From assembly GCA_016350165.1 (NCBI GenBank), contig CP066225.1:1488001-1552000 (forward strand): a stretch of 64,000 bases of DNA. The letters run 5' to 3'. Positions 1 to 64,000 of this stretch are shown here, in pieces (positions within the stretch are counted from its first letter, which is position 1; each line of letters begins with the position of its first letter). Origin of the DNA: Planctomycetota bacterium (GTDB lineage Bacteria > Planctomycetota > Phycisphaerae > Phycisphaerales > Phycisphaeraceae). The notes under the pieces were generated by a model. The model did not search any database. It had not been told where the DNA came from and was given only the letters and a program-made list of their open reading frames with translations. A program made the position numbers and the translations under genes.

Positions 1-2890
1 GCACGCCCTCCCCTTCCAATCGGCAAGGCATCTCGGCACCAAAGCTAACCACTTCTTTATCCAAATCTCCACGCGGCAAGTCACGCCATGACAACTTCGC
101 GCCACTCATCTGTGACCACACCACATTCAAACGCTCAACACGCATTTCCTTCGACAGTAATACCGAATTTTCGCGTTGCATCGTTTCCTTAACGACTTCC
201 AATCCATCTGCCCAAGCGCCTATCTCTTTAATAGACTGTTCATTCATCTCAGCAATAAATTTTTCGCCACGCACTTCACCCGTTGCAACATCTATCGCAC
301 GAATAGAAACACCAACACCATCATTCTCTGTAAGCCACGCGCGACCACCAATCAGCATCGTACCATTCGCTTCAACCCCACCAGCTTCACGAAGGGACAC
401 CACATTCGCACCATCCAATTCCTTGAATAGCACATTTTTAATCGCTTTATTCAACTTACCCACACCATAATACTTCCGCATCTGATCAGCGATCTGCAAC
501 GGTTCCACCACCACATTCTCAGGCCGACCAGTTTGTCTTACAGCAACACCACCGCCATCGCGTTTCAACGGCAACACATACTTCTTCACCGCCATCGCCA
601 AGTCCATCAACGAAATCTCACCAGACTTCGCCTCATAAATCTTATGTTGACCACCACTCACAAAATCCTTCACCCAAAGCGAAACCATCGTTCCGCCCAA
701 CGTTGTCTCATCAACAAACGCAAACTCCAAATGAGCAGGTGTTCCCTTCCAAACCTCACGCACACTCATCCCGCTTCGGTCCGAACCCTCATAAAAATCC
801 ATCGCCTTACGACGATCAATCAACGTCACACCACCCTCTTCACGCAGCAACTTCACCACTGCATTCATACCTTCAATCGCATCACGACATGTCCCCGGAT
901 ACACAAGCTCCGGCTGCCCCATCACGATATTCAACTGACTTAACCCCGCCTCCGTCGTCACCAATCCACTACTAACTGTCGGACGATGTTTCACAAGCAT
1001 CGGGATCGTACCAAAACCTGCCATCCAACCATTCGTCTTCACATACGAGTCATCACTCGGCGACCCCGCCGGCACCACCGCAACCTCATACTGATACCGC
1101 TCACCAACATTCACATCAGTATCCTGATATTCAGTTACATTCGGATCAAGCAAAGCAATGCGTTCACGTAAACCATTTCTATCTACACGATAGACCGCAT
1201 ACGCAATCGGCCCCTCAAAAGCATCTGCCGTCGCAATCACACTTTCACCATTCCAACTCACCTTCACCTGATTATCATAAGGCACGACCGTCATCTGTTT
1301 CGGACTGCCAACATAAACCAAATCCAACTGTTCTAACTCACCCGTTGACTTCGCCTTGAACATCACCGTTTGACCAACCAACTGCCCACGCAAATCGCGT
1401 CGTGGCTCCACCGTCAGATTCTGGAACTCCTTAACATTCGGCAACATCCTCACAACATCCGGCCCATCACCCAACACCGGAATCAAACCAACTGGATCAT
1501 TCCCATTAATACCAGCAATCGTGCGAACCTGATACTCCATCATCTGGTCTTGCCAATTCACCGCACCAGTATCCGAAATATCAGCCTTCATCGGCACAAC
1601 AATCCTCGCCATCACACGCATCGGCACTTCCAACTGCGACTGTGGCACCACCTCATCAATCTCTTCACGCTTCGAAATTCGATGCACCAACACATCATCC
1701 CAGTCCGGAATATCCAAATAGAACAGCACGTTCATCTCATCAGATTCAGACCCAGCATCATTCGGACGCCACGTCACACGATTCGTCCTCACCTTCGGCA
1801 TCTTCATCATCGGGAACTTCGCAACAGGCGTCTCAATCAATCGCTTCCCATCAGGATCAAGAACATTCAACCTGTAATACAAGTGATTCTTCAGCCCCTG
1901 CACTTCCGCAAAACCACCATCGTGCAATTCAAAAACATACTCGCCCGTAACCGAGTTCACTTTACCCACAGGCTGCATATCAACCTGCACAAACTCACCA
2001 TCCTCTTCCACAGCCCTGAACAACACCGTCTTCATCGTCGTGTTGTATTGACTCTTATCTTCCTTCACAGGACGCACGCGCAATTCAAAATCATACGCGC
2101 TGCCATCCAATTCTCTGCTCACATAAATCTCACCGCGTTCAATCCGCAGCTCACTTAACCCATCCGCGCCTACTGCTTCCCACTTCACTGTTGAATCAGC
2201 ACCTCGACTACGGATCGGTAAATTCACACTGCTATTACCCGTGTCATCACCACCATCTACCAGCGTAATATCATCGCTCTTCTCACCCATCGCATCCCAC
2301 GCAAGCTTACCACCCACGACCATGCCAATCAGCACGACCCCCAACGAAATACCAAGCCCTAACGTAAACTTACCCTTCTTACCCCTATTCAGTTCCTCAC
2401 CAGCATAGATCCCATACAAGCGTTCCATACGCGATTGCATATCATCATCGCCCCCATTATTCGACGCCATGTCCGCCGTCGTCCCCATCGCAATTCCCTT
2501 GCGAGAACCAATCTTGGCTTTCCCCTTTCCACTCATGTCCGCCGTACCACCAGCACCAGGAAATCCACCCGAACCTCCAGCACCCGTCATCCCGCCCGGC
2601 ATCAAACCGCTCTGATCAGCACCCTGACCGCCGGCATTGCCTCCCATCGGCACACCAAACGGATTCGTCTGCCCTTGCCCACTCGGTTGTTGCGGCTGCA
2701 TCTGATCACTCTTAAACAAATCATCCGACATCAACGCGCCACCTAGGTCCGCATCCTGCTTCCCGCCAGATTTCATCTCCTTCGCAACGATCGCCTGACC
2801 GCACGAAGAACACTTCACCTGCTGACCTGCCAACATCTTTGGCAACTCAATCACCGACATACAATGTTCACATTGAACCTTAATCTTCAT
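1..2890 (-). CDS. Large zinc-ribbon, membrane-anchored protein with fibronectin-III-like region (3' end outside window)
   Basis: An open frame runs on the minus strand from an ATG at 2890 to the window edge without a stop (963 codons seen). I checked the frame by hand. Residues 1-30 form a zinc ribbon with Cys7, Cys10, Cys27 and Cys30. A Gly/Met/Pro-rich low-complexity stretch follows (about 60-130). A single membrane helix lies near residue 185 (LGLGISLGVVLIGMVVGG). The rest is probably outside the cytoplasm. It contains a stretch resembling a fibronectin type III fold (around YAVYRVDRNGLRERIALL) and, nearer the edge, a segment (VTLIDRRKAMDFYEG) faintly like the CsgG/LpoB lipoprotein fold; that last resemblance is weak. 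N-terminal zinc ribbon plus one membrane helix is a common planctomycete layout. The function is unknown. Weak Shine-Dalgarno. Confidence 0.8.
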   Translation of the reverse strand, partial: MKIKVQCEHCMSVIELPKMLAGQQVKCSSCGQAIVAKEMKSGGKQDADLGGALMSDDLFKSDQMQPQQPSGQGQTNPFGVPMGGNAGGQGADQSGLMPGGMTGAGGSGGFPGAGGTADMSGKGKAKIGSRKGIAMGTTADMASNNGGDDDMQSRMERLYGIYAGEELNRGKKGKFTLGLGISLGVVLIGMVVGGKLAWDAMGEKSDDITLVDGGDDTGNSSVNLPIRSRGADSTVKWEAVGADGLSELRIERGEIYVSRELDGSAYDFELRVRPVKEDKSQYNTTMKTVLFRAVEEDGEFVQVDMQPVGKVNSVTGEYVFELHDGGFAEVQGLKNHLYYRLNVLDPDGKRLIETPVAKFPMMKMPKVRTNRVTWRPNDAGSESDEMNVLFYLDIPDWDDVLVHRISKREEIDEVVPQSQLEVPMRVMARIVVPMKADISDTGAVNWQDQMMEYQVRTIAGINGNDPVGLIPVLGDGPDVVRMLPNVKEFQNLTVEPRRDLRGQLVGQTVMFKAKSTGELEQLDLVYVGSPKQMTVVPYDNQVKVSWNGESVIATADAFEGPIAYAVYRVDRNGLRERIALLDPNVTEYQDTDVNVGERYQYEVAVVPAGSPSDDSYVKTNGWMAGFGTIPMLVKHRPTVSSGLVTTEAGLSQLNIVMGQPELVYPGTCRDAIEGMNAVVKLLREEGGVTLIDRRKAMDFYEGSDRSGMSVREVWKGTPAHLEFAFVDETTLGGTMVSLWVKDFVSGGQHKIYEAKSGEISLMDLAMAVKKYVLPLKRDGGGVAVRQTGRPENVVVEPLQIADQMRKYYGVGKLNKAIKNVLFKELDGANVVSLREAGGVEANGTMLIGGRAWLTENDGVGVSIRAIDVATGEVRGEKFIAEMNEQSIKEIGAWADGLEVVKETMQRENSVLLSKEMRVERLNVVWSQMSGAKLSWRDLPRGDLDKEVVSFGAEMPCRLEGEGV

Positions 2891-3945
2891 ATCTCTGTAC
2901 CCGCAAAGTCTTCATATAAAAGACTTGTTCATAAACCAATTGACCTCTTCATACCCACAGTGCCAATCCAATTGCACTGCAAGCGCCCAGCCAATACACA
3001 TAGGCTACACATGCACTCTTTTTAATCATTGCCCTTTATTTCGCCCTGCTTCTGCAGCACATTCTTCAACGACCAAAGCACATGATCCCACCCCTCAATC
3101 ACCCAATCCCCTCACTCACCAATCGTCACCCATTACACAAATAGATAACGCATTACCCACATCATTCTTGCTCAGCATCAACAGTAATCTGTAACACATC
3201 ACCATCAACACCGACCTGACTCCCATCTCTCTTCAATCATCCATGCACACCCATACACCAATGACGACCAAACACCCCTGTACGACAAGTGCACCCTCAC
3301 CTGCTACATATATGACGCAGCCCCCGCGCATATGTTCTATAAAAAACAATCAAAATCATTGAAAAATAACATTTAAACTAACTTCAAATGCATTCTTCAA
3401 GCATCTGCACAATATCTGTTTAACTTCCCTGATTCGTTGACTTGAATTCACACCACTGATTGGAAGTTGATTCATCTTTTAAACATGCATTGCCCAAGGA
3501 ACTTATCTACTGCAACTGCAGACTGCCCTGTCGCCCTTCTGAAATTTTCAATACACACATCCTACATCAACTGCCCGCTCTATGTCATCTACAACAACCG
3601 ACTTCTAACATCATTGCAATTTTTGCTCGGCAGTTTTTCAACACTGGGATAATTTCGCGCCGATTTCCACCTATATTCGTGGCTTATTACACAAATATGC
3701 ACGATTGCTCATTGTTACAAACCGTATTCAGTACCACTGATGCACAAATTCTTTCCAGAATCACCTATTAAGCCGTGAAAAAATCGCCCGTTGCGGTTAT
3801 AAATCACATAAACAATTATTTGTATCACATAGGATACAAATGTAAATTACGGCTCGCAGACTCTCTTCCAAAACTGCAGCCACGCAACTCTAACCTCTGG
3901 TTAGAACTGTTTTTAAAGCATTAATCAGTTACTCAGGAGACGATC
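2891..3945. other. Intergenic region upstream of xylA, about 1 kb
   Basis: This stretch separates the divergent large membrane protein and xylA. Short open frames here (for example 3460-3771) lack a ribosome site and have no recognisable composition, so I read it as non-coding. A 7-bp inverted repeat AAGTCTT/AAGACTT (2906-2926) sits just ahead of the minus-strand gene. A perfect 9-bp inverted repeat lies at 3818-3841, ahead of xylA. Nothing else is evident. Confidence 0.6.
3818..3841. promoter_or_regulatory. Candidate operator palindrome upstream of xylA
   Basis: ATTTGTATC and its exact reverse complement GATACAAAT are separated by six bases, about 105 bases ahead of the xylA start. The symmetry and position suit a dimeric repressor or activator of xylose use, but no regulator gene is adjacent, so this is inference. 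Confidence 0.45.
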
Positions 3946-5121
3946 ATGCCAACCGATCTATATACGCCTACCCCAGCTGATAAATTCACTTTTGGGCTGT
4001 GGACTGTTGGAAATCCGGGCCGTGACCCGTTCGGTGAACCCACCCGCTCCCCTCTCACACCAGCCGAGATTGTTGATGCGATCGGCGTTGCGGGCGGCGC
4101 ATACGGCGTGAACTTCCATGACAATGACCTGATCCCAATTGATGCGAGCGAAGCGGAAGCTGACGCGATCAAAAAGGATTTTCGCAAAGCATTGCGTCGT
4201 AATAAGTTGAAAGTGCCAATGGCCACCACGAACCTGTTCACTGATCCTGTGTTTAAGGACGGTGCATTCACATCAAATGATGCTGAGGTTCGTGCGTATG
4301 CGATTCATAAAACGATGAAGTCAATGCAGTTGGGTGCGGAGTTTGGTGCAAAGATTTATGTGATGTGGGGCGGCCGCGAGGGTACGGAATCGGATGCGAC
4401 GAAAGATCCGGTTTTGGCGTGCAAGCGTTTCCGCGAAGCGGTGAACTTCCTTTGTAAGTACAACAAGGATCAAGGGTTCGGATATAAGTTTGCACTGGAA
4501 GCGAAGCCGAATGAACCACGTGGTCATATCTACTTTGCGGTGACGGGTTCATACCTTGCATTCATCGAAACACTGGACCACCCAGAAATGGTGGGCGTGA
4601 ATCCTGAGTTCGCTCACGAAAACATGGCTGGCCTGAACTTTGTCCACCACGTAGCCCAAGCGATCGACGCTAAAAAGCTGTTCCACATCGACTTAAACGA
4701 TCAGGTCATGTGTCGATATGACCAGGATTTCCGCTTTGGCAGCAATAGCTACAAGCAATCGTTCTTCCTGACGAAGCTGCTTATCGATACGAAGTACAAG
4801 GGCTGCAAGCACTTCGATTCCCATGCATACCGCCAGTCAGATGCGAAGGATGTGATTGAGTTCGCGAAAGGCTCCATGCGTTCTTACAAGGTTCTGGAAG
4901 CGAAGGCACATAAGTTCAATAACGACAAGGCAATCCAGAAACTGCTGAATGTGATCAACCGCGAAAACAGCAAGCTGCAGACAATGACTAAGAAGTTCAC
5001 GAAAAAGAGCATGAAGGATTTGCTGGCTTATGATTTTGATCGTAAAGCGATGGCAGCGAAGCCACTGCCTTACGAAGAGTTAGACCAACTGACCTTCGAT
5101 CTGCTGATGGGCGTACGCTAA
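3946..5121 (+). CDS. xylA: Xylose isomerase
   Basis: Interconverts D-xylose and D-xylulose in the cytoplasm with two divalent metal ions. The protein is 391 residues, the length of the short class I (actinobacterial-type) enzymes. The catalytic FHDND motif is seen at residues 57-61 (His58, Asp61), as are the metal- and substrate-binding EAKPNEPRG segment and the DLNDQ...RYDQDFRFG metal site. The ATG start has a clear AGGAG site about ten bases upstream. The gene stands alone: no xylulokinase or xylose transporter lies next to it. A strong terminator follows at 5193-5232. A 24-bp palindrome upstream is a candidate regulatory site. Confidence 0.96.
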   Translation: MPTDLYTPTPADKFTFGLWTVGNPGRDPFGEPTRSPLTPAEIVDAIGVAGGAYGVNFHDNDLIPIDASEAEADAIKKDFRKALRRNKLKVPMATTNLFTDPVFKDGAFTSNDAEVRAYAIHKTMKSMQLGAEFGAKIYVMWGGREGTESDATKDPVLACKRFREAVNFLCKYNKDQGFGYKFALEAKPNEPRGHIYFAVTGSYLAFIETLDHPEMVGVNPEFAHENMAGLNFVHHVAQAIDAKKLFHIDLNDQVMCRYDQDFRFGSNSYKQSFFLTKLLIDTKYKGCKHFDSHAYRQSDAKDVIEFAKGSMRSYKVLEAKAHKFNNDKAIQKLLNVINRENSKLQTMTKKFTKKSMKDLLAYDFDRKAMAAKPLPYEELDQLTFDLLMGVR

Positions 5122-5192
5122 TTCAGTGGATCATGGATGGAGGATGGCAGGCGTGAAGTTTTGCCTGATCTAAAAACGGATCAAACCTCCTT

Positions 5193-5232
5193 AAAAAAAC
5201 TGCTGAGGCACCGGGGCATCAGCAGTTTTTTT
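5193..5232 (+). terminator. Rho-independent terminator of xylA
   Basis: CTGCTGA...TCAGCAG stem flanked by A-run and T-run, 70 bases after the xylA stop. Confidence 0.85.
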
Positions 5233-5892
5233 ATGCGCGCATCAGGTGCAAAGATGCTGCTACAAACGTGTGTTTTTCAGATGCCGAGATGATGTCGTTT
5301 TCGTGCGCAGGCGCGCATGTTTTTTGGTGAAGATGGACTGAATTTGAAAGTGTTTTAAGCGCGCACAAAAGCGATGTTCGTGCGCGCCTTTTGCGGTAAG
5401 TGCTTTAAATGATTGGGTTAAGGGCGAAAATCAAGAATGGTCAGAAATGGACAGAAAACCGCTAGAAACGACGAGAAACGGTCAGGAATGATCGCACTTT
5501 GGTTAAGAAAATGAGTTATACAGTGGTTATACACAACGGAATTTGCGCACAAATGCGCGCCTCAGTTTTTTTCTGTGCGCATAAAAACGAAAGGCAGTTA
5601 GGCAATTAATTCGGGTGATGCGACGTAAGTCGGATGTGTCTGGTGGTGTGAGTCGCGAATGGGATAGCACTGAGCATGGGATTAGGTTTGGGTCATGGAT
5701 TGGTTTATACTGCGCGTCTCTGGCAAGTGCGGTTTGGTAATTGAACATATCGGTGGATCACGCTTTAAGCAGTGATTTAGTGATGTGTTCCAGCATCCCC
5801 CTATTCAACAGTTAGATGAGCGATTGATCAAGAAGCAGCGATGCCTTGTGTTGAGCTTTGCTGCGCGTGCAAATCCATGAAGGTTTGGAATT
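5233..5892. other. Intergenic region rich in GCGC sites and AGAAATGG-like words
   Basis: No convincing gene. Several GTGCGCGC/GCGCGCAC sites (near 5302, 5358, 5379, 5545, 5574) and a run of AGAATGG/AGAAATGG/AGAAACGG words (5434-5490) give it the same texture as the dispersed repeat at 21181 and 38612. The conserved core of that repeat is absent, so it is at most a decayed relative. A minus-strand open frame at 5527-5748 is not supported. Confidence 0.5.
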
Positions 5893-6399
5893 GTGATGAA
5901 CTGGATGAAAAACATATTGGTATTAGGCTGTTTATTACTGATGGTGGTCATACAGGTTGGCTGCGCGACCGTGGTGAATGGAACGACGCAAGAAGTAACG
6001 GTCGATACGAAGCCTAGCGGGGCGATTGTGATGGTTGATGAGTTAATGACGCATACGCCAGTGACGTTGAAACTGAGCCGAAAGAAGGATCATGTAATCA
6101 CGCTGATGATGATGGGATATAAGCCAGCAAAAGTTCATATTAAACGTGGCTTTAATCCTGTATCGCTAGGTAATATCGGCGTCGCTGCTGCGACGGGTGG
6201 CATTGGTGGTGTGGGTGGCTTAGTAGATTGGGCAACGGGGAGTAGCAGGACGTTGAACCCGAGTGATATTTATGTCGTGATGGATTTAGATGATGATTCG
6301 GGTGAAGCGGTGGTTTGGGATGCGGAGTCACTTGAGGAAGCTGCGAAGAAACGTGAAGAGCAAGAAGAAGCAGCACAAGATCAAGAGACGCATGTGTGA
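5893..6399 (+). CDS. Small PEGA-like lipoprotein or exported protein
   Basis: 168 residues. The GTG start is chosen because AAGG lies nine bases before it; ATG codons at 5896 and 5905 are alternatives. An N-terminal hydrophobic segment ends in QVGC (Cys24), an imperfect lipobox. The region TVDTKPSGAIVMVDE...TPVTLKL resembles a PEGA-type surface repeat. A glycine-rich hydrophobic stretch (GVAAATGGIGGVGGLVDWA) follows, then an acidic, Glu/Gln-rich tail. It is probably envelope-associated; the exact role is unknown. It is followed by a terminator and is not part of an operon. Confidence 0.75.
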   Translation: MMNWMKNILVLGCLLLMVVIQVGCATVVNGTTQEVTVDTKPSGAIVMVDELMTHTPVTLKLSRKKDHVITLMMMGYKPAKVHIKRGFNPVSLGNIGVAAATGGIGGVGGLVDWATGSSRTLNPSDIYVVMDLDDDSGEAVVWDAESLEEAAKKREEQEEAAQDQETHV

Positions 6400-6446
6400 T
6401 GGGTATGAAATAAAAGCAGCTTATAAAAAGAACAACGCGAGAACAC

Positions 6447-6480
6447 GAAAACGTTCGACTGATCAAGTCGGGCGTTTTTG
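6447..6480 (+). terminator. Terminator after the PEGA-like lipoprotein gene
   Basis: Imperfect stem AAAACG.TCGACT / AGTCG..CGTTTTT around a GATCA loop, ending in five T residues. Confidence 0.7.
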
Positions 6481-6965
6481 TATGTACTGACGGTTCAGTC
6501 ATGAGGGGGAATGTATGGGGGTTAAAAAGGCAGCTATGTGATGAAGTGGATGTCTGAGGGTGAATATGAGGACATGAAAAGCCTATAAAAAACGGGTATT
6601 TCGGGGGATATTCGTCAGTATCAAGGTAAAGCGAGGGGGTGTTGTTTTGAAAATTGGGGATAAGATTAGAATCACGCATGAAAGAGATATAGATTGGGGA
6701 GTAAGGCACGTCGGACGGTTAGGGAGTCCGTTATAGGTCGCGGACTCTGAGAAAAACACACAGTAGGATTTGAAGACAGCGGAAACGCTGCGGTTATTTG
6801 GCATCAAGAGCACCGCTAATCAGAGCGATAAGTTAACTAGTGCGAGCAGATCAATTGTGCTCACACTGCTTGGTGCGCGGCAGCAACTGGGAATGCTTCA
6901 TGAGCTCTAAAAACATCTATTCTATGAATAGTTGCGGCAAGGAGGACAGCAATAAGGCTGTTTGT
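6481..6965. other. Intergenic region upstream of the hybrid histidine kinase
   Basis: Holds the promoter region of the kinase gene and the in-frame upstream extension (from GTG 6840) that may or may not be translated. A small ACTGA/TCAGT hairpin lies near 6486-6497. Nothing else is recognised. Confidence 0.4.
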
Positions 6966-9245
6966 ATGCGCACTCATAGAGTGATGGGTTTTCTTAAATG
7001 CGAGTGCCTTTTAAAGTTGTTGATTATTGGCGTCTTCCTGCTTGTGGGATATATGGTTTACACGACGCTATATGCGATCCAGAAGGATACGGGGAGTATT
7101 GCACTTTCATATCTGAATGATGTCGGGGTGAACCTGCGTGACCAGATAAATGATGAGATTGATCCGGCATTATTGCGCACGCGGATGTTTGCTCAGGACC
7201 CGAGGATTATTCGGGGTTTGGAAGCAGACGATATGGGTGAATTGGTTGGCAGGGTGAATGAACTGATTCAAATGACGATGGATGTGGATGCGATAGCGAT
7301 CCATGATCGTGAAGGTAAGTTGATTGCGTTGAATAGCGTAAACAGCATGGGTGTGCCTTACGATAATCAGGAGGAAATCAAGCGACTTTATGAGGTGATG
7401 ACAGCACCAGGCAATGGTGTGAAGGAGTGCCTGACGAATACTGAAACGATGGAGCAGATTGAATTTCAGTTTGAATGCCGAATTGCGCCGGTGTTGTTTG
7501 ATTCGGCAGGTTTGAGCATCGCGGTAAGTGTGCCAGTGTTTAAGCCTGATACGAGTGAGCGTATTGGCGTGGTGAGTACACGGTTGAGGTTCAATCGAAT
7601 CAATCAGTTGATACTGGCTGAGCATTTTTTGAATGAAGGAAACAGTATTTACTTTATTACGGATGATGGTCAGTATTTTTCAGAAAGTATTATGAGTGGT
7701 GAGGCGATCCCGCCTGTGGATGCGCAGCAGTTGGAGGATTTGATTGCGCCGCTGGTTGAGCAGGATGCGGATGATTTGCTGGCCAGGAGTGATGACTTTT
7801 ATTTGAACATTTTTTCGTTGGGGCGGCCGGGCGAGATGCTTGGTGCGAACATGCACATCATGTTGGTCGCGAGAGATCAGTGGTTGGATCAGGAGCGGTA
7901 TCGCGTTGAGATGCTGAACCTTGTGATGACGCTGACGCTGTTGCTGTTGGCGGGTTTAGTGGTGATGCAGTTCTGGAACAGGGCAAAGCAGAACAAGATT
8001 AAGATGGAGTTAATTGATGCGAGGAATGCGGCTGAGGCTGCGAGCGAAGCGAAGAGTGAGTTTCTTGCGAACATGAGCCATGAGATCAGGACGCCGATGA
8101 CGGCGATTCTTGGTTATGCGGATACTTTAGGTGATAACGTGCCTTCGAGTAATGGTGGGGTGCAGGATGCGGTGAATGCGATCCATCGTAATGGTGAGCA
8201 TTTACTGCGTATTATCAATGATATTCTAGACTTCTCGAAGATTGAGGTTGGGAAGTTGAAGGTGATGAAGGAGAGCATGTCGCCGATATTGGTGCTGGGT
8301 GAGGTTGCGAGCATGATGCGGCCTAAGGCAATCGAGAAGGGGCTGAAACTTGAGGTGAAGATCGAGAGCTTGGTGCCTGAAAAGATTACGAATGATGCGA
8401 CGAGGATCAGGCAGATTTTGATAAATCTGGTAAGCAATGCGATCAAGTTCACGAGTGAAGGGAAGGTATGGATTAAGGTGAGGTGTACGGATAGCGAGGG
8501 GAAGGAGAATCCTGAAGGTGTGGGTGGATGGCTTGTGTATGAGGTGGGTGATACGGGCGTTGGTATTGATGATCAGATGCAACAGATGATTTTTGAGCCG
8601 TTCAGTCAGGTGGACAGTAGTTCGACGAGAAAGGTTGGGGGTACTGGTTTGGGATTGTCGATCACGAAGCGTGTTTGCTCGCTGCTTGGTGGTGAGATGT
8701 CGTTTGAGAGTAAAGCTGGGGAAGGTTCGGTGTTCAGAGTGAGCTTGCCTTTGACGGACACGAGCTATCGCATGGTTGAGTGGCCGACGTTGATGCATGT
8801 GAGTGAAGCAGGACAAACAGCGGATGAAGGATGGTCGAAGGATAAACGATTGGCAGGCAAACGAATTCTGTTGGCTGAGGATGCTGCAGACAATCGTAAG
8901 CTGATCACGCTGCTGCTTCAGAAATCTGGGGCGGAAATTGTGGGTGTTGAGAATGGTCAATTGGCATTGGATAAGCTTGCAGCGGAGCCTGAGAAGTTTG
9001 ATCTGGTGGTGATGGACATGCAGATGCCTGTGAAGGATGGATTTATGGCGACACGTGAGGCGAGAGAACGTGGCGAGACGGTGCCGATTCTGGGGCTGAC
9101 GGCTCATGCACTGGAAGGCGATCGTGCGAAATGCCTAGAGGCAGGGTGTGATGATTATTCGACGAAGCCGATTGTGAGAGAGAAGTTAATCGCACTTTGC
9201 GTAAAAATGATCGAGATGGGTGAGTCGAGAAAATCAGGGTTATAA
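6966..9245 (+). CDS. Membrane-bound hybrid sensor histidine kinase
   Basis: Two-component kinase with a receiver domain fused at the C-terminus. I place the start at ATG 6966 (AAGG eight bases upstream); the frame is open back to GTG 6840 but that start has no ribosome site. Order (759 residues): membrane helix about 9-35, extracytoplasmic sensor region about 40-310, second helix about 316-338, HisKA with NMSHEIRTPM (His372), HATPase_c with NLVSNAIKFT, DTGVGI, FEPFSQVD and GGTGLGL, then a receiver with phospho-acceptor Asp684 in VVMDMQMP and the conserved Lys in STKP. The ligand is unknown. No separate response regulator lies nearby, so the phosphoryl group must go elsewhere (inference). Confidence 0.92.
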   Translation: MRTHRVMGFLKCECLLKLLIIGVFLLVGYMVYTTLYAIQKDTGSIALSYLNDVGVNLRDQINDEIDPALLRTRMFAQDPRIIRGLEADDMGELVGRVNELIQMTMDVDAIAIHDREGKLIALNSVNSMGVPYDNQEEIKRLYEVMTAPGNGVKECLTNTETMEQIEFQFECRIAPVLFDSAGLSIAVSVPVFKPDTSERIGVVSTRLRFNRINQLILAEHFLNEGNSIYFITDDGQYFSESIMSGEAIPPVDAQQLEDLIAPLVEQDADDLLARSDDFYLNIFSLGRPGEMLGANMHIMLVARDQWLDQERYRVEMLNLVMTLTLLLLAGLVVMQFWNRAKQNKIKMELIDARNAAEAASEAKSEFLANMSHEIRTPMTAILGYADTLGDNVPSSNGGVQDAVNAIHRNGEHLLRIINDILDFSKIEVGKLKVMKESMSPILVLGEVASMMRPKAIEKGLKLEVKIESLVPEKITNDATRIRQILINLVSNAIKFTSEGKVWIKVRCTDSEGKENPEGVGGWLVYEVGDTGVGIDDQMQQMIFEPFSQVDSSSTRKVGGTGLGLSITKRVCSLLGGEMSFESKAGEGSVFRVSLPLTDTSYRMVEWPTLMHVSEAGQTADEGWSKDKRLAGKRILLAEDAADNRKLITLLLQKSGAEIVGVENGQLALDKLAAEPEKFDLVVMDMQMPVKDGFMATREARERGETVPILGLTAHALEGDRAKCLEAGCDDYSTKPIVREKLIALCVKMIEMGESRKSGL

Positions 9246-9705
9246 GACTGTTTGATAAGAAAAAGATCGAATCGGGGTTGGGGCACGTCTGGATAATCAA
9301 AGGGGTAAGAATTTGTACAAAAAGCAGATGATAAATTGCGGTTTCGCTAGTGGAATGCGTGATAGATATTTATATGTGTCACGTGGCGGGGCGTGCGATT
9401 GGTGTTGTTTGCATAAAGAGCATGTGTCTGAATAAAAGATTGGAATGTTGCGTGAAAAAAGAGCTTGCGGGGGTGTGAGAATGGGCAAGGTCGATTATCA
9501 TAGTAGCGACGAAACGGGGCATGCATTTTTGGGGTCTATAGCTGGTGGTGGTGTTGGATAGAAGACAATGGAGCGGGAAGCTGGGCCACTGGGGAGAATG
9601 CTGGTGTGAGAAAGCGCGTAGCATCATGGGACGATGTGCGCGAAGATTTTGAACATAAAGAATATGAATCACGGTTTACGAGTTGCGTAAGCAGGGATGT
9701 GACTA
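9246..9705. other. Intergenic region upstream of the ExbB-like operon
   Basis: 460 bases without a credible gene; probably carries the promoter of the following four-gene operon. No strong hairpin or palindrome seen. Confidence 0.4.
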
Positions 9706-10521
9706 ATGAAGAAATTGATGGTACTGAGCGGAGCGGGTTTATTTGCGGTGGCTGGGTTGATGCCTGAATTGGCATTTGGTCAGGTGAATGAAAGTGGCAC
9801 GATCGATGCTGCAACGGGTGCATTGCCGACGCTAAAGGAAATGTTCATGTTCTCGCCATATATCAATGGTGCGATCGCTGTGCTGTCAGTGATTGCGGTG
9901 TTGTTGTTTGTGGTGTACATGTTGGGGATCAGCACACGGACGATGGTGCCTGGCGATTTTGTTGATGAAGTGATGAAGCTGGTGCTGCGTAAGAAGTATG
10001 ACGCTGCAGCGGATTTGTGTCGTGCGAATCGTGGTATGTTCGTTGCGAGTGTTGTGCAGCGTTGCTGCGAGAATGCTGGCAAGGGACAGAGCGTGATCAT
10101 GGACATGATTGATTCTGAAGGCAAACGTCGTGCAGACATGCTTTGGAACAGAATCAGTTATTTATCTGACATCGCAAATGTAGCTCCGATGCTTGGTCTG
10201 CTCGGCACAGTGGTCGGTATGATCACAGCATTCTTCGGCCTCGAACAACAAACTGGCAGCATCAATGCAAAAATTTTGAGTACTGGCGTTGGCCAAGCTA
10301 TGGCGACCACAATGTTCGGTTTGGTCGTCGGTATTGCAGCGACAATCTTCTATTCAATCATCAAAGGTCGTGCGACTCGCACACTTGCTGAAGCTGAACA
10401 GGTTGTGCACTCAATCGCTGACCACATTAAACGTGATGCTGAAGAAGCATCTGCCTCAGGTGGTGGCACAGCGACAAAGAAGAAAACCCGCCGCAAGACA
10501 AGCGAAGGGGAGGATGCGTAA
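9706..10521 (+). CDS. MotA/TolQ/ExbB family proton-channel protein
   Basis: 271 residues. Begins with a signal-peptide-like segment (1-25), followed by a first membrane helix (about 54-74), a cytoplasmic region, and the paired helices IANVAPMLGLLGTVVGMITA and GQAMATTMFGLVVGIAATIF that define the MotA/TolQ/ExbB domain. These proteins form a pentameric proton channel around an ExbD/TolR dimer and turn the proton gradient into mechanical work. A basic tail (KKKTRRK) ends the protein. The next gene (ExbD-like) starts directly after the stop codon. Together with the TPR and TonB/VWA genes downstream it forms one transcription unit. Third-position base use changes midway, near 10150. Confidence 0.93.
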   Translation: MKKLMVLSGAGLFAVAGLMPELAFGQVNESGTIDAATGALPTLKEMFMFSPYINGAIAVLSVIAVLLFVVYMLGISTRTMVPGDFVDEVMKLVLRKKYDAAADLCRANRGMFVASVVQRCCENAGKGQSVIMDMIDSEGKRRADMLWNRISYLSDIANVAPMLGLLGTVVGMITAFFGLEQQTGSINAKILSTGVGQAMATTMFGLVVGIAATIFYSIIKGRATRTLAEAEQVVHSIADHIKRDAEEASASGGGTATKKKTRRKTSEGEDA

Positions 10522-10962
10522 ATGGGGTTTGCCAGCGAGAGTCGTGAACGAGCAAGACCTGTGATCCCTTTAGCGGGGATGGTGGATGTGCTGTTTTTGC
10601 TGCTGATTTTTTTCATGACAGCGAGCACGTTACGTGATCAGGAATTGCAAATGGACGTTACCCTGCCCGGCAGCGAAAATCCGAAATTAGCTGCGAATAT
10701 TGATGCCATGCAGACGATTGTCACCGTCGACAAACTCAACCAGATCTATCTGGGCGAACGTGCGGTTTCGATGGAGCAGTTGCGTGAAGTTTTAATGCAG
10801 ATCGCAACGGATTACCCAGATGAGACATTGGTCGTGCGTGGTGACCGTGACAGTAGTTACGGCGTTGCAATCGAAATCATGGACTTTGCTCAGGCAAAGG
10901 GCATCAAAGATGTTCGTGTTGCGGAAGTTAAAAAAGCCAGCGCAATTTCTAGCCTGGAGTAG
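10522..10962 (+). CDS. ExbD/TolR family protein
   Basis: 146 residues with one N-terminal membrane helix (MVDVLFLLLIFFMTAS) carrying the conserved proton-path aspartate at Asp22, followed by a periplasmic domain with the ExbD/TolR pattern (VTVDKLNQIYLGERAVSMEQL, here cited by position 65-86, and VVRGDRDSSYG). The ATG abuts the stop of the ExbB-like gene, so the two are translationally coupled and presumably assemble into one channel complex in the inner membrane. Confidence 0.93.
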   Translation: MGFASESRERARPVIPLAGMVDVLFLLLIFFMTASTLRDQELQMDVTLPGSENPKLAANIDAMQTIVTVDKLNQIYLGERAVSMEQLREVLMQIATDYPDETLVVRGDRDSSYGVAIEIMDFAQAKGIKDVRVAEVKKASAISSLE

Positions 10963-11046
10963 TACATAACAAATCAGCTGATTTGCTAGTGGGTTTTTGT
11001 TTAAAACATTCGGGGATTTTTCGGGGGCGATGAATCGGGAGATGTC

Positions 11047-13683
11047 GTGACAGAGTCAAGGATGAATAGCGGACTATCGAATCAACGCAGCGAAAAGCGT
11101 GAAAGCTTTGCTGCGGGGTTAGGCGTTCGGTTGGGGAAGATCTTAAAAGGTGGTTTAGTCACAGCTGTTGTTTGTAGTAGCCTGCTATTCGCTCAAGGAG
11201 AAATACGCGCGCAGAGTGGCGCAGAGTTTCAGCAATTCCGTTTTGCATACAAATTAATGCAACGCGGTGAAACTGAATTGGCTGGCGAAGCATTCGATCA
11301 GTACATCGACCAATTCCCCGAAGCTGACAAAGTAGGCGATGCACTTTACTACCGTGCTGTTCTGTACCAACACGAAGGCAAGAGCTCTGCTGCTGCACGA
11401 GAACTCTCAAAAATCAAAGCCACCAAACTTGTTCCTGAGGGCGCAGTCAATCTGCTTAAAGGACAAGTCATGCTCGAAGAGAAGTGGTACGACGAAGCTC
11501 TACTGACTCTCGAAAAAGTGGATGTCGCCAAACTCAAACCGGGTGCTGCCGCTGCGACACTTTATCTTAAAGGTAAGGCATATCGTGGTGCGGGTAACAT
11601 GCAGGCCGCGGCAAAAGCGCTGAAAGAATGTGCTGAGTTTGAGAGTGATGTTCAGGTTCGAGCGATCATTGAACTATCACGTGTACTAGCCAAACTCGAT
11701 GACACCAAGGGTGCTATTCAACAGTTAGAGCGCTGCCTTGCATTGGATTCCATGGAATACGAAGCAGAAGCAGCTCGCATGGCTGGTGACCTGAGTTATC
11801 GCAACGGCGACTACGATCAGGCTGTCGTGTTCTACGATCTAGTCCTGAAAGAACATCAGACATCTGATCAGTTTGGCACTAGTGTGCTAGGCATGATGTG
11901 GGCTCACCATGCAGCTGGCCGCTATGAGATCGTGCTCAAAAAACTCGAAGAATACAAAGGCTTCTTAAAGCCCAATGAGATGGGCGAAGCATTCTATGTC
12001 TCCGGCGCCAGTTCTGCAGCAGCGGATCATCACGAGCAAGCTGTTGAGTTGATGAATGAAGCACTCGGCCTGGTCGGCAAGGGGATTATGGAAGAGAAAG
12101 TCCTCTACCGTTTAGCTGTCAGTCAATTCGAACTCGGCTGGATGGGCGAGATGAAAGCGACCGTCGCAAGACTACAAGCTGGTTATAAAGAATCAGAATT
12201 ATTAGCCGATGCAATGTTCCTCATCGCCGTTGCAGAAGCCGAACGTGGCGATGTCACCGCTGGTGCCGCAAAATTAACTGAAATGATTGATAAGGGTGAA
12301 AGCCATCCTTACTATCATCAAGCTGTTTTGCGTCGCGCAAGATTGTATGAACAGAACGGCGCAATTGAAGCTGCTGCTGAAGACTACAAACGTTACGTAC
12401 AAATCGGCAAACTTGATAACCCCGCTGTCATGCGTGCTGCACTTCAGTATGTTGATCTCAAATATCAACTGGGTGATTACGCCGAAGCTGAGACTGTCAC
12501 CCAATCAATGCTTGAGCTTCGTTATGACGCAGATCCAGGCGAGCAGCCAACAGGCCTTGAGCCAGGCATTGAACAGGAAGCCATGTTCCGTTTAATGCTC
12601 GCACAGATTAAACTCAATCAGCATAATAATGCACTTAAAACACTCGATGAACTCGAGTCTAAGTATCCGCTGCACGCCTACCGAACCTATGGCACATACT
12701 ACCGCGGCCTCCTCCTCATGAGCAGCGGCAACAAAGTCGAAGCAATCGAACCATTACAAAAAGCAGCTGGTTTTGTAACATTGCCAACTGAATTGCGAAT
12801 CAACGCACTGCGTTTGCTCGGCGTCTACTACCGTCAGCTTGAAGAAGGCGATCAGACTGAAGACGTCTTTGCACAAATGGAAGACCTCGGCGGCAAAAAC
12901 AATCTCCAAGAGGACGAACTGCTTTGGTTAGCTGAGCGATTGAGTATAGATGCGCATGATGAAGCTGAAAAATATGCAAGAGCCATCGGCTACCTCGACC
13001 TGCTAATCGGCTGGGGTGAAGCAAACGAAGAAGCTGTCAGCGGCGGCGCTATGGCAAGAGCCTTATACATCCGCGGCCAACTACAACGCCAAGAAGGCGA
13101 GCTTGAAGCCGCAAAAGAATCGTTCGAATACGTGATCGCGTTGGGTAAAGGTTACGACCTTGATTCACGCATTGAACTCGCTGCAGTCATCGGCGAGATG
13201 GGCGATCTCCCCAAAGCACTTGCTGAACTCAAAGACATGCGAAGCAGTGAAGCGAGTCACATCGCAGCCAAGGCATTGCTTGAAAGTGCGAGAATCTGCA
13301 GAAAAATTGCACAAAAACAAATGCTCGACGACCAATCGATCAGTGCGAAGAAAACAAGACATGAAGCAGTCATGCTGCTGAAGCGTATTATTTTGATTTA
13401 CCCATACCAGGAACTCTCACCGTTGCCACAACAAGCGTATCTTGAGTTGGCATCAATCGAGAATGTCATGGGTAATAATGAAGGTGAGTTGGAACTGATC
13501 GCTGAGATGTCAGAGAAATATCCTGACAGCGAGTACGCGACTTATGCCAAAGCATTGCTTGCTGAACGCATGGGTAAACTCGGCGATGCAGAAGTCTACG
13601 TAAGTAGACTTGAAAACACGCAAGATCTGTATCTTGAAAATCGTATTAAATTGCTGGCGGGCAGATTGGGGGCTCAACGATGA
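11047..13683 (+). CDS. Long periplasmic TPR-repeat protein of the ExbBD operon
   Basis: 878 residues from a GTG start with GGGAG upstream; ATG 11062 is an alternative. Residues about 25-55 form a signal peptide (LVTAVVCSSLLFAQG), so the bulk should be periplasmic. The remainder is helical repeats with tetratricopeptide spacing throughout (for example LMQRGETELAGEAFDQYIDQF, positions about 65-85, and AALQYVDLKYQLGDYAEAE). The layout recalls CpoB/YbgF, the TPR partner of the Tol-Pal machine, but this protein is over three times longer. The stop overlaps the start of the next gene by four bases (ATGA), so the two products are likely made together and may interact (inference). Confidence 0.85.
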   Translation: MTESRMNSGLSNQRSEKRESFAAGLGVRLGKILKGGLVTAVVCSSLLFAQGEIRAQSGAEFQQFRFAYKLMQRGETELAGEAFDQYIDQFPEADKVGDALYYRAVLYQHEGKSSAAARELSKIKATKLVPEGAVNLLKGQVMLEEKWYDEALLTLEKVDVAKLKPGAAAATLYLKGKAYRGAGNMQAAAKALKECAEFESDVQVRAIIELSRVLAKLDDTKGAIQQLERCLALDSMEYEAEAARMAGDLSYRNGDYDQAVVFYDLVLKEHQTSDQFGTSVLGMMWAHHAAGRYEIVLKKLEEYKGFLKPNEMGEAFYVSGASSAAADHHEQAVELMNEALGLVGKGIMEEKVLYRLAVSQFELGWMGEMKATVARLQAGYKESELLADAMFLIAVAEAERGDVTAGAAKLTEMIDKGESHPYYHQAVLRRARLYEQNGAIEAAAEDYKRYVQIGKLDNPAVMRAALQYVDLKYQLGDYAEAETVTQSMLELRYDADPGEQPTGLEPGIEQEAMFRLMLAQIKLNQHNNALKTLDELESKYPLHAYRTYGTYYRGLLLMSSGNKVEAIEPLQKAAGFVTLPTELRINALRLLGVYYRQLEEGDQTEDVFAQMEDLGGKNNLQEDELLWLAERLSIDAHDEAEKYARAIGYLDLLIGWGEANEEAVSGGAMARALYIRGQLQRQEGELEAAKESFEYVIALGKGYDLDSRIELAAVIGEMGDLPKALAELKDMRSSEASHIAAKALLESARICRKIAQKQMLDDQSISAKKTRHEAVMLLKRIILIYPYQELSPLPQQAYLELASIENVMGNNEGELELIAEMSEKYPDSEYATYAKALLAERMGKLGDAEVYVSRLENTQDLYLENRIKLLAGRLGAQR

Positions 13684-15494
13684 GTGGTGGTGATCGTGGA
13701 TATCAAGCGAGTATGTTGGTGAGATTACCAACCCTCGTCGTGCTTGTGGGGGTTTTGTGCAGCGGTGCGTTGCACTCAGGTATCCTGTGGTATTTCTTCG
13801 ACAGCCCACTCGGCCACGTCGATCCTGAATGGCTTGAAATGACCAACGGCCCTGTCCGCATCAAACGCGCAGCATATGACAAAGTCATTGACGACTATGC
13901 AGCAGGCGGTAATGGTGGTGGCGAAAACGGAACGGGTAATGAGCTACCGAAAGACATAACTGATCAAGGCCGCGATTTACTTGAAAACGTTGATGCGCCA
14001 ATCAACAAAACCATCGAACAACTCGACATGCAACTTCGCAACCCAGACGAAAGCGAAGAGCGTGAAGACATGCTCGCCATCGAACTGCCAACTTTCGAGT
14101 TGCCTAACGACGTATTAGAGATCGATGAACAGCTCATAGCTGACCAAGGGTTCAAAGATGTCAACGACATCGGCCTCGGTGCTGAAGCAATCAATGTCCA
14201 AAGCAGTCAGGCTCAAGCTTCACAAATGCTCAATGACATCCCCGGCAGCGCCGCATTCGGGCCCGGTATCGGTAGTGGTACTGGACAAGGTGGCATTGGT
14301 GAAGGCAATGGTTACAAACGTATCCGCAGCATCGGACGTGAACATAAAGATGCTATCGATCGAGAAACAAGCCGCTTCATTGATCGTCAAATCAAAGAAG
14401 ACAAGATCCCACTCGACATGCTCATCGAACTGCCCGACCCTATTGGCGACGATGACGCACTTGCGATCTTCCAAAAACCAAAACCTCTCGACACCGACTT
14501 CGACTATCTCGTCACGCGTTATGATCCGAATGACGAAGATGGCTATTTTGAAGTCGAAGTTTCTGCATTACGTAGCCTCAAGAAGTTGCCGACGATGAAA
14601 AAAGATGTGGTCTTCCTTGTTGATACTTCAAGCAGTATTGATCAGGAATGGGTCAATCAGGTCATGCGTGGCATCGGCCCATCACTTCGTATGATGAACG
14701 AGGGCGATCGCTTCAACATCGTACTTTTCAACGAGAAAATACGCTTCTTTAGTCGTACTGGCTTAGTCGATGCAACCCCAGCCAACATCGAACGTGCTTC
14801 CAAATTCATTTGGAATACCGAAGCCAAAGGCGCCACCGACGTCAACGCAGCGCTTAGCCAGATGCTTGCCCGTGACATCAATCACGATCGTGTTTATGAC
14901 ATTGTCCTGATCTCCGATGGCATGCCAACTCGTGGTGTCATGGATACACGTAAGCTCATCAACCTCATCACCAAAAACAACGACCTCAACGCATCAATCT
15001 ACTGCATCGGTATTGGCGGCAAACAAAACCGCGAACTTCTCAACTTCCTCGCTTATCGCAACAAAGGTTACTGTCTCTTCGTTGAGCAACGTGGCCTCAC
15101 GATGGACGTAGTCACCGACATGATGAGCCGCTTGCGTTATCCGATCATCAAAGACCTTAAAGTTAACGTTGCAGGCAAGACAGTCAGTGAAGTGTACCCA
15201 ATCAACCTCGCCAACATTCATCAAGGCGAACGCTTCTCAATCCTCGGCCGCTTCAATCGGTCCGACGATTTCATGATCCAGGTCATGGGCTACAACAACG
15301 GCCAACCCGTTGACTTCACACTCAACCGCAACCTCCGCAACGCACAAGGCGGCCAAGGCCAAATCGCCTACGACTGGGCTTTCTGGAAACTCCACCACCT
15401 CTACAGCGAAATCCTCCGCAAGGGCATGACCAACGATCTTAAACTCCAGATCGCCAAGATCCGCAACCGCTTCAAGATGAAGACCGTTTATTAA
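13680..15494 (+). CDS. TonB-like membrane anchor fused to a von Willebrand factor A domain
   Basis: 604 residues, start overlapping the TPR gene stop. Residues about 16-40 form one membrane helix containing Ser28-x-x-x-His32, the same Ser/His spacing that E. coli TonB uses (Ser16, His20) to engage ExbB/ExbD. A long acidic, Gly/Asn-rich linker follows (about 60-300). Next comes a VWA domain with a MIDAS-type DTSSS (Asp315), the downstream GATDVNAAL threonine and SDGMPTRG. No TonB C-terminal domain is seen. Known: TonB-like proteins transmit ExbBD work to the outer membrane, and VWA domains bind protein partners through a metal. Inference: the VWA domain replaces the usual outer-membrane-receptor-binding end. 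The C-terminus is helical and basic. Confidence 0.85.
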   Translation: MSGGDRGYQASMLVRLPTLVVLVGVLCSGALHSGILWYFFDSPLGHVDPEWLEMTNGPVRIKRAAYDKVIDDYAAGGNGGGENGTGNELPKDITDQGRDLLENVDAPINKTIEQLDMQLRNPDESEEREDMLAIELPTFELPNDVLEIDEQLIADQGFKDVNDIGLGAEAINVQSSQAQASQMLNDIPGSAAFGPGIGSGTGQGGIGEGNGYKRIRSIGREHKDAIDRETSRFIDRQIKEDKIPLDMLIELPDPIGDDDALAIFQKPKPLDTDFDYLVTRYDPNDEDGYFEVEVSALRSLKKLPTMKKDVVFLVDTSSSIDQEWVNQVMRGIGPSLRMMNEGDRFNIVLFNEKIRFFSRTGLVDATPANIERASKFIWNTEAKGATDVNAALSQMLARDINHDRVYDIVLISDGMPTRGVMDTRKLINLITKNNDLNASIYCIGIGGKQNRELLNFLAYRNKGYCLFVEQRGLTMDVVTDMMSRLRYPIIKDLKVNVAGKTVSEVYPINLANIHQGERFSILGRFNRSDDFMIQVMGYNNGQPVDFTLNRNLRNAQGGQGQIAYDWAFWKLHHLYSEILRKGMTNDLKLQIAKIRNRFKMKTVY

Positions 15495-15962
15495 TATTGT
15501 TTACACATCTAAGCAGCTGTAAGCAAGTTGTATTCTTCAAAGCAACGCTCTTCCTCCGCCATCATATACACACATCCTGCGCTTACATACACGACTGATC
15601 ACCCATCGATTAACAACGTATGAATATTAATATCTATACCTGTTTTTAGTCCTAATCATTTACAGGTTAACTTGTCTTTTATCATACTACACATATTTTC
15701 AACAATTCGTTTTATTGAATCATTCTTATTTAATTCAGTAATACCACCGTACAACGATACCAGAAGCCATTTCGCCTCCTATAAAAAATATATTCATAAT
15801 TTTCTGTTGTACGAATGCTTACTACCAATTACATTCAGCGTACACTTAGTCCGATAAGTGTATTTATTTAAACCTATAAAAACGTATAAATCTGCAACAA
15901 GTCTTTTTATGCAGGCAATCTATCCGTCTATCAACAGTCACTCTTCTAATGGGGCACTTACA
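15495..15962. other. AT-rich intergenic region
   Basis: AT-rich stretch between the ExbBD operon and the PEP-CTERM gene. The open frame continues upstream of the chosen start to 15858, but that segment does not look like a signal peptide. No terminator for the operon is obvious. Confidence 0.4.
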
Positions 15963-17933
15963 ATGAGGCAATTCCAAAAGCATTTGACTTACTTCACATC
16001 AACAGCCTTTTGTAGTTTATGTTTTGTATCTAGCGCATCCGCTGGATTTATAGGTACTACCGGCAACTGGGTTTACGATAGTTCGGACGTCGGCACAAAA
16101 TATAAAAATATCGCCCCCGGCACTTCGGCAAAGGTACATGGCTCCATCCCCAATGTTGGTGACAGAGTACACTTTGGTTCTAACAACATGTATTGGTTAA
16201 GCAACACTGGCTCTGGCAACAACACAGTCACGTACACCGGCAAAACTTATCTCCATACTCACGTAAAATCAGGCCTCCCCTTTTATGCAATCTCATTTGG
16301 ACACCTAACTAACGACACGCCTGAACTCACAATTAATCTTACGAATTCCGCCAACAATAACACCGCTGAAGTACTTGAAGTCAGATTCCAGGAATCATCT
16401 CTTTCTAACAAAAATCGTGAGGTCGGCCTCATCAGGAATGCTGGCGGCAACATCCGCTTCAACGGCGACATCCTCGGAACATTAAGCACACTTAATTATT
16501 TTGGCGATGCATACACCATTCGAGCTTTAAAATCCGATTACAGCGACCCTGACAACTCCGGCAACATCACAGTAGATGGCAACATCACAGGTACCGTTTC
16601 AGCCAAAGGCCATCGTTTCGTCAGAGCCTTTTACGCTCAATCTGACATAAAAATCAATGGTGATATTTCCTCAGACGCTGTTGTGGAAGCATTTTCCGAG
16701 GATTACGCCATCGCATTACAATCAAGTCGCGATGTGATAATAGAAGGCGATATCGCGGGAAACATTGAAGCTGATAGTGTAAGAACACGTGGAATACATG
16801 GGAGTCGCAACGTTACAATTTCAAACGGTATCTCTGGTACCATTAATGCAATAGGCACTTCTTATGCTTATGGTATATCCGGAAGCAATATCAACATCAA
16901 TGGTGAGTTGTCCGGAACCATCTACGCTGAAAATACAGGTGACTCTGCGTATGGGATCTACGCCTATGATTCACTTAATATTTCGAACATCACCGGAACA
17001 ATAAAAGCTTTAAAAAACTCTAATCAAGCCGCGACTGCTATTGCAGTTAAAAACACTTCTACATCAAATGACTCTATCACACTAGGCAATGGAGCCAACA
17101 TCATTGGCGATATCGATCTCAGTGGTAACACCGCCGACGGAGGTGACACGATCTCACTAACCGGCCAAGGTACTTTCAGTTACGATATGTATAACGTTGA
17201 AAACCTTAATATTGTTGCTGATTACACAGCATACCACAATTGGCACCTCAATCTTGCCAACGCGCCAAACGCAAACCGTAATTCATTTAAAAATATCACA
17301 ATCGATCGAAGTACAGTTTATATTAACAGTAATATTAAAACGCAAAACTTCAACATGCTAAGCGGTAATCTTCATTACAATCTTGCTGACCTCAATGATG
17401 AGATTACTATTGTCGCCACACAGGATGCAAATGTTAGTGGCACTATAGTAATAGCTAAAGATGAAAATACTAATTACGAATTAGGTGATATCTACACATT
17501 AATAGACAGCGAAAACCTAACCGGCACTTTATATACAACGCTCAACGAAGTCGACTACAACCACGCATTTGCTCTCTTATTTGATCAATACGGCAACGAT
17601 GACGTAACAGCACGCGTTTCGTTATATGGCGACCTCAATCTTGACGACGTGGTTGACGAAACTGATGTCGATATTTTCATAAGCAACTACCAACAACCCG
17701 GCACCTGGGTCGATGGAGATTTCGATGGTAGGGGCTGGATTGATTTTACAGATTTACTGCTACTGAAACGTAATTATGTACCTAACAACAAAAGCAGCCA
17801 AATTTCAAAATTCATGACTTCCCTTGATTCTTATACCTATAGCATGAGTCGATCAGTTTCATCGATACCTGAACCAACTTCTTTGGCTTTACTCGGCCTA
17901 TCCAGTCTGATCATGATACGTAGACGCAACTAA
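15963..17933 (+). CDS. Repetitive PEP-CTERM surface protein with dockerin-like segment
   Basis: 656 residues from ATG 15963, chosen because a signal peptide (MRQFQKHLTYFTSTAFCSLC) begins there; the frame is open back to 15858. Residues about 175-390 contain repeats of roughly 35 residues built on I.I.G.I.GTI.A...AYGI, the pattern of a right-handed beta-helix. Near the C-terminus two calcium-loop-like segments (DLNLDDVVDETDVDIF and DFDGRGWIDFTDLLLLKRNY) resemble dockerin type I. The protein ends in the PEP-CTERM tripartite tail (IPEPTSLALLGL, hydrophobic helix, RRRN). It is presumably exported, processed by an exosortase encoded elsewhere, and displayed or released. Ligand unknown. Terminator downstream. 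Confidence 0.82.
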   Translation: MRQFQKHLTYFTSTAFCSLCFVSSASAGFIGTTGNWVYDSSDVGTKYKNIAPGTSAKVHGSIPNVGDRVHFGSNNMYWLSNTGSGNNTVTYTGKTYLHTHVKSGLPFYAISFGHLTNDTPELTINLTNSANNNTAEVLEVRFQESSLSNKNREVGLIRNAGGNIRFNGDILGTLSTLNYFGDAYTIRALKSDYSDPDNSGNITVDGNITGTVSAKGHRFVRAFYAQSDIKINGDISSDAVVEAFSEDYAIALQSSRDVIIEGDIAGNIEADSVRTRGIHGSRNVTISNGISGTINAIGTSYAYGISGSNININGELSGTIYAENTGDSAYGIYAYDSLNISNITGTIKALKNSNQAATAIAVKNTSTSNDSITLGNGANIIGDIDLSGNTADGGDTISLTGQGTFSYDMYNVENLNIVADYTAYHNWHLNLANAPNANRNSFKNITIDRSTVYINSNIKTQNFNMLSGNLHYNLADLNDEITIVATQDANVSGTIVIAKDENTNYELGDIYTLIDSENLTGTLYTTLNEVDYNHAFALLFDQYGNDDVTARVSLYGDLNLDDVVDETDVDIFISNYQQPGTWVDGDFDGRGWIDFTDLLLLKRNYVPNNKSSQISKFMTSLDSYTYSMSRSVSSIPEPTSLALLGLSSLIMIRRRN

Positions 17934-17970
17934 AATCTGTGAACATATACAAATCACATAACAATGACAC

Positions 17971-18002
17971 AGGGATCAAGATGAATGTCTTGGTCCCTTT
18001 TT
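17971..18002 (+). terminator. Terminator after the repetitive PEP-CTERM gene
   Basis: AGGGATCAAGA / TCTTGGTCCCT stem (one wobble pair) followed by a T-run. Confidence 0.8.
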
Positions 18003-18100
18003 ATTAACATAATTTTACTGGAGTTTATTTGCCCAACTGCAGATGCCATGCAACAATACTAGCATAATCTTTAATCTGCACGATTTATGGAGTACTTGCA

Positions 18101-18556
18101 ATGCGTGTATTGTTGCAGCGAGTCAGTAAAGGTAGCGTCACTGTCGAAAACGAAATCGTCGGTCAAATAGGTCGGGGATACGTCATCCTTCTCGGTGTCG
18201 GGCACGGCGACAGTGAACAGATCGCAGATAAAATGGCTGACAAAATCGTCAACTTGCGCATCTTCAATAACGATGATGGCAAATTCGATCTTTCACTCCT
18301 CGACATCCACGGCGAAGCACTCGTCGTCTCACAGTTCACACTTTTCGCAGATTGTAAAAAAGGTCGTCGCCCCAATTTCTCCAACGCAGGCAAACCCGAT
18401 GAAGCGGCCTCGCTCTGTGACTATTTCATGGATAGACTCAAAAAGCTCGGCATCAAAAACGTGCAAGGTGGAAAATTTGGCGCACACATGGACGTCGATA
18501 TTCACAACGACGGGCCCGTCACCATTTGGCTCGACAGTGAGCAAATGGGATTCTGA
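18101..18556 (+). CDS. dtd: D-aminoacyl-tRNA deacylase
   Basis: 151 residues, full length for the family. Removes D-amino acids (and glycine mischarged on tRNA-Ala) from tRNA in the cytoplasm. Conserved features: MRVLLQRVSKGSV at the N-terminus, the SQFTLFADCKKGRRP segment, and NDGPVTIWL, which holds the Gly-cis-Pro type motif that excludes L-amino acids. The ATG is preceded by GGAG at eight bases. A small membrane protein gene starts four bases after the stop. Confidence 0.96.
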   Translation: MRVLLQRVSKGSVTVENEIVGQIGRGYVILLGVGHGDSEQIADKMADKIVNLRIFNNDDGKFDLSLLDIHGEALVVSQFTLFADCKKGRRPNFSNAGKPDEAASLCDYFMDRLKKLGIKNVQGGKFGAHMDVDIHNDGPVTIWLDSEQMGF

Positions 18557-18559
18557 ACA

Positions 18560-18817
18560 ATGACGAAAACCAAAACAACTCCGCTCGCATGGAAAGCCTT
18601 ATTCTGCGTCTTCTGCACAATATGTGGTGCGATCGTTATTCTGTTTTGGGTCGCCTTAACTTATCAAGCGACAAACACACCGTGGCCTGAAAGCCACAAC
18701 AAACTATTTCTACTCATAGGTGGTGGCGCAGGATTATTACTCTCATTACTGATCATTGGTACATGGCATTTCATTCGTAAGATTTGCAATAAACAATCAT
18801 CGTTAGACACACATTAA
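18560..18817 (+). CDS. Small two-helix membrane protein
   Basis: 85 residues beginning just after dtd, probably co-transcribed with it. Two hydrophobic helices are visible (about 13-34 and 49-72). No known motif. The last bases overlap the stop of the convergent gene at 18814. Role unknown. Confidence 0.65.
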   Translation: MTKTKTTPLAWKALFCVFCTICGAIVILFWVALTYQATNTPWPESHNKLFLLIGGGAGLLLSLLIIGTWHFIRKICNKQSSLDTH

Positions 18818-19542
18818 CTGGATACAACCAATTTGCGACACACCGCTTCGGCTGTTTCTAATTGATCTACAAATGAAGCGCCGCTTTGTGTAAATCGCAA
18901 TTTCATTTTGATGACATTCAACTGTGTTGCCTGCGTGCTCACATCGACAACTTCCGGATCAAGTATCTCGGTCAGATAGGCAAAGCCGGTTGATAGTAAT
19001 TGTTCGGTTTCACTTCCAGCGGAACCCGCCATCTCTGATGCGATCTCAAACCCTTGTTTTGCAGCTTTAAAATTGAATTGCGTTAATTCACTCGCAGCAA
19101 GCATCCAGTAAGCGCGCGACATCGGCAGTTCATCAACCTGCAAAATTTTTGCGAGTTTCATATTCAATTTCGCTGCACTCAACCCCGCTTCAATCGCATC
19201 ATCTGAAATCTCAATGCCCGGCTCATCCCAGCCAACCCAACAGAACGACGCGATGTTATACGCAATCGTCTTCACTTTCCGCTCAATAACATATTCATCT
19301 GCTAATTCATCTGAATCACTACTAAATGCAATATCATCCACACCCATCGCAATCGCAGCATTGCCGAGCGTCAGCACCGCATCGAGATTTTTATCCTGCC
19401 AATATGCCTTACGAATCAATTCATCAAATGCATCCAAAGCCCCGACAAGATCATCGCTCGTTTTAAGATATGCAACAGTCGCGTCAATACCTTCCGCATC
19501 CATCTTCTCTTTGGCAGCATCCGTCAGCATCAGGTCTTCCAA
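18814..19542 (-). CDS. Helical, TPR-like hypothetical protein
   Basis: 242 residues, acidic and alpha-helical by composition, with degenerate helical-repeat spacing (for example ALDAFDELIRKAYWQDKNLD and KAAKQGFEIASEM) that recalls tetratricopeptide repeats. No signal peptide or membrane segment, so probably cytoplasmic. It is convergent with and overlaps the small membrane protein gene by four bases. I do not recognise the family. A TTCAAG/TGATT-rich leader gives no clear ribosome site. Confidence 0.7.
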   Translation of the reverse strand: MEDLMLTDAAKEKMDAEGIDATVAYLKTSDDLVGALDAFDELIRKAYWQDKNLDAVLTLGNAAIAMGVDDIAFSSDSDELADEYVIERKVKTIAYNIASFCWVGWDEPGIEISDDAIEAGLSAAKLNMKLAKILQVDELPMSRAYWMLAASELTQFNFKAAKQGFEIASEMAGSAGSETEQLLSTGFAYLTEILDPEVVDVSTQATQLNVIKMKLRFTQSGASFVDQLETAEAVCRKLVVSS

Positions 19543-19620
19543 TCATTCAAGTGATGTGCGTAATGATCCTGAAAGAAAATACCTAACTATATGGTAAATC
19601 TAATTCGTGACAGAACATAG

Positions 19621-19648
19621 AAAAACCCATACATAATGTATGGATTTT
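19621..19648 (-). terminator. Terminator of ftsY
   Basis: Near-perfect stem AAAACCCATACAT/ATGTATGGATTTT about 40 bases beyond the ftsY stop, with a T-run in the minus direction. Confidence 0.75.
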
Positions 19649-19684
19649 GTAATTAATCAATTTGAACGATGTTTGATCTGCTGC

Positions 19685-20611
19685 TTATTCAGCGAACATC
19701 GCTTCGACAAAACTTGGAGGATCGAAGGGTTGCACGTCGTCAGGTGTTTCGCCAACACCGATGAATTTGACCGGCAAGTTCAGTTCTTCACGAATGGCGA
19801 TGACGATGCCGCCGCGAGCGGAGCCGTCAAGTTTGGAGAGGAAGATGCCGGAGACATCTGAGGCTTGGGTAAAGATTTTCGCCTGGTTGATGCCGTTCTG
19901 ACCTGTGGTCGCGTCGATGACAAGAATGGTTTCATGTGGCGCGTTTGGGATTTTTTTGCCGACGACGTTTTTGATTTTCGTCAGCTGACGCATGAGGTGT
20001 TCTTGGGTATGCAAACGGCCAGCAGTGTCGATGACGAGGCAATCAACACCACGTGCAACGGCAGCGTCGGCTGCGTCGAATGCTACAGCGGCTGGATCCC
20101 CGCCCTGCTTACCTTTGACGACTTCAACGCCGAGTCGGTCGGACCAGATTTCGAGCTGTTCAACAGCGGCGGCGCGGAAGGTGTCACATGCAGCGAGAAG
20201 GACAGTTTTACCTTCGTCGCGGAGTGACTTGGTGATCTTGGCGATGGAGGTGGTTTTGCCAGCACCATTGATGCCTGCGACGAGGATGACGGTGGGTCCA
20301 GTTTCTGCAAAGTGGATTTCACGGTCTTCATCTGGGAAGTAGGCGATGAGTTGGGATTTGAGAAATTCCCATGCTTCGGTGCCGGTGTTGATCTCTGAAC
20401 GTTCCCAGCCAGCTTGGATGTCCTTGCGGAGTTCGATGGCGGTTTTGATGCCGACATCGGCCTGGATGAGGAGTTTTTCGATATCACGAATGAGTTCGGC
20501 GGAGAGAGCTTTGCCGACGAGGATATTGCGGAGCTGCGCGGTAGGGCCTGCCTCACGAGTTTTGGAGAGGCCGTCTTTGATTTTAGTGAATACGGATTTA
20601 AATAGTCCCAT
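19685..20611 (-). CDS. ftsY: Signal recognition particle receptor FtsY
   Basis: 308 residues, the NG core without the long acidic A domain found in E. coli. Binds SRP54 (Ffh) and GTP to deliver ribosomes making membrane proteins to the translocon. Features: N-terminal amphipathic helix (MGLFKSVFTKIKDGLSK), the four-helix N domain, G1 NGAGKTTS, DTFRAAAVEQL, G3 DTAGR, G4 SKLDG, and GVGETPDDVQPFDP at the C-terminus. Its start lies 240 bases from a divergent VOC-family gene. A terminator follows at 19621-19648. Confidence 0.97.
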   Translation of the reverse strand: MGLFKSVFTKIKDGLSKTREAGPTAQLRNILVGKALSAELIRDIEKLLIQADVGIKTAIELRKDIQAGWERSEINTGTEAWEFLKSQLIAYFPDEDREIHFAETGPTVILVAGINGAGKTTSIAKITKSLRDEGKTVLLAACDTFRAAAVEQLEIWSDRLGVEVVKGKQGGDPAAVAFDAADAAVARGVDCLVIDTAGRLHTQEHLMRQLTKIKNVVGKKIPNAPHETILVIDATTGQNGINQAKIFTQASDVSGIFLSKLDGSARGGIVIAIREELNLPVKFIGVGETPDDVQPFDPPSFVEAMFAE

Positions 20612-20851
20612 GTTGCTCTGTCGTCGGTTTTTGGGGTTGTGGAATTGTTACAACGGGTGTCGCTAGGTGAGCCATGATAGCAGGTTGGGAGGATGGAAGC
20701 ATATTCACCCTGAAAGTTGGGGCTCAAAAACGGGGCTAGCGGGGTCAAAAAGGTGGTTTGTAGTGATTGGAGGTATTGATCGTGGATATGATGTTGAGTG
20801 GGTGTGTGATGATTTGGGGCGAGAACGGGAATGTGACAGAAAGGACAGGCG

Positions 20852-21166
20852 ATGCTGCGATACCACCATATGGGAATACCGACGAATGAGAAGAAGGAAG
20901 GGATGCGGCGGTTGGCAGATTTGAAGATGTGGGTGTGCGGGTATGAGGAGAGTGAGTTTAAGGTTGAGTGGATGTATTTTGAGGAGGAGTGCGCGTTGCC
21001 TGAGTTGGTGAGGACGGTGCCGCATGTCGCGTTTGAGGTGGAGAGTGTGGCGGAGGCTATTCGTGGAAAGAAGGTGATTATTGAACCGACATCGCCGAGT
21101 GAAGGGTTGGTGGTTGCATTTGTTGAGGAGAATGGTGTGCCGATTGAGTTTGTTGAGGTGGGGTGA
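20852..21166 (+). CDS. VOC (glyoxalase-like) family protein
   Basis: 104 residues. The pattern YHHMGIPTNE...HVAFEV...VIIEPTSPSEGLVVAFVEENGVPIEFVE fits a single vicinal-oxygen-chelate beta-alpha-beta-beta-beta fold; members of this type work as dimers and bind a metal. The substrate cannot be read from the sequence. Preceded by AAGGACAGGCG as a possible ribosome site. The dispersed repeat begins 15 bases after its stop. Confidence 0.75.
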   Translation: MLRYHHMGIPTNEKKEGMRRLADLKMWVCGYEESEFKVEWMYFEEECALPELVRTVPHVAFEVESVAEAIRGKKVIIEPTSPSEGLVVAFVEENGVPIEFVEVG

Positions 21167-21787
21167 TGTGGGGTCGAGTTTCGATTTTGTGCGCGCGTTT
21201 TGTTTGAAAGTTAGTTTTTAAGATGGTCAAAAAAGTGGATTTTAAAATGTGTCTATGCGCGTATTAGTCGAATGAGTGAGCGGTATTGTTAAGTTTTTGG
21301 AAAAACAAAGGACTTATGAAAGTGGAGGCGCGCTTTTGTGCGCACGAATGTGAAAGGTTATTGATTTTCGGTGACTTTCCCGTAGTAAGAAATGTACAGA
21401 AATGGTGTGAAAATGTTTAAGAATGGCGCGGAATGGGTAAAGAATGGTTAGAAATGGACTGGTTTTGAAGGGGCGATTGCGTGTTTGTGCGCGCAGTTTG
21501 TTTGGTCGTTGGGTTTGGTATGACGTTTGCATATGTTATGTATTTGGGAGAGTTACAATTGCGGTATCCTCAATGGGGCCGGATGGGCCTTTGAGTGGTG
21601 AGCGAAGGATTTGGTTTTGGATGGGGTTGGGGTTTGTGGGGGTGTGAGCTTTGAATGAAGTTTGGGGTGTGATGGGTTGTTTCACTTTAGCGTATCGTTA
21701 GTTGTTGAGAGGGTGTGATGGCTTTAGGGGGTTTGGGTATTAGAATATTGTGCAGAGATAAGCATCTGGGTTGAAGAGGAGTTTGAT
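21167..21787. other. Intergenic region containing repeat copy A and a TTCACT...CGTTAG motif
   Basis: Non-coding between the VOC gene and the TVP38-like gene. After the repeat, a motif TTGTTTCACTTTAGCG followed by TATCGTTAGTTGTTGAG (21678-21709) recurs in related form at 22973 and 39041. Confidence 0.6.
21181..21559 (+). repeat. Dispersed intergenic repeat, copy A
   Basis: About 380 bases that match 38612-38977 over their whole length in the same orientation. Blocks identical or nearly so include TTTTGTTTGAAAGTT, AAAAACAAAGGACTTATGAA and TTTTCGGTGACTTTCCCGTA. Four GTGCGC/GCGCGC sites sit at the same relative places in both copies (21188, 21256, 21328-21344, 21486). The two copies differ by many substitutions and small indels, so the duplication is old. 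No open frame is conserved between copies. Confidence 0.85.
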
Positions 21788-22402
21788 TTGCTAGACAAAG
21801 GTGATGCGACAGAATGCCAAGAGATAGAGGAGACGCGAGGGCTTGCGATCTATCAGAAGATTGCGATTGTGGCGTGGATTTTGATTTTGGGGAGTGCTTT
21901 GGGTGGGAGGATGGTATGGCCTGAGTCGTTTTCGGTTGAAGCGATTGGTGAGTACTTGAAGACGCATCATCATATGGCAGAAGTGATGTTTTTGGTGTTG
22001 GTTTGTGTGCGGCCGGTGATCTTGGTGCCGGGAACGGTGCTGACGTTTGCGGGGCTGTTGGTGTTTACGCCGATGAGCGTGTTTTTGATGTCGATGGTGG
22101 GTGTGGTTGTGAGTGGTGCGGGCGTTTATTTTGCTTCGTATTTAATGGGGTTCGATCGGATTGTTGAGGCGAAGTATGAGAAGCATATTACGAGGATGCG
22201 ACCTGGGATAAAGAAACATGGCGGATGGTTTATTGCGGTGTGGTCTGCATTTCCGTTGGTGCCTGATGATGTGATTTGTTATTTAGCTGGGGCGCTGCGG
22301 TATTCGTTCTGGAAGTTTTTGATTGGTTTTACAGTTGGTGGTGCGATACCGATTGCGGCGTATTCGTTTGGGGGTGGGGCGCTGTTTGAGTGGTTGTGGT
22401 GA
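21788..22402 (+). CDS. TVP38/TMEM64 (VTT/DedA-like) membrane protein
   Basis: 204 residues with a TTG start, selected because GAGGAG lies six bases upstream. Several membrane helices; the segment VRPVILVPGTVLTFAGLLVFTP (residues about 77-98) and SAFPLVPDDVICYLAGALR (residues about 158-176) match the VTT/DedA re-entrant loops of the TVP38/TMEM64 family. Members are linked to lipid flipping or membrane homeostasis; the substrate is not known here. Very G-rich, C-poor coding strand. Intergenic repeats flank it on both sides. Confidence 0.85.
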   Translation: MLDKGDATECQEIEETRGLAIYQKIAIVAWILILGSALGGRMVWPESFSVEAIGEYLKTHHHMAEVMFLVLVCVRPVILVPGTVLTFAGLLVFTPMSVFLMSMVGVVVSGAGVYFASYLMGFDRIVEAKYEKHITRMRPGIKKHGGWFIAVWSAFPLVPDDVICYLAGALRYSFWKFLIGFTVGGAIPIAAYSFGGGALFEWLW

Positions 22403-22443
22403 GCGGCGGGTTCTGAGTTGTGAGATGAGGAGCTATGAGGCTT

Positions 22444-22471
22444 CCGTCGATCATGGATCGCCGGCTATTGG
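22444..22471 (+). repeat. Hairpin repeat ending GGCTATTGG, copy 1
   Basis: CGATC-ATG-GATCG hairpin followed by CCGGCTATTGG; same design as 23072-23100 and 39011-39035. Confidence 0.6.
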
Positions 22472-22510
22472 TGGATTAGAATAAGTGCGAATCAGAAGAA
22501 ACAAATAAGA

Positions 22511-22900
22511 ATGGCGGGCAAAATGTATTTCAAAAAATGGGAACCGGTAAGTTACATACGCAAAGTTATGGAAGTTATTGCATTACGCGATGATGATGAA
22601 GGTTTTCGTATTTTATTGAAAGCTGATGAAGCTAAGACATTGAAAATACAATTCAAAGGGGCAGTCTCATATCGAAATACTGATGAGATGTATTTGCACA
22701 ATGACTTAAAAAACTGCGAAGGGAAATGGCCTTTATGGACGGTACAAGATTCTGAATATCTTGAATGGTATAGGAATAATCAGCCATTCGACGAGCAAGC
22801 GGAATCTAGCTGCAAGATTATTCATTACTTCATATTAACACCTAACGATTGTGTTGAGATACTTTCTAATACAGAACCTGATGTTGAATGGCTGTACTAA
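22511..22900 (+). CDS. Hypothetical protein
   Basis: 129 residues, no signal peptide or membrane segment, rich in charged and aromatic residues (FKKWEPVSYIRKVM, WTVQDSEYLEWYRNN, EPDVEWLY). Composition resembles small immunity-type or cytoplasmic accessory proteins, but no motif supports that. Base composition is more AT-rich than its neighbours, which could hint at transfer. ATG 22523 with GGCGGG upstream is an alternative start. A shared terminator follows. Confidence 0.6.
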   Translation: MAGKMYFKKWEPVSYIRKVMEVIALRDDDEGFRILLKADEAKTLKIQFKGAVSYRNTDEMYLHNDLKNCEGKWPLWTVQDSEYLEWYRNNQPFDEQAESSCKIIHYFILTPNDCVEILSNTEPDVEWLY

Positions 22901-22932
22901 TTTGTATTTGCTAAATACTTTGGTGTAAAAAA

Positions 22933-22958
22933 AAAGCCTCGCGTGGGTGCGAGGCTTT
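22933..22958. terminator. Bidirectional terminator between the 22511 gene and bioB
   Basis: AAAGCCTCGC-GTGGGT-GCGAGGCTTT, a perfect 10-bp stem between convergent genes, preceded by an A-run. Confidence 0.85.
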
Positions 22959-23071
22959 GCTGTTGTTTGTTTGGTTGTTTCACTCAAACGTATCGTAGGT
23001 TGTAAAGAGTGAAGAGTCTGCGACCTGTAAGATCGCAGCTACTTGAGTTGTAGGAGTTAAGCGACTTAAGA

Positions 23072-23100
23072 CCGGCGAGCTGTCAGCTCGCGGCTATTGG
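23072..23100 (+). repeat. Hairpin repeat ending GGCTATTGG, copy 2
   Basis: Perfect 7-bp hairpin GCGAGCT-GTC-AGCTCGC followed by GGCTATTGGAG. A similar smaller unit (CTGCGA...TCGCAGCTAC) lies just ahead at 23018-23043. Confidence 0.65.
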
Positions 23101-23116
23101 AGTTAGAGTCGCTCAG

Positions 23117-24346
23117 TTATGAGCAGCAGCCGTTGCCACCAACACCGTTGGATGCGGCGGCGAGGCCTGCGGCTGAACGGTTGATTGGTTCTTTTGGCAT
23201 TTCGCCTGAGTTTAGGACGGAGAGAGCCATGATTGAATCTTCGCGACGTGACATCATTTCAGGTGTGCCGGGTGCGGAGTCGGCGCCTGGCGCGATGACG
23301 GTTGCGTTGATTGGATCTGGTTCATAGACGTTACCTTCGTCGTCCATGTATTTGAGGCCGAGGTCTTTGAGGAGTTGGTGGTCGGCTTGTGGTGTGCGGC
23401 CGAAGGTGGTGAGGTAGTTGCCGATGAGGAATGATGAGGCGCCGGATGTGAATGCGAGTGCTTGTGTGTCACGAAGGATCTTTTCACGTCCGCCTGCGAC
23501 TTTGATGTGTGTGTCGTGGAGGATGAAGCGGTAGATGGCGATGATCTTCAGGCATTCCATTGGAGGGAGTTCTTCGATGGTGCCATGAAGTTTTGTGCCG
23601 GGGATTGCGTAGAGGAAGTTGACGGGGACGGTATCGACGCCGAGGGCTTTGAGTTCGAAAGCCATGTCGATGCGGTCTTCCCATTCTTCGCCCATGCCGA
23701 AGATGCCGCCGGCACAGATGTGCATGCCTGCGTCTTTGTATGTCTTAATAGCGTTGACACGGTCTTCATAGGTATGCGTTGTGGTCACTTTATGGAAGAG
23801 ACGTTTTGAGGTTTCGAGGTTGTGGTTGATGCGTTTGACGCCCATGTCGTGAAGGCGTTCAGCTTGTTCGGGGGTTGAGATGCCGAGGGTTGCACAAGGG
23901 TTAATCTTGCCGTTTTTACCTTCGGATGTGTTGCGGAAGAATGGTTCCATCCAGTCGAGTTCTTTGTCGGATGGACCACGACCTGAGTTAACGATGCCGA
24001 AGGCGTTGGCGCCGTTTTTGGCTGCTTCGCGTGCGGCTTCTTCCATATCTTCTACGGACATTTTGTCGGGTGTGACGTGTGTCTTGTAGAGTTTTGATTG
24101 TGAACAGTAAGTACAGTCTTCAGGGCATGCGCCGACTTTGCCTGCGACGATGGAGCAGAACTTGATGTGCGGGCCGATGTATTTTTGTTTGATCTTGTTT
24201 GCCCAGAAGAAGAGATCTTGGAGGTCTGAGTCTGGGATTTGCGTGAGCTGCGTGGCTTGCTCGCGGGTGATGAGGGTTCCTGAAAGGACCTGCAGGGCTG
24301 TGTCCATAATGAATTGGTTGAGCCCGGTGTCAGATTGGCGAATCAT
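23117..24346 (-). CDS. bioB: Biotin synthase
   Basis: Radical-SAM enzyme that inserts sulfur into dethiobiotin, the last step of biotin synthesis. The CxxxCxxC cluster motif is CPEDCTYC (Cys74, Cys78, Cys81), and GIVNSGRGP, NHNLETSKR and VAGGREKI match the family, as does the SSFLIGNYLTT segment. At 409 residues it is about 60 longer than E. coli BioB; the excess is a C-terminal tail from about residue 350 ending in GGNGCCS. The first ATG is used; Met14 is a possible alternative. No other biotin genes adjoin. A folded leader region lies upstream (24478-24800). Confidence 0.95.
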   Translation of the reverse strand: MIRQSDTGLNQFIMDTALQVLSGTLITREQATQLTQIPDSDLQDLFFWANKIKQKYIGPHIKFCSIVAGKVGACPEDCTYCSQSKLYKTHVTPDKMSVEDMEEAAREAAKNGANAFGIVNSGRGPSDKELDWMEPFFRNTSEGKNGKINPCATLGISTPEQAERLHDMGVKRINHNLETSKRLFHKVTTTHTYEDRVNAIKTYKDAGMHICAGGIFGMGEEWEDRIDMAFELKALGVDTVPVNFLYAIPGTKLHGTIEELPPMECLKIIAIYRFILHDTHIKVAGGREKILRDTQALAFTSGASSFLIGNYLTTFGRTPQADHQLLKDLGLKYMDDEGNVYEPDPINATVIAPGADSAPGTPEMMSRREDSIMALSVLNSGEMPKEPINRSAAGLAAASNGVGGNGCCS

Positions 24347-24837
24347 CGTTGATTCTCACTTTCTTGAATAAAGAAGGTTCTGTTTGTTGATTCAGGAGGC
24401 GGCGTGTGTGGTCAGCGAGAGAAAGCTAGCTGAGATTGATCCTGAACGATCAAACAAAACCCGGTCATTTTTTGGTTGAGTTGAAGTTGAATGAAAGTAG
24501 TTTGGTCCTGCCACCGCAAGGCAGTTTGCTTTTCATGGGTTCAACTCGATTCAGGTTGCGTAGACAAGTTGACTGAGAGGAGTCGCGAGAGGGGTGAAAG
24601 ACGTTGTGAGTGAGTGAGGGCGAAGAGCAACTGCTGGAGATACTGAATCCAGAGGTTGTGGGTTCGGTCAATTTGGTACTACAACACAGGACGATTTTTA
24701 AAGCATTTTGCGAGCTTAGTTCCCGTATGGATCGGGGAATATTCAAGCAAGCTGCTAGTGCGTTTATACACCAAGTGAAGCTTGTTTACCAGTGAGGGAG
24801 AGTGAGGGGTTGAAGGGAGAGGCGTGGGTGAGTGTGG
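24347..24837 (-). other. Structured intergenic region upstream of bioB
   Basis: Contains a three-tier stem at 24478-24547: GAGTTGAA/TTCAACTC outside, ATGAAA/TTTCAT in the middle, CTGCC/GGCAG at the tip. Beyond it lie GACT/AGTC (24571-24584) and TTCCC/GGGGAA (24720-24741) hairpins. A minus-strand open frame (24465-24746) overlaps but does not look like a protein. It could be a long bioB leader or a separate RNA. Confidence 0.45.
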
Positions 24838-24873
24838 GTAAAAAGAAACTCCGGCACGAGATGCACCGGAGTT
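24838..24873 (-). terminator. Terminator of the 24904 gene
   Basis: AACTCCGG/CCGGAGTT perfect 8-bp stem followed in the minus direction by TTCTTTTT. Confidence 0.8.
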
Positions 24874-24903
24874 GGATATTCTTAGTTGTCATTTATGAGG
24901 CGA

Positions 24904-25251
24904 TTAGCGACTGCGGCGACCACGTGTTTTTGGCTTGCTGTCGGTGTCATTGCCTTCGGTTTTGTCGAAGAGAGATGCAACGTCCTGAGTTTGGACGAGT
25001 TCGATGGTGTCTCTATTTGTGTCGGTGCGGAAGATAGCGAGTTTTTCTTGTGAGCCATCGAGGACGAAGAGAGCGTCTTCGTTGTCGCGGATGCGTGCAG
25101 TGAGGTAAGTGACATTGCCTTGGTGGTTGACCATGTCGGCGTTCGCTTTGTTTTCGAACTCGAATTTCTTATCGAGTTGCAGGACGAGAAGGCCTGAGAG
25201 AACGAATGCTGAGGCAATCAAGGCGCAACATGCTAATTGAATACGGTTCAT
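24904..25251 (-). CDS. Small exported protein, paralogue of the next gene
   Basis: 115 residues. N-terminal hydrophobic anchor or signal (LACCALIASAFVLSGLLVLQL), then a small domain (GNVTYLTARIRDNEDALFVL...IAIF-like), then a basic tail ending RGRRSR. Layout and several positions match the 99-residue neighbour at 25306 (both begin MNR, both have a GN.T.L...I motif after the signal), so the pair probably arose by duplication. Terminator at 24838-24873. Function unknown. Confidence 0.7.
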   Translation of the reverse strand: MNRIQLACCALIASAFVLSGLLVLQLDKKFEFENKANADMVNHQGNVTYLTARIRDNEDALFVLDGSQEKLAIFRTDTNRDTIELVQTQDVASLFDKTEGNDTDSKPKTRGRRSR

Positions 25252-25305
25252 ATTAAATCTCCCTTGAAGGGGTTGATTGTGTTTTTGGACTCAGAAGTGA
25301 GATAA

Positions 25306-25605
25306 TTAGCGATTAACAGGTGCTTCTGAGATTTTTTGCGCGATGTCTACGCCACGGATGGTTTTGAATTTTTTGCTTGATCCGTCGTAGTAAGCGGCGA
25401 TGGCTTTGCCGGTGTTGAGCTGAATGATGTAGATACCATCATTTTTGCTACGACCGGAGATTTTGCCTGAGAGCATGGTATAGTTACCGCCGTTGGCGCC
25501 GAATTCCTGAGCGAAAGTTTGCTCAGTAGTGAAAGAAGAGAGAACGAGTGCTGCGACGAGCACGAGGTTCAATACAACTAATGCTGCCAAAGATCGTCGA
25601 TTCAT
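25306..25605 (-). CDS. Small exported protein, paralogue of the previous gene
   Basis: 99 residues with a signal peptide or anchor (ALVVLNLVLVAALVLSSFT), then GGNYTMLSGKISGRSKNDGI and KAIAAYYDGSSKKFKTIRGV, which resemble a small beta-sheet domain. It precedes 24904 in the same direction, 54 bases apart, with AGGGAG ahead of both starts, so the two likely form an operon. No known family recognised. A nested inverted repeat lies upstream at 25670-25728. Confidence 0.7.
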   Translation of the reverse strand: MNRRSLAALVVLNLVLVAALVLSSFTTEQTFAQEFGANGGNYTMLSGKISGRSKNDGIYIIQLNTGKAIAAYYDGSSKKFKTIRGVDIAQKISEAPVNR

Positions 25606-25669
25606 CAGACGCTCCCTGTGCTAAAAAGTTAAAGAAATCGGGCAAAACGGAAGTGATGCCACGTGAATA

Positions 25670-25728
25670 ATGTCATTATCGGCGAAGTCGAGTGGTGCTC
25701 GACAGGAGGGTACGATAAATAATGACAT
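25670..25728 (-). other. Nested inverted repeat upstream of the small exported protein pair
   Basis: Outer arms ATGTCATTAT and ATAATGACAT are exact reverse complements (25670-25679 and 25719-25728). Within them GTCGAG-TGGTG-CTCGAC (25687-25703) forms a second perfect hairpin. This suggests a folded RNA leader or a protein-binding palindrome. Confidence 0.5.
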
Positions 25729-25756
25729 GTCGTTATAAAGCTATGCTACAGATGGA

Positions 25757-25948
25757 TTAATCGTGATGGCCACGTTTTGACCAGAGGAAGCTGGCGCCGA
25801 TGATGAGGGCGGACATAACCACACCGAGAAGAACGGTGAGCCAAATCTGGCCTGCTGGGGCGTCATCGACACTCTGAACCTGTGCGAGGGCAGGAGCGGT
25901 GGTCATGAAAGTGACAGCGATCAACGTCATCAATTTGGTGAAATTCAT
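25757..25948 (-). CDS. Small exported or membrane protein
   Basis: 63 residues from the ATG at 25948, chosen because MNFTKLMTLIAVTFMTTAPA is a typical signal peptide; the frame is open further upstream to 26038. A second hydrophobic helix (WLTVLLGVVMSALIIGASFLW) precedes a short basic end (SKRGHHD). Probably a single-pass inner-membrane protein with its N-terminus outside. Function unknown. Confidence 0.6.
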   Translation of the reverse strand: MNFTKLMTLIAVTFMTTAPALAQVQSVDDAPAGQIWLTVLLGVVMSALIIGASFLWSKRGHHD

Positions 25949-26190
25949 ACGTGCATGATAAAGATTGAAAGGGCCTGTGTAAACGCAAGTTCTTGCTATT
26001 GGTGCGGAAAGGTAGCGAGGCGGGAGAAAAAAAGACAAGAAAGACTCGAAGTATTGTATTTACAGTCAGTTAGAGAGGTTGGTTATAGAAAGATAGATTC
26101 GCAAGTAGGAGGTGGAGGAGTGTGGAGATGAGGGGGATGATAGGGGGATGTGTACTGTTAAGCGGAGCTAAAAGGCGGTAGGATGTGGCG

Positions 26191-26883
26191 ATGCCGAACG
26201 AAGTAATGACGTATTGGATCATCTGGCTGATTGGTGGCTACCTGTGCGGAGCGATTCCGTTTGGGCTGTTGATTGGGAAGATGAAGGGTATTGATGTTCG
26301 TGAGCACGGTTCGAAGAACATTGGTGCGACGAATACTGGCCGTGTGCTGGGGAAGAAGTGGGGCATCCTGTGCTTTTTGCTGGATGTGCTGAAGGGTGCT
26401 GGTCCAGTGCTGAGCTATGGGCTGGTGACTGGAGCAAGTGCTGGTGAATTGACTGTGGCGGGCCAACTGATGTGGTTGGCGATTGCGGTGGTGGCGGTGT
26501 GCGGCCATATGTTCCCGGTTTGGCTGAAGTTTAAGGGTGGTAAAGGTGTGGCAACGGGACTGGGTGTACTGCTGGGGTTCTGGCCCGTGCTGACGGTAGC
26601 TGGGGTTGTGGCGGGGCTGACTTGGTTGCTGATCGTGAATGTGACGGCTTATGTGTCGCTGGCATCCGTGTTGGCGGCGGCGAGCTTGCCGGTGGTGAGC
26701 GTGGCGATGACATTTGTGTTGGGCGGGGATTGGAAGCAGGCATTGATTTATGCGTGCTTAACGGGCGCATTGGCTGCGATGGTGATTATTAAGCACAGTG
26801 CGAACATTTCGCGGCTGAAGGCTGGGACTGAGAACAAGGTGGGCTGGGGGATGAAGGGCAAGAAGCTAAAGAAGAGTGAGTAG
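26191..26883 (+). CDS. plsY: Acyl-phosphate:glycerol-3-phosphate acyltransferase PlsY
   Basis: Integral membrane enzyme that acylates glycerol-3-phosphate from acyl-phosphate, the first step of phospholipid synthesis. About 230 residues, near the family length. Three loop motifs are visible: GSKNIGATNTGRVLG, KFKGGKGVATG and IIKHSANISRL. Five hydrophobic helices separate them. The ATG at 26191 has AGGA seven bases upstream; GTG 26185 is the alternative. The basic C-terminal tail (GKKLKKSE) is cytoplasmic. The next gene starts 56 bases on. Confidence 0.94.
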   Translation: MPNEVMTYWIIWLIGGYLCGAIPFGLLIGKMKGIDVREHGSKNIGATNTGRVLGKKWGILCFLLDVLKGAGPVLSYGLVTGASAGELTVAGQLMWLAIAVVAVCGHMFPVWLKFKGGKGVATGLGVLLGFWPVLTVAGVVAGLTWLLIVNVTAYVSLASVLAAASLPVVSVAMTFVLGGDWKQALIYACLTGALAAMVIIKHSANISRLKAGTENKVGWGMKGKKLKKSE

Positions 26884-26938
26884 GGATACTTTTTGTGGGG
26901 TGGGACTAATCAACATATAAATCGTTCCGGAGGTTTAG

Positions 26939-28414
26939 ATGGTTGCATTTACAGGTCTTGGGATTGTTGTGCTGTTGCTACCGGTGGTGTTTGGCGGCTT
27001 TGGTTTCTATTGGCTGGCTAAAGGGTGGCGAGGCAAGAAAGTTGATGATCATCCTGTTTGCAGGAAGTGTCGGTATGATTTAATCGGGGTGTGCAGCGGT
27101 GAGTTAGACGCGCTTTGGGGGCAAGCTTGCTCGGAGTGTGGGAAATGGTTGCATAACGAAAAAGATATACGGATTGGCAATCGTCAACGATCGAAGTTTA
27201 AAGTAGTACTGGGGTTGATCTCATTTGTGATTTGTTTGTCGATTATAGGAGGTGCGGGTTATTCAATAACGAGAAATGTTGGGTTTAAAACATTTTTACC
27301 GACGTGGTATCTGAAATTAGAGGCTAATTACCCTGCCCTTTTGAGATATGGGGATAGTTCGTTGAATGTTTTGTGTTATCGAATTCAATATGATTTATTG
27401 AGTAAAGAGCAGATTAGTGATCTGGTGGACGATGCAATTGACGCGATTGATGGGCCTGCACGTTTGTGGGTTGTGAATGGTAATGATGCATCATGGGGTG
27501 ATGTGTTTATTGAAGCGGCTGTCATGGGTAAGGTGAGTGTTGAACAGACAGAGAAGTATTTGGATGCGATGATGCGTCATGCGGTTTGGCGGCGGCCGAC
27601 TTATGTACTCCCCGAGAGTGAGATTCAATTGGCGTTAGATAGCCCGCTAGATAGACGTGGGTTGACTCAAAGATTTGGCCCTAAGGTTGCGGGTACATGG
27701 ATAACATCACAAGGTGGTGTGGAATTCCTTTTTTCAAACAGTCGCAGCAAGCTTGGGAAACATCGTCGAGAAGTCAAAAAACGAGACTATTTAAGCGGCG
27801 ACTATATCCAATACTGGGAAGGCTTTTTTTTGTGGGATATAGCGGATGAAGGGGAGCGTGTTGAGCTGGGAATACACGATCTTGAGTGGACGATAACGGC
27901 GGAGTGTCGAATCGATGTGGGTGGGAAGAAACGTACTCTTGCTAAGAAGGATTTTGTTTTTAGGGACAAGATTGAAGTGGTGGATAAGGAACGTGGGCTT
28001 GAGTTGATTAAGCAAGTAAAAACAGAAGAGGCTGCAAAAGGTTTTGTAAATTCGGTTAAAAAAATTGAAATAAAGCCGGGAGGATTTAGCAAGTCATTAA
28101 ATAAGCAAGAACATTCATTGAATATTATTTTTGCTACACGACTGCATGGGTTTGCGTATGAATGCTATATGGTGTTGCCGAATAATGAAGAGATATATTT
28201 GAACGAATTCATCTGTGATAAAGGTGATAATGAAATAGATTACTTAAGGAATTGCTGGTTAGATCCTAAAAAGCTTGAGGGTGTAGAGACGGTGGATTTA
28301 CTAATGAAGCCTAACCGTGAGTTAGCCTATCGTCATGTTGGGTTAATGGAGATCGTGGGTGAAGAAGTGTTGATTGAAGATATTGAGATTCAGAATGAGA
28401 GTGATGGACAGTAG
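26939..28414 (+). CDS. Zinc-ribbon membrane protein, hypothetical
   Basis: 491 residues with GGAGG ahead of the ATG. An N-terminal helix (GIVVLLLPVVFGGFGFYWLA), then a cytoplasmic zinc-ribbon pair CRKC (about 40-43) and CSEC (about 64-67), then a second helix (VVLGLISFVICLSIIGGAGY), then a long extracytoplasmic domain without recognisable motifs. Cysteine pairs next to membrane helices recur in planctomycete proteins of unknown role, including the 29195 gene here. AT-rich third positions. Function unknown. Confidence 0.75.
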   Translation: MVAFTGLGIVVLLLPVVFGGFGFYWLAKGWRGKKVDDHPVCRKCRYDLIGVCSGELDALWGQACSECGKWLHNEKDIRIGNRQRSKFKVVLGLISFVICLSIIGGAGYSITRNVGFKTFLPTWYLKLEANYPALLRYGDSSLNVLCYRIQYDLLSKEQISDLVDDAIDAIDGPARLWVVNGNDASWGDVFIEAAVMGKVSVEQTEKYLDAMMRHAVWRRPTYVLPESEIQLALDSPLDRRGLTQRFGPKVAGTWITSQGGVEFLFSNSRSKLGKHRREVKKRDYLSGDYIQYWEGFFLWDIADEGERVELGIHDLEWTITAECRIDVGGKKRTLAKKDFVFRDKIEVVDKERGLELIKQVKTEEAAKGFVNSVKKIEIKPGGFSKSLNKQEHSLNIIFATRLHGFAYECYMVLPNNEEIYLNEFICDKGDNEIDYLRNCWLDPKKLEGVETVDLLMKPNRELAYRHVGLMEIVGEEVLIEDIEIQNESDGQ

Positions 28415-28428
28415 CTTGATATGAGGGA

Positions 28429-28640
28429 AAAATAAAAATGCCCTGCCCGAGCGTTAACTCAGACAGGGCGTGGAGCATGGCACGGTGTCTTCCCAAAGTT
28501 TGTTCATCCGTGAACGTGAGAGTAAACAAAGCAAGCCTTGGATTTGTTTACTTGTTACTGTCATTGCTCCCGAACTGATTGACTTAATCCTTTAAGTGTT
28601 CTCAGTTCTTGACAGTAGGAACCACCTTCCCGCACTATAT
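28429..28640 (-). ncRNA. Candidate structured small RNA or 3'UTR RNA
   Basis: Read on the minus strand, about 200 bases form successive hairpins: a long interrupted stem TACTGTCA/TGACAGTA (28556-28563, 28610-28617) enclosing AACTGA/TCAGTT and ACTTAA/TTAAGT; a perfect 10-bp stem AGTAAACAAA/TTTGTTTACT (28521-28552); GTTCA-TCCG-TGAAC (28502-28515); and a terminator GCCCTG/CAGGGC (28440-28469) with an AT-rich T-run. A TATAGT word (28634-28639) could be a -10 box, but no -35 box fits. It lies directly after the stop of the 28651 gene, so it may be its 3'UTR. It does not match tmRNA, 6S, SRP or RNase P RNA by eye. Confidence 0.5.
28440..28469 (-). terminator. Terminator of the 28651 lipoprotein gene or the candidate RNA
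   Basis: GCCCTG/CAGGGC stem followed on the minus strand by ATTTTTATTTTT. Confidence 0.8.
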
Positions 28641-28650
28641 TTCATGAGAG

Positions 28651-29022
28651 TTAGAGCGCTTTTTGGATTGCGTCATATAACTCGATACTCTTGGTTTCGT
28701 TGCCGAAGGCGCCGTAGTGGATTTCAAGCTTGGATACGTTGTTGCCCATCTTTTCGATGGTAATATCGATCTTGGTGTCATCCTGGTCACGGCCGACCAT
28801 GCGGACAGTGTTATCAGTTTCGTTCTTCGAGATCTCGCGATATCCCTTATCTCCAAGTGCTTTAGTTGTAGCACTGGCGACATTCGTAGGCGACGAATCG
28901 ATGTAGCCTGAGATTGTCCCGAAGGAATTAGTCACGTTTGGTTGATCAGTAGAACAAGCTGCAAGAACAGCTAAAAGACTCACCACCAGAGATAGAAACA
29001 AGGCTGTTTTAATTGTCTTCAT
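28651..29022 (-). CDS. Small lipoprotein (DUF3568-like)
   Basis: 123 residues from ATG 29022, where GGAG lies eight bases upstream; the frame is open back to 29106. Signal peptide with lipobox LAAC, so lipid-anchored. The mature part (TTKALGDKGYREISKNETDN... and DITIEKMGNNVSKLEIHYGA) has the beta-alpha-beta look of DUF3568-type lipoproteins. Envelope location is likely; function unknown. Followed by the folded region 28429-28640. Confidence 0.78.
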   Translation of the reverse strand: MKTIKTALFLSLVVSLLAVLAACSTDQPNVTNSFGTISGYIDSSPTNVASATTKALGDKGYREISKNETDNTVRMVGRDQDDTKIDITIEKMGNNVSKLEIHYGAFGNETKSIELYDAIQKAL

Positions 29023-29194
29023 TTCGATTACTCCTTTACAAACAGCACATATTCTTCCCAGCCAACTCACAGGGATGATATCGACATGAAGTGAAGTGTC
29101 CTGCACCTAATGTCGAAAATTTTTTTCCGGTTTTTCCGTAATGCGTATCCGAGGGATAGCTTGTAGAGGAAGTGGTCGTAAAAGTCCGATTATT

Positions 29195-29530
29195 TCACGG
29201 TTTTTCGTTTAGATATGACAGTATTGCAGCGAGAATGAAGACGAATGCGATGAGGCCTGATACGAATATAGGAATACCCGCAGCATCAGAATTCATCGAA
29301 ATAATCATCCCGATAAGCAAAATGATAACCGCAATGGAAGCGAGAAAGATGGTTCTGAGGCGGACCATGAAGCGGTCAAATTTCTGGGCTTTACTACGAT
29401 ATTCAGAGCCGACCCCTTTGCCGGTGGACTTGTCGTAGTAATTACCACATTCGGGACATTTACCCCGTTCAGGCAGGCCTGTGAACTCGTATTGGCATTT
29501 GGTGCATGTATCGTAAACTTGGCTGGTCAT
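29195..29530 (-). CDS. Zinc-ribbon protein with two membrane helices
   Basis: 111 residues. CTKC (about 9-12) and CPEC (about 25-28) form a zinc ribbon, followed by two hydrophobic helices (TIFLASIAVIILLIGMIISM and IPIFVSGLIAFVFILAAIL). Similar order to the start of the 26939 protein. No RNA- or DNA-binding role can be read. Function unknown. Confidence 0.75.
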   Translation of the reverse strand: MTSQVYDTCTKCQYEFTGLPERGKCPECGNYYDKSTGKGVGSEYRSKAQKFDRFMVRLRTIFLASIAVIILLIGMIISMNSDAAGIPIFVSGLIAFVFILAAILSYLNEKP

Positions 29531-29636
29531 AAGGCAGAGTATGGAATGGGGGATCAGGGATTATTGTGCAAAGCTTTGCCTGTGAAGGAGCAAAAGCGGC
29601 TACTACTAAATAAGACGAAGCGGCTAAGAGTGTGTT

Positions 29637-29780
29637 TCAGGTGAAAGCGTAAAACACGAACATGAACGCAAGAACGAGGATGAAGATTGCAAGAACGATG
29701 AGCGTCATGATCTTGTCAATCTTGTTAAGTTTTTTGCGAGCTTCCCCGCGATTGTCCTGTTCAGGCGTCTTGGCTTCCAT
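29637..29780 (-). CDS. Very small single-pass membrane protein
   Basis: 47 residues from ATG 29780, preferred because GGAG precedes it by five to six bases; the frame is open to 29828. A charged N-terminal half (TPEQDNRGEARKKLNKIDKI) is followed by one hydrophobic helix at the C-terminus (LIVLAIFILVLAFMFVFYAF). It may be a regulatory or accessory membrane peptide; nothing more can be said. Confidence 0.6.
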   Translation of the reverse strand: MEAKTPEQDNRGEARKKLNKIDKIMTLIVLAIFILVLAFMFVFYAFT

Positions 29781-30197
29781 GATAGCTCCTGGTTGATAGC
29801 AGATTTTGCAGGTATTTAACATCGCCAAACTGACTGCTATTTCAATGAATCGTAAATTCAGCCTAGCTATGCATCAAGAAATATTGCTTTGTTGAGTGAT
29901 TGGGGAAGGTGCTGAAAGTCGATTGAAGCTGAGTTGGATGGGGGGGTGGCGGGTATGACAGGGGAAGGGAAATGACCTACAATCTGCATGGTTTAGAGTG
30001 ACCTGAAAGGGTTGCCTGATCTATTGCATGAAGCATTTAAGCTGATATAACTACTTGGTTTACAAAAAGTTAGTTATGTCATTTCAAAAGGTTGATTGCG
30101 AGAAAAGCTGTGCCAGCTTGTGTTGTGATCCCATAGTGTGACAATTGATCAATAAATTAGAGCGAGGTTCGTTCTGATTTGAGAAAGGAATTTAGCC
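29781..30197. other. Intergenic region upstream of gpmI
   Basis: About 415 bases with the divergent promoters of the small membrane protein and gpmI. No hairpin or conserved motif stood out. Confidence 0.4.
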
Positions 30198-31823
30198 GTG
30201 TCAGATAGTCCGAAACCGGTTGTGGTCATCGTTCGTGATGGCTGGGGTTGCAATCCTAATCCAGAACATGACAAGTTCAATGCGATTAAGCTCGCGAACA
30301 CACCTCGCGGCGATGAATTGCTTGCGAAGTACCCTTGGACCTTGATCCATACCAGTGGCGAGCCAGTTGGTTTGAACGACGGAACAATGGGTAACAGTGA
30401 AGTTGGTCACCAGAACATTGGTGCTGGCCGCGTTGTGAACCAGGAATCTGTGCGCATCACCAAGTCAATCCGTGATGGCGAGTTCTTCGAAAACGAAGCG
30501 ATGGTCAATGCAGTGAAAGCTGCGAAAGAAAAAGGCAGCTACGTTCACCTGCTGGGTATCGCATCTGATGCTGGCGTGCACGGTATGCTGACTCACCTGT
30601 TTGCATGTATTGAACTTTGCAAGAAACTTGGCCAAGACAAAGTTGCAATCCATCTCTTCGGCGATGGTCGTGATACAGGACCATACACTGGTAAGGGTTA
30701 CGTTGAGCAGATCATCAACAAATGTAAAGAGCTTGGCGTTGGTAGTGTTGCGAGTGTCATCGGTCGCTACTATGCGATGGATAGAGACAATCGCTGGGAA
30801 CGCGTGAAGATGGCTTACGACCTGCTCACAACTGGTAAAGTTGATGGTGAAGTCGTCCCTAACTTTGATGATGCTCTTACAGCAATTCAAAACTACTACG
30901 ATAACCCAACGAATGATTCGCAAAATGGCGATGAGTTCATCATGCCTCGCACAGTGGGTGACGCAGAAGCAACGCGTATTAAAGATGGCGATAGCGTGAT
31001 CTTCTACAACTATCGTGGCGATAGACCTCGCGAGATCACTCGTGCATTCATGCAACCTGACTTCTTTGGCAATGTATTGCCTTCACCTGAAAGTGGCGCG
31101 AAGGGCTTTGAGCGTAAACAGCTTGACCTTCAGTACGTCTGCATGACGGCTTATGATGAAAGCTTCATCAAGTGGCCTAACCTTGCAGTCGCTTACTTAA
31201 AACCACCGAAGATGATCAACATCGGCGGCGAATACATCTCTAAACTCGGCAAAACGCAATTCCGTTGTGCTGAAACTGAGAAGTTCCCACACGTTACTTT
31301 CTTTGCAAATGATTACCGTGAAGAGCCGTTCCCGGGTGAAGGCCGTCAGATGGCACAGTCGCCAAAGGTTGCGACTTATGACTTGCAGCCTGAGATGTCA
31401 GCCTATGAAATCAAGGATATTATCCTTGGCCGCGTAAATGCTGAAGATTGTGAAGACTTCATTTTGGTCAACTTCGCTAACGGCGACATGGTTGGCCATA
31501 CAGGTAAACTTGATGCTGCGATCAAGGCAGTTGAAACCGTTGACAAGTGTGTTGGTGAAATCGTTGATGCAGTTCTAGCACGCGGCGGCAAGCTGATTGT
31601 TACAGCTGACCACGGTAACGCAGAGCAGATGTTCAACCCTGATACTGACGCACCTCATACAGCTCACACGCTTTATGATGTCGAATGCATCTTGGTTGAC
31701 CCTGATCTTCCAAAGAACACGAAGCTGCAAGAAGACGGCAAGCTTGCTGATATTTTCCCAACTGCACTCAAGTTCATGAAACTTGATCAGCCAGCGGAAA
31801 TGACCGGCGTCTCACTCTTCTAA
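30198..31823 (+). CDS. gpmI: 2,3-bisphosphoglycerate-independent phosphoglycerate mutase
   Basis: Glycolytic/gluconeogenic enzyme that interconverts 3- and 2-phosphoglycerate using two manganese ions and a phosphoserine intermediate. 541 residues, typical of the family. The N-terminal metal motif RDGWG, the catalytic serine in GNSEVGH (Ser67), GDGRDTGP, and the second metal site TADHGNAEQM with the later HTAH are all present. The start is GTG with AAAGGAA upstream. A strong terminator follows. No other glycolytic genes adjoin. Confidence 0.97.
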   Translation: MSDSPKPVVVIVRDGWGCNPNPEHDKFNAIKLANTPRGDELLAKYPWTLIHTSGEPVGLNDGTMGNSEVGHQNIGAGRVVNQESVRITKSIRDGEFFENEAMVNAVKAAKEKGSYVHLLGIASDAGVHGMLTHLFACIELCKKLGQDKVAIHLFGDGRDTGPYTGKGYVEQIINKCKELGVGSVASVIGRYYAMDRDNRWERVKMAYDLLTTGKVDGEVVPNFDDALTAIQNYYDNPTNDSQNGDEFIMPRTVGDAEATRIKDGDSVIFYNYRGDRPREITRAFMQPDFFGNVLPSPESGAKGFERKQLDLQYVCMTAYDESFIKWPNLAVAYLKPPKMINIGGEYISKLGKTQFRCAETEKFPHVTFFANDYREEPFPGEGRQMAQSPKVATYDLQPEMSAYEIKDIILGRVNAEDCEDFILVNFANGDMVGHTGKLDAAIKAVETVDKCVGEIVDAVLARGGKLIVTADHGNAEQMFNPDTDAPHTAHTLYDVECILVDPDLPKNTKLQEDGKLADIFPTALKFMKLDQPAEMTGVSLF

Positions 31824-31847
31824 TTCGAAGTTAGACAAAATAAAAAG

Positions 31848-31881
31848 AAAAGCTCACATGTTTAAACGTGTGAGCTTTTTT
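31848..31881 (+). terminator. Terminator of gpmI
   Basis: AAAGCTCACATG-TTTAAA-CGTGTGAGCTTT stem with T-run; may also serve the convergent 31910 gene. Confidence 0.85.
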
Positions 31882-31909
31882 AATTGGTTTATTTTACCGC
31901 CCTGCCCGA

Positions 31910-32491
31910 TCAGTTGCGAAACTCTGTTGGGAAGTCATCGCCAAAATCATCGTTAGGTGGTGGCGGGATTATGGGAGGTGAATCAGGTGTATCACCTGAG
32001 GAGTTTTGTGATGCATTTTCACCAAGATCATTTTCGCCTAGCAATGTAAACATGCGCTGACGAAGGTACTGTGTTGCAAATGTGATATCGTCTGTATGCA
32101 CAACAACAGCAGCGTGATTGCGAGGACGAACAAGCAATGGATAAACGTATGAGATATTCACTTCAGCAGTGAGCAGCGATGTACAAATGTCCTGAAGAGT
32201 GGAACCGTTAGAGAGTTCAACAACAAGAACGTTGTGATGCGAGAACGCAAGGTCATTACGTTCAAGGATTCGCTTAGCGAGAACTGCACGTGAAGTGAGT
32301 AAACGGACAACAGCATGATCAGCTGCATCAACAACTGAAAAACCAGCAAGCGTGAGCGCGGGTGCCTTCATAACCTCGATCAGTTGGTTGAGTTTACCGA
32401 CTCTATTGTCGAGAAAGACACTGAACTGAGTGTTTTGCGGCGGCTCAAAGCTTTGCCCTGATTGAGTCTTTACCGGTGTGGAAGCCATCAT
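31910..32491 (-). CDS. ACT-domain protein
   Basis: 193 residues. Two ACT-like units: FSVFLDNRVGKLNQLIEVM (about 24-42) with the typical Gly-Lys-Leu turn, and VVELSNGSTLQDICTSLL (about 90-107), followed by YVYPLLV. ACT domains bind amino acids or similar small ligands and act as allosteric sensors, so a regulatory role is plausible. The C-terminal 45 residues are Pro/Asp-rich and disordered (SPPIIPPPPNDDFGDDFP). No catalytic domain is attached. Convergent with gpmI. Confidence 0.8.
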   Translation of the reverse strand: MMASTPVKTQSGQSFEPPQNTQFSVFLDNRVGKLNQLIEVMKAPALTLAGFSVVDAADHAVVRLLTSRAVLAKRILERNDLAFSHHNVLVVELSNGSTLQDICTSLLTAEVNISYVYPLLVRPRNHAAVVVHTDDITFATQYLRQRMFTLLGENDLGENASQNSSGDTPDSPPIIPPPPNDDFGDDFPTEFRN

Positions 32492-32735
32492 GAAATGCTA
32501 TGCTCCGACGAGACAAAGTAAAGCAGCACAAGGGTTTACGTATTCCCTTGCATTTGGGGTGTATCGTCCGAACATCGCTCTGGATCAAGGAAAGAGGAAT
32601 TCCAGGCCCCTTTTTATTGGCAATTGAGGCTCTATACGATGGTCATAACATTTGCGACTGTTGTAACAAGGTAGGTCTGTAACGGTTAAATAAAAACCGC
32701 GTCACAAACCTCTTACGTCACGGTGAATTGTGCTT

Positions 32736-33410
32736 CTATCTCTCGTTACTCCGCTGCACAGGCTTCGCAATTTCATCCACGACCTTGTATTGCAAAGCCT
32801 GTGGTGCGGTCATGGTATGAAAGACCTGCCCCATCAATGGATACCACTCCACAGGCAACCGCATTGTCATCATCATTTCACGCTCGTAAATCGCCAAAGC
32901 CTTCATCTTGTAATCCTCAGGCGTACCCGATGATGCAATGCCGCCATGGATCGTAAATAATGAGTTTGGATATGCATATCGCTTCCCAGTTCCAGCAGCA
33001 ATCAACAATACCCCACCTGATTTCACATCAACCATCGCATGTGTATTCACCGGCGACTTCAACTGACGATATGTCTGAATAATTGCAAGACATGCATCCA
33101 GATCACCACCATTGGTGTTCACATAAAAATCAATCGGCTCGCCCGGATCTGTTGTATCCAAATACAATAATTGCGATATCACCTCACGAGCAGATAACGA
33201 ATTTAAATCTGTCGTCAAAACAATTTTTCGTTCTTTTAGTAACGGAGATGATAAGTCTATCTGCGTGTTAGGATATCCTGCTTGAATCATCTGCTCGACA
33301 TTTGAATACTCAACACGTCGGTAGGTTGTTTCACATCCTGCCATCAATACAACCGCACCAACGCACAATACAACTGCCAACCACATATGATCAATACGTT
33401 TGCAATACAT
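32736..33410 (-). CDS. ClpP-like lipoprotein
   Basis: 224 residues. A signal peptide with lipobox LMAGC (Cys26) is followed by a ClpP fold: YVNTNGGDL resembles YINSPGG of ClpP, Ser131 in KSGG sits where the catalytic serine is, and His155 in TIHGG where the catalytic histidine is. The residue expected to be the catalytic aspartate (before TAPQAL) is not Asp, so the triad may be incomplete. Cytoplasmic ClpP works with ClpX/ClpA inside the cell; a lipid-anchored, exported copy cannot. It could be an envelope peptidase or an inactive scaffold (inference). Not in an operon. Confidence 0.83.
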   Translation of the reverse strand: MYCKRIDHMWLAVVLCVGAVVLMAGCETTYRRVEYSNVEQMIQAGYPNTQIDLSSPLLKERKIVLTTDLNSLSAREVISQLLYLDTTDPGEPIDFYVNTNGGDLDACLAIIQTYRQLKSPVNTHAMVDVKSGGVLLIAAGTGKRYAYPNSLFTIHGGIASSGTPEDYKMKALAIYEREMMMTMRLPVEWYPLMGQVFHTMTAPQALQYKVVDEIAKPVQRSNER

Positions 33411-33531
33411 ACGTTCCCCTGCAAAATCTTATCGGCACAAATAGCCTCAACCAACTCTCATACGTATTGCTAACATCGTCACATAACCACATGAATTTAA
33501 CTACTCACTCGCCCTGCGTCGCTCACAAAAT

Positions 33532-33565
33532 AAAAAAGCGTTTCACATTCTCTTTTGCAAAACGC
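33532..33565 (-). terminator. Terminator of the 33611 gene
   Basis: GCGTTT/AAACGC stem followed on the minus strand by TTTTTTATTTTG. Confidence 0.65.
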
Positions 33566-33610
33566 CTCAGCAACCTTTTATCGGGACTATCAATTATCGC
33601 CACACATTAA

Positions 33611-33928
33611 TCAATCAAGTACCAAATATTTCAGATTATCAAAAGGCACAATCACTGCAGCCGATCTTCCAGAACCTTTACGAACAACAACACAATTTTG
33701 ATAAACCGACACATGCTTCGCCCCATCAAAATCACCTGAACGATACTTATCGCCATCTTCCATAATCAAGTATTCCAACCGCCCTGTGATCAATGGCTCA
33801 TTATTAATCAGAGGCTCATCATCAAAGCGAACCGTCTTGTGCGATGAACTCGTCCACTGTGCAGTTGTTAAAGATGTGATCATAAAAACGAATGCAACAA
33901 CAATAATGCTTATCGAGAGATGTTTCAT
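33611..33928 (-). CDS. Small exported protein
   Basis: 105 residues with a clear signal peptide (SISIIVVAFVFMITSLTTAQ) and a small mature domain (RLEYLIMEDGDKYRSGDFDG, VVVRKGSGRSAAVIVPFDNL) that looks like a beta-sheet fold. No family recognised. Terminator downstream at 33532-33565. Probably periplasmic. Confidence 0.7.
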   Translation of the reverse strand: MKHLSISIIVVAFVFMITSLTTAQWTSSSHKTVRFDDEPLINNEPLITGRLEYLIMEDGDKYRSGDFDGAKHVSVYQNCVVVRKGSGRSAAVIVPFDNLKYLVLD

Positions 33929-34041
33929 GGATCTGCTCCAAATTGGAATATGCCAAAGACGTATGCTCTATATAAATAGACGCATAACGATTCTCATTAG
34001 TTTCAATTTGTATCAAATCTATATTAAAAATGCGATTAACG

Positions 34042-34599
34042 CTAATACTGCTGAACTGAATCATCAACCGCTTGAGACCACAGATTCGTACCACCAGCCA
34101 CCGATTTCACATCATCAAAATCATTTAAACGTAATTGATTTGCCACGATCAACGAACGCTTACCCGAACGGCAAATCACCACCACTGGCCTCTCATCATA
34201 CTCACGCAACTCTTCCAAACGATTCGCAATCTCACCCATCGGCACAAGCACTGTACCCTCAACATGTGTTCGCTGATACTCTTCAGGCTCTCTGCAATCC
34301 AAGAACAAAATATCCTCCCCTCGATCCATCATTGCCTTCACTTCACGTGGTGTCACCTCCCAGTCAGGCTGGAACGGATACCCAAGTGGCAAACCATTTT
34401 CATCAAGTGAACTCATTGTTGTCATTTGTTGATTCGCATTCTGTTTGTCAGCCGCTCTCCCCATCACGACCATATCAATCACATAACCAGCTACTAGCAA
34501 CACCACCAGCAACAAACTGATACGCAACGCCCAACAACCACCGCACGAGCCGCGTTGCTTTCCATCTTCACCTGTATTGCATTGATTGGATTTGTTCAT
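34042..34599 (-). CDS. Membrane-anchored rhodanese-domain protein
   Basis: 185 residues from ATG 34599 (AGGA nine bases upstream); the frame is open to ATG 34644. A Cys-rich N-terminal stretch, one membrane helix (ISLLLVVLLVAGYVIDMVVM), then a rhodanese domain with LDCREPEEYQ and the active-site loop CRSGKRS (Cys143). Rhodaneses carry sulfur as a persulfide on that cysteine; the CRSGxRS loop is the typical single-domain bacterial form. The domain should lie outside the cytoplasm. Partner unknown. Confidence 0.85.
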   Translation of the reverse strand: MNKSNQCNTGEDGKQRGSCGGCWALRISLLLVVLLVAGYVIDMVVMGRAADKQNANQQMTTMSSLDENGLPLGYPFQPDWEVTPREVKAMMDRGEDILFLDCREPEEYQRTHVEGTVLVPMGEIANRLEELREYDERPVVVICRSGKRSLIVANQLRLNDFDDVKSVAGGTNLWSQAVDDSVQQY

Positions 34600-34719
34600 A
34601 ACCTGACTTTCCTGCTCATTCAATAATTCACGCAAGCCAGCCATTTTGCAATGAGGGTCTTAAACAAATCTCTACGGGTTCGCTAGCAACACACGCGCAA
34701 TAGTCTCGCCTCATCATAC

Positions 34720-34741
34720 AAAAAAACGCGGCCACGCCGCG
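34720..34741 (-). terminator. Terminator of the 34779 gene
   Basis: CGCGGC-CAC-GCCGCG stem followed on the minus strand by a run of seven T. Confidence 0.8.
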
Positions 34742-34778
34742 CTCATAATCTTCATAACAATTTTTCATCATTCACAAA

Positions 34779-35033
34779 TTAGCTTTTCACTTCAACTTTT
34801 GTGAACTGATCTAAGTTGCAAACATAGATCTCACCGTCGTCTTTACGCACGACAAGACGGTCCAGCCACAACCTGTCATCTTTAGCTTTCGCGAACCATG
34901 AGCCGGTTTTACGCTGCTCATATTTCTCGACAGTGCCTTCGACGGTCGTATTCCAGTTTTCCTGCTGACGAGGTATCTGCTGTGTGATCACCACACGCTG
35001 CCCAGCTTTGAATGAGTTTGTTGCCTGGTTCAT
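34779..35033 (-). CDS. Conserved small protein of unknown function
   Basis: 84 residues from ATG 35033, where GGAG lies about nine bases upstream; the frame is open to 35066. Sequence such as GQRVVITQQIPRQQENWNTT and GTVEKYEQRKTGSWFAKAKD with LWLDRLVVRKDDGE suggests a small beta-barrel. I recall similar proteins annotated as hypothetical in planctomycetes, but cannot name a family. No signal peptide, so cytoplasmic. Terminator directly downstream. Confidence 0.75.
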   Translation of the reverse strand: MNQATNSFKAGQRVVITQQIPRQQENWNTTVEGTVEKYEQRKTGSWFAKAKDDRLWLDRLVVRKDDGEIYVCNLDQFTKVEVKS

Positions 35034-35208
35034 GCAAACTGCTCCTGTAGGTTTCGTCATAAACATATATCAAATGCCGAGCTATGAAAAGTTTCCCCCC
35101 CAGAAAAACCCACATATTCCCCAAACAGACCCCTCACACTCAATTGCTTGCCTGCCGCTAATGAATCTCCTACACTCAAAGCCCAATAAATGGCCTCCAC
35201 AGCCGACT

Positions 35209-35296
35209 GGAGAGGTGACCGAGCGGCTGAAGGTGCTGGTTTCGAAAACCAGTGTAGGTCTTGCACCTACCGAGGGTTCGAATCCCTCCCTCTCCG
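35209..35296 (+). tRNA. tRNA-Ser (anticodon CGA)
   Basis: 88 bases. Acceptor arms GGAGAGG (35209-35215) and CCTCTCC (35289-35295) pair fully, with discriminator G35296. The anticodon stem CTGGT/ACCAG holds loop TTCGAAA, giving CGA. A long variable arm (TAGGTCTTGCACCTA) is typical of serine tRNAs, and the T arm is GAGGG-TTCGAAT-CCCTC. CCA is not encoded. Reads UCG codons. Confidence 0.97.
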
Positions 35297-35527
35297 CTTA
35301 TCTAAAACCATTTGGATTTCACACCACTATGTGCAGCCCAAATGGTTTTTCTATTTCAACACCCCGCCTTTACCCAAATTAACATTAGCAAAAAAACAAT
35401 TCGATTCTCTTTGATCTTTAGCAACTTTCATTGAACCGTTTTAACAAGCATGATATCTTTCATTCGTCACTTTAACTTTTCCCAAAAGTGCCCAATCCAA
35501 AGAGAGAACTTTTAAGGGAGCAAACGC

Positions 35528-36910
35528 ATGCTGTCCAAATACAAACAACCATTATCTATCACCCTGTTCACCTTCGCCTGCCTCACCACAAACCTTAACG
35601 CAGCCGATCTCGACAGTGATGGCCTCCTCGACCTCAACGAAATCGAAAACTTCGCAAGTTACACCGATGACGCTTTCGTACACTTCAACAACATCGGCCT
35701 CGAAGATCTCGACGGCGCCAATCAACTCACAGCCACCGACATCCGCATCTTCTACAACAACATCGACACCGTAAAAACAGGCACATTCGTAAACATGAAC
35801 ACTGCCTACGATGTCGATCTGCGTTACAACAACATCCGTAAGGTTGAAGCAAACTCTTTTCAAAATCTTCCGGACATCAACAAGATCGATCTCGGCTATA
35901 ACGAAATCGAAATCCTAAATGCTAATGCATTCAAAGGTCTCACCAACCTTCGCGATCTCCGTCTTGGCTATAACAAATTCAGCACAATCGCCCCCGGCAT
36001 CTTCAGCGATCTCGACAAGCTTTGGCATCTTGACCTCGTTGACACACAACTCTCAACTATCGCTGCCAACGATTTCCAAAACCTCACCAAGCTCGACAAC
36101 ATGCGTCTGAACTACAACCAGATTTCACACATCGACACACACGCATTCGACAACCTCAGCGAACTCACTGAACTACTCATGCGAAACAACGACCTCAACA
36201 CCTTACAAAATGGACTCTTCGATGGCCTCTCCAAAGTTAAACACCTCGACGTCGGTTACAACGATCTCGAAACCCTTGGTAAAGATGTCTTCCAATCATT
36301 CACACAAATCGAAGAGCTCGAACTAGGCTACAACTTCCTCGGCAACTCATTTGAAGATGGTACCTTCCGTACACTCGGCACCGCTTGGCGTATCGACATT
36401 CGTTACAACAACATCACCAATCTCAATATGACCGACGCTGCGCTCGACTCAATCGAAAGCTTCAAAGTTGCAGGCAACCCAATCGAGTCCGCCAACTTCA
36501 CACGCGCATCTTTCACTCAAAATTCTTTCTACCACACCCTCAACGGCACAACTAACCTCGACACACTTCGTAACATCATCCTCGATGAAGTCGATTTTGA
36601 AAACGCAACCGATCTCAACGAACTCCTAATCGCAAACCACGTTGAAACTCTATCAATCCAAAACGCAACCAATCTTCAGCTCACCAATATCGACCTCGTC
36701 TTCGACGATCAATACATGCAGAACCTCCACACCCTCAACCTCACCGGCTCATGGAATGATCTCACTCAACCCCAACAATCCAACCTTCTCGCATGGGACG
36801 ACATCGAAGGCAACACCCTTATCATCCCAGAACCAACCACCGCCCTGCTAACCCTCAGCCTCATCACCTTCATCACAACACCAAGACGCAAACGTCACGC
36901 TGTAGCATGA
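35528..36910 (+). CDS. Leucine-rich-repeat surface protein with PEP-CTERM tail
   Basis: 460 residues. Signal peptide (PLSITLFTFACLTTNLNA), a short Asp-rich calcium-like segment (DLDSDGLLDLNEIE), then about nine leucine-rich repeats of 24 residues on the pattern L..L.L.YN.I..I....F..L, with a recurring GYN or RYN at the loop. The end is a PEP-CTERM-type tail: IPEPTTALLTLSLITFI then a basic cluster (TPRRKRH). Such repeats bind proteins, so a surface adhesion role is plausible. GGGAG precedes the ATG. It lies just after tRNA-Ser and is followed by a terminator. Confidence 0.85.
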   Translation: MLSKYKQPLSITLFTFACLTTNLNAADLDSDGLLDLNEIENFASYTDDAFVHFNNIGLEDLDGANQLTATDIRIFYNNIDTVKTGTFVNMNTAYDVDLRYNNIRKVEANSFQNLPDINKIDLGYNEIEILNANAFKGLTNLRDLRLGYNKFSTIAPGIFSDLDKLWHLDLVDTQLSTIAANDFQNLTKLDNMRLNYNQISHIDTHAFDNLSELTELLMRNNDLNTLQNGLFDGLSKVKHLDVGYNDLETLGKDVFQSFTQIEELELGYNFLGNSFEDGTFRTLGTAWRIDIRYNNITNLNMTDAALDSIESFKVAGNPIESANFTRASFTQNSFYHTLNGTTNLDTLRNIILDEVDFENATDLNELLIANHVETLSIQNATNLQLTNIDLVFDDQYMQNLHTLNLTGSWNDLTQPQQSNLLAWDDIEGNTLIIPEPTTALLTLSLITFITTPRRKRHAVA

Positions 36911-36946
36911 TTTGATGCAAATAACTCATGAGCTTCTACCCCTTTC

Positions 36947-36978
36947 GCCGGCACTTCGTAACGTGCCGGCTATTTTTT
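36947..36978 (+). terminator. Terminator of the LRR protein gene
   Basis: GCCGGCAC-TTCGTAAC-GTGCCGGC perfect 8-bp stem then TATTTTTT. Confidence 0.85.
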
Positions 36979-37373
36979 GCCTGCCTGTCACATCAACCAG
37001 TAACTTTCATAATCGCATTTAATTGACTGTATTTCGAATTATCTGCGCACCTGTTTAGCGAAATCAGTCTGTATCAAATCAGATCTGGATTACATGACTT
37101 AGATGACTGAATGCAATTCAGATCGCTGAGAATCAAGATGTAACACACAGATAACCCTAACATTTTTAGTACAAACAGGCTGAAATATAAAACCCGAATC
37201 AGAACCGCAATCAATCTGTATATGTAAGCGAATTTCTGTTAAACTGTTGTTATCTCTCGTGTATGCCGCTGACGGGTGGGCTGTCTCGGCAAGTGGTTTT
37301 TACGTGTACCAAGCGTACGATTTTGGTTTTTCTACATATCCAATTGATTGGGTATATGCGAAAGGTGTGCACA
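36979..37373. other. Intergenic region upstream of the ABC ATPase gene
   Basis: Carries the promoter region of the ATPase gene. It includes a 19-base word at 37249-37267 repeated exactly at 40831-40849, and TTAAACTGTTGTTA (37239-37252), a weak match to the LacI-type palindrome found at 48741 and 49172. Confidence 0.5.
37249..37267 (+). repeat. 19-base direct repeat, copy 1
   Basis: GTTATCTCTCGTGTATGCC, identical to 40831-40849. The two copies bracket the region from the ABC ATPase gene to the permease genes. Confidence 0.7.
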
Positions 37374-38510
37374 TTGGCAGAGGTCATTATCAAAGACGTT
37401 GAGAAAGTTTACCCAGGCGGTTTTCAGGCCGTGAAAGGTATCAATCTCGATATCCATGACTCAGAATTCATCGTTCTCGTTGGCCCATCGGGCTGTGGTA
37501 AATCAACCACGCTGCGTATGGTTGCTGGTCTAGAAGAAATTAGTGGCGGATCGATCTACATTGGTGATCGCGTTGTAAATGACGTACCACCAAAGGATCG
37601 TGATATCGCGATGGTCTTCCAGAACTATGCACTGTATCCACACATGTCTGTGTATAAGAACATGGCATTTGGTTTGAAGCTGCGTGGGATGAACAAAAAA
37701 GATATTGATGAGCGCGTTCGCTGGGCATCATCCATCCTTGGATTGGATACATTGCTTGAGCGTAAGCCGAAGGCTTTGTCAGGTGGTCAGCGTCAGCGTG
37801 TTGCTGTCGGTCGCGCGATCGTGCGTCAACCGGCTGCATTCCTGTTTGACGAACCACTGTCAAACCTTGATGCAAAACTGCGTGTTGAAACGCGTGCAGA
37901 ACTGAAGCGTTTGCACCACAAACTACAGACAACAACGATTTATGTTACTCACGACCAGGAAGAAGCGATGACACTTGGTGATCGCGTTGTGGTTATGAGT
38001 GAAGGTCTGATTCAGCAAGTGGATGCACCGCTGACTGTTTATGAACGTCCTGTGAACCGCTTCGTGGCTGGTTTCCTTGGTACGCCTCCGATGAACTTCA
38101 TTGAAGGTGCACTTGAAGGTAACGGCGGCGATGTGTTCTTTAAGGGCGGCGGCGTGTCTGTGAAGTTAAGTACGGCACAGGCTGAGCAGGTTGCGGGTCA
38201 TGTTGGCCAAAAGGCAACGATGGGTTTGCGTCCTGAAGGTTTGTTCCTGCATGCAAATGAACATGCTAATGATGAAGCATGTACTGCTGAACTTGAAGTG
38301 AACGTGATTGAGCCTTTGGGCGACACGATGGACATGTTCCTCGATACATCTGAGGGTGACCGTTTGGTTGCACGTGTTAAGGCTGAGCATATTGATCTTG
38401 GCAGCAAGGTTAAGATGTATGTTGATATCAGCAAGGTTCACATTTTTGAGCCGGGCACGTATGGCAAGAACATCAGTTTGGTTGGTGCTGAAGAAGCAGT
38501 GACCGCGTAA
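37374..38510 (+). CDS. Sugar ABC transporter ATP-binding protein (MsmK/UgpC/MalK type)
   Basis: 378 residues from TTG 37374, chosen because family members begin at this point (LAEVIIKDVEKVYPGG, read as MAEV) and AAAGGTG lies seven bases upstream; the frame is open to 37263. Walker A GPSGCGKST, Q-loop FQNYALYPH, signature LSGGQRQRVAVGRA, Walker B FLFDEP, and switch histidine VTHDQEEA are all present, followed by the TOBE-type regulatory domain of the MalK subfamily. One ATPase often serves several sugar importers; here the likely partners are the permeases at 40919-44250. Terminator downstream. Confidence 0.95.
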   Translation: MAEVIIKDVEKVYPGGFQAVKGINLDIHDSEFIVLVGPSGCGKSTTLRMVAGLEEISGGSIYIGDRVVNDVPPKDRDIAMVFQNYALYPHMSVYKNMAFGLKLRGMNKKDIDERVRWASSILGLDTLLERKPKALSGGQRQRVAVGRAIVRQPAAFLFDEPLSNLDAKLRVETRAELKRLHHKLQTTTIYVTHDQEEAMTLGDRVVVMSEGLIQQVDAPLTVYERPVNRFVAGFLGTPPMNFIEGALEGNGGDVFFKGGGVSVKLSTAQAEQVAGHVGQKATMGLRPEGLFLHANEHANDEACTAELEVNVIEPLGDTMDMFLDTSEGDRLVARVKAEHIDLGSKVKMYVDISKVHIFEPGTYGKNISLVGAEEAVTA

Positions 38511-38540
38511 AGCCGATTGCATATAAATTAAAGCACACTA

Positions 38541-38570
38541 AAAACCTCGCGATTTTCGCGAGGTTTTTTT
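38541..38570 (+). terminator. Terminator of the ABC ATPase gene
   Basis: AAAACCTCGCGA-TTT-TCGCGAGGTTTTTTT. Confidence 0.88.
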
Positions 38571-38611
38571 GTTTGAGTATGTGGTCGTGGCGTGTTGAGT
38601 GTTGAATGTTT

Positions 38612-38977
38612 TCGGTTTTGTGCGCACGTTTTGTTTGAAAGTTGGTTTTTGAGATGGTCTTAAAGAGGGGTTTTATAAATCGAGCTGTGCGCGATTTGGT
38701 CAAGTTGATGAGCGGTATTGTGAAGTTTTATGAAAAACAAAGGACTTATGAATGGTGCGCGGCGCTTTTGTGCGCACGGATGTGAAAGTTAATCGATTTT
38801 CGGTGACTTTCCCGTATACGGAAATGAGTGGTTTTGGCTTGAAATGAAGCGGAAATGGTTTGTTTTGGGATGGTTTGGGTTAGAAACGATAAAGGTTTCG
38901 AAGGAGGGAATCGGTTTTGTGCGCGCGGTTTGTGATGGGGTTGGTTTTGGTATGAGTTTTGCTATGGGAGAGAGAAT
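38612..38977 (+). repeat. Dispersed intergenic repeat, copy B
   Basis: Aligns end to end with 21181-21559: TCGGTTTTGTGCGCACG at the start, AAAAACAAAGGACTTATGAA and ATTTTCGGTGACTTTCCCGT in the core, and TGTGCGCGCGGTTTG near the end. GCGC sites at 38620, 38687, 38756-38776 and 38919 match those of copy A. Both copies lie between two plus-strand genes, downstream of a gene end. Confidence 0.85.
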
Positions 38978-39010
38978 TGTGAGTAAAAGATGGAGGTGAG
39001 GGGTGAGCGC

Positions 39011-39035
39011 GCCGATCGTGGATCGGCGGCTATTG
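39011..39035 (+). repeat. Hairpin repeat ending GGCTATTGG, copy 3
   Basis: Perfect 7-bp hairpin GCCGATC-GTG-GATCGGC followed by GGCTATTGG. Arms differ in sequence from copies 1 and 2 while the tail is kept. Confidence 0.65.
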
Positions 39036-39162
39036 GAATTGCTTCACTGAAGCACATCGTTAGTTGTGATGCTGGTGGGTGTTGCGTTACCGTGATTTTT
39101 TGTTTGGATTGCGGTATGTTGGGGGTTGGATATTTGCGTTTATGTCATTGAAGGAATGATGT

Positions 39163-40539
39163 TTGAATCATAAAGATTTTGGGAAAGCGTTTGAGTTGCC
39201 GCTGGGGCAGGATGAGTTTTGGCGGGCGATGCGGCAAGGTTTGGGGCGGGCGATTTTGCATGTGCGCGAACATGGGGTTAAAGATCGTGATGGGGGTGAT
39301 CTGACGGAAATGATTTTGACAGGGTGTTTGTATAGCTTTGTGCTAAATCCGCTGTTTGATTGGCGGCGTGCGAAGTGGATGCTGATGATGGCGGAAGAGG
39401 CGGGGATTGTTGATGTTGTTGCAGAACGATTGCTGGCAGAAGAACGCGTGGGCGATGTGTGGACTTGTAATGACTGGCATGAAGAGCATCGACGTGAGAT
39501 AGCGAAGGAATTATATGACTACGCTATGAAGCGAGGTGATGTTGAGTTGGGTGAGCGATTAAAGAAATGGTTGTATGACAATTTCAGGCAACATGAAGCG
39601 TTTTATCATTTCTTTGGTTGGGAAGAATTGTTTGAGGTTGATGGCGAGAAGGGTTTGCTGTTTGTTTGCGAAAGGCTTGGACAATGGTTTATGGAGAATG
39701 AAGATCGACGAGAAGATGGGTCGGTCTTAGAGATGTATGATGAAATGTATGGCAAAGGTGAGGCTAAGCACGTATTAGATAGTGCGTCTGGGGAGTCAGA
39801 AGGTGTGCGCGTTTTTCTGGAACGGTTGGTGATTGAAGATGAAGAAGAGGATGTGAGTGAGAAGAAAGAACGCAGGAAACATTGGTGGGAGAGATTGAGT
39901 GGTCAGGAGATGGTTGAGGCGATCCGAAGTAAACGGAATGCGCCTGAAGCATTGAAGCGGGGGTACCGTTTTTGGGGTATGCGTGCGGATGAAGAGGATT
40001 TGAAGGTTGTGGCGGATGCGATGTATGAGGAGGTGGATGAAGGGTTTTTAAAGGATTTTATGTGGGTGTTTGATTTAAGAGCACTGCCTCGGGTTGAGCA
40101 GAAGGCGATTGATTGGATGGGGCATGAGGATAGAGAGGTGAGACAACTAGCGTATGAGATGATGGGGAATGTGAAGGATGAAAGAGTGAGGGCGTGGGGG
40201 ATGAGGAAGTTAAAAGCGGGTGAGGATTTGGCGGATGGGGCGTATCGATTATTTAAGGTGAATATGAAGGCGGGGGATGAGAAGTTGTTACGTGAGGCGG
40301 CGCGGGTGTTTGGTGATCCTGATGATTTACATGGGGAGATGCTGGATATTGTGAATCTAGTGCATGAACAGAAAGATGCGGAGTTGGTTGATTTGATAAT
40401 GTTTATATATGAGTGGTCACCTTGCGGGGAGTGTAAGAAGGGGATGGTTGAGAAGATGAGAGAACTTGAGTGTTTGCCGAGGTGGGTGGATGATGAATTA
40501 ACATGGGATGTGAGTGCGATTGAGGATAAGAAGTTGTGA
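39163..40539 (+). CDS. HEAT-repeat-like hypothetical protein
   Basis: 458 residues from TTG 39163 with GAAGGA upstream. All-helical and charged; the second half (KAIDWMGHEDREVRQLAYEM, RAWGMRKLKAGEDLADGAYR) has the paired-helix spacing of HEAT repeats. No signal peptide or membrane segment, so cytoplasmic. An acidic linker (EDEEEDVSEKKERRK) splits the protein. The coding strand is very G-rich. It sits between the two halves of the sugar transporter gene set but has no obvious link to them. Unknown function. Confidence 0.7.
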   Translation: MNHKDFGKAFELPLGQDEFWRAMRQGLGRAILHVREHGVKDRDGGDLTEMILTGCLYSFVLNPLFDWRRAKWMLMMAEEAGIVDVVAERLLAEERVGDVWTCNDWHEEHRREIAKELYDYAMKRGDVELGERLKKWLYDNFRQHEAFYHFFGWEELFEVDGEKGLLFVCERLGQWFMENEDRREDGSVLEMYDEMYGKGEAKHVLDSASGESEGVRVFLERLVIEDEEEDVSEKKERRKHWWERLSGQEMVEAIRSKRNAPEALKRGYRFWGMRADEEDLKVVADAMYEEVDEGFLKDFMWVFDLRALPRVEQKAIDWMGHEDREVRQLAYEMMGNVKDERVRAWGMRKLKAGEDLADGAYRLFKVNMKAGDEKLLREAARVFGDPDDLHGEMLDIVNLVHEQKDAELVDLIMFIYEWSPCGECKKGMVEKMRELECLPRWVDDELTWDVSAIEDKKL

Positions 40540-40812
40540 GCTTAGGTGGTTGGAATTTGCTGTTATTGAGAAGTAGATACTAAAAAAGAGAGAAGCACGG
40601 TCATGGTGCGACTCCCTCTGTTCCTCGATCCCCGAGTCCTCGAGTCCATAGATGATTTTACATCTGGTCCCGGTATGTGATGGCAACTCAATTGCTAAAA
40701 CGTACGATAAAGAGATGTTATTCCGGTTACTACCATTTTTATTAATATTTTTTACGTTTTTCTGCTTAGGTTATTGATGTTAAAAAAATTAAAGGTCTTT
40801 ATATAAAGCAGA

Positions 40813-40832
40813 AAACCCCGCGTTTGCGGGGT
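40813..40832. terminator. Terminator hairpin between convergent genes
   Basis: AACCCCGC-GTTT-GCGGGGTT perfect stem with A-rich left flank; fits as the terminator of the permease operon on the minus strand. Confidence 0.7.
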
Positions 40833-40849
40833 TATCTCTCGTGTATGCC
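40831..40849 (+). repeat. 19-base direct repeat, copy 2
   Basis: Identical to 37249-37267; starts within the last base of the terminator stem. Confidence 0.7.
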
Positions 40850-40918
40850 TAAATAGGCTATGTAGTTTTCATATATAGTTTTATTTGAGGTTTTGAGAGC
40901 ATGAATAAATGTGAGAAG

Positions 40919-41857
40919 TTAGCCTTTCATGCCTGAAGAAGCTGCGTTGTCCATGAAGTATTTTTGAGCTGCGAAGAAGAGGATGATACATGGGAGCATG
41001 GTGAGGAATGAAGCGGCCATGAGTAGTTCGCGGTATTGTACGCCATATTGACCGTTGAAGGTGTTGAGTTCGAGAGCGAGGGTTCGCATCTCAGGCGAGT
41101 TGAGGTAAATGAGTGGTGACATGAAGTCGTTCCATGCGAACATGAATGTGTAGATGGCAACGATGGCGACGACAGGAGCTGAGAGTGGGAGCATGATTGT
41201 GAAGTAAATGCGGAGGTTTGAGGCGCCGTCGATGCGTGCAGCTTCGAGGAGTGATTCGGGGATTTGTGAGAAAAATTGGCGGAACATAAAGATGAAGAAT
41301 GGTGTGCCGAACCATGCGGGGATGATAAGTGGGAGGAGTGAGTCGATCCAGCCTACTGAACGGAAAAGCAGGAAGACAGGGATCATGGTGACTTGAGCTG
41401 GGAGCATCATCGTTGAGAGCATAATCATGAAGAGTATGTTACGGCCTCGGAATCGGTAGCGGGCGAAGCCGTAACCGACGAGTGAGGAAGAGATGACTTG
41501 GCCAAAGACACAAAGGACTGTGATGACGATGGTGTTGGCGAGAGCTGGGAAGTGTGGCACTCCGTTCTCAATGACGAAGCCCATCTTTTCAAGTGCTTTG
41601 GGGTAGTTTTCCCATTGGATGACCTTTGGGAAGAACTGGTTGATGATTGAGATTTCCTGGTCAGTTTTAAGTGAGTTACTGACGAGCCAAATAAATGGGA
41701 GCATGAGGAGTGTTGCGCCGCCGATGAGCATCGTATAGATGAAGATGTTGTAGAAGAGTTTTTGGCGTTTTAGAGAGCGGTTGCGTAGTGTGGGTGATGG
41801 CATCTTGTTCGATGCTGGGGGTTTGATGTCTGGTTGTTGTGTTGTGAGTGTGCTCAT
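40919..41857 (-). CDS. Sugar ABC transporter permease (MalG type)
   Basis: 312 residues, six predicted membrane helices after a polar N-terminal tail of about 35 residues. The cytoplasmic EAA loop that docks with the ATPase is EAARIDGASNLRIYFTIMLP. MalG-type subunits pair with a MalF-type subunit to carry oligosaccharides or sugars across the inner membrane. The start overlaps the stop of the upstream fusion gene by four bases (ATGA), so both are made from one transcript. The substrate is probably a maltodextrin, judging from the amylases alongside (inference). Confidence 0.95.
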   Translation of the reverse strand: MSTLTTQQPDIKPPASNKMPSPTLRNRSLKRQKLFYNIFIYTMLIGGATLLMLPFIWLVSNSLKTDQEISIINQFFPKVIQWENYPKALEKMGFVIENGVPHFPALANTIVITVLCVFGQVISSSLVGYGFARYRFRGRNILFMIMLSTMMLPAQVTMIPVFLLFRSVGWIDSLLPLIIPAWFGTPFFIFMFRQFFSQIPESLLEAARIDGASNLRIYFTIMLPLSAPVVAIVAIYTFMFAWNDFMSPLIYLNSPEMRTLALELNTFNGQYGVQYRELLMAASFLTMLPCIILFFAAQKYFMDNAASSGMKG

Positions 41858-44250
41858 GATTTAAGGCCTTCGTAATGCACCATGTTCTTCGAGCCGCGGA
41901 AGACGAGGAGCGTCATGACTAGGATGATGATAAAGAGGATCCATGCGAGTGCGGATGCGTAGCCCATACGGTGTTGGTTGAATGCAGCATCGTAGAGGTT
42001 GAGGACATAGAACATGAGGTTTTCGTTGGTGCCACCAGATGAGCCACGAATGACGTAGGCTTGTGTGAAGATCTGGAAGGAACCGATGATGCCCATGACG
42101 AGGTTAAAGAAGATGAGTGGTGAGAGCATTGGCATGGTGACAGCGAAGAACTTTTTGACAGGTCCTGCGCCGTCGATGGTTGCTGCTTCGTAGAGTGATT
42201 GAGGGATGCCTTTGAGACCAGCGAGGTAGATGACCATGCCGCCGCCGACGCCCCAGAGGGACATGATGACAAGAGCAGGCATTGCGTACCACTTGGCATC
42301 TTCGCCGAACCAGTCGGGAGCTTCGAGGCCTAGTGGTTGAAGGAACATGTTGAGGAAGTGATTGAGCATGCCTGAGTCGTTGTTGAAGATCGTGATCCAT
42401 AGTGTCACGAGGGCGACGCCTGTGACGACGGATGGCACGAAGTAAGCGGTGCGGAAGAACGTGATGCCTTTGGCTGAGACGTTCATGAGCAGTGCAACGA
42501 GTAGAGCTGCGACTTGAGTGACTGGTACACAAAGGATTGTGAAGTATGCGGTGACCCAGAGTGACTGGGTAAAGTCGCTGTCGTAGTTGAAAATGTGTTT
42601 AAAGTTGTCGAAGCCGACGAACTTAGCGCCGGATAGAGGCGACATGGCTGTCCATTTGGTGAATGCAAGGACGAATGAAAGAATCATTGGTCCGAGGACG
42701 AGAAGGACGAAGCCGAGAAGCCAAGGTGAGATAAAGAGGTAGCCGGTACGTTCTTGAGCTTTGTCGAGAGCACCGAGTTTTTCTTTGCGTGCGATCCACC
42801 AAAGGATGGCGATGGCAGCAGCTAAGAGGATGAGTGTGGCAATAATGACCTGCATCCAAGGCATGCGTGAGTATTGTTTGTTGTAGAGTGGCGACTCGTA
42901 TTCTTTTTGCCATTGAACAGCAACGTCACGTGCAGCTTCTTCAGGTGTTTTTTCGTCTAATTGCAGTGTTTTTTGGAGTTCACGGTCAACGATTGTTGTG
43001 AACTTTTTGATGCGTGGGTTTTGAGGAAGGTGGCTCTTATCGACCATGTCGATGAAAAGTTGAGCGTTTGCAGGTTTTTGGCCTGGTGAGAGGAATGCAT
43101 CAGAGTTAGCAACTGAAGGCATGCAAGGCATGGCGAGGCCGAGCTCGGATGTGAGTGTTTGCCCCTTCTTGCCACAGAGGAATTTGAGGAGTGTGTAGGC
43201 TTCGTCAGGATGTTGTGTTCCTGAAGCAATGGCCCATGAAACTGTGGCAATATCGCTGATTGGTTGCGTGCCATAGGGCATTGGGACGACGTCCCAATCG
43301 AACTCGGTAATCTTGCGATACTGAGGAGTCATCCAACGACCGAGTGGGCCGATGGAGCCGATCTTGCCGCGACGAAACATGTCATCTTCAGATTGGCTGA
43401 TACCGGTTGGGTTATAGACGCTATCGTCATCCATACGCATGGCGCGGATGAGGTTGAGCATCTCTTGAGCTTGAGGTTCGCCGAGGGTGACTTTGGTGAA
43501 GTCGTTACGGTTTTCGCCACCGAAGTAATCACCGCCGTTGGTCCAGAGCAGATTACGTACAACGGTTGGCCATGTTTTCAGAACGCCACCGTAGTATTGT
43601 TTGTTTACATCTTCTGAATCCGAGAGTGCACGAATCTTTTTCATGGCTGCACGGTATTCGTTCCATGTCCAGCCATCGTAAGGAACTTCGACGCCTGCTT
43701 GTTTGAAGAGGTCGAGGTTGACGTACATGATCCAAGTGGTGAAGTCTTTAGCGATACCGTAGAGATCGCCCTGCCCTTGGAGTTGAGCTTCTTTGTCGAA
43801 ACGGAAAGCGTCAATGAGGATGGGATAGAAGTCATCGGTCATTGCGTAGCCGTTGTTTTTCTCACGGTCTTTTTCGATGAAAGGCGTGAGGTTCACGATC
43901 ATGTCGGTATCGGCGTACTCTGAGACGTCTTCATAACGTAGGTAGAAGAGGTCTGGGGGTGTGCCTGCAGCGAGCATGGTTTTGAGCTTGGTATCGTAGT
44001 CGTTTGCGTGAAGACGTTTGACTTTGATATCAGGGTGTTCGGCTTCGAACTCACGGACGAGTTGTTTTACGATCTCTTCTTCTTCCGTGTTGCCCCAATG
44101 GAGTATGGTCAACACGGTCTTGCCGGGCTGATACATCTCTGCACGTTTGTTGACGATCCGAACGCCTACGTCAATGAATGCCCACACGCACAATAGTAGT
44201 GTGGCGATCACAAGCAGCGATCGAAGTGCTTTTCCCACTGTCATTTGCAC
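41854..44250 (-). CDS. Fusion of solute-binding protein and MalF-type ABC permease
   Basis: 798 residues. After an N-terminal membrane anchor (SLLVIATLLLCVWAFIDVGV), residues about 45-460 form a family 1 extracellular solute-binding protein (TVLTILHWGNTEEEE, AAGTPPDLFYLRYED, FTTWIMYVNLDLFKQAGVEV). A membrane helix (VIIATLILLAAAIAILWWI, about 475-495) leads into a complete MalF-type permease (about 505-798) with EAA loop EAATIDGAGPVKKFFAVTMP. Binding proteins are normally separate lipoproteins or free in the periplasm. Here each transporter carries its receptor tethered. The ATG has no strong ribosome site. Confidence 0.93.
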   Translation of the reverse strand: MQMTVGKALRSLLVIATLLLCVWAFIDVGVRIVNKRAEMYQPGKTVLTILHWGNTEEEEIVKQLVREFEAEHPDIKVKRLHANDYDTKLKTMLAAGTPPDLFYLRYEDVSEYADTDMIVNLTPFIEKDREKNNGYAMTDDFYPILIDAFRFDKEAQLQGQGDLYGIAKDFTTWIMYVNLDLFKQAGVEVPYDGWTWNEYRAAMKKIRALSDSEDVNKQYYGGVLKTWPTVVRNLLWTNGGDYFGGENRNDFTKVTLGEPQAQEMLNLIRAMRMDDDSVYNPTGISQSEDDMFRRGKIGSIGPLGRWMTPQYRKITEFDWDVVPMPYGTQPISDIATVSWAIASGTQHPDEAYTLLKFLCGKKGQTLTSELGLAMPCMPSVANSDAFLSPGQKPANAQLFIDMVDKSHLPQNPRIKKFTTIVDRELQKTLQLDEKTPEEAARDVAVQWQKEYESPLYNKQYSRMPWMQVIIATLILLAAAIAILWWIARKEKLGALDKAQERTGYLFISPWLLGFVLLVLGPMILSFVLAFTKWTAMSPLSGAKFVGFDNFKHIFNYDSDFTQSLWVTAYFTILCVPVTQVAALLVALLMNVSAKGITFFRTAYFVPSVVTGVALVTLWITIFNNDSGMLNHFLNMFLQPLGLEAPDWFGEDAKWYAMPALVIMSLWGVGGGMVIYLAGLKGIPQSLYEAATIDGAGPVKKFFAVTMPMLSPLIFFNLVMGIIGSFQIFTQAYVIRGSSGGTNENLMFYVLNLYDAAFNQHRMGYASALAWILFIIILVMTLLVFRGSKNMVHYEGLKS

Positions 44251-44449
44251 CTCATTTCTTCTATCTACCCCGATGTTTGAGTTTATAGTGCGTTTTGCGA
44301 ATCACGTTCTTGTTGACCAATAGGTCGATCACGCGATCACAGGTATTGCTCGCTATTTGCTGCCAACATTTCCGCTGTTTGGGGAAACTATTGACGCAAA
44401 AGGTTGCTACGGTGGCTACGTTATAAATCCATAAATAACGTGAGCCGAT

Positions 44450-47323
44450 TTATTCTTGTACAAATGCTGAAGGTTCAGCAATGATTGCAGTTTCGTATGC
44501 GCGGAGGCGGACGGTCATGGTGTCGCCTTCAGCGATTAGTTTCTTTGCGTGCTTGGACAACACAATTAGTGGTCGCGAGGCTGGATCGTTTTCATCTATC
44601 TTGAGAATAGATTGATCTTTACCAAGCACGTCTACGAAAGTCTTACCTGAATCGTTAGCTGAAACAGGGAATTTAATCAGTTGGTTACGAGGGCTGCGGT
44701 TGATGATGACGTAAACGCGTTGGTCGTCCTGCTCGCGAACGAAGCCGAATAGGTTACGTTTATCATTGGTGAGGATTGGTTTGTAGAAACCTGTGCGAAG
44801 TGGTGCGAGTGCGTTGCGTACTGCGATGAGCTTTTGCGTGCCATCAAAAACGTTTTGGTTAAAGCCGACCTTTGGATCATCAAATTTCATGCCCGGCCAA
44901 GTCATTGGTTGGCGATTTGAAGGATCGTCTGGTGAGTACATGCCGGCTTCGTTGCCGTAGTAGATCATTGGTGAGCCAACGAATGTCATTTGGAATGCGA
45001 ATGCTTGAAGCATGCGTTTAAATTCGATGGCGTTTGGACGTCTTGGATCGTAGTCAGGACCGGTATCCTGAAGACGATTTGCACCGTCGTATGGGAGATC
45101 GGGGTTGACGAACATTGATGCAAAACGGTCGGTATCGTGTGAATCGAATAGGTTTTGCTGCGCGAGTGCAACTTGGAATGGGTAGTTGTAGATGATGCGA
45201 TTCAGACGAGCTGAAAGTTCTGATGGTGGGATTTGTGTTTGCACATCGACGAAGAAATCTTGTGCAGCTTGTGCGAACAGGTAGTTCATGACTGCATCGA
45301 ATTCATCGCCTTGCAGATAGTCTTGTGCCCAGTGCCAAATCTCGCCGGAGATGTATGCGTCTGGGTTTGTTTCTTTGACAACTTTACGCCAACGCTTCCA
45401 GAATGCGTGTGGAACATCGTTTGGTGCATCGAGACGCCAACCATCAACACCTTTTGAAGGATCGCCGTTTGGAGCCATCCATCGACGTGTTACATCGAAG
45501 ATGTGTTGTGATGGTGCTTCAGCGAGGCCGAGGATTGGATCTTTTTTCCATGCAGGAAGACCTGAATTTTTACCGCCCCAGCCGTTCCACTGCAGACCAC
45601 CTGGTTTACCGGGTTCGCCGCCTGTGCCCCAATCGGTGATATCGAACCAGTCTGCATATATAGAGTCTTTTCCGTTCTTGAGAACATCTTGGAATGCAAA
45701 GTGTTTCGGGCCGACGTGGTTGAAGACGCCGTCGATGATGACTTTGAAGCCTTGTTTGTGCGCTTCTTCAATGAACTTGAGGAAGAGCTTGTCAGTTTCA
45801 CTCCATTTCCAAGTTGATGGATCGAGTGATTCACCTTCGAGTTGATCGATGTCGCCTTTGAAGCCGAAGTTGTCGTCGATGTGACGGTAGTCGGTCGCAT
45901 CGTACTTGTGCATTGATTCAGCTTCGAAGACTGGATTGAGATAGATCGCGGTTATGCCGAGTTCACGAAGATATGGGAGAGCTTCGATGAGTCCTTGAAC
46001 GTCGCCGCCATATTTACGCCACCAGACATTCCCGATGCCGGTGTAGAAGTCGTCTTTGCCGCCATCTTCGCTTGGTAATTGTGAGAACCATTTTGAGGTC
46101 CAACGCTTGGTATGTTTCGGATCGTTTGAAGGATCGCCGTTACGGAAACGTTCTGGGAAGATCTGATACCAGATTGCATTCTGCGCCCATTCAGGGACGT
46201 CGAAATTGTAGCCCATGCTCGCGAAGTATGTTGTATCGTCTGCAGTTGGTGCTGATTTTAGAATTAGACTATCTGACAGATAGACGGACGCATTGCCATC
46301 GGTTGCTTTGAAGTAGTATTCAACATCGGTCGCATCGTTTTTGGTTTCGATATTAACACTGAAAACGTCGAAGCCCATTGCACGTTCAACGACTTCCATT
46401 TCAGCTTCGTGCCATTGTTCTTCGTTTGAAGCTTTATAGACGAGGACTGCGTGCTGCATATCTTCAGCTTGTGTACGAAGTCTAATCAGCGCTTTGTTTT
46501 TACGATAGACGTTGAAGCCATCAAGCACGAGTGCTTTGGTGTTGATGTGATTAGGTTTGACTTTGGGAAGATCGCGACCATCAGGACCGATGAGCACGGC
46601 ACTGTTTACGCCCTCATGGCCGTCGGGTAATTCGAATTCTTTATCACTTGCAGGGTCATTCATCCAGCGGTTGCCGTTAACGACGAACTTGTAGAAATGA
46701 ATCCCACGTTCAAGTGGAACTGAAACCGCCCAAACACCATCACCAAGATTTTCAGCAGGATCAGCTTCACTGTTCCACCCATTAAAAGAACCAGCGATGG
46801 AAACAGAATCGATACTGCCTTTGATGAATTTGCTTGGAATATAGACAAATTTATGCAGATATTTACCGTTTTTAAGACGGACATCTTCACCTGCGATTTG
46901 GTCCATTGTGTCGAGAACGGCGTTCATTTCGAAGCCTGTGAGTTCGACTTTTTCAGCTGCGAGGCCGATGGCGATACCAGAGTTGCGACCACCATGACCG
47001 TCACCTGTGGTGAGTTTTTTGTCTGTAGTTGGATCTTCGAGATATTTGGTGCCATCAACAAGGAATTTGTAGTGATAAACGCCTTCTTCAAGCATCATAT
47101 CGAGCGTCCACGAACCGTCGTCTTGACGAGTCATCGCACCGATTTCATCATCCCAGTTATTGAATGAACCAACAACAGAAACGGTATCTATCTTACTTTC
47201 GGGTTTAAAACGGAAGGTGTGTTGGAATTTTGAAGGTGCTGCCCCCACACACGCAACAAAGCTCAACATCACGATAACGATGAGGCTCCACTTATACCTG
47301 CCAAGACCTGTTTGATTGAACAT
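44450..47323 (-). CDS. GH13 alpha-glucan hydrolase with two N-terminal starch-binding-like domains
   Basis: 957 residues from ATG 47323 (GGAG six bases upstream; frame open to TTG 47335). A signal peptide (SLIVIVMLSFVACVGAA) with a possible lipobox cysteine. Two consecutive E-set/CBM48-like domains: VSVVGSFNNWDDEIGAM and VSIAGSFNGWNSEADPA, each followed by YKFLVDG or YKFVVNG. The GH13 barrel shows region I DGVFNHVG, region II GWRLDAPNDV (nucleophile Asp), region III SGEIWH (acid Glu) and region IV SHDTDR. This resembles neopullulanase/cyclomaltodextrinase-type enzymes. It lies upstream of and parallel to the permease genes and is probably periplasmic or lipid-anchored. Confidence 0.92.
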   Translation of the reverse strand: MFNQTGLGRYKWSLIVIVMLSFVACVGAAPSKFQHTFRFKPESKIDTVSVVGSFNNWDDEIGAMTRQDDGSWTLDMMLEEGVYHYKFLVDGTKYLEDPTTDKKLTTGDGHGGRNSGIAIGLAAEKVELTGFEMNAVLDTMDQIAGEDVRLKNGKYLHKFVYIPSKFIKGSIDSVSIAGSFNGWNSEADPAENLGDGVWAVSVPLERGIHFYKFVVNGNRWMNDPASDKEFELPDGHEGVNSAVLIGPDGRDLPKVKPNHINTKALVLDGFNVYRKNKALIRLRTQAEDMQHAVLVYKASNEEQWHEAEMEVVERAMGFDVFSVNIETKNDATDVEYYFKATDGNASVYLSDSLILKSAPTADDTTYFASMGYNFDVPEWAQNAIWYQIFPERFRNGDPSNDPKHTKRWTSKWFSQLPSEDGGKDDFYTGIGNVWWRKYGGDVQGLIEALPYLRELGITAIYLNPVFEAESMHKYDATDYRHIDDNFGFKGDIDQLEGESLDPSTWKWSETDKLFLKFIEEAHKQGFKVIIDGVFNHVGPKHFAFQDVLKNGKDSIYADWFDITDWGTGGEPGKPGGLQWNGWGGKNSGLPAWKKDPILGLAEAPSQHIFDVTRRWMAPNGDPSKGVDGWRLDAPNDVPHAFWKRWRKVVKETNPDAYISGEIWHWAQDYLQGDEFDAVMNYLFAQAAQDFFVDVQTQIPPSELSARLNRIIYNYPFQVALAQQNLFDSHDTDRFASMFVNPDLPYDGANRLQDTGPDYDPRRPNAIEFKRMLQAFAFQMTFVGSPMIYYGNEAGMYSPDDPSNRQPMTWPGMKFDDPKVGFNQNVFDGTQKLIAVRNALAPLRTGFYKPILTNDKRNLFGFVREQDDQRVYVIINRSPRNQLIKFPVSANDSGKTFVDVLGKDQSILKIDENDPASRPLIVLSKHAKKLIAEGDTMTVRLRAYETAIIAEPSAFVQE

Positions 47324-47513
47324 TCCGACTCCCAATCGTAGTCATCAGTAGTATGACTATTAATACAGTTGCTAATTTCACCACTGATTTTCAGGTCATG
47401 CTGTTAACACCCCACGCATTAGCTCAGCACAACGTAACTGAAAATATCACTCAAGTCGTATTAACCTACGTTCGATGGAATCATCGATCTCCAAGTTAGT
47501 TAATACGTGTCAA

Positions 47514-48737
47514 TCACCCCACACCAGGCGCGTAACTTGCGGCTAGTGAAGTAGACTCACGGAGAACCAAGTGTGTCGGAAGTACTTCGCGAACACGTTC
47601 TGATTTACCACGAATCCGTTCAACAAGACGTTCGCAAGCGAGGACGCCGAGTTCATATAGCGGCAAGTGAACCGTTGTTAATGTTGGGTTCACGAAAGCC
47701 GTGTATTGAATATCGTCAAAGCCAACAATTGAAAGGTCACTCGGAACAGAGCGGCCATGACGGTTGGCATAGTGAATCGCACCCATGGCCATTTTGTCGT
47801 TACTGGCAAAAATAGCGGTCATGTCTGGGTGAGCTTCAAGTAATTTTTTGGTTGCTTCAGCACCATGCTCTTCGGTGAATCGGCCATCAGCCATCCATGA
47901 AGTATCGAAGCCGCCGGTGACTGTGGTCATACGACGTTTATAGACTTCGATGATTTCACGAGCGGTGAAAACTTCGGGTGCACCGTGAACAAGGCCGATT
48001 TTTTTGTGGCCGAGTTGCTGAAGATAGGTCATGACCTGTTCAGCACCTGAACGGTAGTCACAGACCACATGATCAAGGCCCCATTGCGGAAACATGTTAT
48101 TTACGACGACCATCGGGTGATCGTTCTCTATAAAGTCCTTCATAAATGCATGACGGTCGTTAAAACCGATGCAGAGGACGCCATCAACGAAACGACGCTC
48201 AAATAGTTCTATATGGCGACGTTCGCGTATAAAGTCTGGTTTAGCATGCTCAAGCATGACTTTGTGGCCAAGACGAGCGGCGCGGTCACAAATACCACTG
48301 ATCAATTCGCCGAAGTAAGGGTCGGCCATGGCGTGACGAAGCGTTGGCATGAGAATGCTGATAACGCGTGTATATCGGCCTGAGAGGCTCTGAGCTAACC
48401 TATTAGGTCTATAGCCGACTCTATCAATGACCTTATTCACTTTTTGGCGTGTAGCCTCAGTGATCTTTGGATTATTGTTAAGCACCATGGATACGGTCGC
48501 GACAGAAACCCCTGCCTGCCTTGCGATCTCACGAATGCCGACACGTTTCCCGGAACTAGTTGTACCCTTATTACTCACAGAAGCCCCTTGTTGCTTTTTT
48601 GAACGCTTTTTTCTGATTTTTTTGGATGTGGCAACATTCGATTCCGACGATTTGCCGGACTGATCGGCCATGATCTGAGCCATGATCTCAGAACCAGCCT
48701 TAACTTTTACCACATATTCGTTTGAAGAGCTTGACAT
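47514..48737 (-). CDS. LacI-family transcriptional regulator
   Basis: 407 residues from ATG 48737; the frame is open to 48791, but a palindromic operator at 48741-48756 would then lie inside the gene, and Met codons at 48683 and 48671 are also possible. A basic N-terminal extension (SKKIRKKRSKKQQG) precedes the helix-turn-helix REIARQAGVSVATVSMVLNN and hinge helix (NRLAQSLSG), followed by a periplasmic-binding-protein-like sensor domain. Located between the GH13/transporter genes and the amylase genes, it most likely senses a maltodextrin and represses both sides, and probably its own gene. Confidence 0.92.
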   Translation of the reverse strand: MSSSSNEYVVKVKAGSEIMAQIMADQSGKSSESNVATSKKIRKKRSKKQQGASVSNKGTTSSGKRVGIREIARQAGVSVATVSMVLNNNPKITEATRQKVNKVIDRVGYRPNRLAQSLSGRYTRVISILMPTLRHAMADPYFGELISGICDRAARLGHKVMLEHAKPDFIRERRHIELFERRFVDGVLCIGFNDRHAFMKDFIENDHPMVVVNNMFPQWGLDHVVCDYRSGAEQVMTYLQQLGHKKIGLVHGAPEVFTAREIIEVYKRRMTTVTGGFDTSWMADGRFTEEHGAEATKKLLEAHPDMTAIFASNDKMAMGAIHYANRHGRSVPSDLSIVGFDDIQYTAFVNPTLTTVHLPLYELGVLACERLVERIRGKSERVREVLPTHLVLRESTSLAASYAPGVG

Positions 48738-48740
48738 TAC

Positions 48741-48756
48741 GGTTAAACAGTTTACC
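48741..48756. promoter_or_regulatory. LacI-type operator at the regulator's own promoter
   Basis: GGTTAAACAGTTTACC contains the perfect palindrome TAAAC-A-GTTTA. The same core (TAAAC-C-GTTTA) lies at 49174-49184. Position at the start of the regulator gene suggests autorepression. A degenerate copy TTAAACAATTTAA lies at 48783-48795. Confidence 0.6.
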
Positions 48757-49005
48757 ATAGCGGTTAACACAATCAAGTAATCGTTAAACAATTTAAAAGA
48801 AATTCAAAAGATATACAGACCTGAAAATTAAATTAGACAAGATAGAGAATAATTACTGCACCCCCTAGACAGGGAATATTGAGAAAACTCAGCGGCAATA
48901 TATAGGGGTATCCACGTAACCTAGCCTCTAGCTCACAAAAGCCCTTCGTCCCTCAGCTCGGACATCAGTTAGATAAATATCTTAACAAATAGATTAAAAA
49001 AACCG

Positions 49006-49033
49006 TTGACTAGCGTTATTTTAGAGTTATATT
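49006..49033 (+). promoter_or_regulatory. Candidate sigma70-type promoter for the pseudopilin gene
   Basis: TTGACT, a 16-base spacer, then TATATT. Both hexamers match the consensus at five and five of six positions respectively. It would give a leader of about 180 bases that contains the LacI-type operator. Confidence 0.45.
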
Positions 49034-49171
49034 TGGATCAATGGGTCTTCGTTGTCTGGCACATTTAGCACTTACCAGGCATTCCTTTCGGGTTCCATGA
49101 CGTAAGCACAACGGATGAATTGGAATTTGAATACTGTTGCGGAAGTTCGCAACTCTATTAAACGAATCACT

Positions 49172-49187
49172 GGTAAACCGTTTAAAC
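49172..49187. promoter_or_regulatory. LacI-type operator ahead of the pseudopilin gene
   Basis: GGTAAACCGTTTAAAC with palindrome TAAAC-C-GTTTA, 36 bases before the ATG at 49224. Matches the operator at 48741. Confidence 0.6.
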
Positions 49188-49223
49188 AACAAAGGCAACA
49201 AAGTCAAACATTTGGAGGTTTCC

Positions 49224-50174
49224 ATGACCACTGCCACGAATATTTCAAAGAGAATGGTACGCAAGGGTGCGTTCACTCTTATCGAGCTCCTCGTCGTCAT
49301 CAGCATCATTGCGCTGTTGATTGGCATTTTGCTTCCTGCATTGGGCGCAGCACGCAACACGGCTCAAAAGTTAATGTGCCTCGCAAACGTACGCAGCCTC
49401 GGCCAAGCAGGCATCATGTTCTCTGTAGATCGTAACGATCACTTGCAAGCAACAAGTGAAGATTACAACGTCAAGAACACTGGATTCTATAAGTATCAAG
49501 CAATCAGCAACAACACAGGCATCATGAAAGACTGGGCTTCAGCACTTGTCCCTTATCTTGGTGGCTCAGGCAGCGAAGACTTTACATTCGTCGATCCGCA
49601 AATGGCTGAGTTTTATCAGTGCCCTAACGATGCAGCACTCCTCATGGAAAACCCAGGCTATGAAGTCGTAATTAACATTGGTTACAACTACAAGCCAATT
49701 TCATACGGCGTTAACGCTGACGTTTGCTCTATTCCAACAGATAATGGCCAAGGTGGCCTTTTTGCTGGCGGCGCTACACTTGGTGTTAGAAACGACGACA
49801 CCGGCAGCTTGCATCCAACAGCAGGCGGCAACCTCAACGCAATCGACAATCCATCAAGCACATTGCTCTATGCAGACTGCGGTACTCGACCAGCTACAGG
49901 CTATGGTTCTACTCAAGACCGTAACGACTCAACCTACTACACCACGAACTGGGGTAAGGGCCCGACTCTACAAGATGTTTATGAAACGGACTGGCTTAAG
50001 GCACGTATTCCTATCAACCATCCTGAAGTAACCGGAATGGACGGCCTCCCACTAGATTCTGTTGCACGTCATGGTGATTCAATCAACATCGCGTTTGGTG
50101 ACGGCCACGGCGCATCAGCTAGTGCAGACGGTAGCTGGGAAGATGTTTATATCTCCCCAATGGTCAACAAATAA
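49224..50174 (+). CDS. Pseudopilin with H-X9-DG motif
   Basis: 316 residues from ATG 49224, chosen for GGAGG six bases upstream and because the prepilin leader (MVRKG then [18 protein letters not shown]) begins nearby; the frame is open to 49137. Type IV pilin-like N-terminal cleavage/methylation site, then an extracytoplasmic domain ending with H-X9-DG ([12 protein letters not shown]), a mark of a large planctomycete pseudopilin family. Its place between a LacI regulator and amylase genes, behind a LacI-type operator, suggests that it helps secrete or arrange starch-degrading proteins on the surface (inference). Terminator downstream. Confidence 0.88.
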
Positions 50175-50189
50175 GTTGAAAATCAATCG

Positions 50190-50223
50190 CCATCTATCGC
50201 TTAAATGCGATAGATGGTTTTCC
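50190..50223 (+). terminator. Terminator of the pseudopilin gene
   Basis: CCATCTATCGC-TTAAAT-GCGATAGATGG perfect 11-bp stem then TTTT. Confidence 0.88.
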
Positions 50224-50301
50224 TGTTTAGTATTTCTAAATTTTGTCATTTGTATTCTTTGAAAACTACTACTCTCTATACATCTTCTAAAGGAGGATTT
50301 T

Positions 50302-51090
50302 ATGAAGACGCTTAATTTGGCCGCAATTTCAGCAGCTGCACTCATCGGGATTAGCACATCAGCAAATGCTGCATTCTTCGTAGCAGGTGATATGCAAGGC
50401 TGGCAGCCAGCTGCAGGCGGTAATGAAATGACCGACGTTGATGGTGATAATATTTTTGAAATCACATTCACTGACCTCACCGCCACTGACGTTCACGGCT
50501 ACAAAGTACTTAACGGTGCTTCATGGGACAACCAGATCACAACTGCAAATCAACATGCAGAAGTTGCAGCCGACGGCACATTGACAATCTACTACGATTC
50601 AAACATTGTCAACGAAGAAGTAGACACCAAATTTGTTGCTGGCTGGGATAATGGTTACACAACCTTTACAGCAGTTTCATCACCAACAAGCGTACCACCA
50701 GCTGCCCCAAATACAGCTCCTGCAGCACTTCCAGACAGCTGGACCGTTGCTGGCGGCTTCCAAGGCTGGAACAATAATAATCCAGAAACTGCCATGACCA
50801 ACATTGGCGGCGACATCTGGGAGCTCGAGTTCGCTGTTGCTGAAGCTGGCGACCATGGCTGGAAAGCAGTTAAAACTGACAGTGATTGGAGCACACAAAT
50901 TGGCGATATAGGCCATAAAACTCCTGATCAAGAGCCAGGCAATATCAACTTCACCACAACTGAAGCTGATCAAATTGTCACCTTCCGCATTGATGCTGCA
51001 AACGGCTTGTTCGCAACCGTCATCCCTGAACCAGCAAGTCTTGCACTGCTCGGTCTTGGTGGTTTGATGCTGCTTCGCCGTCGCAAATAA
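50302..51090 (+). CDS. Carbohydrate-binding-like PEP-CTERM protein
   Basis: 262 residues with AAAGGAGG ahead of the ATG. Signal peptide (AAISAAALIGISTSANA), then two similar domains of about 100 residues beginning FFVAGDMQGWQPAAGG and WTVAGGFQGWNNNNPE, each with a later GYKVLNGASWDNQI- or GWKAVKTDSDWSTQI-type segment. This is the pattern of starch-binding modules seen in pullulanases and SusE/SusF-like proteins. No catalytic domain. The end is a textbook PEP-CTERM tail (IPEPASLALLGLGGLMLLRR). It probably holds starch at the cell surface for the neighbouring amylase. Terminator follows. Confidence 0.83.
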   Translation: MKTLNLAAISAAALIGISTSANAAFFVAGDMQGWQPAAGGNEMTDVDGDNIFEITFTDLTATDVHGYKVLNGASWDNQITTANQHAEVAADGTLTIYYDSNIVNEEVDTKFVAGWDNGYTTFTAVSSPTSVPPAAPNTAPAALPDSWTVAGGFQGWNNNNPETAMTNIGGDIWELEFAVAEAGDHGWKAVKTDSDWSTQIGDIGHKTPDQEPGNINFTTTEADQIVTFRIDAANGLFATVIPEPASLALLGLGGLMLLRRRK

Positions 51091-51140
51091 GTCATTCACA
51101 TAATGACGCGATAATCTAATACACTATTAGACCCCGGTAG

Positions 51141-51180
51141 CGGGACGCGTCGGCCAACTTGCTGACGCGTCCCGTATTTT
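51141..51180 (+). terminator. Terminator of the carbohydrate-binding-like gene
   Basis: CGGGACGCGTC/GACGCGTCCCG stem (11 bp) followed by TATTTTATTT. Confidence 0.85.
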
Positions 51181-51326
51181 ATTTAAAGCTTAAACCACGC
51201 CGCTTAACAGCGACGTCTCGATAGAGGGCTTCGGCCGGTTAATTCAGAGAAAACCGTGATACAAAGCGGAATTTCACAAAGTACAGGAGAGTCTTTGTGA
51301 ATGACAAGTTATATATTGGAGGTTAG

Positions 51327-54149
51327 ATGATGCACTTTTCAGGTAATCGCAATCGAGCATCCGTGACTGCTCGTGGCCTCAGATTCTCAACGGCTGCTTT
51401 AATTGCAGCATTTGCTGGCATGACAATGATACATGCTCCAGCACAAGCCGTTGATACATCTGCACCAACCATTCTTCAATGGTTTGATGGCTCGTACAAG
51501 TCAATGGAAACTCGTGCCAGCGACATATTCATGGCTGGCTATGGCAACATTTGGACACCTCCACCGGGACGTGCGGATTCTGGCAACCATTCAGTTGGCT
51601 ACGATCAGTACGATCGTTTTGATCTTGGCTCTGCTGGCAACCACACTCTTTATGGTACAGAAACTGGCCTGAAAACACTGGCTAGTACTCTCGACAAAAT
51701 CGGTACCAATCTACATATCGACTTGGTCTGGAACCACAATGGTTTTACAGATCGCAGCAATAGTGACTTCGTTAACTCTGGTGGTTACCCAGGTTTTTAT
51801 TTGGGCGAAGGCTCATATGATGGCGATTTCCATGGGCCTTATGAAGGTGGCGATCTGAACGGCCGCGTTTCCGGTTTGATTGATATTGATCATTCACAGA
51901 ACAACATGTATGTCCGTAATCCTGTACCGGGTTACAACAATCTTCCTGCTGGTACTCAAGATTACTGGGGCAAACTTGCGAACGTTGCGACGGAAGAAAA
52001 CCGTCGCTTCTATGGTGATACAAGTCTTGGCAGCAAAACTTACTATGAGCCACGTACTGGCCAAACTTTCACATACTACGACTTTAACTCAAATGATCCG
52101 ACCGCAGGCGATCCGGTAGAAGAAAACGCGCTTGGCTACTTGATGCGTAATGCTCGCTGGCTAGTTTCTGAAGTTGGCGTGGATGGTTTCCGTCTTGATG
52201 CAGCCAAGCACTTTGAAGGCTGGGTCATGGACTACTTCGATGCGGCTGTATTCGATGCAAACCCTCGCAAGCTGCTTGACGGTTCAACGCAAGATGTATT
52301 CTCATACTCAGAAGTTTTTGATGGCGACATGAATAAGCTTCTTTCATACGTTCGCAAAGACATCAATCCAAACGACCGAAGCGTAGCTGGTGGCAACCGT
52401 GATGCATTAGACTTCTCATTATTCTTCGCGATGAAAGGCAACCTCAGCAACAACGGCTACGACAACAGCTTTTATAACGTGGTCTACCAAAGCATGGACT
52501 ACAACGATGACCACATGATTAACGGCTCATCAGGCGTAAAGTTTGTTGCAAGCCATGACGAGCATGGTGCAGATCTTAGTAACGTTGCGCACGCTTATAC
52601 ACTGATGTCGCCAGGCAATGCAGTTGTTTATTTCAATGCTAAAGAATTTGGCGATGGCCGCGACTTCCCGAAGGATGGACGCGGTGACGCTTTAGGCGGC
52701 GTTTGGGGCGATACGATCACAACGCTTAACAACATCCGCAATACTCATGGCCGCGGTGATTACCGTGAACGTTGGCTTGAAAAAGAACTACTTGCTTTCG
52801 AACGTTCAGGTACTTCAGTTGTGCTACTCAACAATCGCACTGATGGCGGTTACGATTCACGCACACTTCAGGTAGATTTTGAGCCTGGCACAAGACTTGT
52901 CGAACTCACTGGCAATCATGATAAGAGTGGCGACATCAGCGAAGTCCTCGAAGTCTTCCGCGGCAATGATGGCAACTCATACGTTAACGTTCGATTCCTT
53001 CGTAACGATGGACAAGATCAAGGTTATTTGATCTACGGACTTGCAAAGCCTAAATCATCCAGCGGCATTGAACTTTCTAACATCAGTTCAGTACTCGAAG
53101 GCGGCAATGATGTCGCTGAAAACTACGCCAATGCAACCAAACGTTTAACCGATCTTAATGTCATTACTGATGATACATTTGACATCTCATTGAACACCGA
53201 GAAGGTTATACTTGCTGGCAACTATCATGATAAAAACGCAGACGGTGACTATGCTGCATTCAAGATTGATGGTGGCCTCGACATGAATGGTAATGGCTAC
53301 GTCGATCATGTCACACCAGATTCAGTTACCTACGGCTTTGAAGAATTCGAAACAGCCAACGCAGGTTTCTACGCTGCTGACGGCAACGGTTACTACTCAC
53401 AGTCAATCGATGCCACACTACTTTCTGAAGGCGAACACTACATCACAATCCGTGCGTTCCGTCACAATGACGACGGTAATGCTCCTGCAGTATTCGAAGA
53501 TTTCAAGAAGGTTGTATATATTGACCGCTTGCCGCCTGAATCAATCATTGCTGCATTTGCGCCTATTACAGAAGGTTCAAACGAGAATCGCCGTATTGTG
53601 ATGAAGTCCGTTGACAAGACTGCCGACAACATGCATGTGTTCCTCGACTTGGGTGCAAACCTGACTGACGAACAGATTCTTGCAATGCTTGATGGCAACT
53701 CACAAACGAACAACACCGATCGCGATCAATGGGAAAAAGATATCTTCGGCGTTAGCAAAGGTAATCATGCAATCACATTGATCACTTTCGAGCAAACCGG
53801 CAACTACAACATCCAGCGATTCACAGGCTTCTTCACTGAGTCATATATCGGTGCTGGCTTGGGTGATCTCGATAACGACAAGAACTTTGACATTGATGAT
53901 GTGAATGCATTTATCAATGTATTCAACTCACTCAACACCGAATTCAACGCATCTGCAGACTTTAATGGCGACGGCCTCGTCGATGCAACCGACGTTAGCC
54001 TGATGAGCGATAAGCTTATTGATGTTTCTGCTCCAAACACAGCAATCGCTGCATTCAACGCATGGGCATCAAACATACCTGAGCCATCCGCACTACTCAT
54101 CCTTACCGGCTCAATCTCAATCCTCGCCCTACGTCGTCGCACAAACTAA
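51327..54149 (+). CDS. Secreted GH13 alpha-amylase with dockerin-like segment and PEP-CTERM tail
   Basis: 940 residues with GGAGG before the ATG (a second ATG follows directly). Signal peptide, then a GH13 barrel: DLVWNHNG (region I), VDGFRLDAAKH (nucleophile Asp291), YSEVFD (acid Glu329) and VASHDEHG (Asp411). Beta-rich domains follow from about 480 to 830. A pair of calcium-loop-like segments (GDLDNDKNFDIDDVNAFI and DFNGDGLVDATDVSLM) resembles a dockerin. The tail IPEPSALLILTGSISIL plus RRRTN is PEP-CTERM. It should cleave starch outside the cell while being held at, or sorted to, the surface. Terminator at 54183-54218. Confidence 0.93.
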   Translation: MMHFSGNRNRASVTARGLRFSTAALIAAFAGMTMIHAPAQAVDTSAPTILQWFDGSYKSMETRASDIFMAGYGNIWTPPPGRADSGNHSVGYDQYDRFDLGSAGNHTLYGTETGLKTLASTLDKIGTNLHIDLVWNHNGFTDRSNSDFVNSGGYPGFYLGEGSYDGDFHGPYEGGDLNGRVSGLIDIDHSQNNMYVRNPVPGYNNLPAGTQDYWGKLANVATEENRRFYGDTSLGSKTYYEPRTGQTFTYYDFNSNDPTAGDPVEENALGYLMRNARWLVSEVGVDGFRLDAAKHFEGWVMDYFDAAVFDANPRKLLDGSTQDVFSYSEVFDGDMNKLLSYVRKDINPNDRSVAGGNRDALDFSLFFAMKGNLSNNGYDNSFYNVVYQSMDYNDDHMINGSSGVKFVASHDEHGADLSNVAHAYTLMSPGNAVVYFNAKEFGDGRDFPKDGRGDALGGVWGDTITTLNNIRNTHGRGDYRERWLEKELLAFERSGTSVVLLNNRTDGGYDSRTLQVDFEPGTRLVELTGNHDKSGDISEVLEVFRGNDGNSYVNVRFLRNDGQDQGYLIYGLAKPKSSSGIELSNISSVLEGGNDVAENYANATKRLTDLNVITDDTFDISLNTEKVILAGNYHDKNADGDYAAFKIDGGLDMNGNGYVDHVTPDSVTYGFEEFETANAGFYAADGNGYYSQSIDATLLSEGEHYITIRAFRHNDDGNAPAVFEDFKKVVYIDRLPPESIIAAFAPITEGSNENRRIVMKSVDKTADNMHVFLDLGANLTDEQILAMLDGNSQTNNTDRDQWEKDIFGVSKGNHAITLITFEQTGNYNIQRFTGFFTESYIGAGLGDLDNDKNFDIDDVNAFINVFNSLNTEFNASADFNGDGLVDATDVSLMSDKLIDVSAPNTAIAAFNAWASNIPEPSALLILTGSISILALRRRTN

Positions 54150-54182
54150 TATCTAAAGAACAACACTTTACCCACCATAAGC

Positions 54183-54218
54183 AAGACCTCATGAATGCAA
54201 TATTCATGAGGTCTTTTA
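54183..54218 (+). terminator. Terminator of the alpha-amylase gene
   Basis: AAGACCTCATGAAT/ATTCATGAGGTCTT stem then a T-run; between convergent amylase and lpdA. Confidence 0.88.
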
Positions 54219-54259
54219 TTTTTCTTAATTGTTTAATATCTCCCCTACCCTGATCATGT

Positions 54260-55654
54260 TTACATATGTATCGCACGATCTTCTGTTGCCAATGCTGCTT
54301 CTTTTACAGCCTCACTTAGCGTTGGATGAGCATGGCATGTTCTTGCAATATCTTCACTACTTGCACCGAACTCCATCGCAGCAGCACACTCAGCAATCAA
54401 GTCGCCTGCATGAGGGCCAATGATATGCACGCCAAGAACACGATCAGTTTTTGCATGGGCAAGGATCTTCACAAAACCTTCTGCATACTCAATTGCTTTC
54501 GCACGGCCATTCGCGATAAACGGGAACTTACCCTTGCGATATTCAATTGCTTTATCCTTCAACTCATCCTCAGTTTTACCAACTGCTGCGATCTCAGGAT
54601 GCGTATAAACTACGGCTGGAATTGCTGCGTAATTCACATGACCAAAACCAGTCACGATTTTCTCAACGCAAGCAACACCCTCTTCTTCAGCCTTATGAGC
54701 AAGCATTGGGCCCGGGATCACGTCACCGATTGCATAAACACCTTCGACACTAGTTTTGTAGTCATCATCAACAATGACCCAACCTCTGTCATCACGTTTA
54801 ACGCCAATGTTTTCCAAGCCAAGATTCAAAGCATATGGTGCACGACCAACTGCAACCAACACACGGTCAGCTTCAATTGGATCGCCATTTCGACGCTCAA
54901 TAATTACCTTGCCTTTTTCAATCTTCGTCCCCTGCACTCGGCTACGAAGTTCAAACTTCAAACCCTGCTTAGTGAGCAGTTTCTGTGCTTCTTTCGCAAC
55001 TTCGCCGTCAATGCCCGGCAAAATACGATCAAGATACTCAACAACAGTTACTTCAGCACCCAAACGACGCCAAACTGAACCAAGCTCAATACCAATATAA
55101 CCAGCACCAATCACTGCTAATTGCTTTGGCACTTCGTTATACGACAGTGCATCGGTTGAGGTATCAACACCTTCAGCATCGAGTTCGACACCAGAGATAG
55201 TTGCTGGTCTTGAACCAGTCGCAATAATAATGTGCTCCGCTTCAAGCTCTTCAACCTTCACGCCACCCGATTCAACAACAACAGTCTTATCTTTCGTGAA
55301 TTTAGCTTCACCTTGATATCTTGTAATCTTATTCTTCTTAAAGAGTGCTTCAATACCCTTAGTGAGACCTTGTGTAACCTTATCCTTACGTTTTAGCATC
55401 TTCTCAAGGTCAAGCGACACACCCTTCACATCAATACCATGCACACTAATGTGCTTTTGAATCTCTTCATATTTTTCAGAAGATTCAAGAAGTGCCTTGG
55501 ATGGAATACATCCAATTCGCAAACACGTGCCACCCAGAACTTTATTTTTATCAATAACTGCAACATCCATCCCCAATTGTGCAGCTCGTATCGCAGCAAC
55601 ATATCCACCTGGCCCAGCACCGATGACGATCATCTGATGTTTCTTTGTGCTCAT
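54260..55654 (-). CDS. lpdA: Dihydrolipoyl dehydrogenase (E3)
   Basis: 464 residues. FAD enzyme that reoxidises the lipoyl arm of 2-oxoacid dehydrogenase complexes. N-terminal FAD-binding GAGPGGYVAAIRAAQLG, redox-active disulfide GGTCLRIGCIPSK (Cys44, Cys49), NAD-binding GAGYIGIELGSVW, second FAD site YAIGDVIPGPMLAHKAEEEG, and the C-terminal catalytic HAHPTLSE (His-Glu). It follows sucB by about 100 bases in the same direction, so it is the E3 of the 2-oxoglutarate dehydrogenase complex and possibly of others. Confidence 0.96.
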   Translation of the reverse strand: MSTKKHQMIVIGAGPGGYVAAIRAAQLGMDVAVIDKNKVLGGTCLRIGCIPSKALLESSEKYEEIQKHISVHGIDVKGVSLDLEKMLKRKDKVTQGLTKGIEALFKKNKITRYQGEAKFTKDKTVVVESGGVKVEELEAEHIIIATGSRPATISGVELDAEGVDTSTDALSYNEVPKQLAVIGAGYIGIELGSVWRRLGAEVTVVEYLDRILPGIDGEVAKEAQKLLTKQGLKFELRSRVQGTKIEKGKVIIERRNGDPIEADRVLVAVGRAPYALNLGLENIGVKRDDRGWVIVDDDYKTSVEGVYAIGDVIPGPMLAHKAEEEGVACVEKIVTGFGHVNYAAIPAVVYTHPEIAAVGKTEDELKDKAIEYRKGKFPFIANGRAKAIEYAEGFVKILAHAKTDRVLGVHIIGPHAGDLIAECAAAMEFGASSEDIARTCHAHPTLSEAVKEAALATEDRAIHM

Positions 55655-55757
55655 AAAACTTCCAATCTTAGCTTACAGCTTCTGTATATCATCCGTGCCC
55701 TCCCCATCAAATACACTATAAATATAGGCTCAAATTAATACAATCATTTTAATCGAC

Positions 55758-57107
55758 TTAAATTTCCATCAACATACGTGCAGGTTCTTCAAGTGTTTCC
55801 TTGATACGAATCAGGAAGCTAACCGCTTCACGGCCGTCAACAATACGATGATCATAAGTCAACGCAATATACATCATTGGACGCACTTCGACTGTTTCCT
55901 GCCCAGGCTTACCGACAGCAACCGGACGTCGAACGATGTTATGCATACCAAGCACACCGGACTGAGGCGGATTAATAATCGGCGTAGACATCATCGAACC
56001 ATACACGCCACCATTCGTAATCGTGAATGTACCGCCAGTCAGATCTTCAAGCTTAATCTTATTATCGCGTGCAGCCACACCGTAATCTGTAATCGTCTGC
56101 TCAATCTCAGCAAAGCTCAAACGCTCAGCATTACGAATGATTGGCACAACCAAACCCTTACCACCACCAACTGCAATGCCAATATCACAGTAATTCTTAT
56201 ACAAAATATCTGTACCAACAATCTCAGCATTAATAGCTGGGTATTGCTTCAATGCATCAACGCATGCTTTCACAAAGAATGACATAAAGCCAAGCTTCGT
56301 CTCATACTTCTTCAAAAACGCATCTTTATATTGACTGCGGATCGCCATCACATTCGTCATGTCGATCTCATTGAATGTCGTTAACAATGCAGCTGTTTGC
56401 TGTGCTTGCACCAGACGTTCTGCAATTCGACGACGCATTGGTGTCATTGGGACGAGTTCTTCTTCACGTCCCGGTTCAACACTTACTTCACGTTTTTCAG
56501 TTGCAGGCATCAGAGTTGGAGCAGGTGTTGGAGCTGACGTACTAACCATTTGAGCTGGACCATTACCACCACCTTGCATTGGTCGCTTCCAGGCAACATG
56601 GCGTTCAACATCTTCCTTCAGCAAACGGCCACCCGGACCAGACGCTTCAACATCAGCAGCTTGTATCCCATAAAGATCAAGCAAGCGTTGAGCCGCTGGC
56701 ATCACGCGTGGATCCTGTCTTCCCGGAATCTGCTTGGACACACCAACAGGTGAAGGTGATGCTTCATCTTTCGCTTCAACAGATTCAGTTTTCTTCTCTT
56801 CTAACTTAGGCTCTTCTTTGACTGCGTCGGCGACAGGCTTTTCATCGCCACCACTACCAACAGCAACATCACCCTCTTCCATATAGCCAATTACATCGCC
56901 AACTTTCGCCTCTGCACCTTGTTCGAGTAGCAGCTTCGTGATCGTTCCCGATGCTGGAGCTGGAAGTTCAAGCGTCACTTTATCCGTCTCGATCTCTACG
57001 ATCGGATCATCCTTACTGACACCTTCCCCTTCCTTCTTCATCCATTGCCCGATCTGAACTTCTGTAATCGATTCACCGACTTCAGGTACGATTAATTCGA
57101 CAGCCAT
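55758..57107 (-). CDS. sucB: Dihydrolipoamide succinyltransferase (E2 of 2-oxoglutarate dehydrogenase)
   Basis: 449 residues from ATG 57107, where the family normally begins ([20 protein letters not shown]); the frame is open to 57152. A lipoyl domain with [14 protein letters not shown] (lipoylated Lys near 44), a charged linker, a peripheral-subunit-binding domain ([11 protein letters not shown] and [11 protein letters not shown], about 130-165), a second Pro/Ala-rich linker and the catalytic domain ending [15 protein letters not shown] (catalytic His and Asp). Forms the core of the complex. Sits between sucA and lpdA on the same strand. Confidence 0.96.
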
Positions 57108-57246
57108 CTCGCTAACCTGCTTTCTATGGCCTTCTAACTGGCCGATAGTCACTAGTTACTGCAAGCCTTACTAGGCTCACACTTTTCACCCCACACAACC
57201 CCACCATCTATTAAAAAGCCTATATAAATAGGCTTAAACATTCATA

Positions 57247-60120
57247 TTAATGAAGCCCGACACAAAATGCCTCACTGATCAATTCTTCCTGCTCAAGCAA
57301 GTGCGCAGATCGCGAACCTGTCGCAGGACTTGCCGATGCTGCTCGTGTCGAAGCCAAGAATCTCTGACGATCATAAATACGATCACCAAACTTCATTCTC
57401 AAAAACGGCCACGCACCCATATTCTCAGGCTCATCTTGAACCCAAATCACAGGCACATCATCCGAATGACGCATCAATAAACTACGCAACTCGTCTTCCG
57501 GGAACGGATAGAACTGCTCAATCCTTGCAATCGCAATATCATCACGCCCCAACTGCTCACGTCGTTCAACAAGGTCATAATAAACCTTGCCAGAACACAG
57601 CAGTACTCGCGTCACTTTCTTACGATCCGCCAAATCATCCTTAATAACACGCTTGAATGTGCCCGTCGTGAGTTCATCCATATCAGACACACACTTCGGA
57701 TTACGCAGCAGACTCTTCGGCGTCATCACGATCAACGGTTTACGCCACCTTCTCACCACTTGTCTTCTCAGTAAGTGGAACATCTGAGCCGGTGTACTAG
57801 GCTGAACAACTTGGAAGTTATCCTGTGCCGCCAAAGCCAAAAATCTTTCCAAACGTGCCGACGAGTGTTCAGGGCCCTGCCCTTCAAAACCATGAGGCAG
57901 CAACATCACCAAACCGCTCAAACGACGCCATTTATCCTCAGCACTCGCGATAAACTGGTCAATGATGACCTGCGCAACATTAGCAAAGTCACCAAACTGC
58001 GCTTCCCAAATCACCAACGAATTAGGCGTTTCAAGACTATATCCATAGTCAAAACCTAACACGCCAGCTTCCGAAAGCGGGCTGTTATAAATATCAATGA
58101 CTGCTTGTTCATCAGCGACATGTTGCAGCACGTTATACTCATGTCCATCACCATAATCACTTAGCACTGCATGCCTGTGACTAAACGTACCACGTTGAGC
58201 ATCTTGCCCTGAGATACGAATCCGATGTCCATCAGCCGACAGTGTTGCATAAGCCAACGACTCACCAGCCGACCAGTCCAACTTGCGTTTACCTTCTGCC
58301 ATTTCAAGACGATTCGACATGAAGCGTTTCAACTTCGGATGCATCTTGAAATCATCAGGTACCTGTGTCATCCGTTTCAGATAACCACAGAGTTTTTCTT
58401 TTTCAATCCCCGTTACAGCATCATCTGCATCACGTTCAGGGCCGCCATAAAAACCAGCCCATTTCCCTTCAAGAACCCAAAGCTTATCGTGCACATAATG
58501 ATCACTACGTGCAGCCGTCAGATCCTTTTCAAGAAGCTCAGTTCGGCGTTGCGCAATACGGTCTGCATCTCCACGCGTCACACCACCAAGCTTAAGCAAG
58601 TGGTCGAGATAGTTTTCACGCACAGGCTTACGCTTTGCGATCTTGCTGTACATATATGGCTGCGTGTATGAAGGTTCATCACTTTCATTATGACCACGCT
58701 TACGATAACAGTACATATCAATCACAACATCACGCTTGAACTCCATACGGAATTCCATCGCAAGCCGCACGACCTGAGCCACTGCTTCAGGTTCTTCACC
58801 ATTCACATGGAAAATCGGGATCTGCAGCATTCTCGCAACGTCTGTCGCATAACGACTACTACGCGCTTGTTTTGCACCAGTTGTAAAACCGATCTGATTG
58901 TTAATAACAAGATGCAAAGTACCGCCAACCGTATAGCCCGGCAGACTCTGCAAGTTCAATGTTTCTTGAATAATCCCCTCGCCGGCAAATGCGGCATCAC
59001 CATGAATCAGCAGCACCATCCCCTTCTCACCGCGTGTCCCCAATCCACTCTTATCCTGCTTCGCCCTCATACGACCCATCGCCACGGTATTCACATACTC
59101 TAAGTGACTCGGGTTAAAGCAAAGCGACAAGTGGATATTGTGACCATGACGCGTTCGCCAGTCACTTGAATAACCAAGGTGATACTTCACATCCCCGCCG
59201 CCCCAGTATCGTCTCGGATCAACATCTTCAAACTCACGGAAGATCTTCGCAGGGCTCTTACCCATAATATTCGCAAGCACATTCAACCGACCGCGATGTG
59301 CCATGCCAATACTGATTTCACGAATCCCCTGATCACCCGCCATCTCCATCGCCATGTCCATCAGCGGAATAACACTCTCCGCACCTTCCAGACTAAAGCT
59401 CTTCGCACCAATGAATTTTCTCTGAATAAACTCTTCAAAGATGACCGCATCAGTCAGGCGTGTGAGAATTCGAATCTGTTCCTTACGCGTCATCTTCGTA
59501 CGATTACGCGTCGATTCCATCTTTCTTTGCAACCACTCACGAACCTGCAGATTATCAATGTGCATGAATTGCACACCAATATTTCGACAATAAGTCTCTT
59601 TCAGGTTCGAGATCACCTCACTCAGCGTCTCGCCCGGCACATTCGAGATAAACACCGGACTACTCATATCCTCAGGCGAGAACCCATAATATCTGGGCTC
59701 CAATTCCGTCGGCGACTCATTTGCAATACCAAGCGGATCAATGTTCGCAACGATATGACCACGCACTCGGTAGTTTCTGATCAGCTGGTCAAGACGATGC
59801 TGCAAAGATGAAGCATCTGCTGCAGCACTTCCATTAACCGACGGCCTCGATGCCTCTGCTGTATGACCATTCCCCTTCACGACCTCTGCTGCATGACCGT
59901 TCCCATTACCGTTCGTCATCGGTACAGGATTAAACAAACTCCGCGCCTTAAAGCGTGGAGTCAGCCGTTCATTGACATGCATCCGTGGTCCGCCCTGCCA
60001 TGTCTCAAAATGAGCCCGCCACTCTGCGTCCACAGAATTAGGATCACTCAGATACATTTCGTAGAGGTGTTCAACGTACGCGAGGTTCGTTCCGTTCGGC
60101 CAGTTAGGTTGCCCAGCCAT
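57247..60120 (-). CDS. sucA: 2-oxoglutarate dehydrogenase E1 component
   Basis: 957 residues, full length. Thiamine-diphosphate enzyme that decarboxylates 2-oxoglutarate in the TCA cycle. The N-terminus (LAYVEHLYEMYLSDPNSVDA) is the E2-interacting extension; a poorly conserved Gly/Asn/His-rich linker (GNGNGHAAEVVKGNGHTAEA) follows. Catalytic features: GMAHRGRLNVLANIMGK, HGDAAFAGEGIIQETLNL, NNQIGFTT, and the C-terminal HGFEGQGPEHSSAR and EQFYPFPEDEL. First gene of sucA-sucB-lpdA; gaps of about 140 and 100 bases suggest one transcript. Confidence 0.97.
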   Translation of the reverse strand: MAGQPNWPNGTNLAYVEHLYEMYLSDPNSVDAEWRAHFETWQGGPRMHVNERLTPRFKARSLFNPVPMTNGNGNGHAAEVVKGNGHTAEASRPSVNGSAAADASSLQHRLDQLIRNYRVRGHIVANIDPLGIANESPTELEPRYYGFSPEDMSSPVFISNVPGETLSEVISNLKETYCRNIGVQFMHIDNLQVREWLQRKMESTRNRTKMTRKEQIRILTRLTDAVIFEEFIQRKFIGAKSFSLEGAESVIPLMDMAMEMAGDQGIREISIGMAHRGRLNVLANIMGKSPAKIFREFEDVDPRRYWGGGDVKYHLGYSSDWRTRHGHNIHLSLCFNPSHLEYVNTVAMGRMRAKQDKSGLGTRGEKGMVLLIHGDAAFAGEGIIQETLNLQSLPGYTVGGTLHLVINNQIGFTTGAKQARSSRYATDVARMLQIPIFHVNGEEPEAVAQVVRLAMEFRMEFKRDVVIDMYCYRKRGHNESDEPSYTQPYMYSKIAKRKPVRENYLDHLLKLGGVTRGDADRIAQRRTELLEKDLTAARSDHYVHDKLWVLEGKWAGFYGGPERDADDAVTGIEKEKLCGYLKRMTQVPDDFKMHPKLKRFMSNRLEMAEGKRKLDWSAGESLAYATLSADGHRIRISGQDAQRGTFSHRHAVLSDYGDGHEYNVLQHVADEQAVIDIYNSPLSEAGVLGFDYGYSLETPNSLVIWEAQFGDFANVAQVIIDQFIASAEDKWRRLSGLVMLLPHGFEGQGPEHSSARLERFLALAAQDNFQVVQPSTPAQMFHLLRRQVVRRWRKPLIVMTPKSLLRNPKCVSDMDELTTGTFKRVIKDDLADRKKVTRVLLCSGKVYYDLVERREQLGRDDIAIARIEQFYPFPEDELRSLLMRHSDDVPVIWVQDEPENMGAWPFLRMKFGDRIYDRQRFLASTRAASASPATGSRSAHLLEQEELISEAFCVGLH

Positions 60121-60602
60121 GATGTGTTTCCAAAATTACGAACCGTGAAAATGTTTCACCCGCTCTCGCAGGCGTCACGCCCGGCCACGTCCTCTTCTCC
60201 TAAAGCGACTTTCATCCAATTCCTCATCACTTCAGAATCAAAAACTTGACCCGTAACTTGGCGAAAGAAGATACCAGATAATATGTAATTATCCAGACCT
60301 TCTACCACCATCCAGTAATTTATTTCCAATCATGCACCTTTCAGCACATCATTGATTATCTACACACGCCTCCCGGCCAATTTCGGCAAGGATAACCACC
60401 ACACTATAATCCGTAAACATTATCGGGTCGCTTTTTAAAACCTTTTTTCTTGGAGCAGATTTCGTACTCATCATACTCACATATCCGATAACATTTACCC
60501 GACGCTTTCTCATTCACACACACACTCACTTTCACTCTCTCATTCTTCAACACATTCCCTCAACTTCACCCGTTAAACCTTATACTCGACGAATTTCGAA
60601 CA
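60121..60602. other. Divergent intergenic region between sucA and the TauE/SafE gene
   Basis: About 480 bases with the promoters of both genes. CCCGGCCAATTTCGGCAAGG near 60373 is the only short symmetric piece seen. No gene. Confidence 0.4.
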
Positions 60603-61445
60603 TTGATTGACCAACTTTTCCAACCTGCTTCATTATTTGCTATTGCACTCATTGCGCTACTCGCTGGTACCCTCGGCGGCATGCTCGGAGTCGGCGGTTC
60701 ACTCATCATCATCCCAGGCCTCTACTTCATTCTCGGCCCACAACAACAACTCTTCCAAGCCTCCGCAATGATCATCAACGTCTTCATCGCCATCCCTGCT
60801 GCATATAAACACTATAAAAAACATGGCATGACCCCGCAGCATATCAAATGGATGCTCCCCGCTTCAATCTCCTTCGTCCTCATAGGCGTCTACACTTCAA
60901 ACCTATTCAAAGGACCTGAAGGCAACATCATCCTCGGCCGTATCCTCGCCATATTCCTCGCCTACGTGCTCATCATCAACATCAAAAGACTCTTCACTCC
61001 TCCTAAAAAACTCATTCACCCTGAAGACGAGCAAACGCCAAACAAGCCTCTCAACTACCGCTTACGTGCCATCATCGTAGGCATCTTCAACGGCTTCTCC
61101 GCTGGCCTCCTCGGTATCGGCGGCGGCGCTATCACCGTCCCCTCTCAACAAGTTCTCTTAAAGCTCCCACTCAAAAACTGCATTGCCAACTCCTCAGCAC
61201 TCATCATCTTCTCCTCAGCCGTCGGTGCCACATACAAAAATCTCTCACTCAACACGCTCAATGACGCCTACACCATCCGCCAATCTCTCACCATTGCCGC
61301 TGTCTGCATCCCCGTCGCCTTCCTCTCTTCACGCATGGGAGCCCAGCTCACCCACACCCTTCCAACAAAATACATTCGTATCTTTTTTATAATCCTGCTC
61401 CTCGTCGCAGGCTACAAGCTCGCTGACTTCCCCCTCCCTTTCTAA
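60603..61445 (+). CDS. TauE/SafE family membrane permease
   Basis: 280 residues from TTG 60603; no clear ribosome site. About eight membrane helices in two halves, each beginning with a glycine-rich motif: AGTLGGMLGVGGSLIIIPGL (N half) and NGFSAGLLGIGGGAITVP (C half), the mark of the TauE/SafE family. Members export or import sulfite, sulfonates or related anions; the substrate is not evident. The codon use is very C-rich on the coding strand. Single gene. Confidence 0.88.
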   Translation: MIDQLFQPASLFAIALIALLAGTLGGMLGVGGSLIIIPGLYFILGPQQQLFQASAMIINVFIAIPAAYKHYKKHGMTPQHIKWMLPASISFVLIGVYTSNLFKGPEGNIILGRILAIFLAYVLIINIKRLFTPPKKLIHPEDEQTPNKPLNYRLRAIIVGIFNGFSAGLLGIGGGAITVPSQQVLLKLPLKNCIANSSALIIFSSAVGATYKNLSLNTLNDAYTIRQSLTIAAVCIPVAFLSSRMGAQLTHTLPTKYIRIFFIILLLVAGYKLADFPLPF

Positions 61446-61646
61446 CGCCATTTCTGCCATAGCTTTCTCACACCTTCTCATCCCTGCATATCTATCCCTA
61501 TGCATCCTCATTCATGCGAAAAACCGATACATAAATTGCACCTCATGAAACAATTCCCTCGATTTGGGCGTATATCATTCTGAATACAGCCCCGCACTTC
61601 CCACAAAACCTCGACAAAGTAGTTCACACACATAGGGATTCAAACA

Positions 61647-62474
61647 ATGACTGCATTTTGGAACAACACGAAAACTGCAATCCTTCTCGGTTTAATGATT
61701 GCACTGATTATGGGCATCGGCGCCCTCATCGGCGGGACCCAGGCACTCCTCCCAGCCTTTATCTTCGCAATGATCATGAACGTCGGTGCATTCCTCTTCT
61801 CAGACAAAATCGCCATCGCTTCAATGCGTGGCCAGCCTGCAGACCCCCAACGCGATGCAGACCTAATCACAATGGTCGAGCGCCTCGCTAAAAACGCAGG
61901 CCTCCCTAAAACACCAGATATCTACGTATGCCCGCAGCAAGCACCCAATGCTTTCGCCACCGGCCGTTCCCCTTCAAAAGCAGCGGTCGCCGTAACTCAA
62001 GGCGCCATGCAGCTGCTCACCTACGATGAGCTTGAAGGCGTCATGGCCCACGAACTTGCTCACGTTAAAAACCGTGACACACTCACCTCAACCATCGCAG
62101 CAACCATCGCCGGTGCAATCTCATTCGTCGTATGGATGTTCTTATGGGATCGTGATGCACACCCACTCGTCAAAATCGGCGTCTTCATCCTCGCTCCAAT
62201 TGCCGCTGGAATCATCCAGATGGCCATCTCACGCTCTCGCGAGTTCGTCGCCGACCATGACGGCGCTGAAATTGCAGGCACCCCCAACGGCCTCATCTCC
62301 GCCCTACAAAAGCTTGAAGCCTCAGCCAAACGCATTCCTCTCGAAAACGAAACACCCGCCCAAAACCACATGTTCATCGTGCAACCACTCTCAGCAACCA
62401 AAGCACTCTCATCACTCTTCGCAACTCACCCAAGCACCGAAGACCGCATCGCCAAACTCTCTCAAATGAGATAA
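61647..62474 (+). CDS. htpX: HtpX-type membrane zinc metalloprotease
   Basis: 275 residues. Two N-terminal membrane helices (TAILLGLMIALIMGIGAL and LLPAFIFAMIMNVGAFLF), then a cytoplasmic M48 domain with the zinc motif HELAH (His135, Glu136, His139) and the third ligand in SRSREFVADHDGAEI, with two further helices in between. Cleaves damaged membrane proteins together with FtsH in known species. ATHPSTEDRIAKL near the C-terminus is the usual HtpX ending. Terminator 40 bases downstream. Confidence 0.93.
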   Translation: MTAFWNNTKTAILLGLMIALIMGIGALIGGTQALLPAFIFAMIMNVGAFLFSDKIAIASMRGQPADPQRDADLITMVERLAKNAGLPKTPDIYVCPQQAPNAFATGRSPSKAAVAVTQGAMQLLTYDELEGVMAHELAHVKNRDTLTSTIAATIAGAISFVVWMFLWDRDAHPLVKIGVFILAPIAAGIIQMAISRSREFVADHDGAEIAGTPNGLISALQKLEASAKRIPLENETPAQNHMFIVQPLSATKALSSLFATHPSTEDRIAKLSQMR

Positions 62475-62515
62475 CACCTAATCATTGATTAGAACCGATA
62501 TTCAACTCCCCCTCC

Positions 62516-62544
62516 AAGGCTCGCTCCCATCGCGAGCCTTTTTT
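62516..62544 (+). terminator. Terminator of htpX
   Basis: AAGGCTCGC/GCGAGCCTT stem around TCCCATC, then a T-run. Confidence 0.88.
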
Positions 62545-63031
62545 ATCATCCACAAACCACTGTCACATTAATCACAATAATCGCAATTTCTCAAAAGCAT
62601 TTCCCCTCAATCTCATGAACATACCTGTATGGCCATATAACATCACTTCACCAGATATCTGCACACACCGTCTTACCCCTCTTCTTTCAACGCACCACCT
62701 AAACCGCGAGGTTTCCTCCTCCTCGCGGTTATTTTTCGAATCTCGTACTCCTCATTTTCAGCCATCTCCCACCTCTCAACCTCAATCCACCTCATCATCC
62801 ACAACCCGACACTCATGCCCATCCACAACACCGTGCCTATAATTTCGCACCTCAAAAATACGTAAGACGTACCACGACTTTTGCACAATTAACTCACCAC
62901 CTCACCCGATAACCTTACCCACACACAGCACCCAGACTTACATCAAACCACTCAGCATCGTGATTTACTAACTCGAACTCATTTTGTCGATTAATCACTA
63001 CATGTAAAAGCGGTTATTACTGACAAACACT
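62545..63031. other. Intergenic region with an unpaired terminator hairpin
   Basis: No credible gene; the open frame 62615-62842 is low-complexity. It contains a second terminator-like hairpin (62702-62735) that no upstream protein gene explains. Confidence 0.45.
62702..62735 (+). terminator. Orphan terminator-like hairpin
   Basis: AACCGCGAG/CTCGCGGTT 9-bp stem with an 11-base loop, followed by ATTTTT. It lies 160 bases past the htpX terminator. Confidence 0.6.
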
Positions 63032-63937
63032 ATGAACCCTGGAGACCTCTTCCTACTCTTTTGGCTCATCATCTCTGCCCTGATCTCAGTCTGGGTATAC
63101 AACGATCTTCCGCGCCGATCCCCCGCACTTCGCCTCATGAAACCCGCATGGATTCTCATCTGCATCTACACCGGTATCTTCGGCCTCCTCGTCTACGAAC
63201 TCACTTGCAAATCAAGCAAACCTCTCATCGAACACTCACGACGCTTCCGCGCTTCAAACTTCCGTAAAGCTTCCGCATCAACTGTCCACTGCGTCACCGG
63301 CGCATCCACCGGCATCATCATCGCTGCAACCATCGCCTCAATCCTCGGCATGCCGACTTGGCTCGAATTCATTCTCGAATATATCCTCTCATTCGCTTTC
63401 GCCATCCTCCTCTTTCACGGCCTCTACCACGCAAACACATACAACTCATACGTCCGTGCAATCAACAAAACGATCCTCTCTGAATGGATTTCACTCAACT
63501 TTGTCCTCGCTGCAATCTTCCCCGTCATCTCAGTCTGCTTCACCGTCATTCCAGAAGCCGATCACCCAACCCTCATCCGCTTCTGGTTCGTCATGCAGCT
63601 CTCAGCAATCGTCGGCTTCCTCGCAGGCTTCCCCATGATCCACTGGCTCGTCGATCACAACCTCAAACCTCTACTTCTCTATCCACCCAAAGACCGCATC
63701 AACCATCCCTACACACGACAAAAAAAAAGCACAACTCACTCTCATCCTCCTGCTTCCGCCATCGGCTCACACTGCAGAATCAGTCACACACCTGAACTTC
63801 TCATCGCTGCGCTTATCTCACTATTCCTCCTCGCCGCAGGCCTCACCATCGCAATCTACCTCACTCCCAAACTCCCAATGCTCGACTTCGGCGACTCATT
63901 CCCCATGAACAACGAATACGCCGACGACCTTCCATAA
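63032..63937 (+). CDS. DUF4396-like multi-pass membrane protein
   Basis: 301 residues with several membrane helices. Two short N-terminal helices precede a segment HCVTGASTGIIIAATIAS and, later, FWFVMQLSAIVGFLAGFP followed by HWLVDHNLK, which agree with the DUF4396 pattern (HC.....G near the start, FW..MQ....GF near the end). A polar loop (KKSTTHSHPPASAIGS) separates a final C-terminal helix. The function of the family is unknown. C-rich coding strand like the two genes before it. Confidence 0.75.
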   Translation: MNPGDLFLLFWLIISALISVWVYNDLPRRSPALRLMKPAWILICIYTGIFGLLVYELTCKSSKPLIEHSRRFRASNFRKASASTVHCVTGASTGIIIAATIASILGMPTWLEFILEYILSFAFAILLFHGLYHANTYNSYVRAINKTILSEWISLNFVLAAIFPVISVCFTVIPEADHPTLIRFWFVMQLSAIVGFLAGFPMIHWLVDHNLKPLLLYPPKDRINHPYTRQKKSTTHSHPPASAIGSHCRISHTPELLIAALISLFLLAAGLTIAIYLTPKLPMLDFGDSFPMNNEYADDLP

Positions 63938-64000
63938 CTCGCCCTCCCTCACACACCTCTACCCAAAAATCATTGCCACTTCTTAACCTTTGATTTAAGA

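Follow-up and report, generated by a model that had tools for sequence, protein, structure and literature searches.

A conserved ExbB/ExbD gene unit with a TonB-anchored VWA protein, a probable trans-envelope machine of Planctomycetota

Energised links between the inner and outer membranes are known mainly from the Ton and Tol-Pal systems. Four adjoining genes of a planctomycete chromosome, encoding ExbB, ExbD, a large TPR-repeat protein and a VWA protein with a TonB-type membrane anchor (Table 1), probably specify one trans-envelope machine, proton-driven and of the ExbBD/TolQR kind, with the VWA protein as its force arm. The genes lie within a stretch of 64,000 nucleotides, here called the window (GCA_016350165.1, contig CP066225.1, positions 1,488,001 to 1,552,000). 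Comparison with related loci shows the gene unit, the residues of the motor and of the anchor, the fold of the head and the conservation of its metal site. The preliminary description of this DNA had proposed an energised system with a TonB-anchored arm and a VWA head, and this withstood both comparative tests, namely conservation of the Ser-xxx-His pattern and the company of exbB and exbD, with the exception of a single locus, L144.

Table 1. Features of the gene unit, in positions of the window
Feature	Position	Strand	Size and evidence
exbB-type gene	9706..10521	+	271 aa; ORF and Pfam PF01618 MotA_ExbB, 4.3e-24
exbD-type gene	10522..10962	+	146 aa; ORF and Pfam PF02472 ExbD, 4.9e-25
TPR-repeat gene	11047..13683	+	878 aa, GTG start; many TPR Pfam models
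TonB-anchored VWA transducer gene	13680..15494	+	604 aa; Pfam VWA_3, 1.7e-15; AF2 model m5e5353b135f2
Anchor helix, VWA residues 17-40	13728..13799	+	helix in AF2 model, block pLDDT 66-90
Ser28 codon; His32 codon	13761-13763; 13773-13775	+	putative TonB/TolA-type motor contact
Linker, most of residues 56-258	13845..14453	+	AF2 pLDDT mostly <50
Candidate motor box, residues 58-66, P-V-R-I-K-R-A-A-Y	13851..13877	+	alignment A1
Folded head, residues 258-604	14451..15491	+	ITIH-type VWA, beta hybrid part and C-terminal helices
MIDAS DTSSS, residues 315-319; with Thr386; Asp413	14622..14636; 14835-14837; 14916-14918	+

Organisation and distribution of the gene unit

The exbB and exbD genes adjoin with no base between them, exbD is separated from the TPR gene by 84 bases, and the TPR and VWA genes share the four bases ATGA; the open reading frames were found exactly where four plus-strand genes with this first spacing and this last overlap had been described. 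Twenty-two of the 24 family loci show the same four-gene order, for which a search had been suggested; contig ends truncate the remaining two. Thirteen loci selected from outside the family have it as well (L139-L143, L145, L147, L148, L153, L093, L100, L201 and L202). Of these, L093 and L100 belong to the Auribacterota, and the unit is thus present in two phyla. Where all four genes are present, the TPR gene immediately precedes the VWA gene, save for L055, in which a sulfatase gene stands between them. Seventeen outside regions were fetched, mostly for short VWA frames: nine have the full order, L144 has no exbB, and seven (L146, L149, L150, L151, L152, L154 and L155) have no motor genes, L146, L149 and L152 being N-terminally cut by contig ends and L151 having only 1.3 kb upstream. 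With 392 genomes of the phylum drawn, the spread outside the family is at least that given here.

By author-assigned counts, the operon occurs in 18 of the 33 well-covered family genomes and in 28 of 51 overall; the locus itself was read in 24 of these 28, and the genomes G008 and G018 were judged from C-terminal fragments only. Mirror-tree correlations among the four proteins are 0.83-0.93 (595 pairs), but they were not used as evidence because shared ancestry inflates such values.

No fifth gene conserved across lineages emerged from the matches listed in an all-against-all comparison of the family flanks or from Pfam searches of 29 neighbour proteins. A biotin-synthase-like radical SAM gene lies upstream in at least 10 loci and a D-Tyr-tRNA deacylase gene 3' of the unit in no fewer than 11, and a signal peptidase gene is also found among the neighbours. 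Sulfatase genes occur beside or within the unit in L047, L055 and L142, where they were checked against Pfam, and members of the same sulfatase sequence cluster in L045, L048, L049 and L053; an AsmA/DUF748 gene is next to the unit in both Auribacterota loci.

The motor subunits

The window pair has both the ExbB/ExbD family domains (Pfam) and the residues of the proton path, which were followed through 35 loci. The hydropathy profile of ExbB shows a signal-like N-terminal segment and three more hydrophobic segments; Thr168, Thr202 and, in TM1, Ser61 are present in all 35 loci, and Thr201 in 34. ExbD has one transmembrane helix, whose residue 22 (codon 10585-10587) is Asp in 35/35 loci and is presumed to be the proton carrier. 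According to PMC12215075, TonB touches ExbB at Ser34/Trp38 and TolA touches TolQ at Ser28/Trp32; in the present loci the residue four after the TM1 serine is mostly Leu, Val or Ile, not Trp. Since only the TM2-TM3 part of the window ExbB aligns significantly with solved ExbB and TolQ, the equivalence of Ser61 with Ser34 of Escherichia coli is not proven. The window has one exbD; a second, ExbD-like and lipoprotein-like protein was found only in L054 and L060.

The VWA arm and its anchor

Ser28 and His32, Asp22 of ExbD and the DTSSS motif, all named in the preliminary description, were confirmed by script, as were Thr386 and Asp413. Among 34 relatives (alignment A4), His32 is invariant and Ser28 is present in 30, with column entropies over residues 16-40 of 0 and 0.70 bits respectively, the next best position having 1.91 bits. 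A4 omits L144 and also L050, which is cut by a contig end; L201 and L202 were discovered later and were not added. A family alignment of 24 sequences, L050 included, gives 24/24 for His32 and 20/24 for Ser28. The one exception to the His is L144, an exbD-TPR-VWA set in which exbB is missing ahead of exbD and the helix is without its histidine.

Anchor and motor travel together. Among 107 head homologues, 55 distinct ones have at least 5.5 kb upstream: an S/TxxxH helix and ExbB are both present in 28 and both absent in 23, L144 included, while two have ExbB and lack the Ser, keeping the His, and two have the motif without ExbB, these being signal-peptide look-alikes in frames of 757 and 793 aa (Fisher p 4e-11, kinship ignored). 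Put otherwise, 23 of the 25 anchor-less homologues are without exbB, and in the 23 loci counted the longer head homologues that lack the anchor are not preceded by ExbB.

Positions 39 and 43, which from the spacing in TonB we take to be the L and the second S of an SHLS motif, lie 11 and 15 residues after Ser28; the former is Leu in 6/34 relatives, and the latter Ser in 6/34 and Pro in 13/34. The window family keeps only the S and H of this motif, which, according to PMC12204202, is carried by 'many' vWA force transducers and hence is not defining. Shortly after the helix, the candidate motor box, whose Arg63 is invariant in 17 family sequences (A1), bears an approximate and partial likeness to the D-box pattern of PMC10907165. 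The residues of the linker that follows are presumably disordered, to judge from their low confidence in the model.

The head and the TPR protein

In the AF2 model, residues 271-604 superimpose on ITIH1 (6fpy) with a VIA-align Z of 26.0 (324 aligned, rmsd 4.5), and profile matches to ITIH4 (1.7e-41) and ITIH1 (1e-39) agree. Asp315, Ser317, Ser319, Thr386 and Asp413 are each present in 34/34 sequences of A4. By model and alignment, then, the head belongs to the inter-alpha-trypsin-inhibitor type of VWA, and its predicted metal site is intact. The ITIH heavy chains and bacterial VIT-VWA proteins share with it the whole of this region (VWA, hybrid strands and C-terminal helices) and the MIDAS; they possess a VIT domain, whereas the window protein has a transmembrane anchor and linker instead, with no VIT domain listed for it by Pfam. 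PF08487 (VIT) was detected in the relative L118, and Pfam-confirmed there only. The earlier view that the C-terminus is devoid of a TonB domain held, no TonB or TolA C-terminal Pfam model being listed at E<=0.1.

The TPR protein has a hydrophobic, signal-like N-terminus. Its matches to tol_pal_ybgF (2.7e-22), to PorW/SprE (1e-19, far below) and to a BamD-like model all fall below the model cut-offs, and it is presumed to be a periplasmic partner or adaptor.

A second vWA-motor system and missing Ton and Tol parts

The same chromosome carries a second vWA-motor system (locus L066, G000:C1:3,953,320-3,959,684). As in the window, a VWA protein with an S-x3-H helix is encoded beside ExbB, ExbD and a large TPR-like protein; unlike in the window, the VWA gene comes first, there are two different ExbD genes, and the VWA protein, of 367 aa, is without the ITIH hybrid part. 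Its model has a TM segment at 48-82 and the VWA domain at 163-346, the profiles of the two VWA types align across the VWA domain only, and the VWA of the second type matched nothing when its profile was run against the PDB. This layout was seen in 16 of 17 loci read, and a VWA match of the second type in 48 of 51 family genomes, including all 33 well-covered ones.

Profile searches of the same genome gave no match to TolB_N (PF04052; controls ring in E. coli, Caulobacter and Bacteroides), to TonB_C or to TonB_2, for which the control rang in one genome only. Plug (PF07715) had no match in two operon-bearing genomes, this one and that of its genus mate G044, which is a single contig; by author-assigned counts among the 33 well-covered genomes, Plug receptors occur in 7/18 with the operon and in 5/15 without it (p = 1). 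Three OmpA-domain matches are present, one of them beside flagellar MotA.

Relation to known systems

The unit resembles ExbBD-TonB and TolQRA in its ExbB and ExbD with a conserved proton path and in the S-x3-H anchor of the arm, and differs from them in that the arm has no TonB or TolA C-terminal domain and the genome no TolB_N or Plug match. Closer relatives are the vWA force transducers adjoining tolQ, tolR and TPR genes in PVC bacteria, Tichowtungia proteins among them, which Williams-Jones et al. 2025 (PMC12204202) describe, their function then being unassigned; the same idea is backed there by AF3 models of the complex, and a role in gliding is suggested. These too have a Ser/His transmembrane helix and a vWA head, together with a disordered linker such as is presumed here, their gene also lies downstream of motor and TPR genes, and no TolA or TonB was found. 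From the same text, they differ in often having a heterologous tolR pair, where the window has one exbD, in a domain II of about 100 residues, where the linker here has about 200, and, comparing by description, in a fold that has two Rossmann folds and was compared to YfbK, where the head here is of ITIH type. In the literature searched, PMC12204202 alone was found to treat vWA force transducers, and the text read gave no ligand, phenotype or expression data for such units. The kind was thus already published in 2025, and what is added here is the ITIH type of head, the accessory distribution, the second vWA-motor system and the missing TonB_C, TonB_2, TolB_N and Plug matches.

Proposed mechanism and alternatives

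From these comparisons we infer docking, pulling, ligand binding and a role for the TPR protein. ExbB and ExbD would form the inner-membrane motor, and the N-terminal helix of the VWA protein would dock on the outside of ExbB through Ser28 and His32, as do TonB and TolA; the short motif that follows this helix is a possible contact for the ExbD dimer. The flexible linker of some 200 residues would extend into the periplasm, where the metal site of the ITIH-type head would grip a ligand. Proton flow would pull the head, so that the ligand is moved or released. For the constant partner of the head, or its adaptor to the outer membrane or cell wall, the TPR protein is the likeliest candidate. Telling against this reading are the poor retention of the L and second S of SHLS, the residue on ExbB that is mostly other than Trp, the merely approximate likeness of the motor box, and L144, where an exbD-TPR-VWA set exists without the His and without exbB next to it.

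As to what the arm does, it is tentatively suggested, as a possibility well short of a probable one, that ExbB/ExbD motors of this lineage drive VWA arms in place of Tol-Pal and Ton, two vWA machines being found in one chromosome without a detectable TonB C-terminal domain, TolB or receptor. The ITIH head of the window would on this suggestion form a class of output, a force-driven, metal-dependent gripper acting on the TPR protein or its cargo. It is rather doubtful that the motor belongs to surface machinery, moving an adhesin, glycan or secreted cargo in gliding, export or polysaccharide handling: the gliding role suggested in PMC12204202, the resemblance of the TPR protein to PorW/SprE of the T9SS, and the sulfatase and AsmA/DUF748 neighbours are in its favour, but the flanks inspected yielded no conserved fifth gene, and the sulfatases may be chance neighbours.

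Substitution for Tol-Pal, with the arm energising outer-membrane or cell-wall tethering or constriction and the TPR protein in the role of CpoB, is unlikely. The missing TolB_N, TonB_C and TonB_2 matches, the remaining OmpA-domain proteins and the tol_pal_ybgF likeness speak for it; yet the unit has no TolB-like partner, and a housekeeping role fits poorly because just 18/33 well-covered family genomes have the operon, the second vWA-motor type (33/33) being better suited. That the arm stands in for TonB and opens outer-membrane receptors for nutrient uptake is very unlikely: the anchor, the motor and the lack of a TonB_C match would suit it, but the head differs in kind from the C-terminal domain of TonB, receptors are distributed irrespective of the operon, and it was dropped as the main reading because neither this genome nor its genus mate has a Plug match. 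VWA proteins are widespread, many of them with a membrane anchor, and L144 keeps exbD, TPR and VWA genes together, but a BatA- or chaperone-like VWA protein that merely shares an operon with the motor is scarcely credible given a helix that varies except for its invariant His and near-invariant Ser, the co-occurrence of anchor and motor (28/2/2/23), and the fact that L144, without adjacent exbB, is also the locus without the His.

In the proton-driven machine favoured here, encoded by a well-conserved gene unit, a Ton/Tol-type motor appears to pull on a hand of another sort. The unit lends itself to clean genetic work, since about half of the family has it, its four-gene order is tight in two phyla and the metal site is intact, and the L144 exception provides an internal control of the anchor. 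Once solved, its function would reveal what such motors can achieve besides nutrient uptake and the constriction of the outer membrane.

The unit and its arm protein

The four plus-strand genes of the preliminary description, with their 0-base and 4-base-overlap junctions, are confirmed by the ORF coordinates (Table). Ser28 and His32 in the N-terminal helix of the VWA protein (the arm), Asp22 of ExbD and an intact DTSSS metal motif (residues 315–319) are likewise present, and, as had been claimed for a TonB domain, neither the TonB nor the TolA C-terminal model is among the Pfam matches of the arm. In the AlphaFold2 model (mean pLDDT 73.1) a helix spans residues 17–40, most of 56–258 is of low confidence, and a confident head extends from about 258 to 604. 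The head profile matches inter-alpha-trypsin inhibitor heavy chains (ITIH; H4 1.7e-41, H1 1e-39), and modelled residues 271–604 superpose on ITIH1 (Z 26.0, 324 residues, rmsd 4.5); as modelled, the head is more than a bare VWA domain, and of ITIH type. Compared with the VIT-VWA relative L118, in which VIT was found, the window protein has its anchor helix and linker in the place of VIT, and an NCBIfam marine_srt_targ match (2.2e-35, far under the cut-off) agrees with such kinship.

Table. Coordinates of the unit and of other features in this and other genomes
Feature	Location	Strand	Remarks
exbB	window 9706-10521	+	Pfam MotA_ExbB 4.3e-24
exbD	window 10522-10962	+	Pfam ExbD 4.9e-25; abuts exbB, no gap
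TPR gene	window 11047-13683	+	many TPR Pfam models
VWA gene	window 13680-15494	+	Pfam VWA_3 1.7e-15; 4-base overlap with TPR gene
GC-skew up steps	window, near 4050, 19550, 37350
Motif TTTTGTGCGC(A/G)CG	window 21187-21485 and 38618-38917		more copies in own genome (G000) and genus mate (G044)
Second vWA system	L066 7321-13685 (G000:C1:3,953,320-3,959,684)		VWA, ExbB, two different ExbDs, 976-aa TPR-like
Short ExbB/ExbD	L068 7840-10373		with proline-rich TonB-like protein
ExbD	L070 7070-8566		with TonB-like protein
Flagellar MotAB	L065
Lone channel-type matches	L067, L069		one each
exbD-TPR-VWA without adjacent exbB	L144 3685-8239 (G175)
AsmA/DUF748-family gene	L093 10162-11394; L100 10032-11432		directly 3' of VWA gene
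Extra ExbD-like gene	L054 12262-12681; L060 6270-6683		between exbD and TPR gene

Conservation of anchor and motor

The preliminary description had asked whether orthologues keep the Ser-xxx-His pattern. In a 34-sequence alignment of the arm and its relatives they do: His32 is invariant (34/34) and Ser28 is found in 30, the remainder being two Thr, one Val and one Gly; the other helix positions vary freely. Each of the five metal-site residues is also present in 34/34. The alignment excludes L050 (cut by a contig end), the exceptional L144, and the later finds L201 and L202, both of which carry the motif. Across 35 four-gene loci the ExbD aspartate and ExbB Thr168, Thr202 and TM1 Ser61 are each retained 35/35, and Thr201 34/35. 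TonB and TolA are described in PMC12215075 as touching a Trp four residues past the ExbB/TolQ serine, whereas the ExbB of the unit has mostly L, V or I there.

Co-occurrence of anchor and motor was scored in the 55 of 107 distinct head homologues whose upstream sequence extends for 5.5 kb or more. The S/TxxxH helix and ExbB were jointly present in 28 and jointly absent in 23 (Fisher p 4e-11, relatedness not corrected for). Two (L047, L049) have ExbB and retain His, with Ser replaced by Val or Gly, and two (L221, L231; 793- and 757-residue frames) have the motif as a signal-peptide look-alike without ExbB. L144, counted among the 23, has a 724-residue frame rather than exbB upstream of exbD, and its VWA helix has no His. 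This agrees with His and motor being coupled, but it is also evidence that an exbD-TPR-VWA set can exist without adjacent exbB. At this locus an ExbB and two ExbDs lie on the opposite strand past the VWA gene, ending about 3.7 kb away, with ExbB about 4.7 kb away.

Distribution and gene order

A search of the GTDB family Phycisphaeraceae with the VWA protein gave some match in 36/51 genomes; the window type was judged present in 28 (18 of the 33 with completeness of 90% or more and contamination of 5% or less), the other matches being longer VWA relatives. The same gene order, which had been proposed to recur in planctomycetes, was found in 22 of 24 family loci read, the window included; the other two (L050, L055) are truncated by contig ends, and in L055 a sulfatase gene separates the TPR and VWA genes. 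Outside the family the order recurs in the same taxonomic order (L142, L143), elsewhere in the phylum Planctomycetota (L139, L140, L141, L145, L147, L148, L153), in L093 and L100, from records titled Candidatus Auribacterota, and in L201 and L202, which belong to the same phylum as the genome of L100. Of 17 outside-family regions fetched, nine have the full order, seven lack motor genes (at least three being contig-cut at the N-terminus) and one is L144; Planctomycetota loci outside the family were chosen mostly for short VWA frames. The spread outside the family, drawn from 392 genomes of the phylum, is a lower bound.

Several accessory features were seen. Sulfatase genes adjoin the unit in L045, L047, L048, L049, L053 and L142 (Pfam-checked for L047, L055 and L142 only). 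The AsmA/DUF748-family neighbour in both Auribacterota loci hints at envelope lipid traffic. ExbB has an N-terminal IPT/TIG domain in all seven distant Planctomycetota loci tested (L139, L140, L141, L145, L147, L148, L153); none was found on ExbB of L093, L142, L143 or L201. The extra ExbD-like product of L054 and L060 has a lipoprotein-like N-terminus (GGCACS) and lacks the TM aspartate.

Chromosomal setting

On the single-contig chromosome of 5,234,020 bases, six matches are of MotA/ExbB type and five of ExbD type, one ExbD-type match falling under its cut-off; they belong to the unit, flagellar MotAB, the second vWA system, L068, L070 and the lone matches of L067 and L069 (Table). Pfam gave no TonB_C, TonB_2, TolB_N or Plug match, the TonB_2 control being positive in one genome only; OmpA-domain matches number three. 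It is possible that Pfam misses TonB-like proteins here: the 322-residue protein of L070 is TonB-like by eye and matched no Pfam family, and the 288-residue protein of L068 matches NCBIfam TonB over its helix and proline-rich part (1e-10, far under the cut-off). One of these Pfam-negative partners has long PEP repeats and SxxxH, the other LLLH.

In the second vWA system the VWA helix reads PFLISLAIH, and its profile aligns with that of the window protein across the VWA domain only. Second-type VWA matches occur in 48/51 family genomes, with the same layout in 16/17 loci read (L208 has no motor genes in the stretch read); the VWA gene is tandemly doubled in several.

Over G000:C1:1388001-1852000 the GC skew forms a sawtooth, climbing sharply from about -0.4 to +0.4 and falling more slowly. 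It is independent of gene strand, and third-position skew goes from +0.56 to -0.61 over window positions 6840–17933. In these 464 kb, steps of at least 0.45 number 11 up (15–77 kb apart) against 2 down, and at 0.3, 16 against 13; the genus mate has the pattern as well, with 6 rises and 3 falls at 0.35 over 200 kb. Five other family genomes, where stretches were sampled, have a mean absolute skew of 0.05–0.10, against 0.2–0.28. The steps look like many replication-origin-like points, a pattern that to our knowledge is very unusual among bacteria. Of the 42 copies of the 8-base core of the tabulated motif, which was chosen on the same data, 28 are no more than 2 kb from an up step (13% expected), as are 14 of 20 in the genus mate (12% expected). 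Motif triplets 149–150 bp apart lie inside an intergenic repeated element of about 340 bp that matches no Rfam family at gathering score.

Function of the unit

The evidence is in favour of a proton-driven machine whose arm is of TonB type. For the energised envelope machine of the preliminary description, the conserved Ser/His pair and motor residues, the gene order and the anchor-ExbB co-occurrence speak in favour; L144, lacking both His and adjacent exbB, is an exception. The TPR product is the best candidate partner, because its gene constantly accompanies the others. That the unit performs an essential Tol-like task is spoken against by its presence in only about half of the family, and the near-universal second vWA system suits that role better. 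TonB-type import is disfavoured and unsupported, since receptors occur in 7/18 well-covered genomes with the operon and 5/15 without it (p = 1), and the own genome and its genus mate, likewise a single contig, carry the operon and have no Plug match.

In the description of Williams-Jones et al. 2025 (PMC12204202), vWA force transducers consist of a helix (SHLS in many), a disordered linker and a vWA head; their genes, in PVC bacteria, often lie 3' of TPR, tolQ-like and paired tolR-like genes; AF3 models seat the helix on the motor via a His, and a role in gliding is suggested. The unit in the window belongs to this published kind. By the wording of that paper, it differs in having a single exbD rather than a tolR pair, a linker of about 200 rather than about 100 residues, and a head of ITIH type rather than YfbK-like, differences that may mark either a separate type or the published family in another lineage; of the SHLS motif the helix retains S and H only. 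Beyond that paper, the present analysis adds two vWA machines in one genome in which no TonB_C, TolB_N or Plug was detected, the assignment of the head to the ITIH type, the counts of anchor-ExbB co-occurrence, L144 as an exception and the accessory distribution of the unit.
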